Shown here: positions 1 to 64,000 of the stretch, one piece after another
Layout of the letters: the number at the start of each line of letters is the position of its first letter
Position numbering within the stretch: the first letter of the stretch is position 1
Assembly: GCA_016756835.1 (NCBI GenBank)
Contig: JAESPE010000007.1
Coordinates: 1 to 64,000, forward strand
DNA length: 64,000 nt
Source: a gamma proteobacterium endosymbiont of Lamellibrachia anaximandri
GTDB lineage: Bacteria; Pseudomonadota; Gammaproteobacteria; Chromatiales; Chromatiaceae
Direction: 5' to 3'
Translations under genes and position numbers: made by a program
The notes under the pieces: model-generated
Told to the model about the DNA's origin: nothing
Database searches by the model: none
Seen by the model: the letters and a program-made list of their open reading frames with translations, nothing else

Positions 1-81
1 GGGACTTGTATCTTTCGACACGCACCCACTGGGTAACACTAACCAATTTCATCCCTTATTGGGAATTCCGAGGCTCCGAGT

Positions 82-1803
82 TTAGCTCGGCACAAGGATC
101 GCCTGGGTAGCTGCGGTTTGAAGCACCCATTCTCCGATGGGTTCGATAAGGCCGCTGACCTCTGCGATGGGGATGAATCGGTTGGGGGAGACCAGCCCCA
201 TACCGGGATGGTTCCACCGTATCAGGGCTTCGACGCCGATGAGTTTGCCGCTGATCAGATCGTATTGCGGCTGGTAGAGCAGAAAGAGCTGATTGAGTTC
301 CAGTGCCCTGCGCAGGCTGATCTCCAAATCAAAAAACTCGAAGGCGGTTTCAGTCAACTTCTGGGTGAAAAAGCGGAAGGTGTTTCGGCCTTGCTCCTTG
401 GCGCTGTACATGGCGGAATCCGCCTGTTTGGTCAATTGGCTGATTTCATCACCGTCATCGGGAAAGATGCTGATGCCTATACTGGCGGAGATCTCCAGGT
501 CATACCCTTTTAGCGGGAAGGGTGCGGAAAAGGTCTTCAACAGGTTTTTTGCGACCTTGGCGGCATCTTCCGCTCGTTGCAGATTTTCGATGACCAAGGT
601 GAACTCATCGCCGCCGATCCGGGCGATCATGTCCTCTTCACGGGCTGTCTGGCGCAGTCTATCCGCAACCTGGAAGAGCAGGTCGTCGCCAACATGGTGT
701 CCCAATGTATCGTTGATGTTTTTGAAGCGATCCAGATCAAGAAAGAAGACGGCACCTCTGCGGTTGACTCGCTTTGAGCGGTGTATCGCCTGTTCCAGCT
801 GTTCGTGAAACAGCGTGCGATTCGGCAGGTGAGTCAAAGGATCATGGGTGGCAATATATTCCAGCTCATCCTGGGAGCGCTTGAGTTCCGATATATCGCT
901 TAGAACCAGGGCGTAGTGAGTTATTCTCTCAATGCTGTCTTTGACTGCGTTGATGCTGAGCCAAAGGTGGTAGGCCAGACCATTGGCGCGGCGGCTCTGT
1001 AATTCCCCGCGCCAGCTGCCCTTGGTGTCTACGATAGACCAGATGATGCGAAGTTTTTCCTCGCTAGCGCTGTTTTTCAGAAAGCGTGGTTCTTGCCCGA
1101 CAGCTTCAGCTTCCAAGTGACCAGTGATATAGGTGAATGCACTGTTGACGAAAATAACCTGGTGGTCCCTATCGAGGATTACCATGCCTTCGGTGACGGC
1201 CTCGAATACCGTGGAGGCAAGCCGCTGGCGAACCTCCGCCTGTTTTCTGTCGGTGATGTCCCTGGCCAGGGTGATCACTGTTTTTTCTCCGTTGAGCCGC
1301 AACTTGGTCGGCGTCATGCGAGCCTCGAACCAGCGTCTGCCTGCCGGTACATCCAGTTCATATTCGAGGATCTGCACCTGCTGCGTATCCAGCGCTTTCT
1401 GCAGCAATGCCATGAAGGCGTCTGCAATCTTTGGGGGGAAGATCTCTTTGGGATGTTTGTTGATGATCTCATTCTCGGGACGGAAGAGTTTATCGTCCCT
1501 CGCCTCTGAGAAGGCCTCATGATAGATGCCCTGTGCATCCTGTAGAAAGAGCAGATCCGGCAGTGCGTTGGCGATCGCTCCCAATCGTGCCTCGGTTGAG
1601 TCTTTGAGTCGCTTATAGAGTTCATGCATCTCATCGGAGGAGATGGTCATGGAGCGCTCGAGGGTATAGCGATCCTGGTCCGACTGCCCATAGGCACGGT
1701 TGATGTGCTGCAGTAATTTACGCCACTGATCCAGGGTGGGGGGGGACTCTGAAGCAGGGTTGAGGCCGATCTTTTTAAGCTGCCGGCGCAACAGGCGGTG
1801 CAT
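82..1803 (-). CDS. PAS-PAS-GGDEF protein with truncated EAL domain
   Basis: Likely a cyclic-di-GMP signalling protein of 573 residues. Two PAS-type sensor domains (about 75-190 and 195-310) precede a complete GGDEF domain (about 315-480) with the active-site motif GGDEF at 397-401 and an RxxD inhibitory site (REED) five residues before it, so diguanylate cyclase activity is plausible. An EAL domain begins (EAL at 525-527, in VEALIRWNHP) but is recognisable only to about residue 567 and stops at 573, roughly a third of its normal length; most phosphodiesterase residues are missing. No other frame over the next 80 bases restores EAL sequence, so this is a disruption and not a single frameshift. 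Its ATG overlaps the stop of the upstream FIST gene by one base (TAATG), which implies coupled translation and a shared signal pathway. Confidence 0.85.
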   Translation of the reverse strand: MHRLLRRQLKKIGLNPASESPPTLDQWRKLLQHINRAYGQSDQDRYTLERSMTISSDEMHELYKRLKDSTEARLGAIANALPDLLFLQDAQGIYHEAFSEARDDKLFRPENEIINKHPKEIFPPKIADAFMALLQKALDTQQVQILEYELDVPAGRRWFEARMTPTKLRLNGEKTVITLARDITDRKQAEVRQRLASTVFEAVTEGMVILDRDHQVIFVNSAFTYITGHLEAEAVGQEPRFLKNSASEEKLRIIWSIVDTKGSWRGELQSRRANGLAYHLWLSINAVKDSIERITHYALVLSDISELKRSQDELEYIATHDPLTHLPNRTLFHEQLEQAIHRSKRVNRRGAVFFLDLDRFKNINDTLGHHVGDDLLFQVADRLRQTAREEDMIARIGGDEFTLVIENLQRAEDAAKVAKNLLKTFSAPFPLKGYDLEISASIGISIFPDDGDEISQLTKQADSAMYSAKEQGRNTFRFFTQKLTETAFEFFDLEISLRRALELNQLFLLYQPQYDLISGKLIGVEALIRWNHPGMGLVSPNRFIPIAEVSGLIEPIGEWVLQTAATQAILVPS

Positions 1804-2945
1804 TATTCATCTTCCCAGATCAGGGTCAGGGTCATGGTTTGATTGTGCAGGTCGCAGCGTCCGCTGCTCAAAGGGGAGAGTTCGCCGTAGGAGTAGAAAC
1901 CGATCTGCCTGGTCTCTCCGGGCAATCCCTCCAGGGTTGCCTCTATCTCCTCTTCGGTGCGCTCGCCGAGCACCAGCCTGCGTCCCACACAGCTGATGGC
2001 GATGCAGAGGACCGGGCCTCCGTGATAACGGCTGAGGTTGATCTCTTCGACGGCTGTGGCTGCGCCGTCGATCAGGCGGTCGAAATTGGCGCGCATGAGG
2101 CGGACGAAGCTGCCCTGTGGAATATCACCGGCGAAGGTGATCGACTGTTCGGTCTCGTCGACAGCCAGGATAGTGCGCACCTTGGGATCGTCTGTGCTCT
2201 CCTGGTCTCGCATGGAGAGTGGAAACAACAATCCAGTGGCCGGCAGACCGGAGGCACGCTCTCCAAGATAACGCTTGTAGATATCAAGTGCGGGTTGCCC
2301 GTCCAGTTCGTAGAGTATGTTGTCGACTGAACGGGTAACCTCCCGTTCATGACCCAGCAGATCCCATCCCCCTTTCGAGCCGTACCCGATGGAAATCTTG
2401 GAACCGTACAGGCCCAAAGCACAGATCAGGTTGGTGCTGCGAAGCCCATCATGCCAGACCCAGGTTCGCTCGAACCGGTCGTCGTCCCCAGCCAGACCGC
2501 CGGTGACGGTGATGTGCTTCGGCAGTGCGCTATTGATACCTTCGATCAGCTGGCTGCCGTTGACGCCGAGGCCTTCGGATAATATCAGTATGCCCTGAAG
2601 ATCGTTGTCCAACAGCTCGGATGAGATTTGATGTCCCACGCGAGAGGAATCGTCGGTTTGTGCCAGCTCGGTGCAGGCAACCCTGAGGCGGGTCTCCCGA
2701 AAACGGAGTACTGCCACTACCAGACAGTCGAGGGAGAGTTCATCCCCGAATATCTCTCCGGCAGATGAGCAGCCGAGTATGACGCCTTGGGTGAAGTGCC
2801 CCTCCAGCCACGATACGGCGTCTTCGATGAGCGAATAATCGGGTGCCCCGAAAAATAGCACGAGGGTATTCGGGGAGTCGAGATTGTGGTCAGGTTCCCT
2901 GTCCCAGCCGTTGCCGGGAGTGAAACGGTAGGTTTCAAGTTCCAT
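1803..2945 (-). CDS. FIST domain sensory protein
   Basis: A soluble 380-residue protein with the FIST N and FIST C arrangement: the N-terminal half carries the VILGCSSAGEIFGDE stretch and the C-terminal half ends with the QIGFYSYGELSP motif typical of FIST_C. FIST proteins are thought to sense small ligands such as amino acids and usually lie next to signalling enzymes; here the next gene is a GGDEF protein that overlaps by one base. An upstream in-frame ATG at 3017 exists, but the ATG at 2945 fits the start of the conserved domain better and is chosen. No membrane segment is seen. The ligand is unknown. Confidence 0.85.
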   Translation of the reverse strand: MELETYRFTPGNGWDREPDHNLDSPNTLVLFFGAPDYSLIEDAVSWLEGHFTQGVILGCSSAGEIFGDELSLDCLVVAVLRFRETRLRVACTELAQTDDSSRVGHQISSELLDNDLQGILILSEGLGVNGSQLIEGINSALPKHITVTGGLAGDDDRFERTWVWHDGLRSTNLICALGLYGSKISIGYGSKGGWDLLGHEREVTRSVDNILYELDGQPALDIYKRYLGERASGLPATGLLFPLSMRDQESTDDPKVRTILAVDETEQSITFAGDIPQGSFVRLMRANFDRLIDGAATAVEEINLSRYHGGPVLCIAISCVGRRLVLGERTEEEIEATLEGLPGETRQIGFYSYGELSPLSSGRCDLHNQTMTLTLIWEDE

Positions 2946-3081
2946 GGTGCAAGCCCAGATTAGACATAGATTGTTGAACAAGGGTACAACTTTTATCGGC
3001 TCAAATCGCCGAAACATTAGGGCTTTCGTTCTCGTGCCGAATTCGTGTCGGCGATCAAGGTGTACCCGGAAAGATTATGGG

Positions 3082-3684
3082 CTATTTTTTTAGTTTTATC
3101 ACCAGTGTGCTGATACGGTTCTCTTTGGCCAGTTTGAGTGCTCCATTAAGCCGCTGATGGCTGTTGTAGGGGCCGCTGCGAACCCGGTGGTAGGTGTCCC
3201 GGTTATTGATGCTGACCTTTTGGATCTCCGTCTCGATGCCGATCAAGGCGAGCCTCGCCTTCATGCGGTCGGCGTCTGCATGTTTACGGAACGAGCCCAT
3301 CTGCAGGATGTAGGAGACTCCCTGTATCGCAGCCGGCTTCTTGTTGGGTCGGGCCGGAGTGACGGGTTTTGCAGGCACCTCGATTTCGATGATCTCATCC
3401 TCCGGGATCACCACTTCCATTTCCGGCAGGATGGTATAGAAATCAAAACGTGGTTTAGGCACCTCTTGCTGTTCCGGTTCGGTCTGCCTGGGTTGCGTTG
3501 CCGTGGGTTTTGGCGGTGTAACCCCGGGGATGTGTCCCTCTGCCAGATCCTGGCCCAGCTTCAGCCATACCAGGCCCATGATGAATGCCCCGACGATGAA
3601 TCCGGAAAAAAACCAGAGGCTGCAGCTGCCACTCTGTTTTTTGTTTTTGCGTTTTGGGGCGGCACGCCGCTTGTAGTCGACCAT
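3082..3684 (-). CDS. SPOR domain membrane protein
   Basis: A 200-residue protein with a basic cytoplasmic start, one membrane helix (about residues 24-46), a proline-rich periplasmic linker and a C-terminal SPOR domain (about 122-199, beginning YILQMGSFRKHADA). SPOR domains bind glycan strands stripped of stem peptides at the division site, so the protein probably acts in septal peptidoglycan, as FtsN does. It starts three bases after the argS stop, the gene order found in many gammaproteobacteria. It is shorter than typical FtsN and could be a different SPOR protein. Confidence 0.85.
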   Translation of the reverse strand: MVDYKRRAAPKRKNKKQSGSCSLWFFSGFIVGAFIMGLVWLKLGQDLAEGHIPGVTPPKPTATQPRQTEPEQQEVPKPRFDFYTILPEMEVVIPEDEIIEIEVPAKPVTPARPNKKPAAIQGVSYILQMGSFRKHADADRMKARLALIGIETEIQKVSINNRDTYHRVRSGPYNSHQRLNGALKLAKENRISTLVIKLKK

Positions 3685-3687
3685 GGG

Positions 3688-5448
3688 TTACATGCTCTCC
3701 GGGGCGGAGACACCGAGCAGCTGCAGGCCATTGCGCAGTGCTTGGCGAGTGGCCAGGATCAGTTTCAAACGGGCGTCACGCAGGGCAGTATCATCAATCA
3801 GGAATTTGTGTGCGTTGTAGTAGGTGTGAAAATCGTTGGCAAGATCGCGCACATAGTGAGTGAGTTGATGTGGTTCCTCGTGGGTGGCGGCGGTTTCCAC
3901 CACTTCAGGGTACTTGGCCAGGGTGACCAGCAGTGCCTGTTCGTGGGGCTCGGTGAGATGCTCCAGGTTCTCCGTGCCGCTGCTGGGCTGAACGTCGATC
4001 CCCTTGTCTGCGGCTTGGCGTAATACGCTGCAGATGCGCGCGTGGGCATACTGCACATAGTAGACCGGGTTGTCGCTGGACTGGGATTTTGCCAGATCCA
4101 GATCGAAGTCGAGATGCTGTTCACACTTGCGCATCACGTAGAAAAAGCGTGCGGCATCGGCCCCCACCTCTTTGCGCAATTCCCGCAGGGTGACGAAGGA
4201 GCCTGAGCGGGTCGACATAGGTACCTTCTCTCCGTTCCGGAAGAGGATGGCGAACTGCACCAACAGCACGTCGAGCTTGCTGTCGTCATCGCCCAGGGCT
4301 TTCAGCGCGGCACGCACACGGGGCACATAACCGTGATGGTCCGCGCCCCAGATATCGATCACCCGGTCGAAGCCGCGTTCCAGCTTGTCCATGTGATAGG
4401 CGATGTCGGAGGCAAAATAGGTGGTCTGGCCGTTGTCACGCACTACCACCCGGTCCTTCTCGTCGCCAAAGGCGGTGGAGCGAAACCAGAGGGCGCCGCC
4501 ATCTTCGTAGACGTGGTCCGACTTGCGCAGGCGCTCGATCATCTTGTTGACCGCGCCGCTCTCCATCAGGGTGCGTTCCGAGTACCACTCCTCAAAGTCG
4601 ACGCCGAACAGAGAGAGGTCGTCTCGGATGTCATCGAGAATGGTATTGAGCCCAAGCTCGAACACGAACCGGTAGCGATTATCGCCGAGCAGCTCCTTGG
4701 CGCGTTGGATCAGGGCGTCGATGTGTTTTTCCTTGTCGCCACCCTCCGGCTCGTCGGCAGGAATGTTGTCGAAGAGCTCCTCCGTGCTGTGGCGATAGCT
4801 GTCGCCGTGATCCCGGTGCAGGGTGGCGGCGATGTCCCAGACATAGTCGCCCTTGTAGCCGTTGGCCGGGAAGGTCAGTGTCTCGTCGCACAGCTCCAGA
4901 TAGCGCAGCCAAACCGAGGTGCCGAGGATGTCCATCTGCCGTCCGGCATCATTGACGTAATATTCGCGATGCACCTCGTAGCCCACGGCCTCAAGCAGGT
5001 CGGCCACGGCGGAGCCGTAGGCCGCGCCACGTCCATGTCCCACGTGAAGCGGGCCGGTGGGGTTGGCGGAGACGAACTCCACCTGCACCCGTTTGCCTGT
5101 GCCTAAATTGCTGCGGCCGAATGCGGAACCCTGTTCCATGATCGCAGGTATCAGCTGATGATAGGCAGCTGGCGCCAGGTAGAAGTTGATGAAGCCGGGG
5201 CCGGCGATCTCGGTGCGTTCCACCTGACCGGAATCCGGCAGTGCGGCAACCAGTTTCTCCGCCAGATCCCGGGGTTTGCAACGGGCAATTTTTGCCAACA
5301 CCATCGCCACATTGGTGGCAAAGTCTCCGTGCTTGCTGTCGCGGGTACGGTTGATATTAGGAACGGGGATGGCGTCGGCGGGGATAACGCCTTCGTCGGC
5401 AAGGCGCTCAAGCGCCCCGGTAACCAGAGCCTGGATCTGAGTCTTCAT
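3688..5448 (-). CDS. argS: Arginine-tRNA ligase
   Basis: Class I aminoacyl-tRNA synthetase that charges tRNA-Arg in the cytoplasm; 586 residues, the usual length. Visible are the N-terminal Add1 domain, the HIGH-type motif as HVGH in [13 protein letters not shown], the ArgRS form of the KMSKS loop (MSTRSG) and the C-terminal anticodon-binding DALR domain. It lies upstream of the SPOR gene with three bases between them. In many gammaproteobacteria priA precedes argS; here priA lies 10 kb away on the same strand with accessory genes between. Confidence 0.97.
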
Positions 5449-5558
5449 CGTTTTTGTTCGGTTTTGGACTGCGGAAAACAGGTAAGAATAGCAGGAATGG
5501 GGGAATCAGTCTGCGCCGGTGCGGGCCTTTGGGGTTCGGTAATATATTTAAATTGCGC

Positions 5559-5588
5559 GCCGGTTCCGCTACGCTTGAACCGGTCTAC
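5559..5588 (-). repeat. REP palindrome, class B
   Basis: Read on the minus strand this is a 30-base unit: head GTAG (here variant, GTAGACC), an eight-base arm close to GCCGGTTC, loop AAGCGTAGCG and arm GAACCGGC. It lies between argS and the RAYT gene and faces the class A units that follow, giving an inverted pair around the transposase start region. Confidence 0.8.
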
Positions 5589-5635
5589 AGTGTTTTGCCA
5601 CAACCAAGGATGGTTAGCTATGATTCCTCACCTAT

Positions 5636-5734
5636 GTAGGCCCGATCAAGCGCAGCGGATCGGGCAAAGCCCTCTCAAGCGCAGCGGATCGGGCAAAGCC
5701 CTCTCAAGCGCAGCGGATCGGGCAAAGCCCTCTC
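5636..5734 (+). repeat. REP class A followed by a 29-base tandem triplication
   Basis: A full class A unit (GTAG head, arms GCCCGATC and GATCGGGC) begins at 5636. From 5648 a 29-base unit (loop, right arm and AAAGCCCTCTC) is repeated three times without change (5648-5676, 5677-5705, 5706-5734). The last copy ends five bases before the ATG of the RAYT gene. The second and third copies have an imperfect left arm and no GTAG head. Confidence 0.9.
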
Positions 5735-5739
5735 AACTC

Positions 5740-6234
5740 ATGAGCAACTACCGCCGATGCTACCAAGACGGTGGTTGTTATTTCTTTACTGTCGTAACCC
5801 ACCATCGCCAGCCGCTGTTGGCCAGCCCGAAAATCATCGACAGACTGCGTCAGGGTTTTCGCCATATCAGGCAAAAGCATCCCTTCGAGATAGACGCCAT
5901 TGTTGTCCTGCCGGATCACCTGCACAGTATTTGGCGTTTACCGGAAAATGACAGGAATTTTTCGACCCGCTGGCGGTTGCTCAAATATTATGTCTCCACT
6001 GCGGATGATCGAAAAATATGGCAGCCCCGTTTCTGGGAGCATCTGATTCGTGATGAACAGGACTGGCAGCGGCATATGGACTACATCCACTACAACCCGG
6101 TGAAGCATGGTTTGGTAAACATGCCGGCAGATTGGGAATTCAGCTCATTTCATCGTGCATTGAGGCAGGGGTTCTATCTTGCTGAATGGGGGGCGGTGGA
6201 GCCGGATTCCATTGTGGATATGGTGTTGGAGTAA
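5740..6234 (+). CDS. REP-associated tyrosine transposase (RAYT)
   Basis: A 164-residue HUH-family single-strand nuclease of the IS200-like REP-associated group. Visible are the HUH motif as HLH at 60-62 (in VLPDHLHSIW) and the catalytic tyrosine, probably Y115, in DYIHYNPVKHG. RAYTs cut and rejoin REP DNA and are thought to have spread these palindromes; they are normally single-copy and not flanked by terminal repeats like true insertion sequences. GTAG-headed repeats lie directly upstream (5559-5588, 5636-5734) and downstream (6241-6326), as expected for its own substrate. The ATG at 5740 is chosen because the family homology starts there; the open frame extends upstream through the repeats. 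No good ribosome-binding site is seen. Confidence 0.92.
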   Translation: MSNYRRCYQDGGCYFFTVVTHHRQPLLASPKIIDRLRQGFRHIRQKHPFEIDAIVVLPDHLHSIWRLPENDRNFSTRWRLLKYYVSTADDRKIWQPRFWEHLIRDEQDWQRHMDYIHYNPVKHGLVNMPADWEFSSFHRALRQGFYLAEWGAVEPDSIVDMVLE

Positions 6235-6240
6235 GGTGTT

Positions 6241-6326
6241 GCCGGTTCCGCTGCGCTTGAACCGGCCTACATGTGCGGTATGTGCAGCGTCGATTTGTAG
6301 GCCCGATCAAGCGCAGTGGATCGGGC
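6241..6326. repeat. Inverted REP pair (class B then class A)
   Basis: A class B unit reads on the minus strand at 6241-6270 and a class A unit on the plus strand at 6297-6326, with a 26-base spacer. Both carry the GTAG head at their outer or inner foot as expected. The class A loop has one change (AAGCGCAGTG). The pair sits between the convergent 3' ends of the RAYT gene and the NACHT pseudogene. Confidence 0.9.
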
Positions 6327-6336
6327 GATACGGCGG

Positions 6337-9300
6337 TTATTGCAGCAAAAATTGATCGATTGCTGCGATAAGCGGCGCTTCAGCCGCTTTCAGGCCGCAT
6401 GGCCGTTCAGGTTCATCTTCAGGCCAGTCTGCCAATAGCGCATCAAGCGCACTAAGGGGTGACCAGCTACACGTTTCCAGTTGGGTCAGGTCATTGCGTA
6501 ACAACTTTTCGTCTGCCGCCGCAAGCTTCCCCTGAAAGGTGAATTGCAGGATCTTATCGGCATCCTGTAACCAGGCCCGTAGATTCTCCCAGTTTTCACG
6601 CCTTTGCCGCGACAGCATCCGGCCATCTTTATCAAACAACCCCAGTTCGGCGGGCAAGGGTTCACCCTTCCGCTCTCCCCGTCGCTTTGCAATGGCAGGC
6701 TCTCCTGCCTGCTCCTCGAACCAGTCCCATGCGGCGTAGCGCAGGCCGAAAAGAGAGAGGGCAATAAGCAGAGGATCCAACACGGATTCGTGGCTTTTTG
6801 GAGTTATTTTTTTCGTCAATGACTGAAGTCGTTGACGCAGCATATTGCCCAGGCGATCATCTTTTGAAAGTAGTTCCGACAGCGACCACTCATCGAATGC
6901 CCTGCTCGAAGCCATGGACTCAACCAGCAACTGTGCCTGATAGAGTTGCAGGCTGAGGCGGGTGCGGGGCGGCAATTCTTCGGCAGTGTGAATGGCAAGC
7001 AGGACAGGGGGTTGGAAGAACAGATCCCAAAAGACAAGCTCTGGGTCGATGGCTTCACCCTGCAGCAGCCAGAGGTCGGGCGGCAAACGCTCGGCGACCG
7101 CAAGCCAGAGGGGTCCCTGGTCGGGCACCAGGGCATCCAGCGCTAATGCGGTGTTAGTGATCGAGATCAAGTATCCCCCATGGCTATCTTCTCGTACTCG
7201 AGTTGAGAATAATGTCTTATTCGGATCACGCTGGTTCAGCCAGCCAGCCATGACCTCGAGCAGTTCCGGCTCATCCACGGGTCTGCGATCCGGTGTTTCT
7301 GTGTTGGGTGTTAGCCAGTCGCTATGGATAATGAGGGTGAGCAGACTGTAGCTGTGGGCCTCTTTAAGGTCTTGAGAAACATCCCAGCTCTCATCGTCTT
7401 GCGGATTGGCCCAGCGTTGTTCGCCAAGTTCTTGCAGTCGCTCTTGGGCAGTGATATTGAACCCGTTGACAGGTCGGCAGATATGTTGCCAGAGTTCTTC
7501 ATCGTCCCTTGTTTTCAGGAGTTCCATGAACTGCTGTTTTCCGGCTGCGGCCAGCTCCGTGCGTTGTTGGAGTAGTTCGGCCAATTTAAGCGTCGGGTGG
7601 AGCAGGGCCAGCCCGAAGGCGTAACCGAGCCAGGCCTCCCGTCTGTTGCGCCAGGGCAGTTCGTCGCCGATATAGGCCTTGTAGAAGAAGCTGGCGTCTG
7701 TGGTGCGGGTGGGGTCGAGCAGGCAGAAGAGTTCAAGGTGGCCCCGTTTCTGAGTCTGTTCAGCATAAAGCACCATCAACAGCAGGGCGACTTCGTCCCA
7801 GCCGGGTTGGCCGAGATTGGCAAAGAGTTCCTTTTTCAACTGATCCGTGAATTTCAAGATCCCCTTGGCCCCAGCCAGGCCCAGGAGGTGCTCGGCGCAG
7901 AGAAATTCCTGGAAGCTGAGGTGGGCGAACTGGATCTTTCCCTCGGCGGGTTCAACCAGCAGTCCCGCCGGATGCAGATAGTAGTCGAGCAGAACTCCGG
8001 CTTGATCGGGGTCTATGGATACAAAATCATCACCATCGAGTAGCTGCTCGATGGTTTCCACCATCTCCTCTCTTGACCAGACGATGCGGCGGTCTTCCGT
8101 CTCCTTTTCTTTGTGCTCATCAGAGCGCTGCTGGCTGCGCCAGGCAAGATGCCCCAATGCGAGCCGCAGTTCATCTTCCGGCCAGTGGGGCACGTCGCCG
8201 CCAGAGAGGGTGTAACGGCGTCTTCGGTTGCTCTCCTGGCGAACCAGGTAGAGTTCGATGATGGCGCCGTAGAGATCGGCGCGGCCCTCGGGCATGCGGG
8301 TGCGGGAGACATGCACCGAGACATCATGGTCAGGAAGATGGGGCGGCGGGCGAGGGTACGCAGATAGGGACGTTTCTCCAGGGCTTGCTGAAAACGCGCC
8401 AGTCCCTCCTCCATCTGGCGCTTCCACTCGTTGCGCAGTTGATACCAGGTCTCGATGAACTGAAGGATCTGGGGTCCGGCGAAGGGTTGCAGATAGCGCA
8501 GTTGCAACTGTTTTTCGCCAATTGCTGTTCCAGCTTTCCATTCAGCTCTTGGGACATTATCAAGGCCTTACCCATAGAGTCGATAACTTCCTCTTTCCAA
8601 AGACCATACACCAGGCCGCCGAGAAGAAAGGCGAGGCTTGAGATTGTTGTGGTCTGTTCTGTAGTCTTGGTCTTGGCGTCGGCAGCAAACGCCGGAAACT
8701 TGCTGAAATCGAGCCCCTGAAAGCCGTTTGGACGCCCGGTGACCCCGGTGTACGGCCTCAGCGGCAAATACAAGCACCTTCTCTCTCAATGCGTTGCTGC
8801 CGAGTTCATCGAGTCCGTCAAAGAGATAAAGCAGGGGGATGTTGTCGCCATCTGGGTTGATGCTCTGTTGCAGTCGCAGCTTGTCCAGCGGGTGATCTTT
8901 GTGGGCGGCTTCATCCGCCTCCCGCTCAAGCCAGGCCGCCACCAGTTGATCGAGGGTCTCAACGGCCTCGATTTCGGGAAGTTCTCTCAGGATAAGTGGG
9001 ATCGGCAGGATGCCTTGGTTGCTCACCAGTCTCTCCCGCAGGCGACTGAGGCCTTGGCCGCAGAGCTCTATAATCAGCGCCTTGATCAGGGTGGTTTTAC
9101 CGCTGCCCGGGCGGCCGGAGAGCGCCAGAAAGGGGTGTTCTACAATGCAATCCCAGGCATCCTGGCCAATGGCTCTCTCTTCATGCAGTGGCGTCTCCTG
9201 GTCCATCTTCTCATCGTCGGTATCCTCATCCGATAGATAGATTGGGACAAAGATATCCCGCAGGCTGACCGGTGGAGGATCGTCTTCGAACTCAAAGATG

Positions 9301-9395
9301 TCGAGGGCATCGTAGCGGCGCAGCAGCCAGCGAGTATAGTCGCCCCGTGCGCTGATTCTGGCGTTGTTTTCCAGGACGTCGTTCGATTTGCTCAT
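6337..9395 (-). pseudogene. NACHT family NTPase, three frameshifts
   Basis: Joined across frames this encodes about 1000 residues of a STAND-type NACHT NTPase. The first piece (9395 to about 8735) has Walker A GRPGSGKTT at 94-102 and Walker B LLYLFDGLDE. The frame changes near 8735, near 8511-8515 (in a run of five A on the coding strand) and near 8330. The last piece (to 6337) holds the helical part with FAHLSFQEFLCAEHL, a NACHT hallmark, and about 450 residues of unrecognised C-terminal region, possibly a sensor. Between the NTPase core and the winged-helix part is an unusual stretch of about 60 residues with one hydrophobic segment. The ATG overlaps the KAP stop (ATGA). Bacterial NACHT proteins include phage-defence proteins; that role here is inference. 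Sequencing error cannot be ruled out as the cause of the frameshifts. Confidence 0.8.
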
Positions 9396-10974
9396 AATGT
9401 TGATGTTGATGTTGATTCAGGGTCAGGCAGTGACAGGAAGTGGCTATCGAGGATGTCGTCTTTGTCGAAGACGGCTTCAAACAGGGTTTTGAAGGTCTCG
9501 TCGGAGCGTTTACGATCCAACCGGTCGATAAAGAGATTGACAGCCTGTTCGAGTTCCATGTTCCGGTGCCTGGATTCAAGACTTGATGGGGTCCCACGTA
9601 GTGTGGATTCGACAGTGTCCTGCAATACATGCGCGAAGGCGCGGGAGAACATCTCCTGGGCCAGCCGTTGATCAGGAAGTTTCAGACCCTTCATATCGAG
9701 AGGTTCAGTTTCAGATGCGCCGGTAATGGTGCGGTGCAGCAGTTTCAGCGTTTGTGGTTGACGCTCCAACAGTCGCCATACCGGTCGATGGTTGAGTCGG
9801 AGATACTGGAAGAGAATCAACTTGCGTAACAAGTCAGTATCGTCGACCTTCCAGCCATGTCCAAGCCCCAGTTCCCATGCTGCGCAGAGGCTGTTGGTAA
9901 AATTCTTGAGCTTGCGGGGATTGGGTTCAAGCAGATTTGTAATGTCTTCCGTACACTGCCGGGCCGTTGTGGAGTTGATTTTATGCTGCCTGAGTTGTTT
10001 GGCAATCTCGGTTTTGACGGCGGTTCGATTGGGTTGAGGGATTGCCAACGTGGCCTGGAAGAGCTTGTCGAGGTAGTCCCTGTTATCGTCTTCGGAGCGG
10101 TCTTGCCAGTGCCGGGAGAGTGTGCCGAGCAGGGCGGTATCATCCAGTCCGAGCACGAAGACACAGCGGCGGCTGCCGAGATAGAGTTTGATGCTCTCCA
10201 GCAGTGTGACGGCGACTGACTCTTCGCAACGGTCGAGATCATCGATGAAGATGATGAGTCGGGCGCCGGTTTCCAGTTCAGAAGGGTTATCTTTACCTGC
10301 GATAGTGGTGAGTATGTTTTCCACCGCATCCTGAAATAGCAGATGGAAGCGTTGACCATCACTCAACTCTGTAAGGTTTGGCGCTGCCTCGTTCCAGGCT
10401 TTACGCACGGAATCAGAGGCGCCGCGAGCGACATTGACATTGCGCCCTATAGAGAGGGTTGCGGCAGCATCGAGAACCAGTTCGATGAGTTTGAGTCCCG
10501 CCAATCCCCCGCCCGGTTGATGTTTTTTGCTTTCTCTTTGAGTTTAATCCAGGTGCTGAACTGGGTTCTGATTTCCAACAGCAGGGGAATCAGGGAGTTT
10601 TGTTCGTTCTGATGCTGCCAGGGTGAGAACCATATCGACAGGCACTGGCCTGCCGTTGATTTCAGACCTTCGCCCCATTCAAGTTTGCGTTTTCTTTTTG
10701 TGTTATCGAAAGCGAGGGCTTTCCAGTGTGCCGTTTCTCTTTCAGAGATGGCTTTTTCGAATGCCAGTCCCTGTTGCAGGGAGTTTCCTTTAAGGGTGGC
10801 GAAAGCTGTGCGCATGACGCTGGTCTTGCCACTGCCCCATTTGCCGGTTATGCCGAGGGTGAAGGGTGGGTCTGTATCCAGCGCCATGCGAGCGAGGATG
10901 TCACCCGTGCCGCCCAAGCCGAAGCTGTCGTCAAGATTCCACTGGTCGTTTTTGTATCGTCCCTTGGCTGCCAT
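9392..10974 (-). pseudogene. KAP family P-loop NTPase, one frameshift
   Basis: Two pieces join into a protein of about 525 residues. The first (10974 to about 10505) carries Walker A GKWGSGKTS at 44-52, the form typical of KAP NTPases; the second carries Walker B LIIFIDDLDRC and the rest of the NTPase domain to 9392. The frame changes at a run of five C on the plus strand (10506-10510), so one base is missing there or was lost in assembly. KAP NTPases are often membrane-linked and some act in phage exclusion. The gene is translationally coupled to the following NACHT gene. The C-terminus ends in a short Ser-Thr repeat coded by GTTGAT-type hexamers. A good ribosome-binding site (GGAGAG) precedes the ATG. 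Confidence 0.82.
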
Positions 10975-11052
10975 GAAGTCTCTCCATGATTAGATAGGGA
11001 TAAAATACTTGAGTGCCGGGGATTTCGGTAGGGGTTTTCTTTAAGCGGTGTT

Positions 11053-11191
11053 GCCGGTTCCGCTACGCATGAACCTGCCTACATGGGATCTCGGTGGGAG
11101 CTTAAACGGGTTTGCCGGTTCCATCGCGCTTGAACTGGCCTACATGTGCGGGGATAGCTTCGTAGGCCTGATCAAGCGCAGCGGATCGGGC
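11053..11191. repeat. Cluster of three REP units
   Basis: Two class B units on the minus strand (11053-11082 and a more decayed one at 11114-11143) and one class A unit on the plus strand (11162-11191). The cluster lies between the start of the KAP gene and the end of the lipoprotein gene and fills most of the 234-base gap. Confidence 0.85.
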
Positions 11192-11208
11192 AAGGACGTT
11201 CGATTATG

Positions 11209-14200
11209 CTAAGGGGTTTCAAACGCCCCCATATCCGGTGCTGCGCCGTTGTATTTCAGGGCCACGCCCTGTCCTGCGTTCCAGGTCAGTGTACGGTCGA
11301 GGGTGATGGTGTGGCTGGCATAGTTGATCCCGACAATAATGGCAGTCTCACTACTACCCTGTAGCTGGATCTCATCCCCGGCCTCACCGTCGATGCCGAA
11401 ACCGTCGTAGAAGTAACCGGCATCATCGACCACCAGGGTGGTGCCGCTACCGCTGCCCACAGTGGTGGTGAGGAAACGTCCGGCATCGATCATCGGGCTC
11501 GTGGATTCGAGGGTGAAATCACGGTTGACCTCGTCCACGAACTGCGGGTCCTGCTCCAGGTTGTTTACATAGAAAGCAGGTTTAGTGTTCTGCGCATCGA
11601 CCAGTGAGATGCCGCTGCTGCCCCAGTGTCCGATCACATTATCCCCAACGTTGCCGGAGAAGAAGTTGTTGCTGTCGAACTGATAACCCGACATGTCGTT
11701 GCGGTAGACGTGCTGGTAGGGAGCGTCGGGTCTTTCGCAGTCTGTGTTTTTGTTGAGGATGTTGTTGGCGAAGAGGTTGTCCTCAAAGCCCCCCACTGAA
11801 GAGTCCATTGTGGTGATGCCGCCACAGAGATTTTTGTGGAAGACGTTGTTGTAGACCCGGTTGTGGGTGTTGAAACGGGCCTCCGGGCTGTAATTCTGCA
11901 TGCCGAGACCGGAGTTGTTCGCATAGAAAACATTCTGGCGAATGATGCCGTTTTGGCCTGCATATTGGATGCCGTTGCCGCCGGAGGTGCTGTAATAAGC
12001 GTTGGTTTTGGCAAAGGTATTGCCTTCCACCAGATTGTACTTGGTGGCGTCGTGAATGGTGAACTCGTGATCGAAGCCCACATTGTCGCAGTCGTAGATC
12101 TCGCCGATCTTCTGGATTTCGTTATAGAAATAGTTATTGCGGATCACGTTGAAGTTGCCGCACTTGATCACCCAGAGCGTATGGCTTGCACGCACAAAGG
12201 TGTTGCCTTCAACCAGATTGTAATCCGACTTGATCAGGGCAAGGTTGTCTTGGGTGGAGTCCTCGATGGTGTTGTTGAGAATCTTGTTATGTGTCGACTC
12301 CTGAAAGAACAGGCCGGTCTTGGCGCTGGTGCTGCCGTGGCTCGCCCGCAGGAAGCTGTTGTACTGCAGGATGTTGTAATGGGCGTTGAGGGCATACATC
12401 CAGCGATAGACATCGTGAACCCGCAAGCCCTGCAGAATAAGGTAGTCGCGATTGGAGATGTCGATGGCCGGACTGAGGTCGGTGCCGGTGATCGTCGCCT
12501 GCTCCGATTCGTAGTTGCGATAGGTGATGTAGTTGCCGGGTGTGCCGGAGTTCTGCGGAATCAGCGCCTCATTGTAGTCGCCTTCGCGAATCAAAACGGT
12601 TTCACCGGCGACCGCCGCTGCGGCGGCCCCGCTCAGGTTGCGAAAGGCCGTGTCGGAACCCGCACCGCAGGCACGGCTGCCAACATCGTAATCGTTGCAA
12701 CTCGACGCGCCGATGAGCGGGTCGACATAGAGGCTGTTGTCCCCGCCTGGCGCGGGTGCGGTGACGATGATCTGGAAGGCGTTCAGCGTTGCGCTCTCGG
12801 TACCGTCTGAGACAGAGATGCCGATATTGCTATAGTTGCCGGCCGTGCCTGTGCCAGGCGTGCCGGAGAGCTGCCCGCTGGCAGTGTTGAAGCTGGCCCA
12901 GGCCGGCTTGTTGACGATGCTGAAGACCAGGTTGTCACCATCCGGATCAGAGGCGCTGGGAGTGAAGCTGTAGGCTGTGCCCTCTGTGGCATTGCCGGCA
13001 GGTGAGCCGGAGATGCTCGGTGCTTGGTTTGTGTTGCTGACGATGATGGAAAAAACGGCCAGTGAGGTACTCTCAGTGCCGTCGGTCACGCTGATAAGGA
13101 TATCGCCCCAGATCCCGGCATCATTGTAGCCAGGGTTGCCGAACAGTTGGCCGGTGGTGGGATCGAAACCGGCCCAGTTTGGTTTGTTGGTGATACTGAA
13201 GCTCAGTGCGTCACCATCCGCATCGGATGCGCTCGGGGTAAACGTATAAGTCGCTTTTTCGGCAACACTGGTGGCCGGTGTGCCGGTGATGGTCGGTGCG
13301 CTGTTGGCATTGCTGTTACTGCTGACGACAATAGTAAAGCCCGCCAGTGAGGCGCTCTCTGTGCCGTCGGTCACTCTGATGAGGATATTGCCATAGCTGC
13401 CTGCCGTGCCGGCGCCGGGCGTGCCGGATAGATTTCCAGTCGCAGTGTTGAAACTGGCCCAAGATGGCGGGTTGCTGATACTGAAGATCAGCGCGTCGCC
13501 GTCCGCATCGGATGCGTTGGGTGTAAAGCTGTAGGTCGAGCCTTCAGTGACACTGCTGGCAGGAGACCCATTGATGACCGGTGCCTGGTTGGTAGCGCCG
13601 CCGCCATCATTGATGGCCTGCAGTCCATTCTGGATGGCGCTGTCGAGGCGGGTGGTGCTGTCCGCAGGAAGCCCATTGCGAACGGTGGCGACGTCACTGC
13701 CGGCAGTGAGGGCAGCAAGATCGCTGTTGATGTCGTCGAGTGTTGCTGTAGGATCGAAATTGGTTGCTGTTGCCAGCGCAAGGCGGGTCTGCTGTATCAG
13801 GTCGCCGGTGATCAGCACGTGACCAGTGCCTGCCAGGGAGCCGGGCAGAACGGTGCCGATGGCGGCGTCCATGGACGGAGTGGCATCCACTCCGTTGACT
13901 TGAAGTTGGTTGATCATGGTCTCCAGCAGTACTGCGCCGGAGATGATGTTGGCCATGTCTGCGATCTGAGGTTGGCCATTGCTGCCATCCAGTTGGCCGT
14001 TGACAAGATCATCAGCCAGAAGCTCGATCAACTGATTGATATCGAGATTTGTGCCTGCATCGAGGATGGCATCGCGGGTGCGGCGCAGCCACTCCCCCAT
14101 CGCTTCCGATGATTTTATGATCTGGGCGACATTGCTCTCCCCAATATCGGTGTGCAGCGGGTCGTTGACCTGCTGCATGTCCAGACCGAAAGCGAATCGA

Positions 14201-14661
14201 GTGAGGACGGTGTTCTGTGCAGTTTGCATGTTGGCGGCGCTGAGTCCACCAGGTAGTTTTTCCGCCAACGCCACGATCAGGCTGGAGTGGGGCGTCATGT
14301 TTGCCCTGGTTTCTCCCGGTGCCAGGATGGTGCTGCGAAGATTGAACTCGGGTGCGCTTCCGGAAACCAGGTCGGTGCCGCCAGTTGCTTCGACTGTGAG
14401 GGGGTAGTCTTCAGGCAGAACATCGACAGTGAAGTGGTAATCTGCCTGGGCGTCGGAGCTGGTGGTAGCCAGTACCTGGCCGGCAGTATTGCGCAGGGTG
14501 ACCTGAGCGTTGACTACCGGGCCGTCGCCCACGCTGCCGACAAAAGTGGTTTTGGTGGCAGTTTGATCGGTTCCTTCGTCGGTAGTGCCGCCGCCACAGG
14601 CGGCAAGCAGGAGAACCAGTAGCGTGGTGAGGAAGGTTTTGGAGAAAGTAGTGTTTAACAT
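11209..14661 (-). CDS. Large lipoprotein with Ig-like repeats and beta-helix
   Basis: A 1150-residue secreted protein. A lipoprotein signal (lipobox LLAAC, Cys22) is followed by a short carboxypeptidase-regulatory-like domain (about 38-90), a helical region, three tandem putative Ig (He_PIG-like) repeats (about 359-446, 455-543 and 547-634), and from about 643 a right-handed parallel beta-helix with many Asn-rich turns (NNTIEDS, EGNTFVR, RNNYFYN) that ends in DMGAFE. Such helices are common in polysaccharide lyases, epimerases and adhesins; no catalytic site can be assigned. It probably sits on the outer membrane surface and binds or processes glycans (inference). It is divergent from phoB, with a long palindrome between them. 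A phage-like or symbiosis role is possible but not shown. Confidence 0.82.
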   Translation of the reverse strand: MLNTTFSKTFLTTLLVLLLAACGGGTTDEGTDQTATKTTFVGSVGDGPVVNAQVTLRNTAGQVLATTSSDAQADYHFTVDVLPEDYPLTVEATGGTDLVSGSAPEFNLRSTILAPGETRANMTPHSSLIVALAEKLPGGLSAANMQTAQNTVLTRFAFGLDMQQVNDPLHTDIGESNVAQIIKSSEAMGEWLRRTRDAILDAGTNLDINQLIELLADDLVNGQLDGSNGQPQIADMANIISGAVLLETMINQLQVNGVDATPSMDAAIGTVLPGSLAGTGHVLITGDLIQQTRLALATATNFDPTATLDDINSDLAALTAGSDVATVRNGLPADSTTRLDSAIQNGLQAINDGGGATNQAPVINGSPASSVTEGSTYSFTPNASDADGDALIFSISNPPSWASFNTATGNLSGTPGAGTAGSYGNILIRVTDGTESASLAGFTIVVSSNSNANSAPTITGTPATSVAEKATYTFTPSASDADGDALSFSITNKPNWAGFDPTTGQLFGNPGYNDAGIWGDILISVTDGTESTSLAVFSIIVSNTNQAPSISGSPAGNATEGTAYSFTPSASDPDGDNLVFSIVNKPAWASFNTASGQLSGTPGTGTAGNYSNIGISVSDGTESATLNAFQIIVTAPAPGGDNSLYVDPLIGASSCNDYDVGSRACGAGSDTAFRNLSGAAAAAVAGETVLIREGDYNEALIPQNSGTPGNYITYRNYESEQATITGTDLSPAIDISNRDYLILQGLRVHDVYRWMYALNAHYNILQYNSFLRASHGSTSAKTGLFFQESTHNKILNNTIEDSTQDNLALIKSDYNLVEGNTFVRASHTLWVIKCGNFNVIRNNYFYNEIQKIGEIYDCDNVGFDHEFTIHDATKYNLVEGNTFAKTNAYYSTSGGNGIQYAGQNGIIRQNVFYANNSGLGMQNYSPEARFNTHNRVYNNVFHKNLCGGITTMDSSVGGFEDNLFANNILNKNTDCERPDAPYQHVYRNDMSGYQFDSNNFFSGNVGDNVIGHWGSSGISLVDAQNTKPAFYVNNLEQDPQFVDEVNRDFTLESTSPMIDAGRFLTTTVGSGSGTTLVVDDAGYFYDGFGIDGEAGDEIQLQGSSETAIIVGINYASHTITLDRTLTWNAGQGVALKYNGAAPDMGAFETP

Positions 14662-14760
14662 GACTGCACATCTTTTTAAAAACTGGGTAGATGTCCATAT
14701 TTAACGCCAGGTTCGCCGGAAAATTTAGGGAGCCGCTTCCATAAACAACAGAGGAAGCCT

Positions 14761-14796
14761 CCAAAATGTGAAAAATACGACCTTTTTCACATTTGG
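14761..14796. promoter_or_regulatory. Long AT-rich palindrome in divergent intergenic region
   Basis: An inverted repeat with arms CCAAAATGTGAAAAA and TTTTTCACATTTGG (one unpaired base) around TACGACC. It lies about 100 bases upstream of the lipoprotein start and 145 bases upstream of the phoB start. It may be an operator for either gene. A CRP site is excluded by the 17-base spacing between TGTGA and TCACA. No Pho box was recognised. Confidence 0.5.
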
Positions 14797-14940
14797 TCTG
14801 TGCGCCAGTTGGCCTTTTGCGGGAGTCGGCTGGTGGCAGCCCTTAATCCTGGTCTGGTTTCATGGATTCCGTCAGATTGTCATCGTGGTGTAACAAATTC
14901 CCGCTTTAATTGGGCAGTGACTCATTTTCTGGAACCTGAG

Positions 14941-15633
14941 ATGGTTGCCCCAAAGATATTAGCTGTTGATGATGAACCCGCCGTGCTGGAGATGCTTCGT
15001 TTCGTTCTGGAGCAAGAGGGTTTTTTTGCCGTAGTGGCGGAGGATGCCAGCGGCGCCATAAGACAGATACGGCATTCGCCGCCGGATCTGATCCTGCTTG
15101 ACTGGATGCTGCCGGGCATGAGCGGTATCGATTTGGCCTTCCGCCTGAAGTCGGATCAAAAGACCACATCGATCCCGATCATTATGCTCACCGCCAAGGG
15201 TGAGGAAGATGACAGGGTCAAGGGCCTTGACAGTGGTGTCGAAGACTATATAACCAAACCCTTCTCCGCCCGCGAGCTGATGGCGAGGACCCGCTCCGTG
15301 CTGCGGCGCATCTCTCCGCAATTCAACGAGGACAAGGTTGAGTGCAGTGAACTCTGTCTCGATCCGGTAAGTCATCGTGCGTCAGTGCGGGATAAGGCCG
15401 TTGAACTTGGGCCCACGGAGTTTCGTTTGCTGCATTTTTTTATGGTGCATCAAGAACGGGTCTACTCCCGCTCGCAGCTGCTCGAGCGGGTTTGGGGTAC
15501 CAATGTTTATATCGAAGAGCGCACAGTCGATGTGCATATCCGCCGCCTGCGCAAGGCATTGGAACCTTTTTCGTTGGAAATTCTGGTGCAGACGGTGCGT
15601 GGTGTCGGTTATCGTTTTTCTCCTCAGTCCTGA
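14941..15633 (+). CDS. phoB: Phosphate regulon response regulator PhoB
   Basis: A 230-residue OmpR-family response regulator. The receiver domain (1-120) has the acidic pair DDE, phospho-acceptor Asp in [10 protein letters not shown] and the conserved Lys in ITKPFS; the C-terminal winged helix has [16 protein letters not shown] and ends [12 protein letters not shown]. Length and sequence match PhoB closely, so it probably activates phosphate-starvation genes by binding Pho boxes. The ATG at 14941 is chosen because the receiver fold starts there; the open frame extends 141 bases upstream. No phoR kinase or pst genes are adjacent, unlike the usual phoBR pair; priA follows on the other strand. 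Confidence 0.9.
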
Positions 15634-15690
15634 TATGGCACTGTCCCGTTCATTTGGGCTTTAGCGTTTCAGGGTAAACCCGACAGACTC

Positions 15691-17904
15691 CTAGAACATC
15701 TCCTGTGGATCGACATCCGCCGACCAGCGTACCTTGCGCGCGTTGGGCAGTCTCTCCAGTTGGGCGATCCACAGCCTGAGCCACTGCTGCAGATTGCTGC
15801 GATCATTGGCCTGGATCAGCAGATGGGCACGTACTTTGCCCGCTCGGCGTTCCATGGGCGCAGGAACGGGTCCCCAGAAACTCAGTTTGTCCGCCCCCGG
15901 AATCTGTAGTCCGGCAGTTGCAGCCATCTCCAGAAAATCGTTCGGATCGGTTTTTCCTGTCGCTTCCGCACGTAGCAGCACCTGGTAGCTGAAAGGGGGT
16001 AGTTCTGCCAGGCGCCGTTCTGCAAGCGCCTCTTGTGCAAAGGCCCCGTAGCCGCGACTGATCAGGGTGTGCAGTAGTGGATGGTCCGGGTGGCGGGTCT
16101 GGATCAACACGCGCCCCGGTTTGTCGGCGCGGCCGGCGCGGCCCGCCACCTGCATGAGTAGCTGCGCCATACGTTCCGAGGCGCGGTAGTCGGTGCCGAA
16201 GAGTCCCTGATCGATATCGATAATGCCAACTAATGTGACGTCAGGAAAGTGGTGACCCTTGGCCAGCATCTGGGTGCCGATGAGCAGGGGGAAATGCCCG
16301 GCGCGAATCCCTTCCAGCAGTTGTTCCAGGCTGCCCTTGCGCCTAGTGGAATCCCGGTCGATGCGGGCGATGGGTGTATCGGGAAAGTGCTGCTGTAGCG
16401 CGGTTTCGAGTCGCTCGGTGCCTTGTCCCAGCGGGCGCAGTTCAGGGCTGCCGCATTCCGGGCAGTGGGTTGGCTGGCGTCGTTGAAAGCCACAGTGGTG
16501 ACACCAGAGCAGTTTGCCGTTGAGGTGCAGGGTCGTACGTGCGTCACAGCGGGGGCAGTCGGAGAGCCAGCCGCAGGCATGGCAGGTGATGACCGGGGCA
16601 AATCCACGTCGGTTGAGAAAGAGCATCGCCTGCTCTCCGCGTTGCAGGGTTTTGCCGATGTTTTTCAACAGCGCCGGGGAGAGTCCGCCATCTAGCCTGA
16701 TATTCCGGATATCCAGCAGGTCCATCTTCGGCAGGCGGGCTCCCCCCACCCGCTCCGGCAGCAAAATGTGCCGATAACGCTGCAGTTCCACATTGCGCAG
16801 ACTTTCAAGGGAAGGTGTTGCAGAGCCGAGCAGCACCGGACACCCTGCGCGACTGGCACGCACCACCGCGAGGTCCCGGGCGGAGTAACGAAACCCCTCC
16901 TGCTGCTTGAAGGAGATGTCGTGCTCTTCATCGACGATGATCAGTCCCAATTTCGGCATGGGGGTAAATACGGCGGAGCGGGTGCCCACCAACACCCTGA
17001 CTGTCCCATCGCGAACTGAGAGCCAGTTGCGTTCGCGTTCTCCATCTGCGAGGCCCGAATGGAGCAGTGAAACGCTGCCGCCGAGTCGACGTTCGAAGCG
17101 ACGGATCAGCTGTGGGGTGAGGCCGATCTCCGGTACCAGCACAAGGGTCTGCTCGCCGCGCTGGAGGGCCATCTCGATGAGCGAGAGATAGACTTCGGTT
17201 TTGCCGCTACCGGTAACGCCTTCCAGCAAAAAGGGGGCGAAATCGCCGAAGAGGGAGGCGACCTCTCCGGTCACCGCTCTCTGTGTCTCTGTCAGAGTGA
17301 GGCTGGCGGATGTGACTTTGTCCAGTTGATCGGCAGTTCGAGTCTCAAGCAAAACGGGTTCGACCCAGCCCTTTTGCCGCAAGGTTCGCAGTACGGCGCT
17401 GCATTCACCACACTTTTGTGCCAGGTGACTTGTGGTGAGTCCTTCTCTTGTGGCCGACAGGGCCTGCATGAGGCTCCGCTGTCTCGGGGCGCGCTTCAGG
17501 CTGGTGGGTTCAACGGCCCGGCCCGCCTGAGTCTGCCGCCATCCTTTGCGGCCGCTGCCGGTGGGTAGCGCACATTTGCGCAGTTTGACCGGCAAGGCGT
17601 GGAATAATACGTCCCCAAGGGGGTGCTGATAGTAGTCTGCGCTCCAGTGCAGCAGGGAGATGTCCTCTGCGCGGAGCAGGGCTTCCTGGTCGATGACCGT
17701 CTCAATCTCTTTCAGGCGGTCGATTGCCACATCACTATGGGAGGGGGTATCCCAGAGTATGCCGCAACGGCTGCTTCGGCCAAAGGGCACTTTGAGACGT
17801 ATGCCGGGAGTGAGATCTGTCCCAATCTCCACTGTTGGAAGGTAATCGAACAAGGTGCGCAGGGGCCCAGGCAGGGCGACGCGGAGAAAGCGGTGACTCG
17901 TCAT
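15691..17904 (-). CDS. priA: Primosomal protein N', replication restart helicase
   Basis: A 737-residue superfamily 2 DNA helicase that reloads the replisome at stalled forks. It has an N-terminal DNA-binding domain, Walker A GVTGSGKTEVYL, the DEEH box (IVDEEHDISFKQ), and between the helicase lobes a zinc-binding insert with CxxC pairs (CHACGW, CPRC, CHHCG, CPECG). The C-terminal helicase motif QVAGRAGRADKPG is intact. In related bacteria argS follows priA; here the downstream side holds phoB on the opposite strand. The length is normal and the gene seems functional. Confidence 0.97.
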   Translation of the reverse strand: MTSHRFLRVALPGPLRTLFDYLPTVEIGTDLTPGIRLKVPFGRSSRCGILWDTPSHSDVAIDRLKEIETVIDQEALLRAEDISLLHWSADYYQHPLGDVLFHALPVKLRKCALPTGSGRKGWRQTQAGRAVEPTSLKRAPRQRSLMQALSATREGLTTSHLAQKCGECSAVLRTLRQKGWVEPVLLETRTADQLDKVTSASLTLTETQRAVTGEVASLFGDFAPFLLEGVTGSGKTEVYLSLIEMALQRGEQTLVLVPEIGLTPQLIRRFERRLGGSVSLLHSGLADGERERNWLSVRDGTVRVLVGTRSAVFTPMPKLGLIIVDEEHDISFKQQEGFRYSARDLAVVRASRAGCPVLLGSATPSLESLRNVELQRYRHILLPERVGGARLPKMDLLDIRNIRLDGGLSPALLKNIGKTLQRGEQAMLFLNRRGFAPVITCHACGWLSDCPRCDARTTLHLNGKLLWCHHCGFQRRQPTHCPECGSPELRPLGQGTERLETALQQHFPDTPIARIDRDSTRRKGSLEQLLEGIRAGHFPLLIGTQMLAKGHHFPDVTLVGIIDIDQGLFGTDYRASERMAQLLMQVAGRAGRADKPGRVLIQTRHPDHPLLHTLISRGYGAFAQEALAERRLAELPPFSYQVLLRAEATGKTDPNDFLEMAATAGLQIPGADKLSFWGPVPAPMERRAGKVRAHLLIQANDRSNLQQWLRLWIAQLERLPNARKVRWSADVDPQEMF

Positions 17905-18420
17905 GCCGGGACTCTAACATTAGCCCAGGTCTTTCACGAGGCGAAACAAGTCAGTTTTTCGAACGAGGCGAAAATGGTGTCTCTGTCAGAAAAATCACTG
18001 ACTTAGCGGTGAACTTTAGGGGTTGCGAGGTTTTTCCACAGAACCTGTGGATAACTCTGTGGGGGAATTTCGGGTGTTTGCTTCCAGGCCTTGAAAATAG
18101 TGGGGGTTTGTTAATCTGTGCAATATTTACACTATTTTGTAAATCACAAGTAAAACAATGGCTTACATAATATTGTCTGTTTCTTATTTGCAAAATGTGT
18201 CGAGTGGGAGGAAATTTCTGTAGAGAAACAGTCAGTTGTGAATAAGCAAGTCTATTTGACAGCGCGGGATGGTTGTTTCGGCAGGTTGTCAACCCTTTTC
18301 CGGCTGAAACGTTAGAGGGTATAGGGATAGGGCATCTGCGGCTTCTGGTGGCGGTTTCCACGTCCGTGCATAATCTACAGTGTGAAGTGAGCGTGGGGAG
18401 GCCGGAGTGGGGAGTCTGCT
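17905..18420. promoter_or_regulatory. Gene-free region with DnaA-box-like sites
   Basis: No gene is seen in these 516 bases. They hold a match to the DnaA box TTATNCACA on the minus strand at 18046-18054 (TGTGGATAA), another at 18237-18245 (TGTGAATAA), and a near match on the plus strand at 18032-18040 (TTTTCCACA). The first and third form a palindrome, TCCACAG-AAC-CTGTGGA, at 18035-18051. Between the boxes lies an AT-rich stretch (about 18105-18190). It could be a DnaA-regulated promoter, a DnaA-titration site or, less likely, an origin. It must also contain the promoter of the sigma-factor operon. Confidence 0.45.
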
Positions 18421-18981
18421 TTGAGGCAGGACCGAACGGAACAGAATCAGCAGGCGTTGGATGCATTTCTTGCCGGGGTCGAGCGACGGGCTTTCCTCAT
18501 GGCACGGACCGCAACCGGACAGTCTGAGGAGGCGTTGGACCTGGTGCAGGATGCCATGCTTGCCTTTGTCCGTGGCTATGGAAAACGGCCGGAAGAGGAG
18601 TGGGGGGCGCTGTTTCACCGCGTGATGCAGAATCGTATCCGCGACTGGTATCGCCGTCATAAAGTTCGCAGCCGCTGGCGGGTCTGGCTCGGCGGCGAAG
18701 CGGCGGATGATCGGCGGGAAGACCCGATCCAGACTGCACCGGACCCGGCGATGCCGGATCCAGCCCGTACACTGGAAAGCAGCGATGTGGGGGATGCCTT
18801 GATAGAGGCGGTTGAAGCCCTGCCGCTACGGCAGCAGCAGGCATTTATTCTGCGCACCCTTGAGGGTCTTGATGTGGCGCAGACTGCGGCAGCGATGGGT
18901 TGTTCCGCAGGCAGTGTCAAGACCCACCTTTCGCGGGCCATGCAGGCGTTGCGAAAAAAACTGAAAGATCATTGGCCATGA
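18421..18981 (+). CDS. RNA polymerase sigma factor, ECF type
   Basis: A 186-residue sigma-70 family factor. Region 2 lies at about 14-80 (EEALDLVQDAMLAFVRGY and NRIRDWYRRHKVR) and region 4 at about 125-180 (LPLRQQQAFILRTLEGL and the helix-turn-helix SAGSVKTHLSRAMQALR). It starts at TTG, since no ATG or GTG fits; a GGGGAG ribosome-binding site lies six bases upstream. It is the first gene of a five-gene operon. The next gene encodes a small membrane protein that might act as its anti-sigma factor, but no zinc-binding anti-sigma motif is seen. Confidence 0.88.
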   Translation: MRQDRTEQNQQALDAFLAGVERRAFLMARTATGQSEEALDLVQDAMLAFVRGYGKRPEEEWGALFHRVMQNRIRDWYRRHKVRSRWRVWLGGEAADDRREDPIQTAPDPAMPDPARTLESSDVGDALIEAVEALPLRQQQAFILRTLEGLDVAQTAAAMGCSAGSVKTHLSRAMQALRKKLKDHWP

Positions 18982-19382
18982 ACAGAGAGCAGGACAAGGC
19001 ATTTTCAGACTGGGCGAAATCCAGGCTCGATGAGCAGATGGAGACGCTCGATGTAGACACGCTCTCCCGTCTGCGGCAGATACGTGCCAATGCGGTGCAG
19101 GAGGCTCAGCTGCATAGACGCACGCTGTGGAGTCGGGTTTTGGCCTTTGCTGGTGTGGATGGCGGGGTCAATGGCACGTCTTGGGTGTCTGCTGGTAGCT
19201 TGGCGATGGTGGCGATGCTTTTGGTCGTTTCCGTGTTGTTCTTGCAACGGTCGGGTGATGGTATCTCTCCGGATCTTCTGCCCGTCATGGAGATCATTGC
19301 CGCGGAGGATGAGATCGAGCTCTACGAGAACCTGGATTTCTATCGTTGGCTGGAGGCGGGTGCAACGGATGGTTCTGCATGA
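18978..19382 (+). CDS. Small membrane protein, DUF3619-like
   Basis: A 134-residue protein with a soluble helical N-terminal part (1-65), one membrane helix (about 73-93, AMVAMLLVVSVLF) and an acidic C-terminal part (AAEDEIELYENLDFYRWLE). Its ATG overlaps the sigma factor stop by four bases (ATGA). Position and architecture recall DUF3619 proteins, which follow ECF sigma genes and precede DUF3106 genes in other proteobacteria; it may hold the sigma factor at the membrane. Assignment rests on context more than on a motif. Confidence 0.7.
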   Translation: MNREQDKAFSDWAKSRLDEQMETLDVDTLSRLRQIRANAVQEAQLHRRTLWSRVLAFAGVDGGVNGTSWVSAGSLAMVAMLLVVSVLFLQRSGDGISPDLLPVMEIIAAEDEIELYENLDFYRWLEAGATDGSA

Positions 19383-19609
19383 ATTCGTCGAAAAGGCGTA
19401 TGCCGATGGCACTCATCTGCTTTGGAATCCTGACACAGAGCGCCGTGGCGGAAGAGGCGTTGTCCATCGAGATGTTGGAGTACCTGGCTGTATGGGGAGA
19501 GCAGGAGGACGGCGAATTGATGGATCCGGTGGAGTTGCTGGAATCATCGCCGGAGCTGGAGCTGTTTATGTCGGAGGGCGCACAGCCGCTGGAGGGGGAA
19601 CGAAGATGA
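19379..19609 (+). CDS. Small secreted protein, unknown
   Basis: A 76-residue protein with a likely signal peptide (hydrophobic MPMALICFGILTQSAVAEE, cleavage near residue 24) and a short acidic mature part (EYLAVWGEQEDGELMDPVELL). It overlaps both neighbours by four bases (ATGA at each end), so it belongs to the sigma-factor operon. The function is not recognised. Its overlap at both ends and the signal peptide support it as a real gene. Confidence 0.7.
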   Translation: MNSSKRRMPMALICFGILTQSAVAEEALSIEMLEYLAVWGEQEDGELMDPVELLESSPELELFMSEGAQPLEGERR

Positions 19610-20070
19610 AGAGATGCTTTAGTCTCGTGGTGTTGTTTTGCTGTCTCTCTCTGCTGGCTGGGCCGCTGCTGGCTGAAAGTGTAGCGTGGGAAGATCTGTC
19701 GCCTAAAGAGCAGAGGCTGCTGAAAGCAGTGGAGCCGAATTGGCATGCGCTGCCGGAAGAGAAGCAGAAGCTGTTGCGCAAAGGCGCTAACCGCTGGCAC
19801 AAGATGACGCCTGAACAGAAGGCGAAGGCGAGGAAAAACCTGGCACGCTGGAAATTGTTGTCGGAGGGAGAGAAGCAGCAGCTGACCAACAAGTATGAGC
19901 TGTTCCGAAAGCTGAGTCCGGAACAGAAAAAAAAGTTACGCAAACGCCGGGAGTGGTTCAAAAACCTGCCGCCGGAAAAGAAACGTAAGTTGCGGCAGCG
20001 ATGGCAAAAGCTAAAACATGACCCGCAAGCGGAACAGAAGATCAAACGCTGGCTGGATCGGCAGCCCTGA
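19606..20070 (+). CDS. DUF3106-like secreted protein
   Basis: A 154-residue protein with a signal peptide (about 1-24, LFCCLSLLAGPLLAES) and a mature part built of four or five short helical repeats, each holding an L(S/P)PEQK or similar turn followed by basic residues and a Trp (WHALPEEKQKL, RWHKMTPEQKAK, LSPEQKKKLRKR, LPPEKKRKLRQR). This matches DUF3106. The mature protein is very basic, so it may bind nucleic acid, membranes or polyanions in the periplasm. It overlaps the next gene by one base (TGATG). Confidence 0.82.
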   Translation: MKRCFSLVVLFCCLSLLAGPLLAESVAWEDLSPKEQRLLKAVEPNWHALPEEKQKLLRKGANRWHKMTPEQKAKARKNLARWKLLSEGEKQQLTNKYELFRKLSPEQKKKLRKRREWFKNLPPEKKRKLRQRWQKLKHDPQAEQKIKRWLDRQP

Positions 20071-20951
20071 TGCCCAACTGGCAGTCCATTGTTGATCATA
20101 TCGGCGAGGCCATCGGTGAGCCTTTCAGTCCGGCCACCCCACGTTCCGTTGGCGGAGGATGTATCAACTCCGCAGTTAAACTCCAGGATGCCGAACGCAC
20201 GGTTTTCGTGAAGTTCAATCGTGCGGCACTGCTCGACATGTTCGAGGCCGAGTCGGCAGGGCTGGATGAGATGGCGGCCACCGGCACCATTCGCATTCCA
20301 CAACCCTACTGTTCCGGCGTGGTCGATGGTCAGGCCTACCTTGCCATGGAGTATCTGGAGTTGGGGCGCGGTGGTTCTGAGGGCGCCGCATTGGCCGGGC
20401 GTCAGTTGGCGAAGATGCACCGGACTGTGCAGCCTGCGTTTGGCTGGTGGCGGGACAACGCTATCGGCTCAACGTTTCAGTCGAACACGCCAGATGAAAG
20501 CTGGACGCTCTTCTGGCAGCGCCGACGCCTCGGTTTCCAGCTTGAGCTTGCCGGTCGCAATGGCTACGGTGGGGCACTACAGCGCATGGGGGAACGGCTT
20601 CTGTCTGCGTGTCCTGCACTGCTCGATCATAGCCCCAAGGCATCCCTGTTGCATGGAGATCTCTGGGGAGGGAATTTAGCCTACGATCTACAGGGGAATC
20701 CGGTTATCTTCGATCCTGCGGTCTATTTTGGAGACCGTGAAGCGGATCTGGCGATGACTGAGCTGTTCGGTGGATTCGGCGGCGACTTCTATGCAGCCTA
20801 CCATGAGGCATGGCCGTTGGATCCTGGCTACTCAACCCGCAAGACGCTCTACAATCTTTATCATATCCTCAATCACCTGAATCTCTTTGGTGGCGGGTAC
20901 CTGGGGCAGGCAAGCGGAATGATGGAGCGACTGCTTGCGGAGTTGGGTTGA
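20070..20951 (+). CDS. Fructosamine kinase family protein
   Basis: A 293-residue kinase-like protein of the fructosamine-3-kinase / ketosamine-3-kinase family, soluble and cytoplasmic. The catalytic loop is HGDLWGGN and the metal-binding motif follows in FDPAVYFGDREADLAM, both complete. Family members phosphorylate sugars linked to amines and so repair glycated proteins or small amines. It is the last gene of the sigma-factor operon, joined by a one-base overlap, which hints that the operon may respond to glycation or a related envelope stress (inference). Confidence 0.9.
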   Translation: MPNWQSIVDHIGEAIGEPFSPATPRSVGGGCINSAVKLQDAERTVFVKFNRAALLDMFEAESAGLDEMAATGTIRIPQPYCSGVVDGQAYLAMEYLELGRGGSEGAALAGRQLAKMHRTVQPAFGWWRDNAIGSTFQSNTPDESWTLFWQRRRLGFQLELAGRNGYGGALQRMGERLLSACPALLDHSPKASLLHGDLWGGNLAYDLQGNPVIFDPAVYFGDREADLAMTELFGGFGGDFYAAYHEAWPLDPGYSTRKTLYNLYHILNHLNLFGGGYLGQASGMMERLLAELG

Positions 20952-21261
20952 GGTTGCAGTCTGGTAGAGGGTGTCTGGTAGGGGTTGAAATCAAACCGCC
21001 ATCCTCTATGTCCATTGCCCACCGCTCTGTCCGGTTTGACTCCGGCACTTCTTAGTCATCAAAAACAATGCACTGTCGTATTTATGATACGGTGTGTCGT
21101 CAAATTCCAGGAGAGTTAAGGTAATCCCTTATTGCATACAGCGTATTCATTCATGTTTAATGCGGCACAAGATATACAAATAGCCCTCGATAAGAAGTGG
21201 CTAACTCAATAATACTCAGGCGGTTTTCAGTTTGAATGCCGTCCAACAGGAGGATGCATTA
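20952..21261. other. Gene-free region upstream of LolA-like gene
   Basis: No gene or REP unit is seen in these 310 bases. The second half is AT-rich and must hold the promoter of the LolA-like/DUF1302 unit; a small inverted repeat, CGTAT-TTATG-ATACG, lies near 21079. An AGGAGG ribosome-binding site at 21248-21253 fixes the start at 21262. Confidence 0.6.
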
Positions 21262-22200
21262 ATGCAACTGCGCAAGCTTGTCGCCGCAATCGCGGTCGTT
21301 CCGGTACTTTTGTCCGCCGAGGCTTTTGCCGGCGTATCCAAGAATCTCCCCATGCCTACAGGCACACCGGATGCCAACGCCATCGCTGATCAGGTCTACT
21401 TCGTCAACCACTTCTATGCGCTGAAGAACTACGGCATCACCAAGAAAGGCAGAACGTTAACCGTGCTGATCAATAAGTCGCAAGGCAAGAAGCCGACCAC
21501 CATTGCGCTGGAGCGGTATCTGAACAACGATTACAGTGGTGGGGCGATCAACGCAATGGATCTGGCGATCTTCCGCTCCGGTAAGCTGAGAGGCACCGGC
21601 ATGTTGATCACTGACTACAACGATGAAAACAAGAGCCAGGCCTACGCCATCTGGTTGCCTGCGCTGCGTAAGATCCGCCGTTTTGCCGAGCCGGCCCACG
21701 ATGATGCCTGGGGCGGCACCGACTTCACCTTTGGTGATGTCACCCTGCGCAAGCCGAAACATGAGAGCCACGAACTGCTGGGAAGCGAAACCTTTAACGA
21801 CTGCTTGGGGTCCATTCCTGGCGTGAAGGTCAAGAATCTGAAAAATCCGCCTGAAGCCGCTTGCCAACACAAAGGCAAGGAAGTCTACAAGCTGAAGAGC
21901 ACTACCAAGAAGCAGAACTGGTGGTATGACCATCGTGTCAGTTTCGTCGATACCAAGACCTTTGCCGACTACCGCACAGAATTCTTCAAGGGTGGCGAAA
22001 AGATCAAGGTGATCGATCGCAACTGGGTCAGTCTCGATCAGGATGATCCGCGCGCTCAATCCTGGGCCTACTGGTATGGCAAGACCTTCGCATCCGGCCA
22101 TGAGACCTGGGCGGTGATTCCTGATGAGATTGTGAAATTCAACCAGAATTGGAAGCAGAGCAAGTGGTCGGAGAAGACGCTGCGTAAGATCAAGCGTTAA
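21262..22200 (+). CDS. LolA-like outer membrane lipoprotein-sorting protein
   Basis: A 312-residue periplasmic protein with a signal peptide (about 1-23, LVAAIAVVPVLLSAEAFA). The mature part belongs to the LolA-like / outer membrane lipoprotein-sorting family (AIWLPALRKIRRFAEP and WGGTDFTFGDV are typical), which have an open beta-barrel that binds lipid chains. The family often occurs with DUF1302 outer membrane proteins and RND/MMPL transporters, as here. The start at 21262 is supported by AGGAGG eight bases upstream. The lipid or lipoprotein substrate is unknown. Confidence 0.85.
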   Translation: MQLRKLVAAIAVVPVLLSAEAFAGVSKNLPMPTGTPDANAIADQVYFVNHFYALKNYGITKKGRTLTVLINKSQGKKPTTIALERYLNNDYSGGAINAMDLAIFRSGKLRGTGMLITDYNDENKSQAYAIWLPALRKIRRFAEPAHDDAWGGTDFTFGDVTLRKPKHESHELLGSETFNDCLGSIPGVKVKNLKNPPEAACQHKGKEVYKLKSTTKKQNWWYDHRVSFVDTKTFADYRTEFFKGGEKIKVIDRNWVSLDQDDPRAQSWAYWYGKTFASGHETWAVIPDEIVKFNQNWKQSKWSEKTLRKIKR

Positions 22201-22207
22201 TGACTGA

Positions 22208-22274
22208 GGCAGAAGCACCGAAGACGGTGTTTCTGCCATAAATTAAAGACGGGCTGCCCTACAGAGGCAGCCCG
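22208..22274. other. Two tandem stem-loops in operon
   Basis: Two stable hairpins follow the LolA-like stop: 22208-22237 (GGCAGAA and TTCTGCC around CACCG-AAGA-CGGTG) and 22250-22274 (CGGGCTGCC and GGCAGCCCG). Neither is followed by a T-run on the plus strand, so they look like processing or stability elements between the LolA-like and DUF1302 genes and not terminators. Confidence 0.6.
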
Positions 22275-22343
22275 CATCAAAAAATTAGTCGGCACACCAT
22301 GGGGATCCTGCTGCTGGCTACCTGCAAGATTTTGGGAGGAAAT

Positions 22344-24437
22344 ATGTATAAGCGCTCCGTGTTCTATCGGTCCATGCTGGCTGCTATGCTGCTGCCTGGT
22401 GCCGCACTGGCTGAAGTAGAAGTCAGTGGTTATCTGAAAAATGAAACTGCGGTCTTTACCAAGTCTGGACAGCGGACCGGTCAAGCCAAGACCATGCTGG
22501 ACACCGCTGAACACAATGCCGGCGACCTGTTGAAGTTTGAGAACTCTGCACGCATCTTCTTCAATGGCGATATTGGCGAAGAGAGTTCATGGCACGGCGA
22601 GTTGAACCTGATCTACGATACTGAAGGTGTCGACGACTACAAAGGCCACGAGAGTTATACGCAGAATGACTGGTTTCGGGAGCTCTATCTCGATACCACC
22701 GCATTCGACTGGGACTTCCGTCTTGGTAAACAGCAGGTGGTTTGGGGAACTGCAGACGGCATCAAGCTGCTCGATATCATCAACCCCACCGACTATCGTG
22801 AGCTCAACCAGAACGCAATGGAAGATGCGCGCATACCAATCTGGATGATCAATGCGGAAAAGAATATTGGTGAGAGCGGCAATATCCAGTTCATCGTTTC
22901 ACAGGTGGAGCAGAACAAGATCCCGGGGTTGAATGCATCCGGTGATCCCGAGCAGCCATTTCTGATGAAAGGCGTCGACTCCATTTCCGGCGGCGTCAAT
23001 GGTTTTCTTAATGTTACCCCGCGCCTGGCTGCGGTGGCACAGAGCTTCAACAATGCGGCACAAGCCGGCATGTTGACTGGCGGTGTCCCGATTCCGAGCG
23101 GCCTGGTGGGCTTTGCCGGCCTGAGTGTGGATGGTTTTGCCAGCAACCCCGATCCGATTGGCGCTGGCGCGCCAGGTAGCATTCTGCTCAACCAGATCGC
23201 CCAGTTTGGTCTGAGCGATCCGACTGTAGCCGTTGATCCCAATGGCAACTTCTGGGTTACCAATGTGACCAGTGTCACCGGATCGGCGCCGTCTGATGTG
23301 AATTGGAGCGTGACTGAGGCCGCCTCCGCCTTCGAGTATATGGGCAACGCCACCTTCGCCACCTTCAACTCCTTTGCCGGGGCGGGCATGGCCGGTAGCA
23401 GCGCCGGTGCAGTCTATGAGCGCGACTATCCGGACACAGTGGATGCCAACTTTGGTACCCGTTATAAGGGCAGTACGGATGGTGGCTTAAACTTCTCCTT
23501 CAACTACTTCTACCATTACGACGCCAACCCCTTTGTGGATATGAGCTGGCGTGATGCGGTCACCAAGGAGACTTTGACGGTGCAGCGCGCCCAGTCGATG
23601 GACATCGGAGGCGGTGCAATGGCGCCCAACCCGGCAACCAATCTGACTGCGGACCAGGTCCCCAACTCTTTTGCACCGGATGGCTCAAATTCGGTATCCA
23701 TCCTGTTGCATAACGCTGCGGGACAGTACTACGGCGCGATCGACCCAACCACCTTTGCAGCCAACACCAACACCAATACGGTGGAGATGGTGATGACGGA
23801 GAGACTGAATCGTATCCACAGTCTGGGTTCAGCGGTCGACTATGCACTGGATACAGAGTCGATGGGTGCTATCGTGCTGCGTGGCGAGTTCCTCTACAAC
23901 AAGGATGAGATGCAGCCCGTGGTTGACAAGCGCCTGCTGGGTATTGGCGATCTCACCAGTTCGCTGCGCATGCAAGAGGCGGATATGTTCAAGTATGTGC
24001 TGGGTGCGGATATCACTGTAGCGACCAACATGCTGGTGAGCGCCCAGTTCATCCAGTTCTGGAACATGGACTTTATCGATGATAGTCGGACCTGTACCAC
24101 GCAGGCAGGCAACAGCTACGACTGCTCTACGTACACTGGCGAAATGGCCACCATGCACATGAGCAACGGCCTGTACAAGGCGCATGAGTTCAAGGAGTTC
24201 TATTCGCTCTTCTTCTCCAAGCCCTTCGGTGGTTCCCAGGAGCACCGCTGGAACAACATCGTTATGTTCGAAGAGGACGGCGGCTGGTGGAATCGTTTCG
24301 ATGTGGAGTACAGCTTCACCGACGAGATCATCGGTGCCTTCGAGTGGAACAACTATTGGGGTGAAGAGAATACGACCTTCGGTCAGTTCGCTGACTCATC
24401 AAATGTACAGCTGGGACTCAAGTGGATCTTCGAATAA
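22344..24437 (+). CDS. DUF1302 family outer membrane protein
   Basis: A 697-residue protein with a signal peptide (about 1-24, SMLAAMLLPGAALAE) and a beta-barrel pattern of alternating short strands; it ends in a strand finishing LGLKWIFE with a C-terminal aromatic two residues from the end. The motif GKQQVVWGTADGIKLLDIINP is characteristic of DUF1302. The start at 22344 is chosen because of GGGAGGA just upstream and the signal peptide. With the LolA-like protein and the RND transporter it probably forms a route for a hydrophobic substrate across the envelope (inference). A long Gly/Ala/Ser-rich middle section (about 200-350) is unusual in length and may be an extracellular loop. Confidence 0.85.
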   Translation: MYKRSVFYRSMLAAMLLPGAALAEVEVSGYLKNETAVFTKSGQRTGQAKTMLDTAEHNAGDLLKFENSARIFFNGDIGEESSWHGELNLIYDTEGVDDYKGHESYTQNDWFRELYLDTTAFDWDFRLGKQQVVWGTADGIKLLDIINPTDYRELNQNAMEDARIPIWMINAEKNIGESGNIQFIVSQVEQNKIPGLNASGDPEQPFLMKGVDSISGGVNGFLNVTPRLAAVAQSFNNAAQAGMLTGGVPIPSGLVGFAGLSVDGFASNPDPIGAGAPGSILLNQIAQFGLSDPTVAVDPNGNFWVTNVTSVTGSAPSDVNWSVTEAASAFEYMGNATFATFNSFAGAGMAGSSAGAVYERDYPDTVDANFGTRYKGSTDGGLNFSFNYFYHYDANPFVDMSWRDAVTKETLTVQRAQSMDIGGGAMAPNPATNLTADQVPNSFAPDGSNSVSILLHNAAGQYYGAIDPTTFAANTNTNTVEMVMTERLNRIHSLGSAVDYALDTESMGAIVLRGEFLYNKDEMQPVVDKRLLGIGDLTSSLRMQEADMFKYVLGADITVATNMLVSAQFIQFWNMDFIDDSRTCTTQAGNSYDCSTYTGEMATMHMSNGLYKAHEFKEFYSLFFSKPFGGSQEHRWNNIVMFEEDGGWWNRFDVEYSFTDEIIGAFEWNNYWGEENTTFGQFADSSNVQLGLKWIFE

Positions 24438-24470
24438 GTTTCCTATGATATCTGTATTTTGATCTAAACT

Positions 24471-24513
24471 AAGGCAGGCAGCGGTAGATACCGCTGTCTG
24501 CCTTTTCTTTTTT
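24471..24513 (+). terminator. Rho-independent terminator
   Basis: A 14- to 15-base-pair stem (AAGGCAGGCAGCGGTA and TACCGCTGTCTGCCTT) followed by a run of T to 24513. It follows the DUF1302 stop by 33 bases. The RND gene begins 25 bases later, so either it has its own promoter or readthrough is partial. Confidence 0.88.
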
Positions 24514-24537
24514 ACCCTTCCGGTAGAGGTCTTCGCT

Positions 24538-27306
24538 ATGAGCGATGCTGCAACCAATAACAAATCGAATAACACATTGGCTGAACGTTATGCGGCGTTT
24601 GTAGTCCGTCACCGCAAGCCGCTGATGTTTCTGTTGTTGATAATGACGGTCATTACTGCATTACAGGTCAAGAATCTGGATATGCGTAATGACCCTGATA
24701 CGCTGTTGCCGCCCAGCAACCGTTATGTCGCCACCAATCTCTATGCCGAACATAACTACGGCATGGGTAACCTGATGGTTGCCACGCTGCGGATCAAAGA
24801 GGGTGATGTCTACCAGGATTGGTTTGTCAACAAGGTACAGGAGATCCATGAAATCCTGGTCTCTCTGGATACCTCCCGACCCTCCAACTTCATCGATATC
24901 GCAGCGAAGAAGATCAAGTTTATGGGCGCGGATGAGAATGGGCTCGTTTTCAAACGGCTGATCCCTACCGAAGGCATCAGCAGCGACCCTGCAACGGCTA
25001 AAGAGCAGCTCGACTTTTTAAAAGAGGGTATCGAGACAAACCCCGTAATGGGGCCGATGCTGGTGGGGTTTGAAGACGCGGATGGCAATAAATGCGAATT
25101 TTCTGATCGCGTTGCAAAAAACTGTATCGCTAAATCGCTCTTTATCATCGGTGACTATACCGACGATGTAAAAGAGATCTACCTGCCGTGGGTACGTGAA
25201 GTGCGTGCCATGATGGATGAGCATGGTGCGGATGACCGCTATGAGCTGCTGGTAGCGGGTGAACCTTACTTCCTGGCCTGGATGCTGGCGGATCTGGTCA
25301 ACAAATGGTGGCTCTTTGTCATCTCATTGGTGATCGTGGTCGCGGCGCTCTGGTTTGAGTTCCGCAACTGGCGCGGGGCGCTTTTTCCGATGCTTGGCGT
25401 GGGCGCAACCATCATTTTGACCCTCGGTCTGATGGGTTTTACTGCATTCAAGCTGACTACCATGATGGTGCTGACCCCGATGCTACTGTTGGCGATAGGT
25501 ATTGGGCACTCGGTACAGGTGACCCGCCGATTTATGCAGGAGCAGGCGAAGGGGGTTGAGTGTGAGACCGCCGCCAAGATCTCGATCTCCCATACCATTG
25601 TTCCGGCCACGCTCTCAATCGTGACCGACATGGTGGGTTTTGCCACGCTGGCGACGGTGGATATCTCATTCTACAAGGCCTACGCCTATTTCGGTATGTT
25701 CGGCATGCTTACCCTGCTGTTCACAACCACAACGTTGATTCCGCTGTTGATGGTCAGCGTTCCCTGTAATAAGGCGGAAGCGAGTAGGGAAGAGGACGAG
25801 CTTGAACGGGGGTGGGAGACCAAGGTGGGGGGCTTAATCTCCGGTCTGCTGGCAGGACCGGGCAAATGGCTGCCGATCGGTTTTGTTGCCTTGATTGTAG
25901 GGGTTTCGACCTACTATAGCGGCATTCTAAACGGCACTTCCGACGATTTGATGCCTGGTGTGGAGAAAGGCATCAACTACTCCCGGGCTGCGTTCAAGGA
26001 GCAGTCAATCACCATTCAGCAGCTGGAACGTCTGAATGAGATCATGCCAGGTGTCATCTCTGTGACCGTGCCGATTCGAGGTAAGGAGCCGGTGGCGGAA
26101 ACCTGTGTCGACGACCCCTTTCCTGAAGAACTCTTCGATATTGAGGATATGGGCGAGCGCTTGGCGCAGTGCGAGAAGTACAAGACAAAACTTGGATGCT
26201 GGGACCCAGACCCCTGTGGGGCGCAGGGTATTTTCAACCAGGCAGATGTGCTGGCGGATATCGAGGCGATGGAAGAGTGGATGCGCGCCCATGAGTTTAT
26301 CGGCTTCACCGGCTCCTACGCACAGTACATTCGTCTCATCAACATGCTGTTGACCGCAGAGCCGGGTACCAAACCGGACATCAAGGATCTCTACATCCCG
26401 ACCTCCGAAAAACTGCGTTCTATCGATCCGGATGATGACCGTAGCGGTGACGATATCGTGCAGCTCTTCAACGGCCTGCTGGAGACCATGACAGACGATG
26501 GCGACATGGACTCCTTTGTCACCCGGGATTGGAACGATGGTGTGGTAATGGGATTTGTCAACACCATGGACCCCAAGGAGACCCATCAGGTCACCATGGA
26601 TATCCAGCAGTATATCGAGGACCACAAGAATGATCCCGGTTTCAGCAAGGTCAACTTTGGTTTGCGCGCGGGTCCGGTGGATGACCTGTCGAGTGATACC
26701 AATGAGTTATCTGTCGAAGGTCCCGATTATGTGAGGCCTGCGGTTGGTGGTTTCCTCGGAGCAACAGAGGCGACTAGGGAAGTGGCAGTTGCCAACTGGC
26801 TCTCCGGTCCCATGCTGACTGCGGCTGCAATCTTCGTCATCGCGGCACTGATATTCCGTTCGGTGACGGTTTCGGTGATCCTGATTGTGTTGCTGTTTAT
26901 TACTCTGTACGCCCAGTATGGTCTTGGCGGCTATTTCACCAGCGTGCAGAACTGGTCCGGCAATCTCGCCTTCCATCTGCAAGTTGCGCTGAGTATCGCG
27001 ATGGGACTGGGTATCGACTACGGCATCTACATGATCTCGCGGCTTCGTGAGGAGATGCAGGCCACAGCCGGTGACTGGACAAAGTCTCTGGAGAACACCC
27101 TGAACACTACCGGATCTGCGGTTATTATATCCGTGCTGGTATTGCTGGGCTGTTTCATCCCGCTGCTGAATACCGATCTGGCAAACACCTGGGGATTGGG
27201 TATCTACATCAGTGAGGCGCTTCTGATCGACGTGGTGACGGCGCTGTTGCTGCTGCCGTTGTTGGTGAAGTGGCTAAAACCAAAGTTTGTGTTTGGGGAT
27301 AATTAG
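24538..27306 (+). CDS. RND superfamily (MMPL-type) transporter
   Basis: A 922-residue inner membrane protein in the two-fold RND layout: one helix near residue 30-47, a large periplasmic domain, a five- to six-helix bundle (about 255-420), a second helix-domain-bundle half ending near 915. Family motifs include GIGHSVQVTRRFM and GLGIDYGIYMISRLREE. It is like the hopanoid/MMPL group of putative lipid exporters and differs from AcrB-type pumps. Driven by proton flow, it probably moves a lipid-like substrate to the adjacent LolA-like and DUF1302 proteins (inference from neighbourhood). Confidence 0.9.
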   Translation: MSDAATNNKSNNTLAERYAAFVVRHRKPLMFLLLIMTVITALQVKNLDMRNDPDTLLPPSNRYVATNLYAEHNYGMGNLMVATLRIKEGDVYQDWFVNKVQEIHEILVSLDTSRPSNFIDIAAKKIKFMGADENGLVFKRLIPTEGISSDPATAKEQLDFLKEGIETNPVMGPMLVGFEDADGNKCEFSDRVAKNCIAKSLFIIGDYTDDVKEIYLPWVREVRAMMDEHGADDRYELLVAGEPYFLAWMLADLVNKWWLFVISLVIVVAALWFEFRNWRGALFPMLGVGATIILTLGLMGFTAFKLTTMMVLTPMLLLAIGIGHSVQVTRRFMQEQAKGVECETAAKISISHTIVPATLSIVTDMVGFATLATVDISFYKAYAYFGMFGMLTLLFTTTTLIPLLMVSVPCNKAEASREEDELERGWETKVGGLISGLLAGPGKWLPIGFVALIVGVSTYYSGILNGTSDDLMPGVEKGINYSRAAFKEQSITIQQLERLNEIMPGVISVTVPIRGKEPVAETCVDDPFPEELFDIEDMGERLAQCEKYKTKLGCWDPDPCGAQGIFNQADVLADIEAMEEWMRAHEFIGFTGSYAQYIRLINMLLTAEPGTKPDIKDLYIPTSEKLRSIDPDDDRSGDDIVQLFNGLLETMTDDGDMDSFVTRDWNDGVVMGFVNTMDPKETHQVTMDIQQYIEDHKNDPGFSKVNFGLRAGPVDDLSSDTNELSVEGPDYVRPAVGGFLGATEATREVAVANWLSGPMLTAAAIFVIAALIFRSVTVSVILIVLLFITLYAQYGLGGYFTSVQNWSGNLAFHLQVALSIAMGLGIDYGIYMISRLREEMQATAGDWTKSLENTLNTTGSAVIISVLVLLGCFIPLLNTDLANTWGLGIYISEALLIDVVTALLLLPLLVKWLKPKFVFGDN

Positions 27307-27334
27307 CTATTGAGCAGATGACTCCTGATCCGCT

Positions 27335-27412
27335 GTAAGCCCGATCAAGCGCAGCGGATCGGGTGTTTGCGAATTGCAGACTGCCGGTTCCGCTACGCTT
27401 GAACCGGCCTAC
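27335..27412. repeat. Inverted REP pair (class A then class B)
   Basis: A class A unit on the plus strand (27335-27363, head GTAA in place of GTAG) and a class B unit on the minus strand (27383-27412), 19 bases apart. They lie between the convergent ends of the RND gene and the ABC ATPase gene. Confidence 0.9.
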
Positions 27413-27457
27413 ACTTTGTCTTCTCTTTTTTGTTTCCCTGTGTGCGTCATCGGCTTT

Positions 27458-28303
27458 TTATGAGTGGCGTGGCGTCGGTCCCTTTTTGTCTGTTTTTGAA
27501 GATCTTTTTCGTTTGTTGCGCAGGAACTGCCGTAGCCTCTCGGCCAAGGGCAGATTCTTTATGGGGCAGGCCTTGCTGATTGGCGGTGGGGTAGGAGGGA
27601 TCTTTTCCCATTTTCGCACCACCTGACCGTCGGCGAGTTTGATGAGACGGCTGGCAGCATTTTTAACATCGGGATCATGGGATGAGATCAGAAAGGTGGT
27701 GCCGAATTTATCGTTGAGCTGCTGTAGCAGACACATCAGTCGCTGACCTGTCAGCGTATCAAGGTTTGCGGTGGGCTCGTCGGCCAGCACGATCTTTGGG
27801 TTGGTTGCCAATGCCCTGGCTACGGCGACTCGCTGCTGTTGGCCGCCGGAGAGCTGGTCAGGTCTGCGGTAACCGAGATGTCCCATATCCACCTCACTCA
27901 GCCAGTGGTCGGCGATCTCCTCACTCTCCTTTTTATCCATTCCCTGTAGTTGGCAGACATAGGCGATGTTCTCTCTGGCACTTAGCACTCTGATCAGGTT
28001 GAATGATTGAAAAACAAAGCCGATATTGTGCAGTCGAAAGAGGGTGCGCTCGGTGTGATTCATGCCGAGAATATTTTCGCCATTGACGATAACCTCACCG
28101 TTATCGGCAGATTCAAGTGCGCCAATGACGTTCAGTAATGTGCTTTTTCCGGAGCCCGAACGACCGGCGAGAACAGCAAACTCCCCCCTGTCGATTGAAA
28201 GGTTGACGCCGTTGAGCGCAGGGAAAGGCATGCTGCCGACCCAGTAGCATTTATGCAGCTTCTTGACGGTGATGATAGCTGAACTGTTATCTGGCTGAAT
28301 CAT
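27458..28303 (-). CDS. ABC transporter ATPase, LolD/MacB type
   Basis: A 281-residue ATPase with Walker [11 protein letters not shown]-loop, signature LSGGQQQR, Walker B IVLADEP and the switch His (SSHD). It belongs to the LolD/MacB group that powers FtsX-type permeases. After the ATPase domain it has a C-terminal tail of about 55 residues, Pro- and Lys/Arg-rich ([13 protein letters not shown]...[12 protein letters not shown]), which LolD normally lacks. It starts two bases after the second permease and is the last gene of the operon. It probably energises lipoprotein or lipid release from the inner membrane (inference). Confidence 0.9.
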
Positions 28304-28305
28304 GG

Positions 28306-29557
28306 TCAGAAGGTTCGCAGGGATTGGCTGATTTCAATTTTTGTCGCCCTCCAGGCCGGATAGAGACCGGCGAGCAGGGCAGCGACCAAGGTGGTACCGA
28401 GTATCCGTGTGGCTGAATCAAGGGTCAGCAGCGGCAGTATGACAGGATCCATATAGAAGAACTTGAAGGCATTGGCGAAATAGGAGAGATCAATGCCGCC
28501 ATCGGAAAGGTGTAAAACAAGTAGCCCGCCCACTCCGTAGCCCAAGGCGCCGCCGAGCAGGATCAGCATCACGGCCTCAATCAGCAGCATAAAAAAGATC
28601 TGCGACTTTCGGGTGCCGATTGCGATCATGATGCCAAGCTCTTTCTGTCGCTCATGCAGGGCGATCAACATGGTATTAAGGATCTCGGTGAGTACCAGTG
28701 CCACCACAACAAGTATGATGATAAGGCCATAGGCATCGCTGAATTCCAGCCATTGGCGAACCATCGGGTCGAGATCCTGCCAGGCAAGGATTTCATAACC
28801 ATCACCGCTGAGTTCCTGATTGAACCGTTGCTGAAGGCCGGCAGTGTTTTCGTGGCTACTGGCTCTTATGACAATGTCGGTGACGGATTCTCCCATCTCG
28901 AACCAGGCCTGCGCGGCATTCAGGGGTATCAGTGCCAGCGTACGGTCAATCTGAGGTGCGCCGGTCTCGAGAATGCCGCGCAGAAAAAAGATCTCGGAGA
29001 CCATCTCGCCGTTGGGGCGTTGCGCCATGAGTACGATCCTGTCGCCGATCTCAGCGCCTATGTTCTGGGCGACCGTGATACCAAGCAGGAGGTCGTGGGA
29101 AGTGCCGGGATTGAGCCAGCGGCCCTGTTTCAGTCCCCGGTGCATATGTGTTACCCAAGTCTCCTGTTCAGGATCGGTGGCCATGATCTGGACGCCGGCA
29201 CTGCTGCCTCCAAGAGAGACCAGCCCGGAGGTGCGAATGCGCTGCGTCCAGCCTTGGATCTCCGGGGAGTCCTGGAGCAGCAGGATTATCTCTCCGGGCG
29301 CTTTGATATGGTCATTTGAGGTTCTGTGAAGACTCGAACCCGCTGGCATGTATCTGTACATGCCCGGTGAAACTGAGAATAAAGTTGTCCCTCATCTGCT
29401 CCAGCCAGCCATCATTGAGGGCACTGAGCAGGGTCAGTGTGGCGATACCGAAAATCATGGTTACCAGTGTGATGCCGGTACGGCGGGGGTTCCGTAGTAG
29501 GTTTCGCAAGGCCAGTGAGAGATAGGCTGTCAGCGAGAGGCGCTTCGCGTTAGACAT
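28306..29557 (-). pseudogene. FtsX-type ABC permease, one frameshift
   Basis: Two pieces make one permease of about 415 residues. The first piece (29557 to 29315) has the N-terminal helix region (SLALRNLLRNPRRTGITL) and stops at a TGA right after HASGFESSQNLK; the second continues in another frame from NDHIKAPGEI to 28306 and holds the last three membrane helices and the ending GLYPAWRATKIEISQSLR. The shift is one extra base at a run of three T on the plus strand (29315-29317). The whole is a close relative of the first permease. If the shift is real, the transporter would lack one half; assembly error or recoding at the AAA-TGA site are alternatives. Confidence 0.8.
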
Positions 29558-30776
29558 TTCGCATCGCCTCCACCGGTTGCAGGCGACTGGCCTTCCAGGC
29601 CGGATAGAGACCGGCAATGATTGAGGCGATCAGGATTGCCCCCACAGTCGTGCCGAGATGGTCGAGATTGAGATGTGGATAGACCAATGAGTCGACGTAA
29701 AATCGTGAGGTGGAGCCCAACAGGATGGATAGATCGATACCGGTCGAGTGCGTCACGAGAACGATGCCGGTGCCAAAGACAATTCCTAAAAGTGTACCGG
29801 CAAGGCCAATAAACAAGGCTTCAAATACAAGCATTAGGCCTATTTCATACCGCTCGGTTCCAATGGCCATAAAGATGCCGAATTCACGGGTGCGTTCCAG
29901 CATCGAGAGCAGCATCGTATTGAGTTCACCGGCTAAAACGATGAAGAGTACGACAGCGAGAAAAAGGTAGAGAAAGCCGTCGTGCAGTATGATCCACTCA
30001 TTCATGACGGGAAACATGGTGCTCCATGGCATGACCTCGACATTCTCATCCGACAGCGCAAAAATCAATTCATCCGTCAGTTGTTGAATCCTGTCTTCCG
30101 GGGTGCGCAGCACTATATCAGTCACTCCGTCAGGCATATCGAGCATCTCCTGCAGGGATTTGATATTGGTCAGGGCCATGCCTCGATCCAATCCCATCTC
30201 GCCGCTGGTGATGATGCCGACCAGTGTGAACTCTTCGGCCACAAGCGCGCCAAAACGATCATAACCGATCATCACGACCGGGTCGCCGAGATCTAGTTTG
30301 AGGTTGCGGGCGGTTGTGGCACCGAGGATGCAGGCGTACGCATCGTCTTCCTGCAGGAAACGCCCGATGGAGATGCGTTTTCCAAGATCAGTGATGGCAG
30401 GCTCTCTGTCTGCTTCCATGCCGATCAGCATGACGCCTTCAGTGGTTTCATCGGAGGCAGCCAGGGCGAAGGCTTCAAGACGTCGGCTCCAGCGCTTGAC
30501 CCCAGCCTGTTCAACAGCCGTGATGATCTTGTCGGGGTTTCTGAGATGGCGGGAGAGTTCCGGTCTTTTGAAAAAACCTTCGTGATGGATCTGGATGCTG
30601 CCGATGATTGCGTCCTGAAAGTTCTGCAGCATGTTGCGGTGCAAGCCGTCATTGAAACTCCAGAGGAAGATCAATGCGCTGAGTCCTACCGCGATGGCGC
30701 CAACCGTGAGCATGGTGCGGCGCAGATGTCCCAGAAGGTTGCGTAGCGCAACGGCGTAGATGACCGGTTTTATCAC
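29550..30776 (-). CDS. FtsX-type ABC permease
   Basis: A 408-residue permease of the LolE/MacB type: one N-terminal helix (about 18-38), a periplasmic domain of about 200 residues and three C-terminal helices (about 275-395), ending GLYPAWKASRLQPVEAMRNV. It is complete and overlaps the start of the second permease by eight bases. It pairs with the broken second permease and the ABC ATPase, and the LolA-like gene lies 24 bases upstream. The set looks like a LolCDE-type lipoprotein or lipid transport system, probably a paralogue of the essential Lol system. Confidence 0.9.
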   Translation of the reverse strand: MIKPVIYAVALRNLLGHLRRTMLTVGAIAVGLSALIFLWSFNDGLHRNMLQNFQDAIIGSIQIHHEGFFKRPELSRHLRNPDKIITAVEQAGVKRWSRRLEAFALAASDETTEGVMLIGMEADREPAITDLGKRISIGRFLQEDDAYACILGATTARNLKLDLGDPVVMIGYDRFGALVAEEFTLVGIITSGEMGLDRGMALTNIKSLQEMLDMPDGVTDIVLRTPEDRIQQLTDELIFALSDENVEVMPWSTMFPVMNEWIILHDGFLYLFLAVVLFIVLAGELNTMLLSMLERTREFGIFMAIGTERYEIGLMLVFEALFIGLAGTLLGIVFGTGIVLVTHSTGIDLSILLGSTSRFYVDSLVYPHLNLDHLGTTVGAILIASIIAGLYPAWKASRLQPVEAMRNV

Positions 30777-30800
30777 AGGGTCTCCGTATCGTGATTGCTT

Positions 30801-31580
30801 CTATTGCGTGTCCGCCTGTGGATTCTTTTTCTTCATTGGCTCAAACAGATCAGGATCGAAGTTTGCATCGAACTTGACGGATTTGATCGTAATTGTCGTA
30901 TGTTTGCCCTGTTTCTTTAGTGGCTCCATTACCAGGCGGGTGGGGATCAGCCGTCCATCCATCTCTTTGGGGGCTTCAAACAACAGCCGGCGCCCGGGAA
31001 TCTTGTCTTTGCAGATGTACCTGATCTCCAGCGGCATACCATCGCCGCGAATGCGCTGTACGAGCATGTGCCAGGAGACAGTAGCGCTTTCGTTAGGAAA
31101 GGATTCTATGGTGATAATTGCCTCCGGTCCCTTCCCTTCGCGCCGTGCAATCAGATGAGTGTAGTCACTGATCAATGAATCTGCCTCCAGAAGATCCTGA
31201 TTGTTGAAGTCAGAACCCATCCAGGCGTCGTGCATCATGGCAGGAGAGATGGCGATCTGGCGCCGCAGTTTCGGCAGGTACATGGAGAGTTTATCGTCGA
31301 CTTTCAGAAATACTGTCCCTCTGGTTTTGCGTGGCGAAAGAATCTCCATGCGAAAGCGGTTGTTCTCGTAGTCGTCATGGCTGAGAAATTCCAGGGTGCG
31401 TTTCCAGTCGGGACGAACTATATCCACTTGATAAGTGACTTCCGTGGCCTTCGAGCGCATCAGGGATTCGCTCTTTTGTAAAAGGGCAACGGCCTCCGGA
31501 TCGCTCTCTGTGGCAGATGCGGAGTGGCATAGAATAACCAGCGTCAGGAATCCCGCGATGCGGGAGAGTAATATTTTCAT
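30801..31580 (-). CDS. LolA-like periplasmic protein
   Basis: A 259-residue protein with a signal peptide (about 1-24, FLTLVILCHSASATE) and a LolA-like mature fold (VTYQVDIVRPDWKRTLEF, KVDDKLSMYLPKLRR, SDFNNQDLL). The start at 31580 is chosen because of the signal peptide and an AAGGTGG site upstream; another in-frame ATG lies eight codons earlier. As first gene of the operon it probably carries the substrate released by the ABC permeases across the periplasm. It is a different subfamily from the LolA-like protein at 21262. Confidence 0.85.
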   Translation of the reverse strand: MKILLSRIAGFLTLVILCHSASATESDPEAVALLQKSESLMRSKATEVTYQVDIVRPDWKRTLEFLSHDDYENNRFRMEILSPRKTRGTVFLKVDDKLSMYLPKLRRQIAISPAMMHDAWMGSDFNNQDLLEADSLISDYTHLIARREGKGPEAIITIESFPNESATVSWHMLVQRIRGDGMPLEIRYICKDKIPGRRLLFEAPKEMDGRLIPTRLVMEPLKKQGKHTTITIKSVKFDANFDPDLFEPMKKKNPQADTQ

Positions 31581-31672
31581 CGATTTCCACCTTATAAGCA
31601 GCATAGCTGCCAGCCATCCCTTGATTATAAGAGTTTGATAATATAAGTCTAGTTTATTGGCCTAGAGGGAAT

Positions 31673-32257
31673 TTATCGACTGGAATGGAGTCGGTTCATC
31701 GCTTTTTGCAGCTCGCCATTCAGGATATCCGTGAGGCAGTCGGCCGCCTGGTCGAGGCTGTCGTCGATGGCTTCCCTGTCAGCTTTTAAAGGCCGGCCCA
31801 AGACATAGTTGACCACTTCACGCCGATCGTTGGGGTGATCGATGCCGATGCGCAGGCGGTGGAAGTCTTTGCTGCCAATGGCGCTCATGATATCCCGAAG
31901 CCCATTGTGTCCAGCGTGCCCTCCTCCTGTTTTGAGACGAATCTTACCCGCAGGCAGATCGAGTTCGTCGTGGGCAACCAGGATCTCCTGGGGCTGGATC
32001 TTGAAATAGTTAGCGAGACTGGAGACTGCCTGGCCACTGCGATTCATGAAGGTTGTCGGCTTTAAGAGCCGGCAATCGTGGCCGTTGACGTTGATTCGGC
32101 ATGCCATGCCATGGTGCCGGGATTCGGATTTTAGCGGGGTGTTATAACGTTGAGCCAGCAGGTCGACGAACCAGAAGCCAGTGTTGTGCCGGGTTCCTTC
32201 ATAATCACTGCCTGGGTTGCCGAGTCCGACGATGAGCTTGATGGGTTGAGATGACAT
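31673..32257 (-). CDS. pth: Peptidyl-tRNA hydrolase
   Basis: A 194-residue cytoplasmic enzyme that releases tRNA from peptidyl-tRNA dropped by ribosomes. The family motif GLGNPG lies near the start; the catalytic His is in TRHNTGF and the key Asp and Asn residues in LLKPTTFMNRSG and HDELDLPAG. It follows rplY, as in many gammaproteobacteria. Confidence 0.97.
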   Translation of the reverse strand: MSSQPIKLIVGLGNPGSDYEGTRHNTGFWFVDLLAQRYNTPLKSESRHHGMACRINVNGHDCRLLKPTTFMNRSGQAVSSLANYFKIQPQEILVAHDELDLPAGKIRLKTGGGHAGHNGLRDIMSAIGSKDFHRLRIGIDHPNDRREVVNYVLGRPLKADREAIDDSLDQAADCLTDILNGELQKAMNRLHSSR

Positions 32258-32317
32258 GGGTGGGAAGTGGGTGAGGTGTTACGGGACAGGCCGTTGCCTG
32301 TCCCGTTGGTGCAATGC

Positions 32318-32953
32318 TTACTCAGGTGCAGTTTCGCCAACAACTGCCTCTTCCGTACCACCTTCCTCGTCTTCGTCCTCACCAGTGTGACCAACGTGGA
32401 TCATAGCCACCAGCGAGTCTTCTCCGCCGCCGTGGGTGAGTTCAACGCCGTCAGGCAGTTGCAGGTCTGAGAGATGAACGCTGTCGCCGATATCCATCTC
32501 AGCCATGTCTACCTCGATGAACTCCGGCAGATCCTTGGGCAGGCAGATGATTTCCACGTCAGAGAGGCTGTGGGAGACGTTGCCGCCCATCTTCATTCCG
32601 GGTGAGTTCTCTTCGTTGATGAAGTGCAACGGTGCGTGCATGCGGAGCTTCTCATTCATATCAACGCGCTGAAAATCAACATGCATGATGAACGGCTTGG
32701 CCGGATGACGCTGCAGATCCTTGATAACGACCTGTTCACTCTTTCCGTCCAGTTTCAGATCCAGAATATGTGAGTAGAAGGCCTCATTTTCGAGGGCATG
32801 TGCAAGTTCATTGTGTACCATGGTGATCATGGACGGCTCTTTATCGGCACCATAGATGATGCCGGGAACCGCACCCTGGAGACGCAGGCGGCGGCTCGCA
32901 CCTTTCCCTGCATCAGTCCGTGATTGCGCATTGATTTCAAAACTGACAGACAT
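32318..32953 (-). CDS. rplY: 50S ribosomal protein L25, long (Ctc) form
   Basis: A 211-residue protein: L25 domain that binds 5S rRNA (1-95) and a C-terminal beta domain (Ctc/TL5 form), longer than the 94-residue E. coli protein. The C-terminal tail is very acidic (EDEDEEGGTEEAVV). An AGGAGA site precedes the ATG. Confidence 0.95.
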   Translation of the reverse strand: MSVSFEINAQSRTDAGKGASRRLRLQGAVPGIIYGADKEPSMITMVHNELAHALENEAFYSHILDLKLDGKSEQVVIKDLQRHPAKPFIMHVDFQRVDMNEKLRMHAPLHFINEENSPGMKMGGNVSHSLSDVEIICLPKDLPEFIEVDMAEMDIGDSVHLSDLQLPDGVELTHGGGEDSLVAMIHVGHTGEDEDEEGGTEEAVVGETAPE

Positions 32954-33127
32954 GTCAATCTCCTAAGTGATTAAATCGATTGAGTGATTCCGGACTCTTG
33001 CGACCAGATGCCGGAAATAACACGCCGACTTGCGGCGAACGCGCGATTCTAGCAGAAAAAAGGTTAAAGGCAAAAGGAGGCTGTGCCAGCAGGGAAGCCA
33101 AACCCTGTCGTTATTGGCTGAAGGGGT

Positions 33128-33216
33128 GTAGGCCGGTTCAAGCGTAGCGGAACCGGCAACCTCAAAAGCACTGCCAAATCCTGAATGCCCGATCCGCTAC
33201 GCTTGATCGGGCCTAC
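33128..33216. repeat. Inverted REP pair (class B then class A)
   Basis: A class B unit on the plus strand (33128-33157) and a class A unit on the minus strand (33187-33216), both with perfect eight-base arms and GTAG heads, 29 bases apart. They fill the middle of the 313-base gap between rplY and prs; the rest of the gap shows no gene and should contain the rplY promoter. Confidence 0.92.
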
Positions 33217-33266
33217 ATGCTTGGCACAAGATTCAGGCAAGTCTTTGATTTTTCAGTCTTTAGTCT

Positions 33267-34220
33267 TTAATCAATAAACAGCGAACTGACCGACTCTTCA
33301 TCGCTGATGCGGCGCATGGTCTCCGCCAGCAGTTCACCAATGCTGACTTGGCGGATCTTTTGGCAGCCTCTGGCCGCGGGTGACAGAGGGATGGTGTTGG
33401 TAACGACCAACTCATCCAGCACTGAATTGTTGATGTTATCAACCGCGGGGCCGGAGAGTACCGGGTGGGTACAGTAAGCCACGACCTTGTCGGCGCCGTG
33501 CTCCTTCAGGGCGCTTGCCGCCTGGCAGAGGGTGCCTGCGGTGTCCACCAGATCGTCGATCAGCACGCAGCTGCGGCCCTCAACCTCGCCGATGATGTTC
33601 ATTACCTTGGCCTCGTTGGGTCGCGGGCGGCGTTTGTCGATGATCGCGAGGTCGGCATCATCGAGCCGTTTGGCCAGGGCGCGAGCCCGTACCACGCCGC
33701 CGACATCGGGAGAGACTACGATCAGGTTTGGGAGTTTCTGACGCCAGACGTCGCCAAGCAACAGGGGCGAGGCATAGACATTGTCGACCGGGATGTCGAA
33801 GAAACCCTGAATCTGGTCGGCATGCAGATCGATGGTCAAAACCCGGTCGGCGCCGGCGGTGGCGATCATCTTGGCGGCCAGTCGTGCGGTGATCGGCACG
33901 CGGGCAGAGCGGGGGCGGCGATCCTGACGCGCATAGCCGAAATAGGGGATAACGGCGGTGATGCGCTTGGCTGAGGAGAGGCGCACGGCATCGATCATCA
34001 CCAGCAGTTCCATCAGGTTTTCATTGGTCGGCGCCGAAGTGGGCTGAACGATGAAGACATCGTGGCCGCGGACGTTCTCCTGTATTTCGGCCATGACCTC
34101 ACCGTCACTGAAGCGACCAATCTGGGCCTTGCCCAGGGGAATGTTGAGATGGGAGACGATTTCGTTGGTAAGTTCCGGGTTTGAGTTACCGGAAAATACG
34201 GTCATGGCAGTGACGGGCAC
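33267..34220 (-). CDS. prs: Ribose-phosphate pyrophosphokinase
   Basis: A 317-residue enzyme that makes PRPP from ribose 5-phosphate and ATP for nucleotide, His and Trp synthesis. Motifs: [21 protein letters not shown], catalytic His/Lys region [11 protein letters not shown] and the PRPP-binding loop [14 protein letters not shown]. The start is GTG at 34220, with an AAGGGGA site upstream; an ATG at 34205 lacks one. The gene lies downstream of tRNA-Gln and ispE, as in related species. Confidence 0.96.
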
Positions 34221-34247
34221 GGAGGAATCCCCTTGGTTGACGGAAAA

Positions 34248-34322
34248 TGGCTGGGGTACCAGGATTCGAACCTGGGAGTGACGGGATCAAAACCCGCTGC
34301 CTTACCGCTTGGCTATACCCCA
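34248..34322 (-). tRNA. tRNA-Gln (UUG)
   Basis: A complete cloverleaf on the minus strand with encoded CCA: acceptor TGGGGTA pairs with TACCCCA, the anticodon loop is TTTTGAT (anticodon TTG), and the T-loop is TTCGAAT. It lies between ispE and prs. Confidence 0.97.
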
Positions 34323-34350
34323 ATAATTCTTTATGCCACTCAACAGCTAG

Positions 34351-35190
34351 TTAAACGACCCGTGTCAGCAGCGGTGATCGGTTGATCCCGCGCGCCACAA
34401 AACCCACAAAGTCAGCGGGCAGGCGATTAAGAACCGCCTCTGCTGTTGATGCATCCGAAAATGCGGCAAATACGCAGGCGCCGGTACCGGTCATCTGCGC
34501 TGGAGCAAACTGATCCAGCCAATCGAGTGCTGCTGCGACTTTATTATAACGTCGGCGCACTACGGATAGGCAGTCGTTTCTCCTGTCGCCCTCCAGAAAG
34601 TCGCGTATTCTGATGCGGGGGGAGTTGCGTGTCAAATCAGGTGCGGAGAATATTTCTGCGGTGGAGACGTGGCAGTCGGGCGCAAGGACAAGGTACCAGG
34701 GCTGGGGAAGATCCAGATCAGTGAGTGTCTCGCCGATGCCTTCCGCCCAGGCAGCCCGGCCGTGGATGAAGATTGGTACGTCGGCTCCCAGGGTGAGGCC
34801 GAGCTCTGCCAGCGTTGCATTGTCCAGTCCCGTCTCCCAGATTTGGTTGAGTGCTACAAGCGTGGTGGCGGCATCGGAGCTGCCGCCGCCCAGGCCGCCA
34901 CCCATCGGCAGGTGCTTGTCGATAGAGATGGTGACACCCTGTACGGGCTTTGTGTGTTGTTTCAGCAGGTTTGCGGCGCGTACCGTGAGGTCGGTTTCCG
35001 GAGTCACGCCAGGTAGTGGTGTGGCGAGAACGATGCGGCCATCACTGCGTGGCTGGAAGTGGAGTTCATCCAGCAGGTCGAGAAACTGAAAGACCGTCTG
35101 TAATTCGTGGTAGCCATCGGGGCGGCGTCCAACGATACGCAGCGTCAGATTCAATTTGGCCGGGGCGGGCCATGCAATGCTTTCAGGCAC
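34351..35190 (-). CDS. ispE: 4-diphosphocytidyl-2-C-methyl-D-erythritol kinase
   Basis: A 279-residue GHMP kinase of the MEP isoprenoid pathway. The ATP-binding loop is PMGGGLGGGSSDAA, the N-terminal motif is PAKLNLTLRI and a C-terminal TGTGACVFA stretch is seen. It starts nine bases after the TPR lipoprotein gene. In many gammaproteobacteria lolB lies just upstream of ispE; it is absent here. Confidence 0.96.
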   Translation of the reverse strand: MPESIAWPAPAKLNLTLRIVGRRPDGYHELQTVFQFLDLLDELHFQPRSDGRIVLATPLPGVTPETDLTVRAANLLKQHTKPVQGVTISIDKHLPMGGGLGGGSSDAATTLVALNQIWETGLDNATLAELGLTLGADVPIFIHGRAAWAEGIGETLTDLDLPQPWYLVLAPDCHVSTAEIFSAPDLTRNSPRIRIRDFLEGDRRNDCLSVVRRRYNKVAAALDWLDQFAPAQMTGTGACVFAAFSDASTAEAVLNRLPADFVGFVARGINRSPLLTRVV

Positions 35191-35199
35191 GATGCTGGC

Positions 35200-36927
35200 T
35201 CAGTTGCCGGAGAGTCGCTGTTTGGTGGGGCCGATATATCGATTCTTCGGGTCCCGCTTCATTGCGGCGTCCCAAACCGCACGGGCCTCCTGCTTTCTCC
35301 CCATCATCCAGAGAACCTCACCAAGGTGGGCGGCGATCTCGGCATCCGGTTCCTTATCGGCGGCTTGCTGCAGAAATTTCAGTGCCTGTTCCAGGTTGCC
35401 GAGCCGGTACTCGACCCAGCCCATGCTGTCGAGGATGGCGACATTGCCGGGTTTCAGGTCGAGTGCCCTCTGGATATAGGCCTGGGCCTCCTGCAGGCGA
35501 TCAGTCTGGTCGGCCAGGGTATAGCCTAAGGCATTGAGAGAGTCGGCGTGATCCGGATTGTCTTTCAATATGCGTTTCAGGTCTGCTTCAAGGATGTCGA
35601 CGCGGCCGAGATCGGCACCGTTCAGGGCGCGGGCATAGCGCAGATCGATGTTGTCCGGGAATTTCTGCAGGGCGGTGTCATAGATCTCCATCGCGATTTT
35701 GTAATCACCGGCATCGCGCATAAGATTGGCTTCAATGAGAAAGAGTTTGAGGGCGTTTGTGGGTGTGGATGAGCGCAATTGCTGCAATATTTCACGGGCG
35801 CCATTCAGGTTGTCCAGGGAGACCAGAATGCCCGCCATGCGGATGCGTGCCTCAGCCCGCTCTTTGCCGTCGACCTTTTCATACCATTCGAAGGCCTTTT
35901 GAGGGTGTTTGTCGAGTTCTTCGATCTGTCCCAGATGCAGGGTGGACTGACTCCCCATTTTTCCCATCGACAGCAGGTGCTGAAAAAAGCCTCTCGCAGC
36001 TTTGAGTTCTTTGCGCTGAATGGAGAGCACTCCGAGCGCGTAGACGATATCGGCGTTATCGGGTTCCAGTTTGTAGAGTTTGCTGAACTCGTCGTGTGCA
36101 TCGTCAAGCCGATGCAGATCCACCAGTGTGCGGGCGTATGTGATGCGGAGTTGAATATCTTTAGGTGATTGAAGGGCGGCCTTGGCAAGAACCTCAATAC
36201 TCTCATCCTTGCGCTCCTGTACCATCAATGAGCGACTTAGCAGTAACAGGCCTTTTGACCAGTCCGGCCGGATTTTAAGGGCACGGCGAAGATAGTCTTC
36301 GGCAATGGCATGTTCCTTTGCATGGCTGGCGCTCAGGGCGAGGGCGTATAGTGCCTCCGGATCAGACGTATCCCGAGGAATGACCAGTTGCATCAGTTGC
36401 AGGGCGTTGTCTTTGCTGGTGGATTTCTCGGCGATTGCGGCCGCCTGAATATAGCCGGTTTGGCCTGCCTGATTGGCGATCGCAGCAACCTTGCTTAAAT
36501 GCAAGACCGACGCCTGCCGGTTTTTAGCGCGAATATGGAGAATGGCGGCAATCTGATGGGCCTTTAGGGATTCAGGGTCTATCTCAATCCAGAAGTCTAC
36601 GCTCTGCAGCGCCTTATCTGTTTGATGGCTAAGCAGTGCAAGTCTTGTCGCGCGTTCTGCGGCGGCAGGCGCCCGGCTGGTGCGGGCGGCATTGGAGGCG
36701 TGCTCATAGGCAATGTCGTGCTGGCCGCGCTGGGCTGCGATTTCAGCGGCAAGGATGTCGTAGATAATGTCCGGCTTGCGATCATCCATCGAGGCTGGCG
36801 GGTTTTGTGTCGGCGTCTTTGGTGGGGTCGTGATGGCGGTTTGCGGATCTGTTGTCGGTATCCCGGTGCAGCCGGTTATGATGAGTAGTGCGGTGGCTGC
36901 AAAGGCGGAAAAGGTCTGATTTTTCAT
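35200..36927 (-). CDS. Tetratricopeptide repeat lipoprotein
   Basis: A 575-residue protein with a lipoprotein signal (LLIITGC, Cys20), a Pro/Thr-rich linker and then about 14 TPR-like helix pairs to the end (repeats such as DPEALYALALSASHAKEHAIAEDYL and HADSLNALGYTLAD). It is probably an outer membrane or periplasmic scaffold. Similar TPR proteins lie upstream of lolB-ispE in Pseudomonas and relatives, so the place is conserved; only lolB is missing. The partners are unknown. Confidence 0.88.
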   Translation of the reverse strand: MKNQTFSAFAATALLIITGCTGIPTTDPQTAITTPPKTPTQNPPASMDDRKPDIIYDILAAEIAAQRGQHDIAYEHASNAARTSRAPAAAERATRLALLSHQTDKALQSVDFWIEIDPESLKAHQIAAILHIRAKNRQASVLHLSKVAAIANQAGQTGYIQAAAIAEKSTSKDNALQLMQLVIPRDTSDPEALYALALSASHAKEHAIAEDYLRRALKIRPDWSKGLLLLSRSLMVQERKDESIEVLAKAALQSPKDIQLRITYARTLVDLHRLDDAHDEFSKLYKLEPDNADIVYALGVLSIQRKELKAARGFFQHLLSMGKMGSQSTLHLGQIEELDKHPQKAFEWYEKVDGKERAEARIRMAGILVSLDNLNGAREILQQLRSSTPTNALKLFLIEANLMRDAGDYKIAMEIYDTALQKFPDNIDLRYARALNGADLGRVDILEADLKRILKDNPDHADSLNALGYTLADQTDRLQEAQAYIQRALDLKPGNVAILDSMGWVEYRLGNLEQALKFLQQAADKEPDAEIAAHLGEVLWMMGRKQEARAVWDAAMKRDPKNRYIGPTKQRLSGN

Positions 36928-37102
36928 TTGGATCTGCTGTGGCTGTCGGTTTTTCCCTGTGGGGTAGTTAAAAGGTAATCAGGCCTGCCTGCAAGCCCGG
37001 TCGTTTGAATTGGGTGAATCTAAGGGTTTTGAGTGAGCGTTGGTCGGTGTCTGTGTATAATTCGCGGCGCCCTGCGTCGGGTAATTTTGTTTTGCCTTTG
37101 TG

Positions 37103-37131
37103 TTGACTTTGTGTTTCCAAGGCGGCAGAAT
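37103..37131 (+). promoter_or_regulatory. Predicted promoter of tRNA-tuf cluster
   Basis: A -35 TTGACT (37103-37108) and a -10 CAGAAT (37126-37131) with a 17-base spacer, followed by a GC-rich discriminator GCCCGG, typical of stable-RNA promoters under stringent control. A second possible -10, TATAAT with a GC-rich discriminator, lies at 37056-37061, but its -35 is unclear. Confidence 0.65.
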
Positions 37132-37146
37132 GCCCGGCTCGCGCTT

Positions 37147-37231
37147 GGAGGGGTTCCCGAGTGGCCAAAGGGATCAGACTGTAAATCTGACGGCTCAGCC
37201 TTCGGAGGTTCGAATCCTCCCCCCTCCACCA
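37147..37231 (+). tRNA. tRNA-Tyr (GUA)
   Basis: An 85-base class II tRNA with a long variable arm and encoded CCA. Acceptor GGAGGGG pairs with CCCCTCC, the anticodon GTA lies in ACTGTAAAT and the T-loop is TTCGAAT. It begins about nine bases after the predicted transcript start. Confidence 0.97.
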
Positions 37232-37368
37232 GATGTTATTGCGATGTGGCTGGAATTTGGTTTACATCGCAATGAGGCTCCTTACCTTAAGAAAAGGGGA
37301 GGATGAGGACCGAAAAAGGTTCGCCAAATTCGTCGGGAACGAATTTGAACGGCCGCAGGTCGGCCTCT

Positions 37369-37416
37369 GGAGGGGTGGAGGGCAGGATGCCCGGAATCAT
37401 CCTCCCCCCTCTACCA
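37369..37416 (+). other. Shrunken tRNA-Tyr remnant
   Basis: Forty-eight bases that keep both ends of the tRNA-Tyr acceptor stem (GGAGGGG at 37369-37375 and CCCCTCT plus ACCA at 37406-37416) but have lost the D, anticodon and variable arms. The inside holds GGCAGGATGCCCGG, which resembles the -10 and discriminator of the tRNA promoter at 37124-37137, and TCCTCCCCCCT, which matches the tRNA 3' half. It looks like a decayed duplicate. The acceptor stem could still pair with one G-T wobble. Confidence 0.65.
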
Positions 37417-37464
37417 GATTTTGAAGTTGTAGCGGTTTTGGTGAACGAAGCGTCGCTTGGCTGC

Positions 37465-37538
37465 GCGGGTGTAGTTCAATGGTAGAACTTCAGCCTTCCA
37501 AGCTGAATACGTGGGTTCGATTCCCATCACCCGCTCCA
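37465..37538 (+). tRNA. tRNA-Gly (UCC)
   Basis: A 74-base cloverleaf with encoded CCA: acceptor GCGGGTG pairs with CACCCGC, the anticodon loop CTTCCAA gives TCC, and the T-loop is TTCGATT. It is part of the tRNA-Tyr, -Gly, -Thr, tuf order. Confidence 0.97.
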
Positions 37539-37634
37539 AATATAATGGGGGTCACATAACTCGGTGGTCGCCACGACGGCAGTGCCGCCGTTTAAATATG
37601 TTGTACGCCCGGCGGGACGGCAATAGAGAGTTTT

Positions 37635-37710
37635 GCCCAGATAGCTCAGTTGGTAGAGCACACCCTTGGTAAGGGTGAGGTCGGCAGTTCAAATCTGCTT
37701 CTGGGCTCCA
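37635..37710 (+). tRNA. tRNA-Thr (GGU)
   Basis: A 76-base cloverleaf with encoded CCA: acceptor GCCCAGA pairs with TCTGGGC, the anticodon loop TTGGTAA gives GGT, and the T-loop is TTCAAAT. It lies 70 bases before tuf and is likely transcribed with it. Confidence 0.97.
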
Positions 37711-37780
37711 GTTTGTCAAGGCGTGCGTAAGCGCGCGAATTTATCTTTGAAATAGTTAGAGAGACCTGGAGAGAAAACCA

Positions 37781-38971
37781 ATGTCTAAGGAAAAATTCGA
37801 ACGCACAAAACCGCACGTCAATGTGGGGACCATTGGTCACGTTGATCACGGCAAGACCACTTTGACGGCAGCGATCACGCTGGTGCAGGCCAAGAAGTTC
37901 GGCGGCGAGCAGAAGGCCTTCGATCAGATCGACAATGCTCCGGAAGAGCGTGAGCGTGGTATCACCATCGCCACCTCCCACGTTGAGTATGAGTCTGATA
38001 ACCGTCACTATGCGCACGTTGACTGCCCGGGACATGCTGACTACGTAAAGAACATGATCACAGGTGCGGCGCAGATGGACGGCGCAATCCTGGTGGTATC
38101 CGCAGCAGACGGCCCCATGCCCCAGACGCGTGAGCACATCCTGCTCTCCCGTCAGGTAGGCGTACCCTACATCATCGTCTACATGAACAAAGCGGACATG
38201 GTGGACGACGAAGAGCTGCTGGAACTGGTTGAGATGGAGATTCGTGAGCTGCTCGACAGCTACGACTTCCCTGGAGACGACACGCCGGTGATCATCGGTT
38301 CCGCGCTGAAGGCGCTGGAAGGTGACGATTCCGATATCGGTGCCGGCTCCATTGCTAAGTTGGTTGAGGCCCTGGACACCTACATTCCTGAGCCGGTGCG
38401 TGCGATTGACGGTGCATTTCTGATGCCGATCGAGGATGTCTTCTCGATCTCCGGTCGCGGCACGGTGGTAACCGGTCGTATTGAACGCGGCGTGGTCAAA
38501 GTGGGTGAAGAGATCGAGATCGTCGGAATCAAAGAGACCGCGAAGACCACCTGTACCGGTGTCGAGATGTTCCGCAAGCTGCTGGATCAGGGCGAAGCGG
38601 GGGACAACGTGGGTGTGCTGCTGCGCGGCACCAAGCGTGAAGAGGTTGAGCGTGGCCAGGTGCTGGCGCATCCGGGATCGATTACCCCGCACACTCACTT
38701 TGAGTGCGAAGTTTATGTATTGAGCAAGGACGAAGGTGGACGTCACACCCCGTTCTTTGCAAACTATCGTCCGCAGTTCTACTTTAGAACGACCGACGTG
38801 ACCGGTGCTTGCGATCTGCCTGAGGGCGTAGAGATGGTAATGCCTGGCGACAACGTAAAAATGACGGTAAAACTGATTGCGCCGATTGCGATGGAAGAAG
38901 GCCTGCGATTTGCTATCCGTGAGGGTGGTCGTACCGTAGGTGCCGGCGTTGTATCCAAGGTCATCGAGTAA
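37781..38971 (+). CDS. tuf: Elongation factor Tu
   Basis: A 396-residue translation GTPase that brings aminoacyl-tRNA to the ribosome. G motifs: [18 protein letters not shown] and NKAD; domains 2 and 3 follow. The tRNA genes upstream are those that precede tufB elsewhere, while rpsJ only seven bases downstream is the neighbour of tufA. No fusA, rpsG or rpsL is seen before it. Codon use is highly biased, as expected. A purine-rich site (GGAGAG) precedes the ATG. Confidence 0.98.
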
Positions 38972-38977
38972 AAGATA

Positions 38978-39289
38978 ATGGCTAACCAGAGAATCCGTAT
39001 CCGTCTGAAGGCGTTTGATCATCGACTGATTGATCAGTCTGCCAGCGAAATCGTGGAGACAGCAAAGCGCACTGGTGCGCAGGTGCTGGGACCGATTCCA
39101 CTGCCGACGAAGAAAGAGCGGTTTACTGTGCTGATTTCACCGCACGTCAATAAAGATGCACGTGACCAGTACGAAATTCGCACCCATAAGCGTTTGATGG
39201 ACATCGTCGATCCAACCGATAAGACGGTTGACGCATTGATGAAGCTCGATCTGGCTGCTGGCGTTGATGTCCAGATCAAGTTGAACTGA
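38978..39289 (+). CDS. rpsJ: 30S ribosomal protein S10
   Basis: A 103-residue ribosomal and NusA/NusB antitermination protein (starts [19 protein letters not shown]). It begins only seven bases after the tuf stop, so the long leader through which L4 controls the S10 operon in E. coli has no room here. Confidence 0.97.
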
Positions 39290-39300
39290 GGTTAAGAACC

Positions 39301-39951
39301 ATGGCGATTGGAGTAGTCGGCCGGAAGGCCGGAATGACTCGGGTGTTCACCGAAGAGGGCGTGTCAGTTCCTGTGACCGTCATCGAGGTTGAGCCCAATC
39401 GGGTTGCTCAACTTAAAACGAAAGATACTGATGGTTATCGTGCTGTTCAGGTAACTACAGGTAACCGCAAGGCTTCCCGCGTGAGTAAGCCGGTGGCTGG
39501 TCATCTATCTAAGGCTAGTTTAGAAGCCGGTCGTGGTTTCTGGGAATTTAGCCTGGAAGATGGCGAAGGCGAAGGCATCGTGATCGGTTCTGAAATCAAG
39601 GCCGATATCTTTGAGGCCGGACAACTGGTCGATGTACGTGGCCGCACTCAGGGTAAAGGTTTTCAGGGCGGAGTTAAGCGGCATCACTTCCATATGCAGG
39701 ATGCCACGCACGGTAACTCGATCTCGCATCGTGCGCCGGGTTCCATTGGCCAATGCCAAACCCCCGGCCGTGTCTTCAAAGGTAAGAAGATGGCGGGCCA
39801 CATGGGTGACAAGCAGCGCTGCCAGCAGAATCTGGAAGTCGTTCGGGTCGATGGCGAGCGCAACCTGCTGTTGGTGAAGGGTTCCGTGCCCGGCTCCAAA
39901 GGTGGTGACGTTGTCATCGTGCCTGCGGTGAAGATGAAGAACAAAGGGTGA
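39301..39951 (+). CDS. rplC: 50S ribosomal protein L3
   Basis: A 216-residue protein with the L3 motif [19 protein letters not shown] near residue 160. It is an early assembly protein near the peptidyl-transferase centre. The gap to rpsJ is 11 bases, and rplD begins close to its stop. Confidence 0.97.
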
Positions 39952-39956
39952 ATCTG

Positions 39957-40571
39957 ATGGATCTGAATGTAACTTCTGCTGGCGGCGACGCGCAGACGAT
40001 CCAGGTATCCGATGATGTATTCGGTGCTGCGTATAACGAGGGCCTGGTTCACCAGGTTGTCACTGCCCACATGGCAGCGGCTCGGGCTGGAACCAAGGCG
40101 CAGAAAAATCGCGCGGCAGTTCGCGGCGGCGGAGCCAAACCCTGGCGTCAGAAAGGTACGGGTCGTGCTCGAAGCGGCACCATTCGCAGCCCCATCTGGC
40201 GCTCCGGTGGTGTGACGTTTGCAGCCTCCCCGCGCAACTTTGCGCAGAAGGTCAACCGTAAGATGTATCGCGGTGCGATTCGCTCTATTTTGTCCGAGCT
40301 GGTGCGCCAGGAGCGTTTCGTTACCGTCAATGAGTTTGCTGTTTCGGCGCCCAAGACTAAAGAGCTTGCCGGCAAACTGAAAGAGATGAATCTGAAAGAT
40401 GTGCTGGTCGTTGCAGAGAATCCTGATGAGAATCTCTATCTGGCGGCGCGCAACCTTTATGGTGTCGATGTTCGCGATGTGAATGAGATCGACCCGGTCA
40501 GTCTCGTTGCCTATGAAAAGGTTCTGATGACTGAAGGTGCAGTGAAAAAGATTGAGGAGCGCCTGGCATGA
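39957..40571 (+). CDS. rplD: 50S ribosomal protein L4
   Basis: A 204-residue protein with the conserved tunnel loop [16 protein letters not shown]. In enterobacteria it also represses the S10 operon. The ATG at 39957 is preferred over an in-frame GTG at 39948 because of the GGGTG site upstream. Its stop overlaps the rplW start (ATGA). Confidence 0.95.
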
Positions 40572-40864
40572 ACAATGAACGTCTTATGAAGGTTCTGCTG
40601 AGCCCACTGGTTTCTGAGAAGAGTGCAAACGCGGCGGATGCAAATCGCCAGTTTACCTTCCAGGTTGCCACTGATGCGACCAAACGCGAAATCGCCAAGG
40701 CGGTTGAAAAGATGTTTGATGTCGAAGTCGAGCGGGTCCAGGTGGTTAATGTAAAAGGTAAGGCCAAGCGATTTGGTGCTATGCAGGGTCGCCGTTCCGA
40801 TTGGAAGAAGGCCTACGTTAAGCTCAAGCCCGGCAGTGATATCGACTTCGCCGGCGGCGCCTGA
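40568..40864 (+). CDS. rplW: 50S ribosomal protein L23
   Basis: A 98-residue protein at the tunnel exit, where trigger factor and SRP dock. Family motifs [18 protein letters not shown] and [18 protein letters not shown] are seen. It overlaps rplD by four bases. Confidence 0.96.
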
Positions 40865-40887
40865 GTTAATTAAACGGGATTGGAATA

Positions 40888-41715
40888 ATGGCAATCGTTA
40901 AAACAAAACCGACCTCACCAGGTCGCCGCTTTGTTGTAAAAGTGGTCAATACGGGGCTGCATAAAGGCGCTCCCTATAGCCCGTTGCTCGCAAAGAAGAG
41001 CAAGACTGGCGGTCGTAATAATAACGGTCGCATCACTACGCGTCATCGTGGTGGTGGCCACAAGCAGCGCTATCGTATTATCGATTTCAAGCGCAATAAA
41101 GAGGGTGTCTCCGCCGTTGTTGAGCGTCTTGAGTATGATCCGAATCGTACCGCGCATATCGCTTTGATTCGCTATGAGGACGGTCAGCGTTCATACATTA
41201 TTGCGCCACATGGCCTTAAGGCCGGCGACGAAGTGCGTTCCGGTGCTGATGCGCCGATCGGCGTAGGAAACTGCCTGCCGCTGCGCAACATGCCGATGGG
41301 TTCGGTGGTGCATTGTATTGAGATGAAGCCGGGCAAGGGTGCGCAGTTGGCACGTTCTGCCGGTGCTTCAGTTCAGTTGATTGCTCGTGAAGGTGATTAT
41401 GCGACCATTCGTCTCCGCTCCGGTGAGATGCGAAAGGTTCCCGCTGACTGTCGGGCAGTAATGGGTGAAGTCTCCAATCCTGAGCATAGTCTCCGTTCAC
41501 TCGGAAAGGCCGGCGCGACGCGCTGGAGAGGTGTTCGTCCCACCGTTCGCGGTGTTGTGATGAATCCTGTGGATCACCCGCATGGTGGTGGTGAGGGTCG
41601 TACATCAGGAGGCCGTCATCCGGTTTCACCCTGGGGTATGCCGACGAAGGGTTACAAAACCCGAACCAACAAGCGTACCGACAAGATGATTGTTCGTCGT
41701 CGGAACCGTAAGTAA
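40888..41715 (+). CDS. rplB: 50S ribosomal protein L2
   Basis: A 275-residue protein needed for subunit joining and the peptidyl-transferase centre. The signature [15 protein letters not shown] with the key His is intact near residue 225. The C-terminus is strongly basic. Confidence 0.98.
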
Positions 41716-41735
41716 TTAAATTAGGGGTTAGTGTC

Positions 41736-42008
41736 GTGCCACGTTCAATTCGCAAAGGCCCGTTTGTCGATCATCACCTGGCGAAAAAGGTGGAAGAGGC
41801 AGTAGCGCAGAATAATAAGCGCCCAATCAAAACCTGGTCCCGCAGGTCCATGGTTTTGCCTGAGATGGTGGGGCTTACCATAGCAATACACAATGGTCGC
41901 CAACATGTTCCGGTCATTATTTCCGAGAACATGGTTGGACATAAGCTCGGTGAGTTCGCGCTGACCCGTACTTATCGGGGTCATACTGCCGATAAGAAGT
42001 CCAGGTAA
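41736..42008 (+). CDS. rpsS: 30S ribosomal protein S19
   Basis: A 90-residue protein that starts [15 protein letters not shown] and binds the head of the small subunit. The start codon is GTG at 41736, with the site TTAGGGGT upstream; no ATG fits the family start. Confidence 0.96.
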
Positions 42009-42020
42009 GAGGAATTCATA

Positions 42021-42353
42021 ATGCAGGCAACAGCAAAATTGCGTCATGCACGTATGTCGGCCCAGAAGGGGCGTCTGGTTGCAGATCAGGTTCGAGGGCT
42101 CCCAGTCGAGCAGGCACTGAACATTCTTGCTTTCAGCAAGAAGCAAGGTGCCGTCCTGGTGAAGAAGGTTCTCGAATCCGCTATCGCCAACGCAGAGCAC
42201 AATGAAGGGGCGGATATCGACGAGCTCAAGGTTGCAGTGATTGGTGTGGACGAAGGTCCAACCATGAAACGCATCAGAGCACGGGCGAAAGGCCGTGCCT
42301 CCCGAATTCTAAAACGCACCAGTCACATTACCGTGACTGTCGCCGACAAGTAA
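42021..42353 (+). CDS. rplV: 50S ribosomal protein L22
   Basis: A 110-residue protein that lines the exit tunnel; its beta-hairpin loop with [15 protein letters not shown] is present. The AGAGGA site precedes the ATG. Confidence 0.96.
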
Positions 42354-42371
42354 CAGGTTAGAGAGGCCGAT

Positions 42372-43055
42372 ATGGGTCAGAAAGTACATCCTACCGGAAT
42401 ACGTCTGGGCATTGTTAAGGACTGGACTTCCAAGTGGTACGCGGATTCAAAGCAGTTCCCTGATCTGCTGAATATGGATCTTAAGGTTCGTGCATTCCTG
42501 AAGAAACGCCTGGCGCAGTCTTCAGTCAGCAGGATCCAGGTCGATCGGCCAGCCAAGAATGCCCACATTACCGTTCACACAGCGCGTCCTGGTCTTGTGA
42601 TCGGTAAGAAAGGCGAGGATATCGATAAGCTGCGCGCTGTGGTATCCGACATGATGGGAATTCCGGTGCATATCAGCATCGAAGAGATCCGCAAGCCTGA
42701 ACTCGATGCCCAATTGGTCGCCGAGGGCGTTGCGCAGCAGCTGGAGCGCCGCGTCATGTTCCGTCGGGCAATGAAGCGTTCGGTTCAAAATGCCATGCGA
42801 CTCGGTGCCGAAGGTATCAAGATAAACATCGGTGGTCGCCTGAATGGCGCGGAAATTGCCCGTAGTGAGTGGTACCGTGAAGGCCGCGTTCCGCTACACA
42901 CATTGCGCGCCGATATCGACTACGGTTTCGCTGAGGCGAATACCACCTACGGTATCATCGGTGTCAAGGTATGGATTTTTAAGGGCGAGATTTTTGGTGA
43001 CGGCGAACTCGCTGAAGCTGCACCAAAAACAAAACCCGGCGCGAAGAGGTCGTAA
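42372..43055 (+). CDS. rpsC: 30S ribosomal protein S3
   Basis: A 227-residue protein with a KH domain ([16 protein letters not shown] near 70) and the C-terminal S3 domain ([16 protein letters not shown]). With S4 and S5 it forms the mRNA entry and helicase centre. It ends three bases before rplP. Confidence 0.97.
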
Positions 43056-43058
43056 TCG

Positions 43059-43472
43059 ATGTTGCAGCCAAAACGAACAAAATTCCGCAAACAGCACAAG
43101 GGTCGAAACCGTGGCCTTGCGGTCACCGGTAGCAGCGTCTCTTTTGGTGAGTTCGGTCTGAAATCAACCGGGCGCGGTCGTATTACCGCTCGCCAGATAG
43201 AGGCAGCGCGTCGAGCCATTACCCGTCATGTAAAGCGTGGCGGAAATATGTGGATACGGGTGTTTCCTGACAAACCAATTACAAAGAAACCTTTGGAAGT
43301 TCGTCAGGGTAAAGGTAAAGGTAATGTGGAGTACTGGGTGGCGCAGATCCAGCCCGGCCGCATGCTCTATGAAATCGAAGGCATTTCGGAAGAGCTGGCT
43401 CGTGAGGCGTTTGCGTTGGCATCAGCCAAGCTGCCGGTTCCCACTACATTCGTGAAACGGACGGTGATGTGA
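43059..43472 (+). CDS. rplP: 50S ribosomal protein L16
   Basis: A 137-residue protein near the A-site that organises tRNA binding. It starts [17 protein letters not shown], the family start, and includes [18 protein letters not shown], which holds the Arg that is hydroxylated in some bacteria. Confidence 0.97.
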
Positions 43473-43672
43473 TGAATGCGAACGAATTGCGTGAAAAGTC
43501 CACTGAGGAGTTGAACGTTGCTCTTGAAGAGTTGCAGAAAGAGCAGTTCAATCTGCGTATGCAGAAGGGCACCGGTCAGTTGGCGCGTCCCGATCGTATG
43601 AATACGGTTCGTAAGGATATCGCGCGTGTTAAAACAGTTATGAATGAACAGAAATCGGGCAGCGCATCATGA
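43472..43672 (+). CDS. rpmC: 50S ribosomal protein L29
   Basis: A 66-residue two-helix protein near the tunnel exit ([20 protein letters not shown]). Its ATG overlaps the rplP stop by one base (TGATG); an in-frame GTG three bases earlier is a possible but less likely start. Confidence 0.94.
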
Positions 43673-43929
43673 GCGAACAGGCAGCCAGTAACCGCACTCT
43701 AGTTGGCCAAGTCGTCAGCAGTGCAATGGATAAATCCATTACCGTTTCGATTGAGCGTCAGGTGAAACATCCGCTCTATGGAAAATACATACGTCGTTCC
43801 ACGAAAGTGCACGCGCACGATGAGAGCAACGAATGCAACCAGGGTGATACGGTGATGGTCGAACAGTGCCGACCCTTGTCAAAGACAAAGAAGTGGCGGC
43901 TGGTAAAGGTTATCGAGCGCGCCAGCTGA
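43669..43929 (+). CDS. rpsQ: 30S ribosomal protein S17
   Basis: An 86-residue OB-fold protein that binds 16S rRNA early in assembly. The motif [20 protein letters not shown] is clear. It overlaps rpmC by four bases (ATGA). Confidence 0.96.
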
Positions 43930-43982
43930 TCGGTAGGCAAAATATTTTGCCGACAGAGATTAATACTATTTAGGGCAGAACC

Positions 43983-44351
43983 ATGATTCAGATGCAGACA
44001 AGCCTGAATGTTGCCGATAACAGCGGCGCAAAGCGGGTTCAGTGCATAAAGGTACTGGGCGGTTCGCACCGTCGATACGCCGGAATTGGCGATATCATTA
44101 AGGTTAGCGTGAAGGATGCGATCCCTCGCGGCAAGGTTAAGAAAGGCGACGTCTACAATGCAGTTGTCGTGCGCACGAAAAAAGGTGTGCGTCGTCCTGA
44201 CGGTTCCGTGATTCGATTTGATACCAATTCTGCTGTACTGCTGAATGCTCAGTTGCAGCCGATTGGTACTCGTATCTTCGGACCCGTTACCCGTGAATTA
44301 CGGAGCGAGCGATTCATGAAGATCATTTCGCTTGCACCAGAGGTTTTGTGA
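43983..44351 (+). CDS. rplN: 50S ribosomal protein L14
   Basis: A 122-residue protein with the start [17 protein letters not shown] and [14 protein letters not shown] motif. It forms an intersubunit bridge with 16S rRNA and is the site where RsfS acts. A 53-base gap separates it from rpsQ, the boundary of the S10 and spc operons in E. coli. Confidence 0.97.
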
Positions 44352-44361
44352 GGCGGCAGAC

Positions 44362-44682
44362 ATGGCAAACAAGATTAAGAAGGGCGACGAAGTTATCGTC
44401 GTCGCGGGTAAAGACAAGGGTAAACGCGGGACCGTCATTCGTATGATGGAAAACGGGCGTATCGTTGTCGAAAATATCAACATGGCGAAGAAGCACACCA
44501 AGCCAAACCCTAATAAGGGTGAGCCTGGTGGCATTCTCGATAAGGAGATGCCTTTGCATATCTCCAACGTTGCCCTGTTCAATCCCGCGAGCGGAAAGGG
44601 TGACCGTGCCGGCTTCAAGACGCTTGAAGACGGTAAAAAGGTTCGAGTGTTCAAATCCAGCGGCGAAGTCGTAGATATCTGA
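44362..44682 (+). CDS. rplX: 50S ribosomal protein L24
   Basis: A 106-residue assembly-initiator protein with a KOW motif ([18 protein letters not shown]). The ATG at 44362 is chosen; an upstream ATG would overlap rplN and add a nonconserved start. Confidence 0.95.
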
Positions 44683-44695
44683 GGCAAGTCCGGCA

Positions 44696-45235
44696 ATGGC
44701 AAGATTACAGCAACAGTACACTGACACTGTTGTCCAGCAGTTGATGGACAAGTTTCAGTTCCAGAGCATTATGCAGGTACCGCGCATCACCAAGATTACC
44801 CTTAATATGGGTGTTGGTGAGGCCATCGGCGATAAAAAGATCCTTGAGTTCGCAGTGAACGATATGGAGAAAATTGCCGGTCAGAAAGCGATTATCACTT
44901 ATGCGCGTAAGTCCATCGCAGGTTTCAAGGTCCGCGAAGGCTGGCCGATTGGGTGTAAGGTGACTCTGCGCAAAGAGCGCATGTATGAGTTTCTTGATCG
45001 CCTGATCAATGTAGCAATTCCGCGTATTCGGGATTTCCGTGGTATGAACGGAAAATCCTTCGATGGTCGTGGAAACTACAGCATGGGCGTGGCGGAGCAG
45101 ATCATGTTCCCGGAGATCGATTACGATAAAATCGATAAGCTGCGTGGGCTTGATATTACGATTACCACCACTGCACGTACCGATGAAGAGGGACGTGCAC
45201 TGCTGGAAGCCTTTAAGTTTCCCTTTAAGAACTGA
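44696..45235 (+). CDS. rplE: 50S ribosomal protein L5
   Basis: A 179-residue 5S rRNA-binding protein, with motifs [15 protein letters not shown] and [20 protein letters not shown]. It forms part of the central protuberance and touches P-site tRNA. Confidence 0.97.
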
Positions 45236-45243
45236 GTTTCGAT

Positions 45244-45549
45244 ATGGCAAAAAAGAGCATGATTGCACGCGAGAACAAGCGTGCCCGCACCGTAGCCAAG
45301 TATGCAGTCAGGCGTGAAGCGCTGAAGGCTGTCATAAAGAATGCTGACAGCACCTATGAAGAGGTTGAAGCAGCCGTTCTCAAGCTGCAGAAGATGCCTC
45401 GCGATGCCAGTGTTTCTCGGAAACACAACCGCTGCCGGATCACTGGTCGTCCCCATGGATTCTATCGTAAGTTCGGTCTTAGCCGTAACAAGCTGCGGGA
45501 AGCGGCTATGCGCGGAGATGTTCCTGGACTTGTGAAGGCAAGCTGGTAG
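45244..45549 (+). CDS. rpsN: 30S ribosomal protein S14, zinc-free form
   Basis: A 101-residue protein of the long form without a zinc ribbon: only one Cys (in [20 protein letters not shown]) and no CxxC pairs. It binds the head of the small subunit. An 88-base gap follows before rpsH. Confidence 0.96.
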
Positions 45550-45637
45550 AATACGCCGCTTTCTCCGGGCATTTTTGCCGGGATTAACTATATTTGGGTA
45601 TCGCGTCGCAAAGACGGACTGACCCCAGGAGCTCGAA

Positions 45638-46033
45638 ATGAGTATGTCAGATCCCATTGCGGATTTGCTCACCCGTGTCCGTAACGGACAATCGGCAAAT
45701 AAGACTTCAGTCAGACTGCCGGCATCCAAGCAGAAAATTGCAATCGCCAACCTCCTGAAAGACGAAGGTTATGTGCAGGATGTCAAGATGGACGAGAGTG
45801 CATCCAAGCCGACCATGGTTGTGGATCTGCGATATTTTGAAGGGCGTCCTGTTATCGACCTGATTAAACGGGTAAGTCGTCCTGGTCTGCGCATTTATAA
45901 AGGCTGCGGTGATCTTCCCAAGGTGCGTAACGGTTTGGGTATCGCAATCATCTCCACCTCGAAAGGCATAATGACCGATCGTGCTGCCCGCGCTGCGGGA
46001 CAGGGCGGCGAAGTCATCGCTGTCGTCGCGTAA
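45638..46033 (+). CDS. rpsH: 30S ribosomal protein S8
   Basis: A 131-residue protein that binds helix 21 of 16S rRNA and in E. coli represses the spc operon. It starts [18 protein letters not shown]. The site CCAGGAG supports the first ATG; a second ATG six bases on is possible. Confidence 0.96.
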
Positions 46034-46046
46034 GGGGTGTAAGAAG

Positions 46047-46580
46047 ATGTCTCGTATAGCAAAAAGTCCAATTTCACTGCCGTCGGGTGTTGAAGTCAAG
46101 CTGGATGGTCAGAGTGTCTCTGTCAAGGGTCCCAAAGGCTCGATGGAGTTGCTCGTGAACGATCTGGTGGCAATCAATCAGAATGATGGCGTTGTCAACG
46201 TCTCTCCCAAGCAGGAAGACAAGTCTTCCTGGGCGATGGCCGGCACGATGCGCGCGCTCATTAACAATCTTGTTACAGGTGTCACTCAAGGGTTTGAGCG
46301 TAAGCTCGAGCTCGTCGGTGTTGGTTATCGTGCTCAGGCCAAGGGTAAAGTGCTCAATCTGAGTCTCGGTTTTTCCCATCCTGTGGAATATCCGGTGCCG
46401 GAGGGTATTGAAATAGCAACACCCTCACAAACTGAGATTGTTGTTTCGGGTACAGATAAACAGCTGGTTGGTCAGGTTGCGGCTGAAGTTCGCGCGTACC
46501 GTCCGCCGGAGCCTTACAAAGGCAAAGGCGTCCGTTATTCTGACGAACATGTGGTTCGTAAAGAAGCCAAGAAGAAATAG
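46047..46580 (+). CDS. rplF: 50S ribosomal protein L6
   Basis: A 177-residue two-domain protein near the factor-binding site. It starts [19 protein letters not shown] and ends with the rRNA-binding motif [16 protein letters not shown]. The start at 46047 matches the family. Confidence 0.97.
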
Positions 46581-46589
46581 GGTTAAACG

Positions 46590-46946
46590 ATGGATAAGAA
46601 ACAATCTCGTCTACGTCGTAGTCGTCGGACTCGCGCAAAGATTCGTGAACTGGGCGTCCATCGTCTGGCCATTCACCGTACGCCAAAGCATATCTATGCG
46701 CAGGTCATTGCACCTACTGGCTCCGAAGTCCTGGTGAGCGCTTCCACTCTGGATAAGGGTGTTCGAGGTGAGCTCTCAGGCGCGAGCGGTAATGCGGCGG
46801 CTGCCTCTGTAGTTGGTAAATATATCGCTGAAAGGGCGAAAGAGGCAGGTATCGAGCAGGTTGCATTTGATCGCTCGGGTTTTCGTTATCACGGTCGCGT
46901 AAAGGCCTTGGCTGATGCGGCGCGCGAAGCCGGTCTGCAATTTTAA
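46590..46946 (+). CDS. rplR: 50S ribosomal protein L18
   Basis: A 118-residue 5S rRNA-binding protein with a basic N-terminus ([18 protein letters not shown]) and the ending [20 protein letters not shown]. It acts with L5 and 5S rRNA in the central protuberance. Confidence 0.97.
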
Positions 46947-46958
46947 GGGTTCGAGGTT

Positions 46959-47465
46959 ATGGCAAATTATAATGCAAAGCCGGAAGGCGATGATCTGCTT
47001 GAAAAGCTTATTAACGTCAACCGTGTCGCCAAGGTTGTCAAAGGTGGTCGCCAGTTCGGCTTCTCTGCTCTGACCGTGGTCGGCGACGGAGAGGGGCGTG
47101 TTGGTTTTGGTACCGGCAAGGCCCGCGAAGTGCCGATTGCCATCCAAAAAGCGATGGAAACTGCTCGCAAGAACATGGTTTCCGTCAAGATGAACGGCAA
47201 CACGCTGCAGTATCCGATAATCGGCCGCCACGGCGCCGCCAAGGTCTATATGCAGCCTGCATCTGAAGGTACAGGTATCATCGCGGGGGGCGCCATGCGT
47301 GCTGTCTTCGAGGTGGTTGGTGTGCAAAATGTGTTGGCGAAATGTATCGGCACGAACAATCCGATGAATGTAGTCCGCGCGACGATCAATGGTCTGAAAG
47401 AGATGGCTGATGCTGAATCGGCTGCAGCCAAGCGCGGCAAGACTGTCGAAGAGATTCTGGGGTAA
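46959..47465 (+). CDS. rpsE: 30S ribosomal protein S5
   Basis: A 168-residue protein with the double-strand RNA-binding domain ([19 protein letters not shown]) and the loop [18 protein letters not shown]. It affects decoding accuracy and mRNA unwinding. Confidence 0.97.
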
Positions 47466-47468
47466 CTC

Positions 47469-47657
47469 ATGTCTGACAAGAAAATGATGCAGGTCACTTT
47501 GGTGCGAAGCATGAACGGACGACTGGCCAGCCACAAGGCTTGTGTGCGTGGCTTGGGATTGCGCCGTATGCACCAGACGGTCGAAGTTGAAGACACGCCT
47601 TGTACCCGCGGTATGGTGAACAAGGTTTCCTATATGGTTAAGGTCGAGGAGTCCTGA
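47469..47657 (+). CDS. rpmD: 50S ribosomal protein L30
   Basis: A 62-residue protein ([20 protein letters not shown] and [13 protein letters not shown]). It starts three bases after rpsE and ends two bases before rplO. Confidence 0.95.
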
Positions 47658-47658
47658 A

Positions 47659-48093
47659 ATGCGACTTAATGGTTTACAGCCTGCTGAAGGCAGTAAGTCT
47701 GTCAAAAAACGCGTTGGGCGCGGTGTTGGCAGTGGTCTCGGCAAGACCTGTGGTCGTGGCCACAAGGGGCAGAAATCCCGTAATGGCGGCTTCCACAAGG
47801 TTGGATTCGAAGGTGGTCAGATGCCATTGCAGCGTCGGCTTCCCAAGGTTGGATTTAGCTCCAGGATCGGCATGGTAACTGCTGAAGTGCGTTTGAGCGA
47901 GCTGGCCAAGATCGAGGGCGAATCAGTTGATCTGGAGACGTTGAAGAAGGCCGGTGTTATCACCAAGGTGATTCGACGTGCCAAGATCGTTGCTTCCGGC
48001 TCGATCGAACGCGCCGTCACCGTGAAAGGCATTGGTGTAACCAAGGGTGCTCGTGCCGCTATCGAAGCGGCTGGCGGCAAGGTCGAGGACTAA
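47659..48093 (+). CDS. rplO: 50S ribosomal protein L15
   Basis: A 144-residue protein with a long basic Gly-rich N-terminus ([20 protein letters not shown]) that enters the core of 23S rRNA, and a globular C-terminal domain. It is joined directly to secY. Confidence 0.97.
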
Positions 48094-49446
48094 ATGGCTG
48101 GTCAAGGCGCTTCCATGATGAACTCGTTGGGCGGCATGGGCCGCCTGACGGAATTGCGACAGCGACTGCTTTTTGTTGCTGGTGCGTTACTGGTTTTTCG
48201 TATTGGCACGTTCATTCCCGTGCCTGGCGTAAATCCTGTTGCGCTTGCTGCGCTGTTTGAGCAGGCCCAGGGCTCGATCCTGGATATGTTCAATATGTTC
48301 TCCGGTGGAGCGCTTGAGCGTGCGAGTCTATTCGCGCTTGGCATCATGCCCTACATCTCTGCTTCTATCATTATGCAGCTGATGTCGGCGGTTATCCCCA
48401 CGCTTGAGCAGTTGAAGAAAGAGGGTGAGGCGGGGCGCCGTAAGATTACCCAGTACACGCGCTACGGCACTGTTGTGCTGGCAACCTTTCAAGCGGTTGG
48501 TATCTCAATCGCACTGCAGAGCCAGACGGTTGGCGGAGAATCCGTCGTTGCCCAACAGGGCTTGGGCTTTATCGTCACTGCCGCAGTCTCTCTGGTTACA
48601 GGAACGATGTTTCTGATGTGGTTGGGTGAGCAGATCACGGAGCGTGGTATCGGCAATGGTATCTCCATGATCATCTTTGCCGGTATCGTTGCGGGTTTGC
48701 CTTCGGCGATAGGCGGTACGCTTGAATTGGCTCGTACCGGTGAGTTAAATGCGCTGACGATTCTTTTTCTGTTCGTCCTGGCAATCGCAGTGACGGGTTT
48801 TGTCGTCTTTGTTGAGCGCGGCCAGCGCAGGATTACAGTCAACTACGCGAAACGTCAGCAAGGTCGGCGTTTGATGGCGGCGCAAAGTACGCACTTGCCA
48901 CTAAAGCTCAATATGGCAGGCGTAATTCCGCCGATTTTCGCCTCCAGTATCATCCTGTTCCCGGCAACGCTCGGGCAGTGGTTTGGCAATAGTGAAGATA
49001 CGCGTTGGATCCAGGATATTTTTTCCAAGCTTTCCCCTGGTGAGCCGGTCTATGTCATGGCTTACGCGACAGCGATAATTTTCTTCTGCTTCTTCTATAC
49101 GGCTCTGGTTTTCAACTCCAGAGAGACAGCGGACAACCTGAAGCGATCCGGTGCCTTTATTCCCGGCATTCGTCCAGGCGAGCAGACTGCAAAATACATT
49201 GATGGCGTGATGTCGCGCTTGACCCTGGCAGGGGCGATTTATATTACATCAGTCTGTCTGTTGCCTGAGTTTCTGATCGTCGGTTGGAATGTGCCCTTCT
49301 ATTTCGGTGGTACATCTTTGTTGATTATCGTGGTGGTGGTAATGGATTTCATGGCGCAGGTACAAGCGCACCTGATGTCTCATCAATACGAAGGTTTGAT
49401 GAAGAAAGCCAACCTCAAGGGTAGTGGCGGCGGTCTGGTCCGCTGA
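48094..49446 (+). CDS. secY: Protein translocase subunit SecY
   Basis: The 450-residue channel subunit of the Sec translocon, with ten membrane helices. The SecY signatures ([14 protein letters not shown] near 88 and the cytoplasmic loop before [12 protein letters not shown]) are present, and the plug region lies near residue 60. It starts at the base after the rplO stop. Normal length. Confidence 0.97.
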
Positions 49447-49583
49447 CATCATTGATTATTTAACCATCTGTCAGCGATTGATGACGGTGGTTCACAGTTA
49501 GTTTAAATTGGCAGGTTAGCCCCGCCAGGCATGTGCAGCTTGATTATTACAGCCTGCACTGATGGGATTTTGGAGACAGGTTC

Positions 49584-49697
49584 ATGAAAGTACGTGCATC
49601 GGTAAAAAAGATCTGCCGTAATTGCAAGATCGTTCGTCGCAAAGGCGTCGTGCGGGTCATCTGTAAAGAAGGCCGTCACAAGCAGCGCCAAGGCTAA
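49584..49697 (+). CDS. rpmJ: 50S ribosomal protein L36, zinc form
   Basis: A 37-residue protein with a complete zinc site Cys11, Cys14, Cys27, His32 (CRNC then CKEGRH). A GGAG site precedes the ATG. It is the last gene of the spc part, 137 bases after secY. Confidence 0.96.
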
Positions 49698-49725
49698 AAT
49701 CGCAAGGTGAATTAGTGTTTCCCGC

Positions 49726-49754
49726 TTGATTTATTTGGCGGGGGTGGGTACTAT
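49726..49754 (+). promoter_or_regulatory. Predicted alpha operon promoter
   Basis: A -35 TTGATT (49726-49731), a 17-base spacer and a -10 TACTAT (49749-49754), about 45 bases before rpsM. It would give the alpha operon (rpsM to rplQ) its own start in addition to readthrough from the spc operon. Confidence 0.65.
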
Positions 49755-49805
49755 TAACCGCTTACGCTCAACGAAAGTCGCTTGAGAAGTTCAGGAGAAT
49801 AGAGA

Positions 49806-50162
49806 ATGGCTCGAATCGCAGGAGTCAACATTCCAGATCGCAAACACGCAGTTATTGCGCTGACATCGATCTATGGCATTGGTCGCACTCGCGCCTCAGA
49901 GATCTGTAAAGAGGTTGGTATTGAACCTTCTGCCAAGATCCAGGAGCTGAGCGAGGATCAGGTTGATGCAATTCGTGCCATCATCGGCAAGATCACAGTC
50001 GAAGGTGATCTGCGTCGTGAGGTTTCGATGAATATCAAGCGTCTGATGGATCTCGGTTGTAATCGGGGTATCCGTCATCGTCGTGGTCTGCCGCTGCGTG
50101 GTCAGCGTACCAAGACCAATGCGCGGACCCGCAAAGGTCCGCGTCGTCCGATCAAGCGTTAA
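49806..50162 (+). CDS. rpsM: 30S ribosomal protein S13
   Basis: A 118-residue protein at the head of the small subunit, with the helix-two-turn-helix region ([17 protein letters not shown]) and the ending [18 protein letters not shown]. It contacts P-site tRNA and L5. First gene of the alpha operon. Confidence 0.97.
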
Positions 50163-50196
50163 GATTTACGCATAAACGAGTTCGCAGGAACAGATA

Positions 50197-50586
50197 ATGG
50201 CAAAACCAACTGGCCGTTCCAAGAAGAAGGTCAAAAAGACCGTTACTGATGGCATCGCGCATGTACATGCGTCGTTTAACAACACCATCATTACCATTAC
50301 CGATCGTCAGGGCAATGCCCTGGGTTGGGCCACTGCCGGCGGTTCCGGTTTCCGTGGTTCACGCAAGAGCACTCCATTTGCTGCGCAGGTTGCAGCAGAT
50401 CGTGCAGGTCAGATGGTCAAGGAATTTGGGTTAAAAAATCTTGACGTCAACGTCAAGGGTCCTGGTCCTGGTCGCGAGTCTGCCGTGCGTGCTTTGAACA
50501 ATGCTGGATTCAAGATTACCAGCATCTCCGACGTAACCCCTATACCGCATAACGGTTGCCGGCCTCCTAAGAAGCGCCGGGTCTGA
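50197..50586 (+). CDS. rpsK: 30S ribosomal protein S11
   Basis: A 129-residue platform protein, with motifs [18 protein letters not shown] and the ending [15 protein letters not shown]. It lies near the mRNA exit and the anti-Shine-Dalgarno region. Confidence 0.97.
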
Positions 50587-50601
50587 TTCTGGAGTCGTAT
50601 C

Positions 50602-51222
50602 ATGGCAAGGTACATTGGTCCCAAATGTAAATTGAGTCGCCGCGAAGGAACAGATCTGTTCCTGAAGAGCCGCGTCCGTTCCTTAGACTCCAAGTGTAAC
50701 ATGGAGAAGGTTCCGGGCCAGAGTGGCGACCGTCGTCGTCGCGTCTCTGACTACGGTCTGCAATTGCGCGAAAAACAGAAAGTACGTCGCATCTACGGTG
50801 TGATGGAGCGTCAGTTTCGCAACTATTATAAGGCTGCTGCGCAGCAGAAGGGTGCAACCGGTGAGAACCTGCTGCAACTTCTGGAGTGTCGTCTCGATAA
50901 CGTCATCTATCGCATGGGTTTCGGCTCAACTCGTTCCGAAGCGCGTCAGCTCGTCAGCCATAAGGCGATTGAGGTTAATGGCAGGATCGTTAATGTTGCG
51001 TCCTACCAGGTAGCTGCCGACGATGAGATCACGATTCGTGAAAAGGCGAAAAAACAGGTACGCATCCAGGGTGCACTCGCATTAGCGGAGCAGTATGGTT
51101 TTGCTGACTGGGTTGAGGTCGACCCGAAAGGGATGAAGGGAACCTTCAAGCGAGTGCCTGACCGCGCGGATCTGTCTGCAGAAATCAACGAGCAACTCGT
51201 CGTTGAATTGTACTCCAAGTAA
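50602..51222 (+). CDS. rpsD: 30S ribosomal protein S4
   Basis: A 206-residue primary 16S rRNA-binding protein with an S4 RNA-binding domain ([14 protein letters not shown] onward). It is the zinc-free form: Cys9 and Cys32 remain but no four-Cys cluster. In E. coli it represses the alpha operon. Confidence 0.97.
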
Positions 51223-51243
51223 GGTCTGTCGAGAGGAAGATTC

Positions 51244-52242
51244 ATGACTGAAAGTGTTACGGAGTTTCTCAAGCCGCGCATTGTGAATGTGCAGCCGATC
51301 AGCGAGACCCATGCAAAAGTGACTTTGGAGCCCTTGGAAAGAGGGTTCGGTCATACTTTGGGTAATGCGCTGCGCCGGATCCTGCTCTCCTCTATGCCGG
51401 GCTCTGCGATTACAGACGTTGAGATCCAGGAGGTCCTGCACGAGTACACCACGATTGAGGGTGTGCAAGAAGATGTGCTGGATATCCTTCTGAATCTTAA
51501 GCAGGTTGCCCTAGTGATGCACACGCATGAAGAGGCTACCCTGAAACTTCAGAAAAAAGGTCCCGGACCAGTGTTGGCAAGCGACATTACGCTTGACCAT
51601 GATGTTGAGATTTCAAATCCGGATCATGTGATTGCAAATCTGACCAAGTCGGGCGAGATCAACATGACACTGCAGGTTAAGCGTGGTCGTGGCTATCAAC
51701 CCGCTGCCACCCGTCAGGGTGCCGCTGGAGATGATCGCCCTATCGGCATGTTGCAGGTAGATGCCTCATTCAGTCCTGTGCGCAGTGTGGCTTATTCAGT
51801 TGAAGCAGCACGTGTAGAGCAGCGTACCAATCTGGATCGACTTGTTATCGAGCTGGAAACCAACGGTACAATCGATCCGGAAGAGGCGATTCGTCGTTCG
51901 GCCAACATCTTGCGCGACCAGCTTTCTGTGTTTGTTGACCTGCAGGCCGAAGCTGCCGAGGCGACTGCCGAACCTGAAGAGCCGGCAATCGATCCGATTC
52001 TGCTGCGTCCGGTGGATGATCTCGAACTCACCGTTCGTTCGGCAAACTGTCTGAAGGCTGAGAATATCTTCCTGATCGGCGATCTGATTCAGCGCACGGA
52101 AGTTGAGCTTCTCAAGACGCCTAATCTTGGCAAAAAGTCTCTTACAGAGATTAAGGATGTCCTTGCCCGCCGCGGACTCTCTCTTGGCATGCGCCTCGAG
52201 CGTTGGCCTCCGGAAGGCATCGACGATCAGTTTATACACTGA
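51244..52242 (+). CDS. rpoA: RNA polymerase alpha subunit
   Basis: A 332-residue subunit: N-terminal assembly domain with [19 protein letters not shown], an acidic linker (about 230-248) and the C-terminal domain that binds UP elements and activators ([30 protein letters not shown]). Normal length. Confidence 0.98.
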
Positions 52243-52291
52243 TCAGCTAACACCGAATTCATTAACTATTAGATTTTAGGGAAGTCGATCC

Positions 52292-52681
52292 ATGCGTCAT
52301 CGCAAATCCGGACGGCAATTGAACCGTAACAGCAGTCATCGCCAGGCGATGTTTCGCAACATGACTGTTTCATTGATCAACCAAGAATTGATCAAAACCA
52401 CTCTGCCCAAGGCAAAAGAATTGCGCCGTGTAGCCGAGCCTCTTATCACCATGTCCAAGAGTGATAGCGTTGCCAAACGCCGTCTGGCATTCGCGCGTCT
52501 GCGTGACGATGCCGCGGTCGGCAAGCTGTTCACTGACCTTGGTCCGCGTTACAAGGATCGTCCAGGTGGTTATTTGCGTATCCTTAAATGTGGCTACCGC
52601 GATGGTGACAAAGCGCCGATGGCATTTGTCGAGCTTGTCGACAGGCCTGTTGAAGAAGAATCGAGCGAAAGCGAAGATTAA
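52292..52681 (+). CDS. rplQ: 50S ribosomal protein L17
   Basis: A 129-residue protein (starts [20 protein letters not shown]) that sits near the tunnel exit. The C-terminal tail is acidic. It is the last gene of the alpha operon; a terminator follows two bases later. Confidence 0.97.
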
Positions 52682-52682
52682 T

Positions 52683-52711
52683 AAAAAAGCCGGGTTAAAC
52701 CCGGCTTTTTT
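52683..52711 (+). terminator. Rho-independent terminator after rplQ
   Basis: A perfect stem with arms AAAAAAGCCGGG and CCCGGCTTTTTT around a five-base loop. It ends the ribosomal transcript and can work in both directions. Confidence 0.95.
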
Positions 52712-52729
52712 ATTGCCTGCCGTCTTACA

Positions 52730-53473
52730 GTGCCTAAACTGATTGCCACACTTACCGACTTTGGTGTGACCGGTCCCTATACCGGACAGATGCATGCCGC
52801 AATCCTGCAGTATTCAGAGCAATCCCGCGTTGTCGATCTGATCTCCGATCTGCCACGGTTCACTCCTGAGCTTTCCGCTTATCTCATCCCAAGATTAGCG
52901 GATCACTTTCCCGTTGCAACGGTGTTTGTTTGTGTAGTCGATCCAGGAGTAGGGAGCAGTCGTCTGCCGCTCATGGTTGAGGCAGATGGAAAATGGTATG
53001 TGGGGCCGGATAATGGCCTGCTTGCGCTGGTCGTGCGCAGGGCATCCCAATGCAGAATCAGGTCGATAACCTGGCGACCGAAAGTGCTATCCAACAGTTT
53101 CCATGGCAGAGACCTCTTTGCGCCAGTGGCTGCGAAAATTGTCGATGGTGAATCAGTTCAGGGAGACTCTCTGACGAATACACAGATAATGGGTTGCGGG
53201 CTTCCGGACGACCTGCCAAAAATTATCTATATTGATGACTTTGGTAACTTGGTTACCGGCATGCGTGCTGCTGCTGTCGACGAGGCTTCAGTTATTGCGC
53301 TGGAAAATCAGAGAATCAACGCTGGATTTATCTTTAGTGAATGCCCGCCGGGAGAGCCGTTCTGGCATGTAAATTCAATGGGATTGATCGAGATTGCCGT
53401 CAACCAGGGCAGCGCGCGGGACCACTTCGATGCAAGACTTGGGGATCCGATCAAAATTACAGGCGATTTGTAG
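52730..53473 (+). CDS. SAM hydroxide adenosyltransferase family protein (DUF62)
   Basis: A 247-residue cytoplasmic protein of the family that splits S-adenosylmethionine with water to adenosine and Met (related to fluorinases and chlorinases). Typical motifs are TLTDFGVTGPYTGQMHA at the start, VVDPGVGSSR, YVGPDNGLL and a C-terminal DDFGNLVT. The start is GTG at 52730. The stop TAG (53471-53473) lies in the GTAG head of a REP unit, so the original C-terminus may have been changed by it. The substrate could also be another SAM-dependent nucleophile. Confidence 0.88.
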   Translation: MPKLIATLTDFGVTGPYTGQMHAAILQYSEQSRVVDLISDLPRFTPELSAYLIPRLADHFPVATVFVCVVDPGVGSSRLPLMVEADGKWYVGPDNGLLALVVRRASQCRIRSITWRPKVLSNSFHGRDLFAPVAAKIVDGESVQGDSLTNTQIMGCGLPDDLPKIIYIDDFGNLVTGMRAAAVDEASVIALENQRINAGFIFSECPPGEPFWHVNSMGLIEIAVNQGSARDHFDARLGDPIKITGDL

Positions 53474-53557
53474 GCCTGATCAAGCGCAGCGGATCGGGCA
53501 ATGGATTCGGTAAAACCAGCAGTGTTTGCCGGTTCCGCTACGCTTGAACCGGCCTAC
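53470..53557. repeat. Inverted REP pair that supplies two stop codons
   Basis: A class A unit on the plus strand (53470-53499) and a class B unit on the minus strand (53528-53557). The GTAG head of the first holds the stop codon of the SAM hydrolase gene, and the GTAG head of the second holds the stop codon of uvrA. Only 28 bases lie between the units. Confidence 0.93.
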
Positions 53558-56382
53558 CGTTTTCGCTCAAGCAGTGGTTTCAGATAGCGACCGGTATGGG
53601 ATGCGGCTATACTCGCTACGGCTTCCGGGGTTCCGGTCGCAATGATCTCGCCACCTTTATCCCCCCCTTCCGGTCCCATGTCGATAACCCAGTCGGCAGT
53701 CTTGATGACGTCGAGATTGTGTTCGATGACAATTACGGTGTTGCCGTGGTCACGCAGACGGTGGAGCACTTCCAGCAGGTGTTTAACGTCATGAAAATGG
53801 AGTCCGGTTGTCGGCTCATCAAGGATGTAGAGCGTATTGCCGGTATCGCGTTTCGATAGCTCACGGGAGAGCTTGACCCGTTGCGCCTCACCGCCGGAGA
53901 GGGTGGTGGCGTTTTGTCCCAATGAGATATAAGAGAGGCCGACATCCATCAGGGTCTGCAATTTTCTCTTGAGGGACGGGACTGCGTCGAAGAACTCAAG
54001 CGCCATCTCCACAGTCATGTTCAACACTTGGTCGACAGTCTTTCCCTTGTATTTGACTTCAAGGGTCTCGCGGTTGTACCGCTTGCCTTTGCAGATATCG
54101 CACTGCACATAGATATCGGGCAGAAAGTGCATCTCCACCTTAGTGACGCCGTCGCCCCTGCAGGCTTCACAGCGCCCTCCTTTGACGTTGAAACTGAAAC
54201 GCCCTGGTGAATAGCCGCGCGCGCGGGATTCAGGAGTGCCGGCAAAGAGTTCACGGATCGGTGTGAAGAGGCCGGTGTAGGTGGCAGGATTAGAGCGGGG
54301 AGTGCGTCCGATAGGGCTCTGGTCGATATCCACCACTTTGTCAAAGAGGTCGAGACCCAGCACCTCGTCGTGTGGTGCCGGGGATGTGTTGGCCCCGTTA
54401 AGAACGGCAGCGCAGACAGGGTATAGGGTGTCGTTGATCAGGGTCGACTTGCCGGAGCCGGAAACCCCTGTGACGCAACAAAATGTGCCGACCGGAATGG
54501 AGAGATCAATCGACTTCAGGTTGTTGCTGCGCGCACCTGTAACACGAAGTTGCCGTTTGGGATCGCTGGGTGTGCGTGTTTCAGGGATTGCTATCGACAT
54601 GACACCGGCAAGATACTGGCCGGTAAGTGACTCGGTGTTTTCTGTGATCTGCGCTGCCGTGCCTTCGGCAATGATTCGGCCTCCATGCACCCCTGCGCCG
54701 GGTCCGATGTCTACCACATGATCGGCCATGTGGATCGCCTCTTCGTCATGTTCAACGACGATGACGGTGTTGCCCAGATCCCGCAGGTAGATGAGCGTTT
54801 TTAGCAGACGTTCGTTGTCCCGCTGATGCAAGCCGATAGAGGGTTCATCCAAAACATACATGACACCCACGAGGCCTGCTCCGATCTGGCTGGCGAGCCG
54901 GATGCGTTGTGCTTCTCCGCCGGAGAGCGTTTCCGCGCTGCGGTCGAGGGTCAGATAGTCGAGGCCCACATTGGCCAGAAAACTGAGTCGTTGCTCAATT
55001 TCACTCACAATCTTGGAGGCGATTTCGCCTCGCTTGCCGGGAAGTTCCAGCGAAGAGAAGAAACCGAGGGCCTTGCCGATGGGCAATGCTGTCAATCTCG
55101 GCAGATTATGATCCAGGATAAAGATGTGACGGGCTGCTTCATTGAGACGCGTACCGTCACACTCAGGGCAGGATTGGCTTGATATATAGCGTGCAAGCTC
55201 CTCGCGCACCGCGTTGGATTCGGTCTCCCGATAGCGGCGTTCCATATTGCGGATAATTCCTTCGAAGGGGTGGGTCTTGGTAGTGGAGCGGCCCCGTTCG
55301 TTGAAGTAGCTGAACTTGATGGACTCCCGCTTGCTGCCGTAGAGAATAACTTTGCGCGTCTTTTCCGGCAGCTCCTCCCAAGGTGTTTCGGGATCAAAAT
55401 CGTAGTGGTGGCCCAGAGAGGTGATCATCTGGTAGTAGTAGGCATTGCGGCGATCCCAGCCTCGTACGGCGCCGCCAGCCAGAGGGAGTTCGGGGTGGGC
55501 GACCGCCTTCTCCGGGTCAAAAAACTGCTCTACTCCCAGGCCGTCGCAGGTGGGACATGCCCCCACCGGGTTGTTGAAGGAGAAGAGGCGGGGCTCCAGT
55601 TCCGGCAGGCTATAGCCGCACTGCGGGCAGGCGAAGCGGGAGGAGAAGACCAGTTCTTCGCCGCTCTCATCCATCCAGGAGATCCGGGCAAGGCCGTCGG
55701 AGAGATGGAGTGCGGTCTCAAAGGACTCTGCAAGCCGGTTTGCCAGATCGGGGCGCACTTTGAAGCGATCCACTACGATCTCGATGCTGTGTTTCTTGTT
55801 GAGCTCCAGCACCGGTGGTTCATCAAGCTCAAAGATCTCGCCATCGATACGGGCGCGGATAAAACCCTGGGCATGCATCTCCTGCAACAGCTTGTGGTGT
55901 TCCCCCTTGCGCTCGGATATTACCGGAGCCAACAACAGCAGACGGCTGCCTTCGGGCAGAGAAAGCGCCTGATCCACCATCTGGCTGACGGTCTGTGCTT
56001 CGAGCACGCTATCGTGTTGCGGGCAGCGTGGGGTGCCGGCGCGGGCGAACAGCAGGCGCAGGTAGTCGTAGATCTCGGTAATGGTTCCGACTGTGGAGCG
56101 CGGATTGTGGGAGGTGGTCTTCTGCTCGATGGAGATGGCCGGTGAGAGCCCTTCAATATGATCCACATCGGGCTTTTCCATCAGCGACAGAAATTGCCGT
56201 GCGTAGGCCGAGAGTGATTCCACATAACGGCGTTGTCCCTCGGCGTAGATGGTATCGAAGGCCAGGGATGATTTACCGGAACCAGATAAACCGGTAATGA
56301 CGATCAGCTTGTCACGTGGCAGATCGAGGTCGATATTCTGCAGATTGTGGGTACGGGCCCCACGAATTCGGATTGTTTCCAT
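53554..56382 (-). CDS. uvrA: Excinuclease ABC subunit A
   Basis: A 942-residue damage-recognition ATPase of nucleotide excision repair. It has two ABC modules with Walker A sites GLSGSGKSS (near 31) and GVSGSGKST (near 640), two signature motifs (LSGGEAQR) and two zinc fingers (CPQC...CPTC and CEAC...CDIC). The UvrB-binding region is present. The stop TAG comes from a REP unit. No clear LexA box was seen upstream, so SOS control is uncertain. It is divergent from the MFS gene, with 114 bases between starts. Confidence 0.98.
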
Positions 56383-56496
56383 CTTTTGTTTTGCGGCTCT
56401 GTGGCCCGTAAAACCGCATTTTCAGCGGTGTGCATCTATTTGGGCGAACCTGCTACTATACGCGCTCTTTTTAGTGAGTGGCAAAGTGGATCAGTT

Positions 56497-57882
56497 ATGA
56501 CAAAAGCAGGGGATGGTGCATCGGGCCTGAACCCGGTTGAACGGCGTGCAGCCTTTTCACTGGCAGGAATATTTTCCCTGCGCATGCTGGGTTTGTTTTT
56601 GATTCTGCCGGTTTTTGCCCTCTACGCCGAAGGTTTGGCAGATGTGACGCCCTTGCTGATTGGTGTGGCCATTGGTGTTTATGGTTTGACCCAGGCTGTA
56701 TTGCAGATTCCCTTCGGCATGCTTTCCGATCGCGTCGGGCGTAAACCTGTGATCATCGTCGGCCTGCTGATATTCGCGTTTGGCAGCGTAGTGGCTGCAT
56801 CTGCCGATGATATTTGGGGCATCATTCTTGGACGCGCCCTGCAGGGTGGTGGGGCGATAGCTGCGGTTATCATGGCGCTGGCAGCTGATCTGAGTCGTGA
56901 GCAGCGGCGCCTGCGTATCATGGCGATCATCGGCATGAGCATCGGTTTCGCCTTTGCGGTATCCCTGGTGTTGGGACCCGTGCTCAATAGCTGGATCGGC
57001 GTCCCCGGTATCTTCTGGCTGACTGCCGGACTGGCTCTGAGCGGGATTTTGGTGGTTTTGTTTGTGGTGCCGACTCCGGCGAAGAGCGTGTTTCATCGCG
57101 ATGCAGAGGCCGTGCCGGGGCAGTTTGGCAAGGTGCTGGCGGAGCCGGAACTGTTACGGCTCGATTTTGGTATCTTTGCCCTCCATATGATTCTTACCGC
57201 GCTGTTCCTGGCCTATCCGCTGGTCCTGCGTGATCTTGGGTTGGTCAGTGAGAGTCACTGGATAATCTATCTGCCGGTGATGTTGCTGGCCATGGGGGCG
57301 ATGGTCCCCTTTATCATTGCCGCAGAGAGCAAGCAACGGATGAAATCTGTATTCATCGGTGCCGTAGCGGCACTGATGCTGTCCTTGTTCGGACTCTATT
57401 TGTTCAAGAGCAGTCTGATCGGCATGGCAGTGGGGCTACTGGTCTTCTTTACCGCGTTCAATCTGCTGGAGGCGACGCTGCCATCTCTTATCGCCAAGAT
57501 GGCGCCGGGTGAGCGCAAAGGCACGGCGATGGGTGTCTACTCCAGTTCGCAGTTCATCGGTGCTTTTGGTGGTGGCTTGCTGGGTGGTTTGGTGCATACC
57601 CGGTTCGGCATTGAAGGGGTCTTCCTCTTCTGTGGTGGGGTTGCCCTGCTCTGGCTATTGGTCGCGCGGGGCATGAGCGATCCGAAGCAGCTCAGCAACT
57701 TCCTCCTGCCGGTCGGCAGTATGGATCTACAACAGGCCAGCCTGCTCGAAGGAAAGCTGACCGAGGTTGATGGAGTGTCTCAGGCAGTTGTCATCGTCGA
57801 GGATGGTATCGCCTATCTGAAAGTGGATTTGGCCTTATTTGATGAATCTGCGCTGGATCCCTATTGTGTCTCTGAGGCATAA
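56497..57882 (+). CDS. MFS transporter, YajR-like
   Basis: A 461-residue inner membrane transporter with twelve helices (to about 405) and the MFS motif [13 protein letters not shown] after helix 2. A C-terminal soluble domain of about 70 residues ([20 protein letters not shown] to the end) resembles the ferredoxin-like YAM domain of E. coli YajR. The place between uvrA and ssb is conserved in Pseudomonas and relatives. The substrate is unknown. The ATG at 56497 is chosen because the membrane part begins soon after. Confidence 0.88.
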
Positions 57883-57997
57883 ATCAGTTATTCTAGACTC
57901 CCCCCTGTCTTTTTGGAGCAGGGGAGTTGAACCAATCAAATTTATACAGCGCTCCACAGGCAGGGAAGCTGCAAATTTTGGAGTCTAAGGAGGAAAA

Positions 57998-58462
57998 ATG
58001 GCAAGAGGAATCAACAAAGTAATCCTGATCGGCAATCTGGGTAAAGATCCTGAGACCCGTTACATGCCGAGTGGTGGAGCGGTTACCAATGTCACAGTGG
58101 CAACGTCCGAAAGCTGGAAAGACAAGAACACAGGCCAGCAGCAGGAGAGAACCGAGTGGCATCGCGTCGTAGGCTTCAACCGCCTTGGCGAGATCATGGG
58201 CGAGTATCTGAAAAAGGGCTCCAAGGTCTATATCGAAGGCAGTCTGCGTACCCGTAAGTGGCAGGGGCAGGATGGTCAGGATCGCTATACCACAGAGATA
58301 GTGGCCAGCGAGATGCAGATGCTCGACAGTCGAGGTGGTGGCAGTGCCTCTTTCGATAGCGCACCTGCGCCACAGCGGTCGGCTCCGTCGCAGCCGCAAG
58401 CATCAGCGCCTGCACCTGCGCCAATGCCCGATAATGATTTTGATGACGATATTCCGTTCTAG
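57998..58462 (+). CDS. ssb: Single-stranded DNA-binding protein
   Basis: A 154-residue protein: OB-fold (1-110, [19 protein letters not shown]), a Ser/Ala/Pro/Gln-rich linker and the acidic tip [10 protein letters not shown] that recruits partner proteins. It acts in replication, repair and recombination. A strong AGGAGG site precedes the ATG. Confidence 0.98.
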
Positions 58463-58495
58463 GGTGCCAACGATCTAAACTGGCAACAGACTTAC

Positions 58496-58525
58496 AACAG
58501 CCCGCAAATAGCGGGCTGTTTTTTT
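58496..58525 (+). terminator. Rho-independent terminator after ssb
   Basis: A ten-base-pair stem AACAGCCCGC and GCGGGCTGTT with a five-base loop, followed by five more T. It lies 34 bases after the ssb stop. Confidence 0.93.
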
Positions 58526-58567
58526 GTCAGTCTCGAATCTTTCATGAGGAGCTGGAATCGCAGAGCT

Positions 58568-59713
58568 TTAGAACGGTAACTGTATCTCTTTTGCACTCTC
58601 CATGATTTCGATAGCTGTCTCCAGGTCAACCTGATCCGGGTTCTCAGGTGCCTGCGCCTGCAGTTGTTCATAGAGTTCAGCCTGTTCCCAGGTCTGATGA
58701 TTTCCATGTTCGTCCTGGACGTAAGCCGCCCATGGAATGAACTTTGTAAGGGGGAATACCTGTCCTTCCTGTGGTGAGATGTCTACATTCAGCCCCGATA
58801 TGAACAATATCTTTTTATTTTTGTATGTGGGTTCCTGAAGGATGGTTCGAAAGGCCCGGTCAAACTCTACCTGAGTGTTTGCCTGAGCAGCCGTGAGCGC
58901 CGGCCATTCCGATGTAACAATATAGGGCATGACGTCGATAAGGTTTTTCTCCAGATGATCCCGTCCCTCACTATGCTGGCTGATTTCGCGTTTATAAAAG
59001 AAAAGGTCGGGATGCAGACGGTCGCCGATCGATTCACCACGGCCCTGTTTCCATTCATAATCTTCCAGATATTCCACTAAAGTCGGCGATGCGGAAAATA
59101 CCTTTGCGGTGCTTTTTGACATTTCCGGTATTGGATGGCCTTGAGAGTCAACTTTCACGATTTTATCCAACTTGAGCAACAGGCCCTCGTTGCGATCTGC
59201 ATGCAACATCAGGTTGTCTACAACAACTTTGTGTTTACCGTTTTCCTGGTAGAGGAAAATATTGTTACTCGCGAACTCATACTCGTGTAGATACCAATCC
59301 AATGCGCCACAGATTTTTCCGCAGTTGGACGTCTCGCTTGTCTTTTCTGTCTGTAGTCTGCGATAAACCCCAAATCTTCCATTTTCAGGGTCATAACCCA
59401 CATGGCTGGCTTGAATGATAACCAGGTCTTTGCCGTGATGTGCATGGGGGGCATGTCTGTCAGTGGCAACAACGCCACCTACCAGGCCGTGATTAAATGG
59501 GAAGGAACCGAAATGTTTTGCAATCAGTATTATCGGATACCCCTGGCTCTCATCGGAGCAGAAGGCCCGGGACGGCATGATCTTTCCGCGCTCGAACCCC
59601 AGTGATTTTGCCAAATTGTAAAAGCGAGGAATGAATCGGCTATAGCGCATCGACACCTCTGACATCTGATAGGCGCCTAAAAGACTTGAAATTAAGCCGG
59701 TGGTTCCGTACAT
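58568..59713 (-). CDS. Candidate LCIB/C-type carbonic anhydrase-like protein
   Basis: A soluble protein of 381 residues (396 if the GTG at 59758 is the start; neither start has a strong ribosome site, and ATG at 59713 is used here). The stretch HHGKDLVIIQASHVGYD, then GRFGVYRRLQ and SETSNCGKICGAL resembles the LCIB/C family of algae and bacteria, which has a beta-carbonic-anhydrase fold. Possible zinc ligands are Cys52, His104 and Cys131 (Cys67, His119, Cys146 from the longer start), whose spacing fits a Cys-His-Cys site. The C-terminal 200 residues are not recognised. A role in inorganic carbon use would suit an autotroph. The match is from memory of the family and needs a profile search. 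Confidence 0.5.
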   Translation of the reverse strand: MYGTTGLISSLLGAYQMSEVSMRYSRFIPRFYNLAKSLGFERGKIMPSRAFCSDESQGYPIILIAKHFGSFPFNHGLVGGVVATDRHAPHAHHGKDLVIIQASHVGYDPENGRFGVYRRLQTEKTSETSNCGKICGALDWYLHEYEFASNNIFLYQENGKHKVVVDNLMLHADRNEGLLLKLDKIVKVDSQGHPIPEMSKSTAKVFSASPTLVEYLEDYEWKQGRGESIGDRLHPDLFFYKREISQHSEGRDHLEKNLIDVMPYIVTSEWPALTAAQANTQVEFDRAFRTILQEPTYKNKKILFISGLNVDISPQEGQVFPLTKFIPWAAYVQDEHGNHQTWEQAELYEQLQAQAPENPDQVDLETAIEIMESAKEIQLPF

Positions 59714-60403
59714 GCTAGTACCCCAATTTAAATAATCATCAATTATCGTGAATGCCACAGTTCGTTGCAGGTGTGGTTTTTAACAACCCTGAATTGGATT
59801 GCTTAAAACCAAAGTCTGACTCGGACATTATATCGGAGATTATTGCCTCAAGACTCGCTTACATTGCCCCGCAGTTTGCTGCGCAGTGTTGCCGTTATTA
59901 TTAACTTCCGCCAAAAAAGGTGGGATCTATTCAAGAGCCTTGGCGGCAATCTCATACAGTAACAACGTACCCCTGTTCGGCATCTTGATCAAACCCTCCT
60001 TCGCTTTGATGTACCTGAATGGGCATCTTATCCAGTGACTAAAAAGTTCGTTGGCCAGAAGATCCTTCCGGGAATTAGCTGGATCGTGTAAGTGGGGGCT
60101 TGGGTGTGCAATTTCCAGCTGACGCTGAAAAATAACGTACTGGGTGAAAAGGGAGGGTCTATTACGGCTGTTTGAAGATTCGATGAGTGATTATGGGGAA
60201 GGATTGCAGGCGTATGGCAGTCAGCCGGCCAGCATTCACTATGGATTCCTGGGGCGCGACCTGAGGAAGATGTTGGTTTGGGTCTATTGCAGGGTGGTGG
60301 AAAATAGAGGCCCAAAACGCACTCAGGCGGACAAAATGTCCGCCTGAGTGGATCGGCACAAATTATGTGCCTTCGCTAACTGTCAGCGATCACCAAAGGG
60401 TGA
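59714..60403. other. Gene-poor region before the sulfur-globule-like gene
   Basis: No convincing gene is seen here. The first part should hold the promoter of the gene at 58568 (a TATAAT-like hexamer lies at 59827-59832 on the minus strand, with a poor -35). Short open frames (for example 60144-60347) have no family features. The last part contains the terminator of the sulfur-globule-like gene. Confidence 0.55.
60314..60350 (-). terminator. Terminator of the sulfur-globule-like gene
   Basis: A perfect 14-base-pair hairpin (60320-60350, arms CACTCAGGCGGACA and TGTCCGCCTGAGTG, loop of three) followed on the minus strand by CGTTTT. It lies 54 bases after the stop at 60404. Confidence 0.85.
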
Positions 60404-60724
60404 TTACTTGGCAGGAGCGGCAGGTGCTACAGGAGCAGCAGGTGCAACGGGAGCGCCGTAAGGAGCGTAGCCGTAAGGAGCGCCGTAACCGTAAGGACCG
60501 TAACCGTAGTTGTTATTGTAACGGTTGTAGCCGCGGCCATAGCCAGAACCACGAGCACTTCCGCTCATGCCGAAGCTGAAGTCACCGGAACCGTCGCCCC
60601 AGCCGTCACCGAAACCATTGTTGTCCCAACCACGGTTACCCCAAGGACCGCCCCACCAGGCAGAAGCAGAAGCGGAAGCAACGATCAGAGCAGCAGCTGC
60701 TGCGGCTTTAACAATCTTAGACAT
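60404..60724 (-). CDS. Sulfur globule protein-like secreted protein
   Basis: A 106-residue protein: signal peptide (about 1-22, [17 protein letters not shown]), then a Gly-, Tyr- and Asn-rich mature part ([51 protein letters not shown]) and an Ala/Pro end ([14 protein letters not shown]). This composition and order match the sulfur globule coat proteins (SgpA/B type) of purple sulfur bacteria, which cover periplasmic sulfur stores during sulfide or thiosulfate oxidation. The start at 60724 has a GAGGA site upstream. A strong promoter and a terminator make it a single-gene, highly expressed unit. Confidence 0.82.
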
Positions 60725-60792
60725 TTTTGTAATCCTCATGGATGTTTGTTTGAAAACCTTTTGAAAGCGGTGCTGCTGCTTTCTGGTACAAA

Positions 60793-60821
60793 AGAATATT
60801 AGTAATTTATTAAATAGTCAA
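60793..60821 (-). promoter_or_regulatory. Predicted strong promoter of the sulfur-globule-like gene
   Basis: On the minus strand: -35 TTGACT (60816-60821), an AT-only-rich 17-base spacer and -10 TATTCT (60793-60798). The transcript would start near 60786 and have a leader of about 60 bases. Confidence 0.75.
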
Positions 60822-60879
60822 CAGTAAATGTTTCTATCGAGAACGTGACTGGATAGTAGTTGGCTATAATGCTTGTCGG

Positions 60880-62079
60880 CTAACCCGGTCGACCATCTAT
60901 CCGAGGCTTCAAAAGTACCGGCAGATAGAAGAGGATGAAGAGCAGGAAGCAGAGCACCCACAGCCCTCCTGAGAGCTGTATCCAGAGGCCGTATTGGTTC
61001 GGGGCAACATAGGGAGCGAAAACACGCAGCGCAACCGCAAGGTTGATTGCAATGAAACTGAGTTCCACCAGTCTGGGTGGCTGTAGCGAACGACCCGTGT
61101 GTCCCAACGCCACCCTGGCCATCATGCCAAGGGTCAATATCCCGACGGCGCCGGTGGTGAGTGCGTGAGTGGCAAGGTTCACCGGGAACAGTTCCAGGCT
61201 GGCCAGCGAATTCAACAGGAAGCCCAGGGCAAACCAGGCAAGGCCGGTAAACAGCACCCAGAGAATCGGTACCTGCCAGATGCCGGGGTGGTACCAATCG
61301 ATAAGACGCCAGAGCTGTGAAAAGGCGATGGTGAGTGCCAGGACGCCGAGCAGCCAGGGATTGGGGAAAAGCAGCTCGGCAAGTGCCCAGAGGATGATGG
61401 CACCGAATGCCAGGCGCTCCCGGTTGCGATTAAATCGGGGTTGAGAGCCGGTTACGGCCTTCTCTGTGAAGAAGGGGAGCACCCGTCCGCTGACCAGAAT
61501 CAACAACAGCAGTATCGTGTTCAGCATCAGGTCATTGCCCTGGATTGCTGTGTCAAAGAGATGAAGTGACTGGGCGTGTACCAACAGATTAGCCAGAGCC
61601 ATGACGCTGATCATTGGCAGAAAGACACGGTTGATCTTGTTTTGTGCCCGCATCAAGGGGCCGTAGAGCGCCAAGGCAAAGAGCGGCAGAAACATGAGAT
61701 CACTAATCGCAATCACGGGATCGGGCAGAATGAGGATGAAAGGCGCCAGCCGTCCGGCAAGCCAGACAAGAGCAAGCATGGCAAGGGGTTTGCCGATTAG
61801 CGTGTCGATGCCGGTCCAGTTGCGTACAGCGGTCAGCAGGAAACCTGCAATGACTGCACTGGTATAGCCGAACAGCATTTCATGGCTGTGCCAGCCGATC
61901 ATCCCATAGTAGTCGGGGGCCGGAATGTGGCCTGTCCAGATTCCGAGCCAAGTGCCAAGGATGAGAACGGCGCCAAGGCCGGCGAGGATAAAAAATGGTC
62001 GGAATCCGAGTGCAAATGGGGCGAAGCTGTTGCTATTGTCTGGTGTTGGCGGACGTTCGCCGAGTTGAATAACTGCCAT
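60880..62079 (-). CDS. nnrS: NnrS family protein
   Basis: A 399-residue inner membrane protein with about twelve helices. The conserved motif YYGMIGWHSHEMLFGYTSAV near residue 58 and later His residues (NLATHALTTGAVG, MARVALGHTGR) are typical; they may bind haem and copper. NnrS proteins protect against nitric oxide and nitrosative stress and accompany denitrification in many bacteria, so this cell may use nitrate or meet NO. No other denitrification genes are seen nearby. Confidence 0.93.
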   Translation of the reverse strand: MAVIQLGERPPTPDNSNSFAPFALGFRPFFILAGLGAVLILGTWLGIWTGHIPAPDYYGMIGWHSHEMLFGYTSAVIAGFLLTAVRNWTGIDTLIGKPLAMLALVWLAGRLAPFILILPDPVIAISDLMFLPLFALALYGPLMRAQNKINRVFLPMISVMALANLLVHAQSLHLFDTAIQGNDLMLNTILLLLILVSGRVLPFFTEKAVTGSQPRFNRNRERLAFGAIILWALAELLFPNPWLLGVLALTIAFSQLWRLIDWYHPGIWQVPILWVLFTGLAWFALGFLLNSLASLELFPVNLATHALTTGAVGILTLGMMARVALGHTGRSLQPPRLVELSFIAINLAVALRVFAPYVAPNQYGLWIQLSGGLWVLCFLLFILFYLPVLLKPRIDGRPG

Positions 62080-62204
62080 GATGCCAATCGATTTTCAAAA
62101 GCTGAAGGATAAATGGCGCACTATAGGCTGGCATTGACGATTATCAAGCGACCATTAATGGGTTTTCTGATTTGTGTGGATGTTTAGCTGTTATGTGTGA
62201 AGCC

Positions 62205-62293
62205 GTAGCTCGGATGGAGCTTGCGGAATCCGGGAACAGACTATGAATCAGCCACTTGTCTTCCTGGATTCCGCTGCGCTACATTCAGGCTAC
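62205..62293. repeat. Inverted pair of a third REP-like class
   Basis: Two GTAG-headed units face each other: 62205-62234 on the plus strand and 62263-62293 on the minus strand. The arms (CTCGGAT with ATCCGGG; CCTGAAT with AATCCAGG) differ from classes A and B and pair less well, but the minus-strand loop (GTAGCGCAGCGG) shares the GCGCAGCG core. It lies between lon and nnrS. Confidence 0.75.
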
Positions 62294-62315
62294 CATAATT
62301 GATAGCGCCCTGTGT

Positions 62316-64000
62316 TCAGCGTTTGCCACCAAACAGCAGCGGCAACACATCCTCGAAGCTGCAGACAAAATGGACTTTCAGCCCCTTGCGGATATGGTCG
62401 GGCACCTCTTCATAATCGCTGCGGTTATCATCCGGCAGAATTAGCTCGCGGATGCCGGCCCGTCGGGCGGCGATCAACTTCTCGCGGATGCCGCCAATGG
62501 GGAAGACCTGGCCGGTAAGGGTGAGTTCCCCGGTCATGGCGAGATGCCGCACTGGTTTGTCGAGGGCCAGAGAGAGCAGGGCGGATGCCATGGTGATGCC
62601 GGCGGAGGGGCCGTCTTTGGGCGTAGCGCCAGCCGGCACATGCAGGTGGATGAAGGCTCTTTTAAAAAAACCGAGATCAGCGCCGAAGGCCTCTGCGTGG
62701 CTGAGGATATAACCGTAGGCGATCTCTGCTGACTCCTGCATGACATCGCCTAACTGGCCGGTCAGCTTAAAGCCTCGATTGAAGGTGTGGGTACGCACAG
62801 CTTCAATATTTAGGGTGGCGCCACCCATGGCGGTCCAAGCCAGTCCGGTCACCAAACCAGGTCCGCTCATATTGCGTTCATCACGGAAAACCGGACCACC
62901 GAGATATTCCTTCAAAACCTCGGGTGGCACATCGATGGGGGTTTCTTCTCCGCCAAGGATTTTGACCACAGATTTGCGCACGATCTTGCCGATCTGTTTC
63001 TCCAGTCGGCGCACGCCTGGATCTCGTGCATATCCTTCGATAATGGCACGAATGCTGGGGCTGTTGAGTTTGATGTCGCGGCGTTTAAGTCCGGCTTTAT
63101 TGAGCTGGCGAGGAAGTAAGTACTTACGTGCAATCTGTAGTTTCTCACTGGCGATGTATCCGGAGAGATGGATCATCTCCATACGGTCGAGCAGTGGCGC
63201 GGGAATCGTATCCAACTGATTGGCGGTGCAGATGAAAAGCACCTTGGAGAGGTCGAATCGCAGGTCGAGATAGTGGTCGAGAAAGTCTCTGTTCTGCTCC
63301 GGGTCGAGTACCTCCAGCAGTGCGGATGCCGGATCGCCGTGGTAAGAGGCGCCGATCTTGTCGATCTCATCGAGCATGATCACCGGGTTCTCAGTGCCCA
63401 CCTCTTTCATTGTCTGGATGAATTTACCCGGCATGGCGCCGATATAGGTGCGGCGGTGTCCCTTGATCTCCGCCTCGTCACGGATGCCGCCGACGGAGAA
63501 ACGGAAAAACTCGCGCCCCAGCGCCTCCGCGATGGAGTGCCCGATGGAGGTCTTGCCTACGCCTGGCGGACCCACAAGCAGAATGATGGAACCTGCAATC
63601 TGTCCCTTCATGATGCCGATGGCGAGGAATTCGAGGATGCGCTCTTTGACGTCATCCAGCCCATAGTGGTCTTTGTCCAGAGCCTTGCGGGCAAATTCCA
63701 GGTCGAGCTTGTCCTCTGAATCGACGCCCCAAGGGAGCAGGGTGATCCAATCGAGATAGTTGCGGGTGACGGAATACTCCGGAGAGCCGGTTTCCAGCAT
63801 GGCGAGTTTTTCCATCTCCTCGTCGATGCGGTTCTGTGCCTGTTCGGTCAGGGTCAGTCCGTTGAGGCGCTCGTGGAATCTCTCCAGTTCGGCGGTACGG
63901 TCATCTTTTTCGATGCCGAGTTCCTGCTGTATCGCCTTCAGCTGTTCACGCAGAAAAAACTCACGCTGTTGGCCATCCATCTTCTCTTCGACACTTTTTC
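62316..64000 (-). CDS. lon: Lon protease, partial
   Basis: The last 560 residues or so of an ATP-dependent Lon protease; the gene runs off the right edge, where KSVEEKMDGQQREFFLREQ continues the frame. Seen are the end of the coiled N-terminal part, Walker A GPPGVGKTS, Walker B VIMLDEIDK, sensor regions, and the protease domain with the catalytic Ser in KDGPSAGITMASAL and the catalytic Lys in GGIREKLIAARRAGI. It removes damaged and regulatory proteins. The C-terminus is complete. Confidence 0.96.
   Translation of the reverse strand, partial: KSVEEKMDGQQREFFLREQLKAIQQELGIEKDDRTAELERFHERLNGLTLTEQAQNRIDEEMEKLAMLETGSPEYSVTRNYLDWITLLPWGVDSEDKLDLEFARKALDKDHYGLDDVKERILEFLAIGIMKGQIAGSIILLVGPPGVGKTSIGHSIAEALGREFFRFSVGGIRDEAEIKGHRRTYIGAMPGKFIQTMKEVGTENPVIMLDEIDKIGASYHGDPASALLEVLDPEQNRDFLDHYLDLRFDLSKVLFICTANQLDTIPAPLLDRMEMIHLSGYIASEKLQIARKYLLPRQLNKAGLKRRDIKLNSPSIRAIIEGYARDPGVRRLEKQIGKIVRKSVVKILGGEETPIDVPPEVLKEYLGGPVFRDERNMSGPGLVTGLAWTAMGGATLNIEAVRTHTFNRGFKLTGQLGDVMQESAEIAYGYILSHAEAFGADLGFFKRAFIHLHVPAGATPKDGPSAGITMASALLSLALDKPVRHLAMTGELTLTGQVFPIGGIREKLIAARRAGIRELILPDDNRSDYEEVPDHIRKGLKVHFVCSFEDVLPLLFGGKR

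What the first reader, a model, noticed from the sequence alone, without database searches (positions are those of the whole stretch)
6337..10974. Coupled KAP - NACHT NTPase cassette, a possible decayed defence system
Two large P-loop NTPases, one KAP (GKWGSGKTS, IIFIDDLDRC) and one NACHT (GRPGSGKTT, LFDGLDE, FAHLSFQEF), overlap by ATGA and so form one expressed unit. NACHT proteins and some KAP proteins take part in phage defence; I do not know of a described system made of just this pair. It lies in an accessory block with REP units on both sides. Both genes carry frameshifts.
Basis: partly seen in the sequence, partly recalled or inferred. Interest (0 to 1): 0.62.

Follow-up and report, generated by a model that had tools for sequence, protein, structure and literature searches.

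The report
Decayed two-ATPase cassette (KAP + NACHT)
A broken copy, in a deep-sea tubeworm symbiont, of a recurrent two-gene cassette that pairs a KAP ATPase with a bacterial relative of animal NLR immune receptors; intact copies in other bacteria carry an odd two-amino-acid repeat array that may be a fast-changing sensor, so it is a good candidate for an undescribed phage-defence system.

Summary
Window 6337-10974 (minus strand) encodes a KAP NTPase and a NACHT NTPase that overlap by ATGA, with one frameshift in KAP and three lesions in NACHT. The decay is real: the tubeworm symbiont of Escarpia has both genes intact, and the Lamellibrachia symbiont shares the 14-bp NACHT deletion and has its own KAP nonsense codon. 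Three other genomes of the genus have an empty site.

The pair is a true two-gene module: in all 24 genomes where it could be tested (several phyla), this KAP is followed directly by this NACHT, usually within 10 nt, in unrelated surroundings. Known KAP relatives are the defence ATPases RdrA, QatA, PifA and PADLOC PDC-S20. The NACHT part folds like NLRP3/NLRC4/NOD2 and has no N-terminal effector domain. I infer a two-subunit bacterial NLR in which KAP replaces the fused effector. Defence function is not shown; only one copy lies in an evident defence island.

The window's array has shrunk by 31 units. It may be a hypervariable sensor.

The parts
9392..10974 (-). KAP-family P-loop NTPase gene, broken by one frameshift near 10505 (intact orthologue 523 aa)
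   Evidence: Pfam PF07693 over cut-off; intact in L017/L022; 90-94% identity to the genus relatives
6337..9395 (-). NACHT (bacterial NLR-type STAND) NTPase gene, broken by three lesions (intact orthologue 1086 aa)
   Evidence: orthologue passes PF05729; NLR fold of residues 9-625 of the orthologue
9392..9395 (-). ATGA overlap of KAP stop and NACHT start
   Evidence: Sequence; the same -4 overlap in 6 of 15 distinct homologous loci, 13 of 15 within -8 to +10 nt
8734..8735 (-). Site of a 14-bp deletion in NACHT, just after Walker B, shared with the Lamellibrachia anaximandri symbiont
   Evidence: DNA alignment with G003 and G004
6878..6886 (-). Remnant (TCGCTGTCG, Ser-Leu-Ser) of the hexanucleotide/dipeptide array; 31 units shorter than in the Escarpia symbiont
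   Evidence: Protein alignment; array in the orthologue
6241..6340 (.). REP pair on the NACHT side of the cassette
   Evidence: blastn against relatives, alignment with empty sites
11114..11191 (.). REP pair on the KAP side, direct repeat of the other one
5740..6234 (+). REP-associated tyrosine transposase (RAYT); not part of the cassette, absent at this site in the Escarpia symbiont
   Evidence: NCBIfam NF047646, 181.7 bits against cut-off 80; not in L017

Best explanation
A decayed copy of a horizontally spread, two-gene bacterial NLR system. The NACHT protein is the switch: an NLR-type NACHT module that would bind a trigger through its C-terminal region and oligomerise on NTP. It has no N-terminal effector domain, so the co-translated KAP ATPase most likely supplies the effector or transducing step, as KAP ATPases take part in other defence systems (RdrA, QatA, PifA). 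The C-terminal dipeptide array is probably a fast-changing part of the sensing region. The likely purpose is abortive-type phage defence. Shown: coupling, families, NLR fold, array, decay, empty site. Inferred: division of labour, array as sensor, phage as trigger.
For: Invariable KAP-NACHT adjacency in 24 of 24 testable genomes, tight spacing. KAP and NACHT pairwise identities correlate: r = 0.95 for 12 pairs, 0.68 for the 10 closer pairs, 1 of 1000 permutations as high. KAP resembles PDC-S20 (1.2e-27), QatA and PifA models, RdrA by sequence and by fold. The NACHT model matches NLRP3/NLRC4/NOD2, Z 17-19 over residues 9-625. Patchy distribution: 8 of 398 sampled Pseudomonadota, 1 of 247 in the phylum of G486; presence/absence within one genus. 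dN/dS 0.12-0.16 for KAP and the NACHT N-terminus, so selected before decay.
Against: No experiment. Only one of the surveyed neighbourhoods is an evident defence island. Neither protein has a recognised nuclease, NADase or membrane effector; the KAP role is by analogy. KAP and NACHT families also have members with other or unknown roles.
Confidence: 0.6

Rival explanations
1. The pair is a regulated cell-death or signalling system of aggregated or filamentous bacteria rather than a phage-defence system as such.
For: Hosts of intact copies include Thiothrix, Leucothrix and Thiotrichales; NTPase conflict systems are reported as preponderant in multicellular prokaryotes (PMC7159879). Neighbourhoods are mostly not defence islands.
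Against: Also found in Methylococcales, Acidobacteriota, a magnetococcus plasmid and symbionts; patchy, mobile-like distribution and closest KAP relatives in defence.
Confidence: 0.2
2. The frameshifts are assembly or sequencing errors and the window copy works.
For: Draft assembly of 263 contigs; three of the four frame-breaking indels are single bases.
Against: 14-bp deletion shared with an independent assembly, whose KAP also has a nonsense codon; neighbouring genes argS, priA, the SPOR and FIST genes keep the lengths of their orthologues.
Confidence: 0.05
3. The dipeptide array is a neutral microsatellite in a tolerant linker, with no role in sensing.
For: Hexanucleotide slippage explains homogeneous codons (33 of 33 TCG in L022) and higher-order units; AlphaFold gives it pLDDT about 30; four of 19 KAP-linked NACHTs lack it and others have only traces; similar arrays occur in some viral contigs.
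Against: Same place in the protein in several phyla with different codons and residues (S-L/R/Q, A-L/R/Q, A/D-M/R, D-R/L, A-Q); in the old arrays of L024 and L025 the dipeptide pattern stays while codons differ synonymously; 15 of 19 KAP-linked NACHTs against 1 of 14 other NACHTs and 1 of 214 other ORFs.
Confidence: 0.35
4. The cassette is cargo of the REP/RAYT system or another mobile element, without benefit to the cell.
For: Direct REP pairs flank it, and the empty site has one pair; a RAYT gene lies beside it.
Against: RAYT is absent at the intact Escarpia copy; purifying selection on both genes.
Confidence: 0.1

Closest known systems
bNACHT / bacterial NLR-related proteins (e.g. bNACHT25, clade 14 bNACHTs)
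   Same: NACHT module with NLR fold, C-terminal putative sensor region; like clade 14 no discernible N-terminal effector (PMC12169576)
   Different: Obligate upstream KAP partner gene; long C-terminal helical region with dipeptide array; no profile match to a described bNACHT family in PADLOC or NCBIfam
PADLOC candidate PDC-S20 (KAP protein)
   Same: Best profile match of the KAP, 95 bits over residues 100-339
   Different: PDC-S20 is, to my knowledge, a single-gene candidate; here a NACHT always follows
RADAR RdrA
   Same: Top fold match of the KAP model and a sequence match to 8fnu
   Different: Low TM-score (about 0.45), the partner is NACHT instead of RdrB, shorter protein
QatABCD (QatA) and PifA
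   Same: KAP ATPases of phage defence; QatA model matches KAP with 77.9 bits
   Different: Far below the QatA equivalog cut-off of 600; the next gene is NACHT, not qatB
DGR-diversified NACHT/STAND sensors (PMC10907252) and fungal NLRs with near-identical repeats (PMC12222747)
   Same: NLR whose C-terminal sensor region is, or may be, diversified
   Different: Here the unit is a 6-bp, two-residue repeat rather than a DGR variable region or a WD40 repeat

Membership tests
KAP P-loop NTPases | PF07693 over the curated cut-off, Walker A and DDLDR-type Walker B | tested here: met
   99.2 bits against 20 for the orthologue; GKWGSGKTS and FIDDLDRCEE nearly invariant in 13 homologues
KAP P-loop NTPases | Transmembrane insert in the NTPase domain seen in part of the family | not tested
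   No transmembrane predictor was run; no obvious long hydrophobic stretch in the alignment
Bacterial NACHT (NLR-related) proteins | NACHT module by profile and fold | tested here: met
   PF05729 27.7 against 26.7; Z 17-19 to NLRP3, NLRC4, NOD2
Bacterial NACHT (NLR-related) proteins | Fused N-terminal effector domain (tripartite architecture) | tested here: not met
   P-loop at residue ~94; no Pfam domain before it. Clade 14 members also lack a discernible one (PMC12169576)
Bacterial NACHT (NLR-related) proteins | Protection against phage | not testable with these tools
   Needs experiment
QatABCD | QatA equivalog score and qatBCD neighbours | tested here: not met
   77.9 bits against 600; next gene is NACHT in every testable case
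RADAR | RdrA with RdrB adenosine deaminase next to it | tested here: not met
   RdrA-like fold but the adjoining partner gene is NACHT; no RdrB among the 25 neighbour matches shown
PADLOC PDC-S20 | Match to the single-gene KAP models | tested here: inconclusive
   1.2e-27 to PDLC04959 over about half of the model; PADLOC's own thresholds not shown
DGR target | Reverse transcriptase and template repeat nearby | tested here: inconclusive
   No reverse transcriptase in the 25 most frequent Pfam families of 111 neighbours; full list not shown

The most novel reading that the evidence does not exclude
A two-subunit bacterial NLR (NACHT switch plus separate KAP ATPase effector) whose sensor is diversified by expansion, contraction and single-base changes of a hexanucleotide array, which writes a string of alternating Ser/Ala and Leu/Arg/Gln residues: a third route to a variable NLR sensor besides diversity-generating retroelements and long recombining repeats.
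Probability: 0.25. Interest if true: 0.82.

Novelty: new variant of a known kind. Interest (0 to 1): 0.58.

Why it matters
If true, phage defence in bacteria includes NLRs that split switch and effector into two proteins, much as paired plant NLRs split roles, with a KAP ATPase as partner. The dipeptide array would be an unusually simple, countable record of sensor diversification that can be read directly from sequence and altered in the laboratory. It also shows immune-gene loss in tubeworm symbionts, a lineage whose described phage defences are mainly CRISPR, restriction and toxin-antitoxin genes (PMC10300362).

Tried and rejected
Sequencing error as cause of all lesions: rejected by the shared 14-bp deletion. 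Programmed frameshifting: rejected, orthologues are single frames. QatA or RADAR membership: rejected on score and neighbours. Phage-borne cassette: the KAP finds nothing in 50,697 phage records; plasmids give distant KAPs and one Magnetococcus massalia plasmid with both genes broken by insertion sequences. Array as a generic genomic repeat: among 92 relatives, arrays that mix CTG and CGG units occur only in the two genomes with an intact cassette, the other two matches being homogeneous; in 398 Pseudomonadota three genomes had short, homogeneous or nearly homogeneous arrays. Viral contigs do hold some short mixed arrays outside NACHT genes, so the array type is not exclusive. Literature: no paper in the held library describes a KAP-NACHT pair or prints such repeats. 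One dN/dS estimate (NACHT C-terminal part) failed through a wrong offset and is not used. The fold of the C-terminal half of NACHT was not tested on its own.

Full report
OBSERVATION. The stretch 6337-10974 holds two genes on the minus strand. KAP is read in two frames (10974-10447 and 10504-9392) and NACHT in several (9395-8568, 8773-8330, 8507-8013, 8541-6337). Pfam confirms KAP_NTPase above its cut-off in both KAP pieces; the first NACHT piece is just below the NACHT cut-off, and the intact orthologue is above it. The KAP stop and NACHT start overlap as ATGA at 9392-9395. The genome has no other KAP match.

DECAY. In the same genus, G003 (endosymbiont of Escarpia spicata, by the record title) has both genes intact: KAP 523 aa and NACHT 1086 aa, again with ATGA. 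Against it the window has one 1-bp frameshift in KAP and, in NACHT, a 14-bp deletion just after Walker B and two 1-bp frameshifts. G004 (symbiont of Lamellibrachia anaximandri) carries the same 14-bp deletion, loses similarity further on, and has a TAG at KAP codon 12. So NACHT was damaged in a common ancestor, or the deletion spread, and KAP decayed separately in the two lines. dN/dS of 0.12-0.16 for KAP and the NACHT N-terminus between G003 and the others shows earlier purifying selection; argS gives 0.06-0.08. Synonymous divergence of the cassette (0.31-0.38) exceeds that of argS (0.19), so its history may not be the same as the chromosome's.

SITE. In G001, G002 and G005 of the same genus the beta-helix lipoprotein gene is followed directly by argS: the empty site, with a single REP pair. 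In G003 and in the window the cassette sits between two REP pairs in direct orientation. Gain by REP-targeted insertion and loss by recombination between the two pairs both fit. The RAYT gene at 5740-6234 is a separate insertion, absent at this place in G003.

A RECURRENT MODULE. A search of genome contigs with the KAP gave 18 loci; 17 have a NACHT relative directly downstream, the exception being a remote KAP of 28% identity. A profile search of 398 Pseudomonadota added seven genomes besides the window's own; six of them have the NACHT next to the KAP, while the seventh contig ends at the KAP. With G048 this makes 24 of 24 testable genomes, among them Gammaproteobacteria, Desulfobacterota, Nitrospirota, Acidobacteriota and Kapabacteria (taxa by record title; the class of the unnamed G genomes is not told). 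Spacing is within -8 to +10 nt in 13 of 15 loci, six with the four-base overlap. KAP and NACHT distances correlate. The neighbours differ from genome to genome; of 111 scanned, most are metabolic or regulatory, and one locus, L032, is an evident defence island with HEC-01 and BREX/DISARM-type helicase relatives. The cassette is rare: 2% of the Pseudomonadota sample and 1 of 247 in the phylum sample around G486. Other copies are broken too: on the Magnetococcus massalia plasmid by IS4 and IS1380 elements, and in L026 and L038 by split frames.

WHAT THE PROTEINS ARE. KAP: best PADLOC matches PDC-S20 (1.2e-27), QatA (2.8e-17) and PifA (1.8e-16); NCBIfam QatA 77.9 bits, far below its cut-off of 600; sequence match to the S. 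suis RdrA structure 8fnu; the AlphaFold model (mean pLDDT 74) has RdrA of RADAR as its top fold match, TM-score about 0.45. NACHT: the model (mean pLDDT 75) matches NLRP3, NLRC4 and NOD2 with Z 17-19 over residues 9-625. Its P-loop lies at residue ~94, and nothing recognisable precedes it. The C-terminal 460 residues match no Pfam family.

THE ARRAY. Aligning the intact NACHTs exposed a low-complexity tract at one place in the C-terminal region, encoded by a 6-bp tandem array. In L022 it is 31.5 copies of TCGCTG: TCG in all 33 odd codons, and CTG, CGG or once CGA in the even ones. Others read TCG-C[T/G/A]G, TCA-C[T/G]G or TGG, GCG-C[T/G/A]G, or A[T/G]G-G[C/A]T. The protein string alternates Ser with Leu/Arg/Gln, or Ala with Leu/Arg/Gln, or Met/Arg with Ala/Asp. 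In the older arrays of L024 and L025 the codons differ synonymously while the dipeptide stays, which suggests selection on the protein. With a simple period-2 score, 214 other ORFs of 200 aa or more score 1-4 apart from one of 8, a PE/PQ-rich repeat; 15 of 19 KAP-linked NACHTs score 6 or more (12 score 9 or more), against 1 of 14 other NACHTs (Fisher p = 6e-5; sequences are related, so this is descriptive). The one exception, L103 in G027, is a NACHT without KAP carrying an R-D/R-A array, so the feature is not confined to this cassette. In the window the array is reduced to TCGCTGTCG, an in-frame loss of 31 units between well-aligned flanks.

HOW IT MOST LIKELY WORKS. Shown: two genes always together and tightly spaced, an NLR-type switch without a fused effector, a KAP ATPase of a family used in defence. 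Inferred: the C-terminal region senses a trigger, NACHT oligomerises, and KAP, recruited or released, carries out or passes on the response; the array varies the sensing surface. Phage as the trigger is inferred from the relatives and from the patchy, mobile-like distribution.

KNOWN OR NEW. Searches of the held open-access library found no description of a KAP-NACHT pair and no print of these repeats; Kibby et al. 2023 and the 2004 KAP paper are not held, so absence there was not checked. The reports nearest in idea are DGR-diversified STAND sensors (PMC10907252; some targets use a KAP NTPase instead) and fungal NLRs with repeats of high internal conservation (PMC12222747). From memory, not tested: similar alternating strings occur in cyanobacterial NACHT proteins.

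VERDICT. A real, decayed copy of a recurrent and apparently undescribed two-gene NLR-type module; defence is probable, not shown; the repeat array is the part most worth following.

Noticed in passing
window 5740-6234: REP-associated tyrosine transposase gene embedded among REP units beside the cassette; absent at this place in the Escarpia symbiont.
   Followed up: partly
window 11209-14661: Beta-helix lipoprotein gene with internal repeats whose length varies among genus members (about 1092 to 1244 aa); L144 has a second copy.
   Followed up: no
L103:6982-10605: NACHT protein without a KAP neighbour that carries a long R-D/R-A dipeptide array (CGG-GAT/CGG-GCT hexamers) in its C-terminal region.
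   Followed up: partly
L083 (Candidatus Magnetococcus massalia plasmid NZ_LO017728.1): KAP and NACHT genes near each other on a plasmid, interrupted by IS4 and IS1380 family transposases.
   Followed up: partly
L129, L141, L127, L135 (viral contigs): Mixed TCGCTG/TCGCGG arrays in short open frames of IMG/VR contigs, not in NACHT genes; in L129 two arrays follow the same short leader. Origin unexplained.
   Followed up: no
window 82-1803: The GGDEF-EAL type gene at the contig edge ends early (573 aa against 749 in the Escarpia symbiont); may be a contig-end effect.
   Followed up: partly
L019:6944-9766: In G048 the frame of the KAP gene is open for 940 aa, starting about 390 codons upstream of the KAP homology; an N-terminal extension or just a high-GC open frame.
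   Followed up: no
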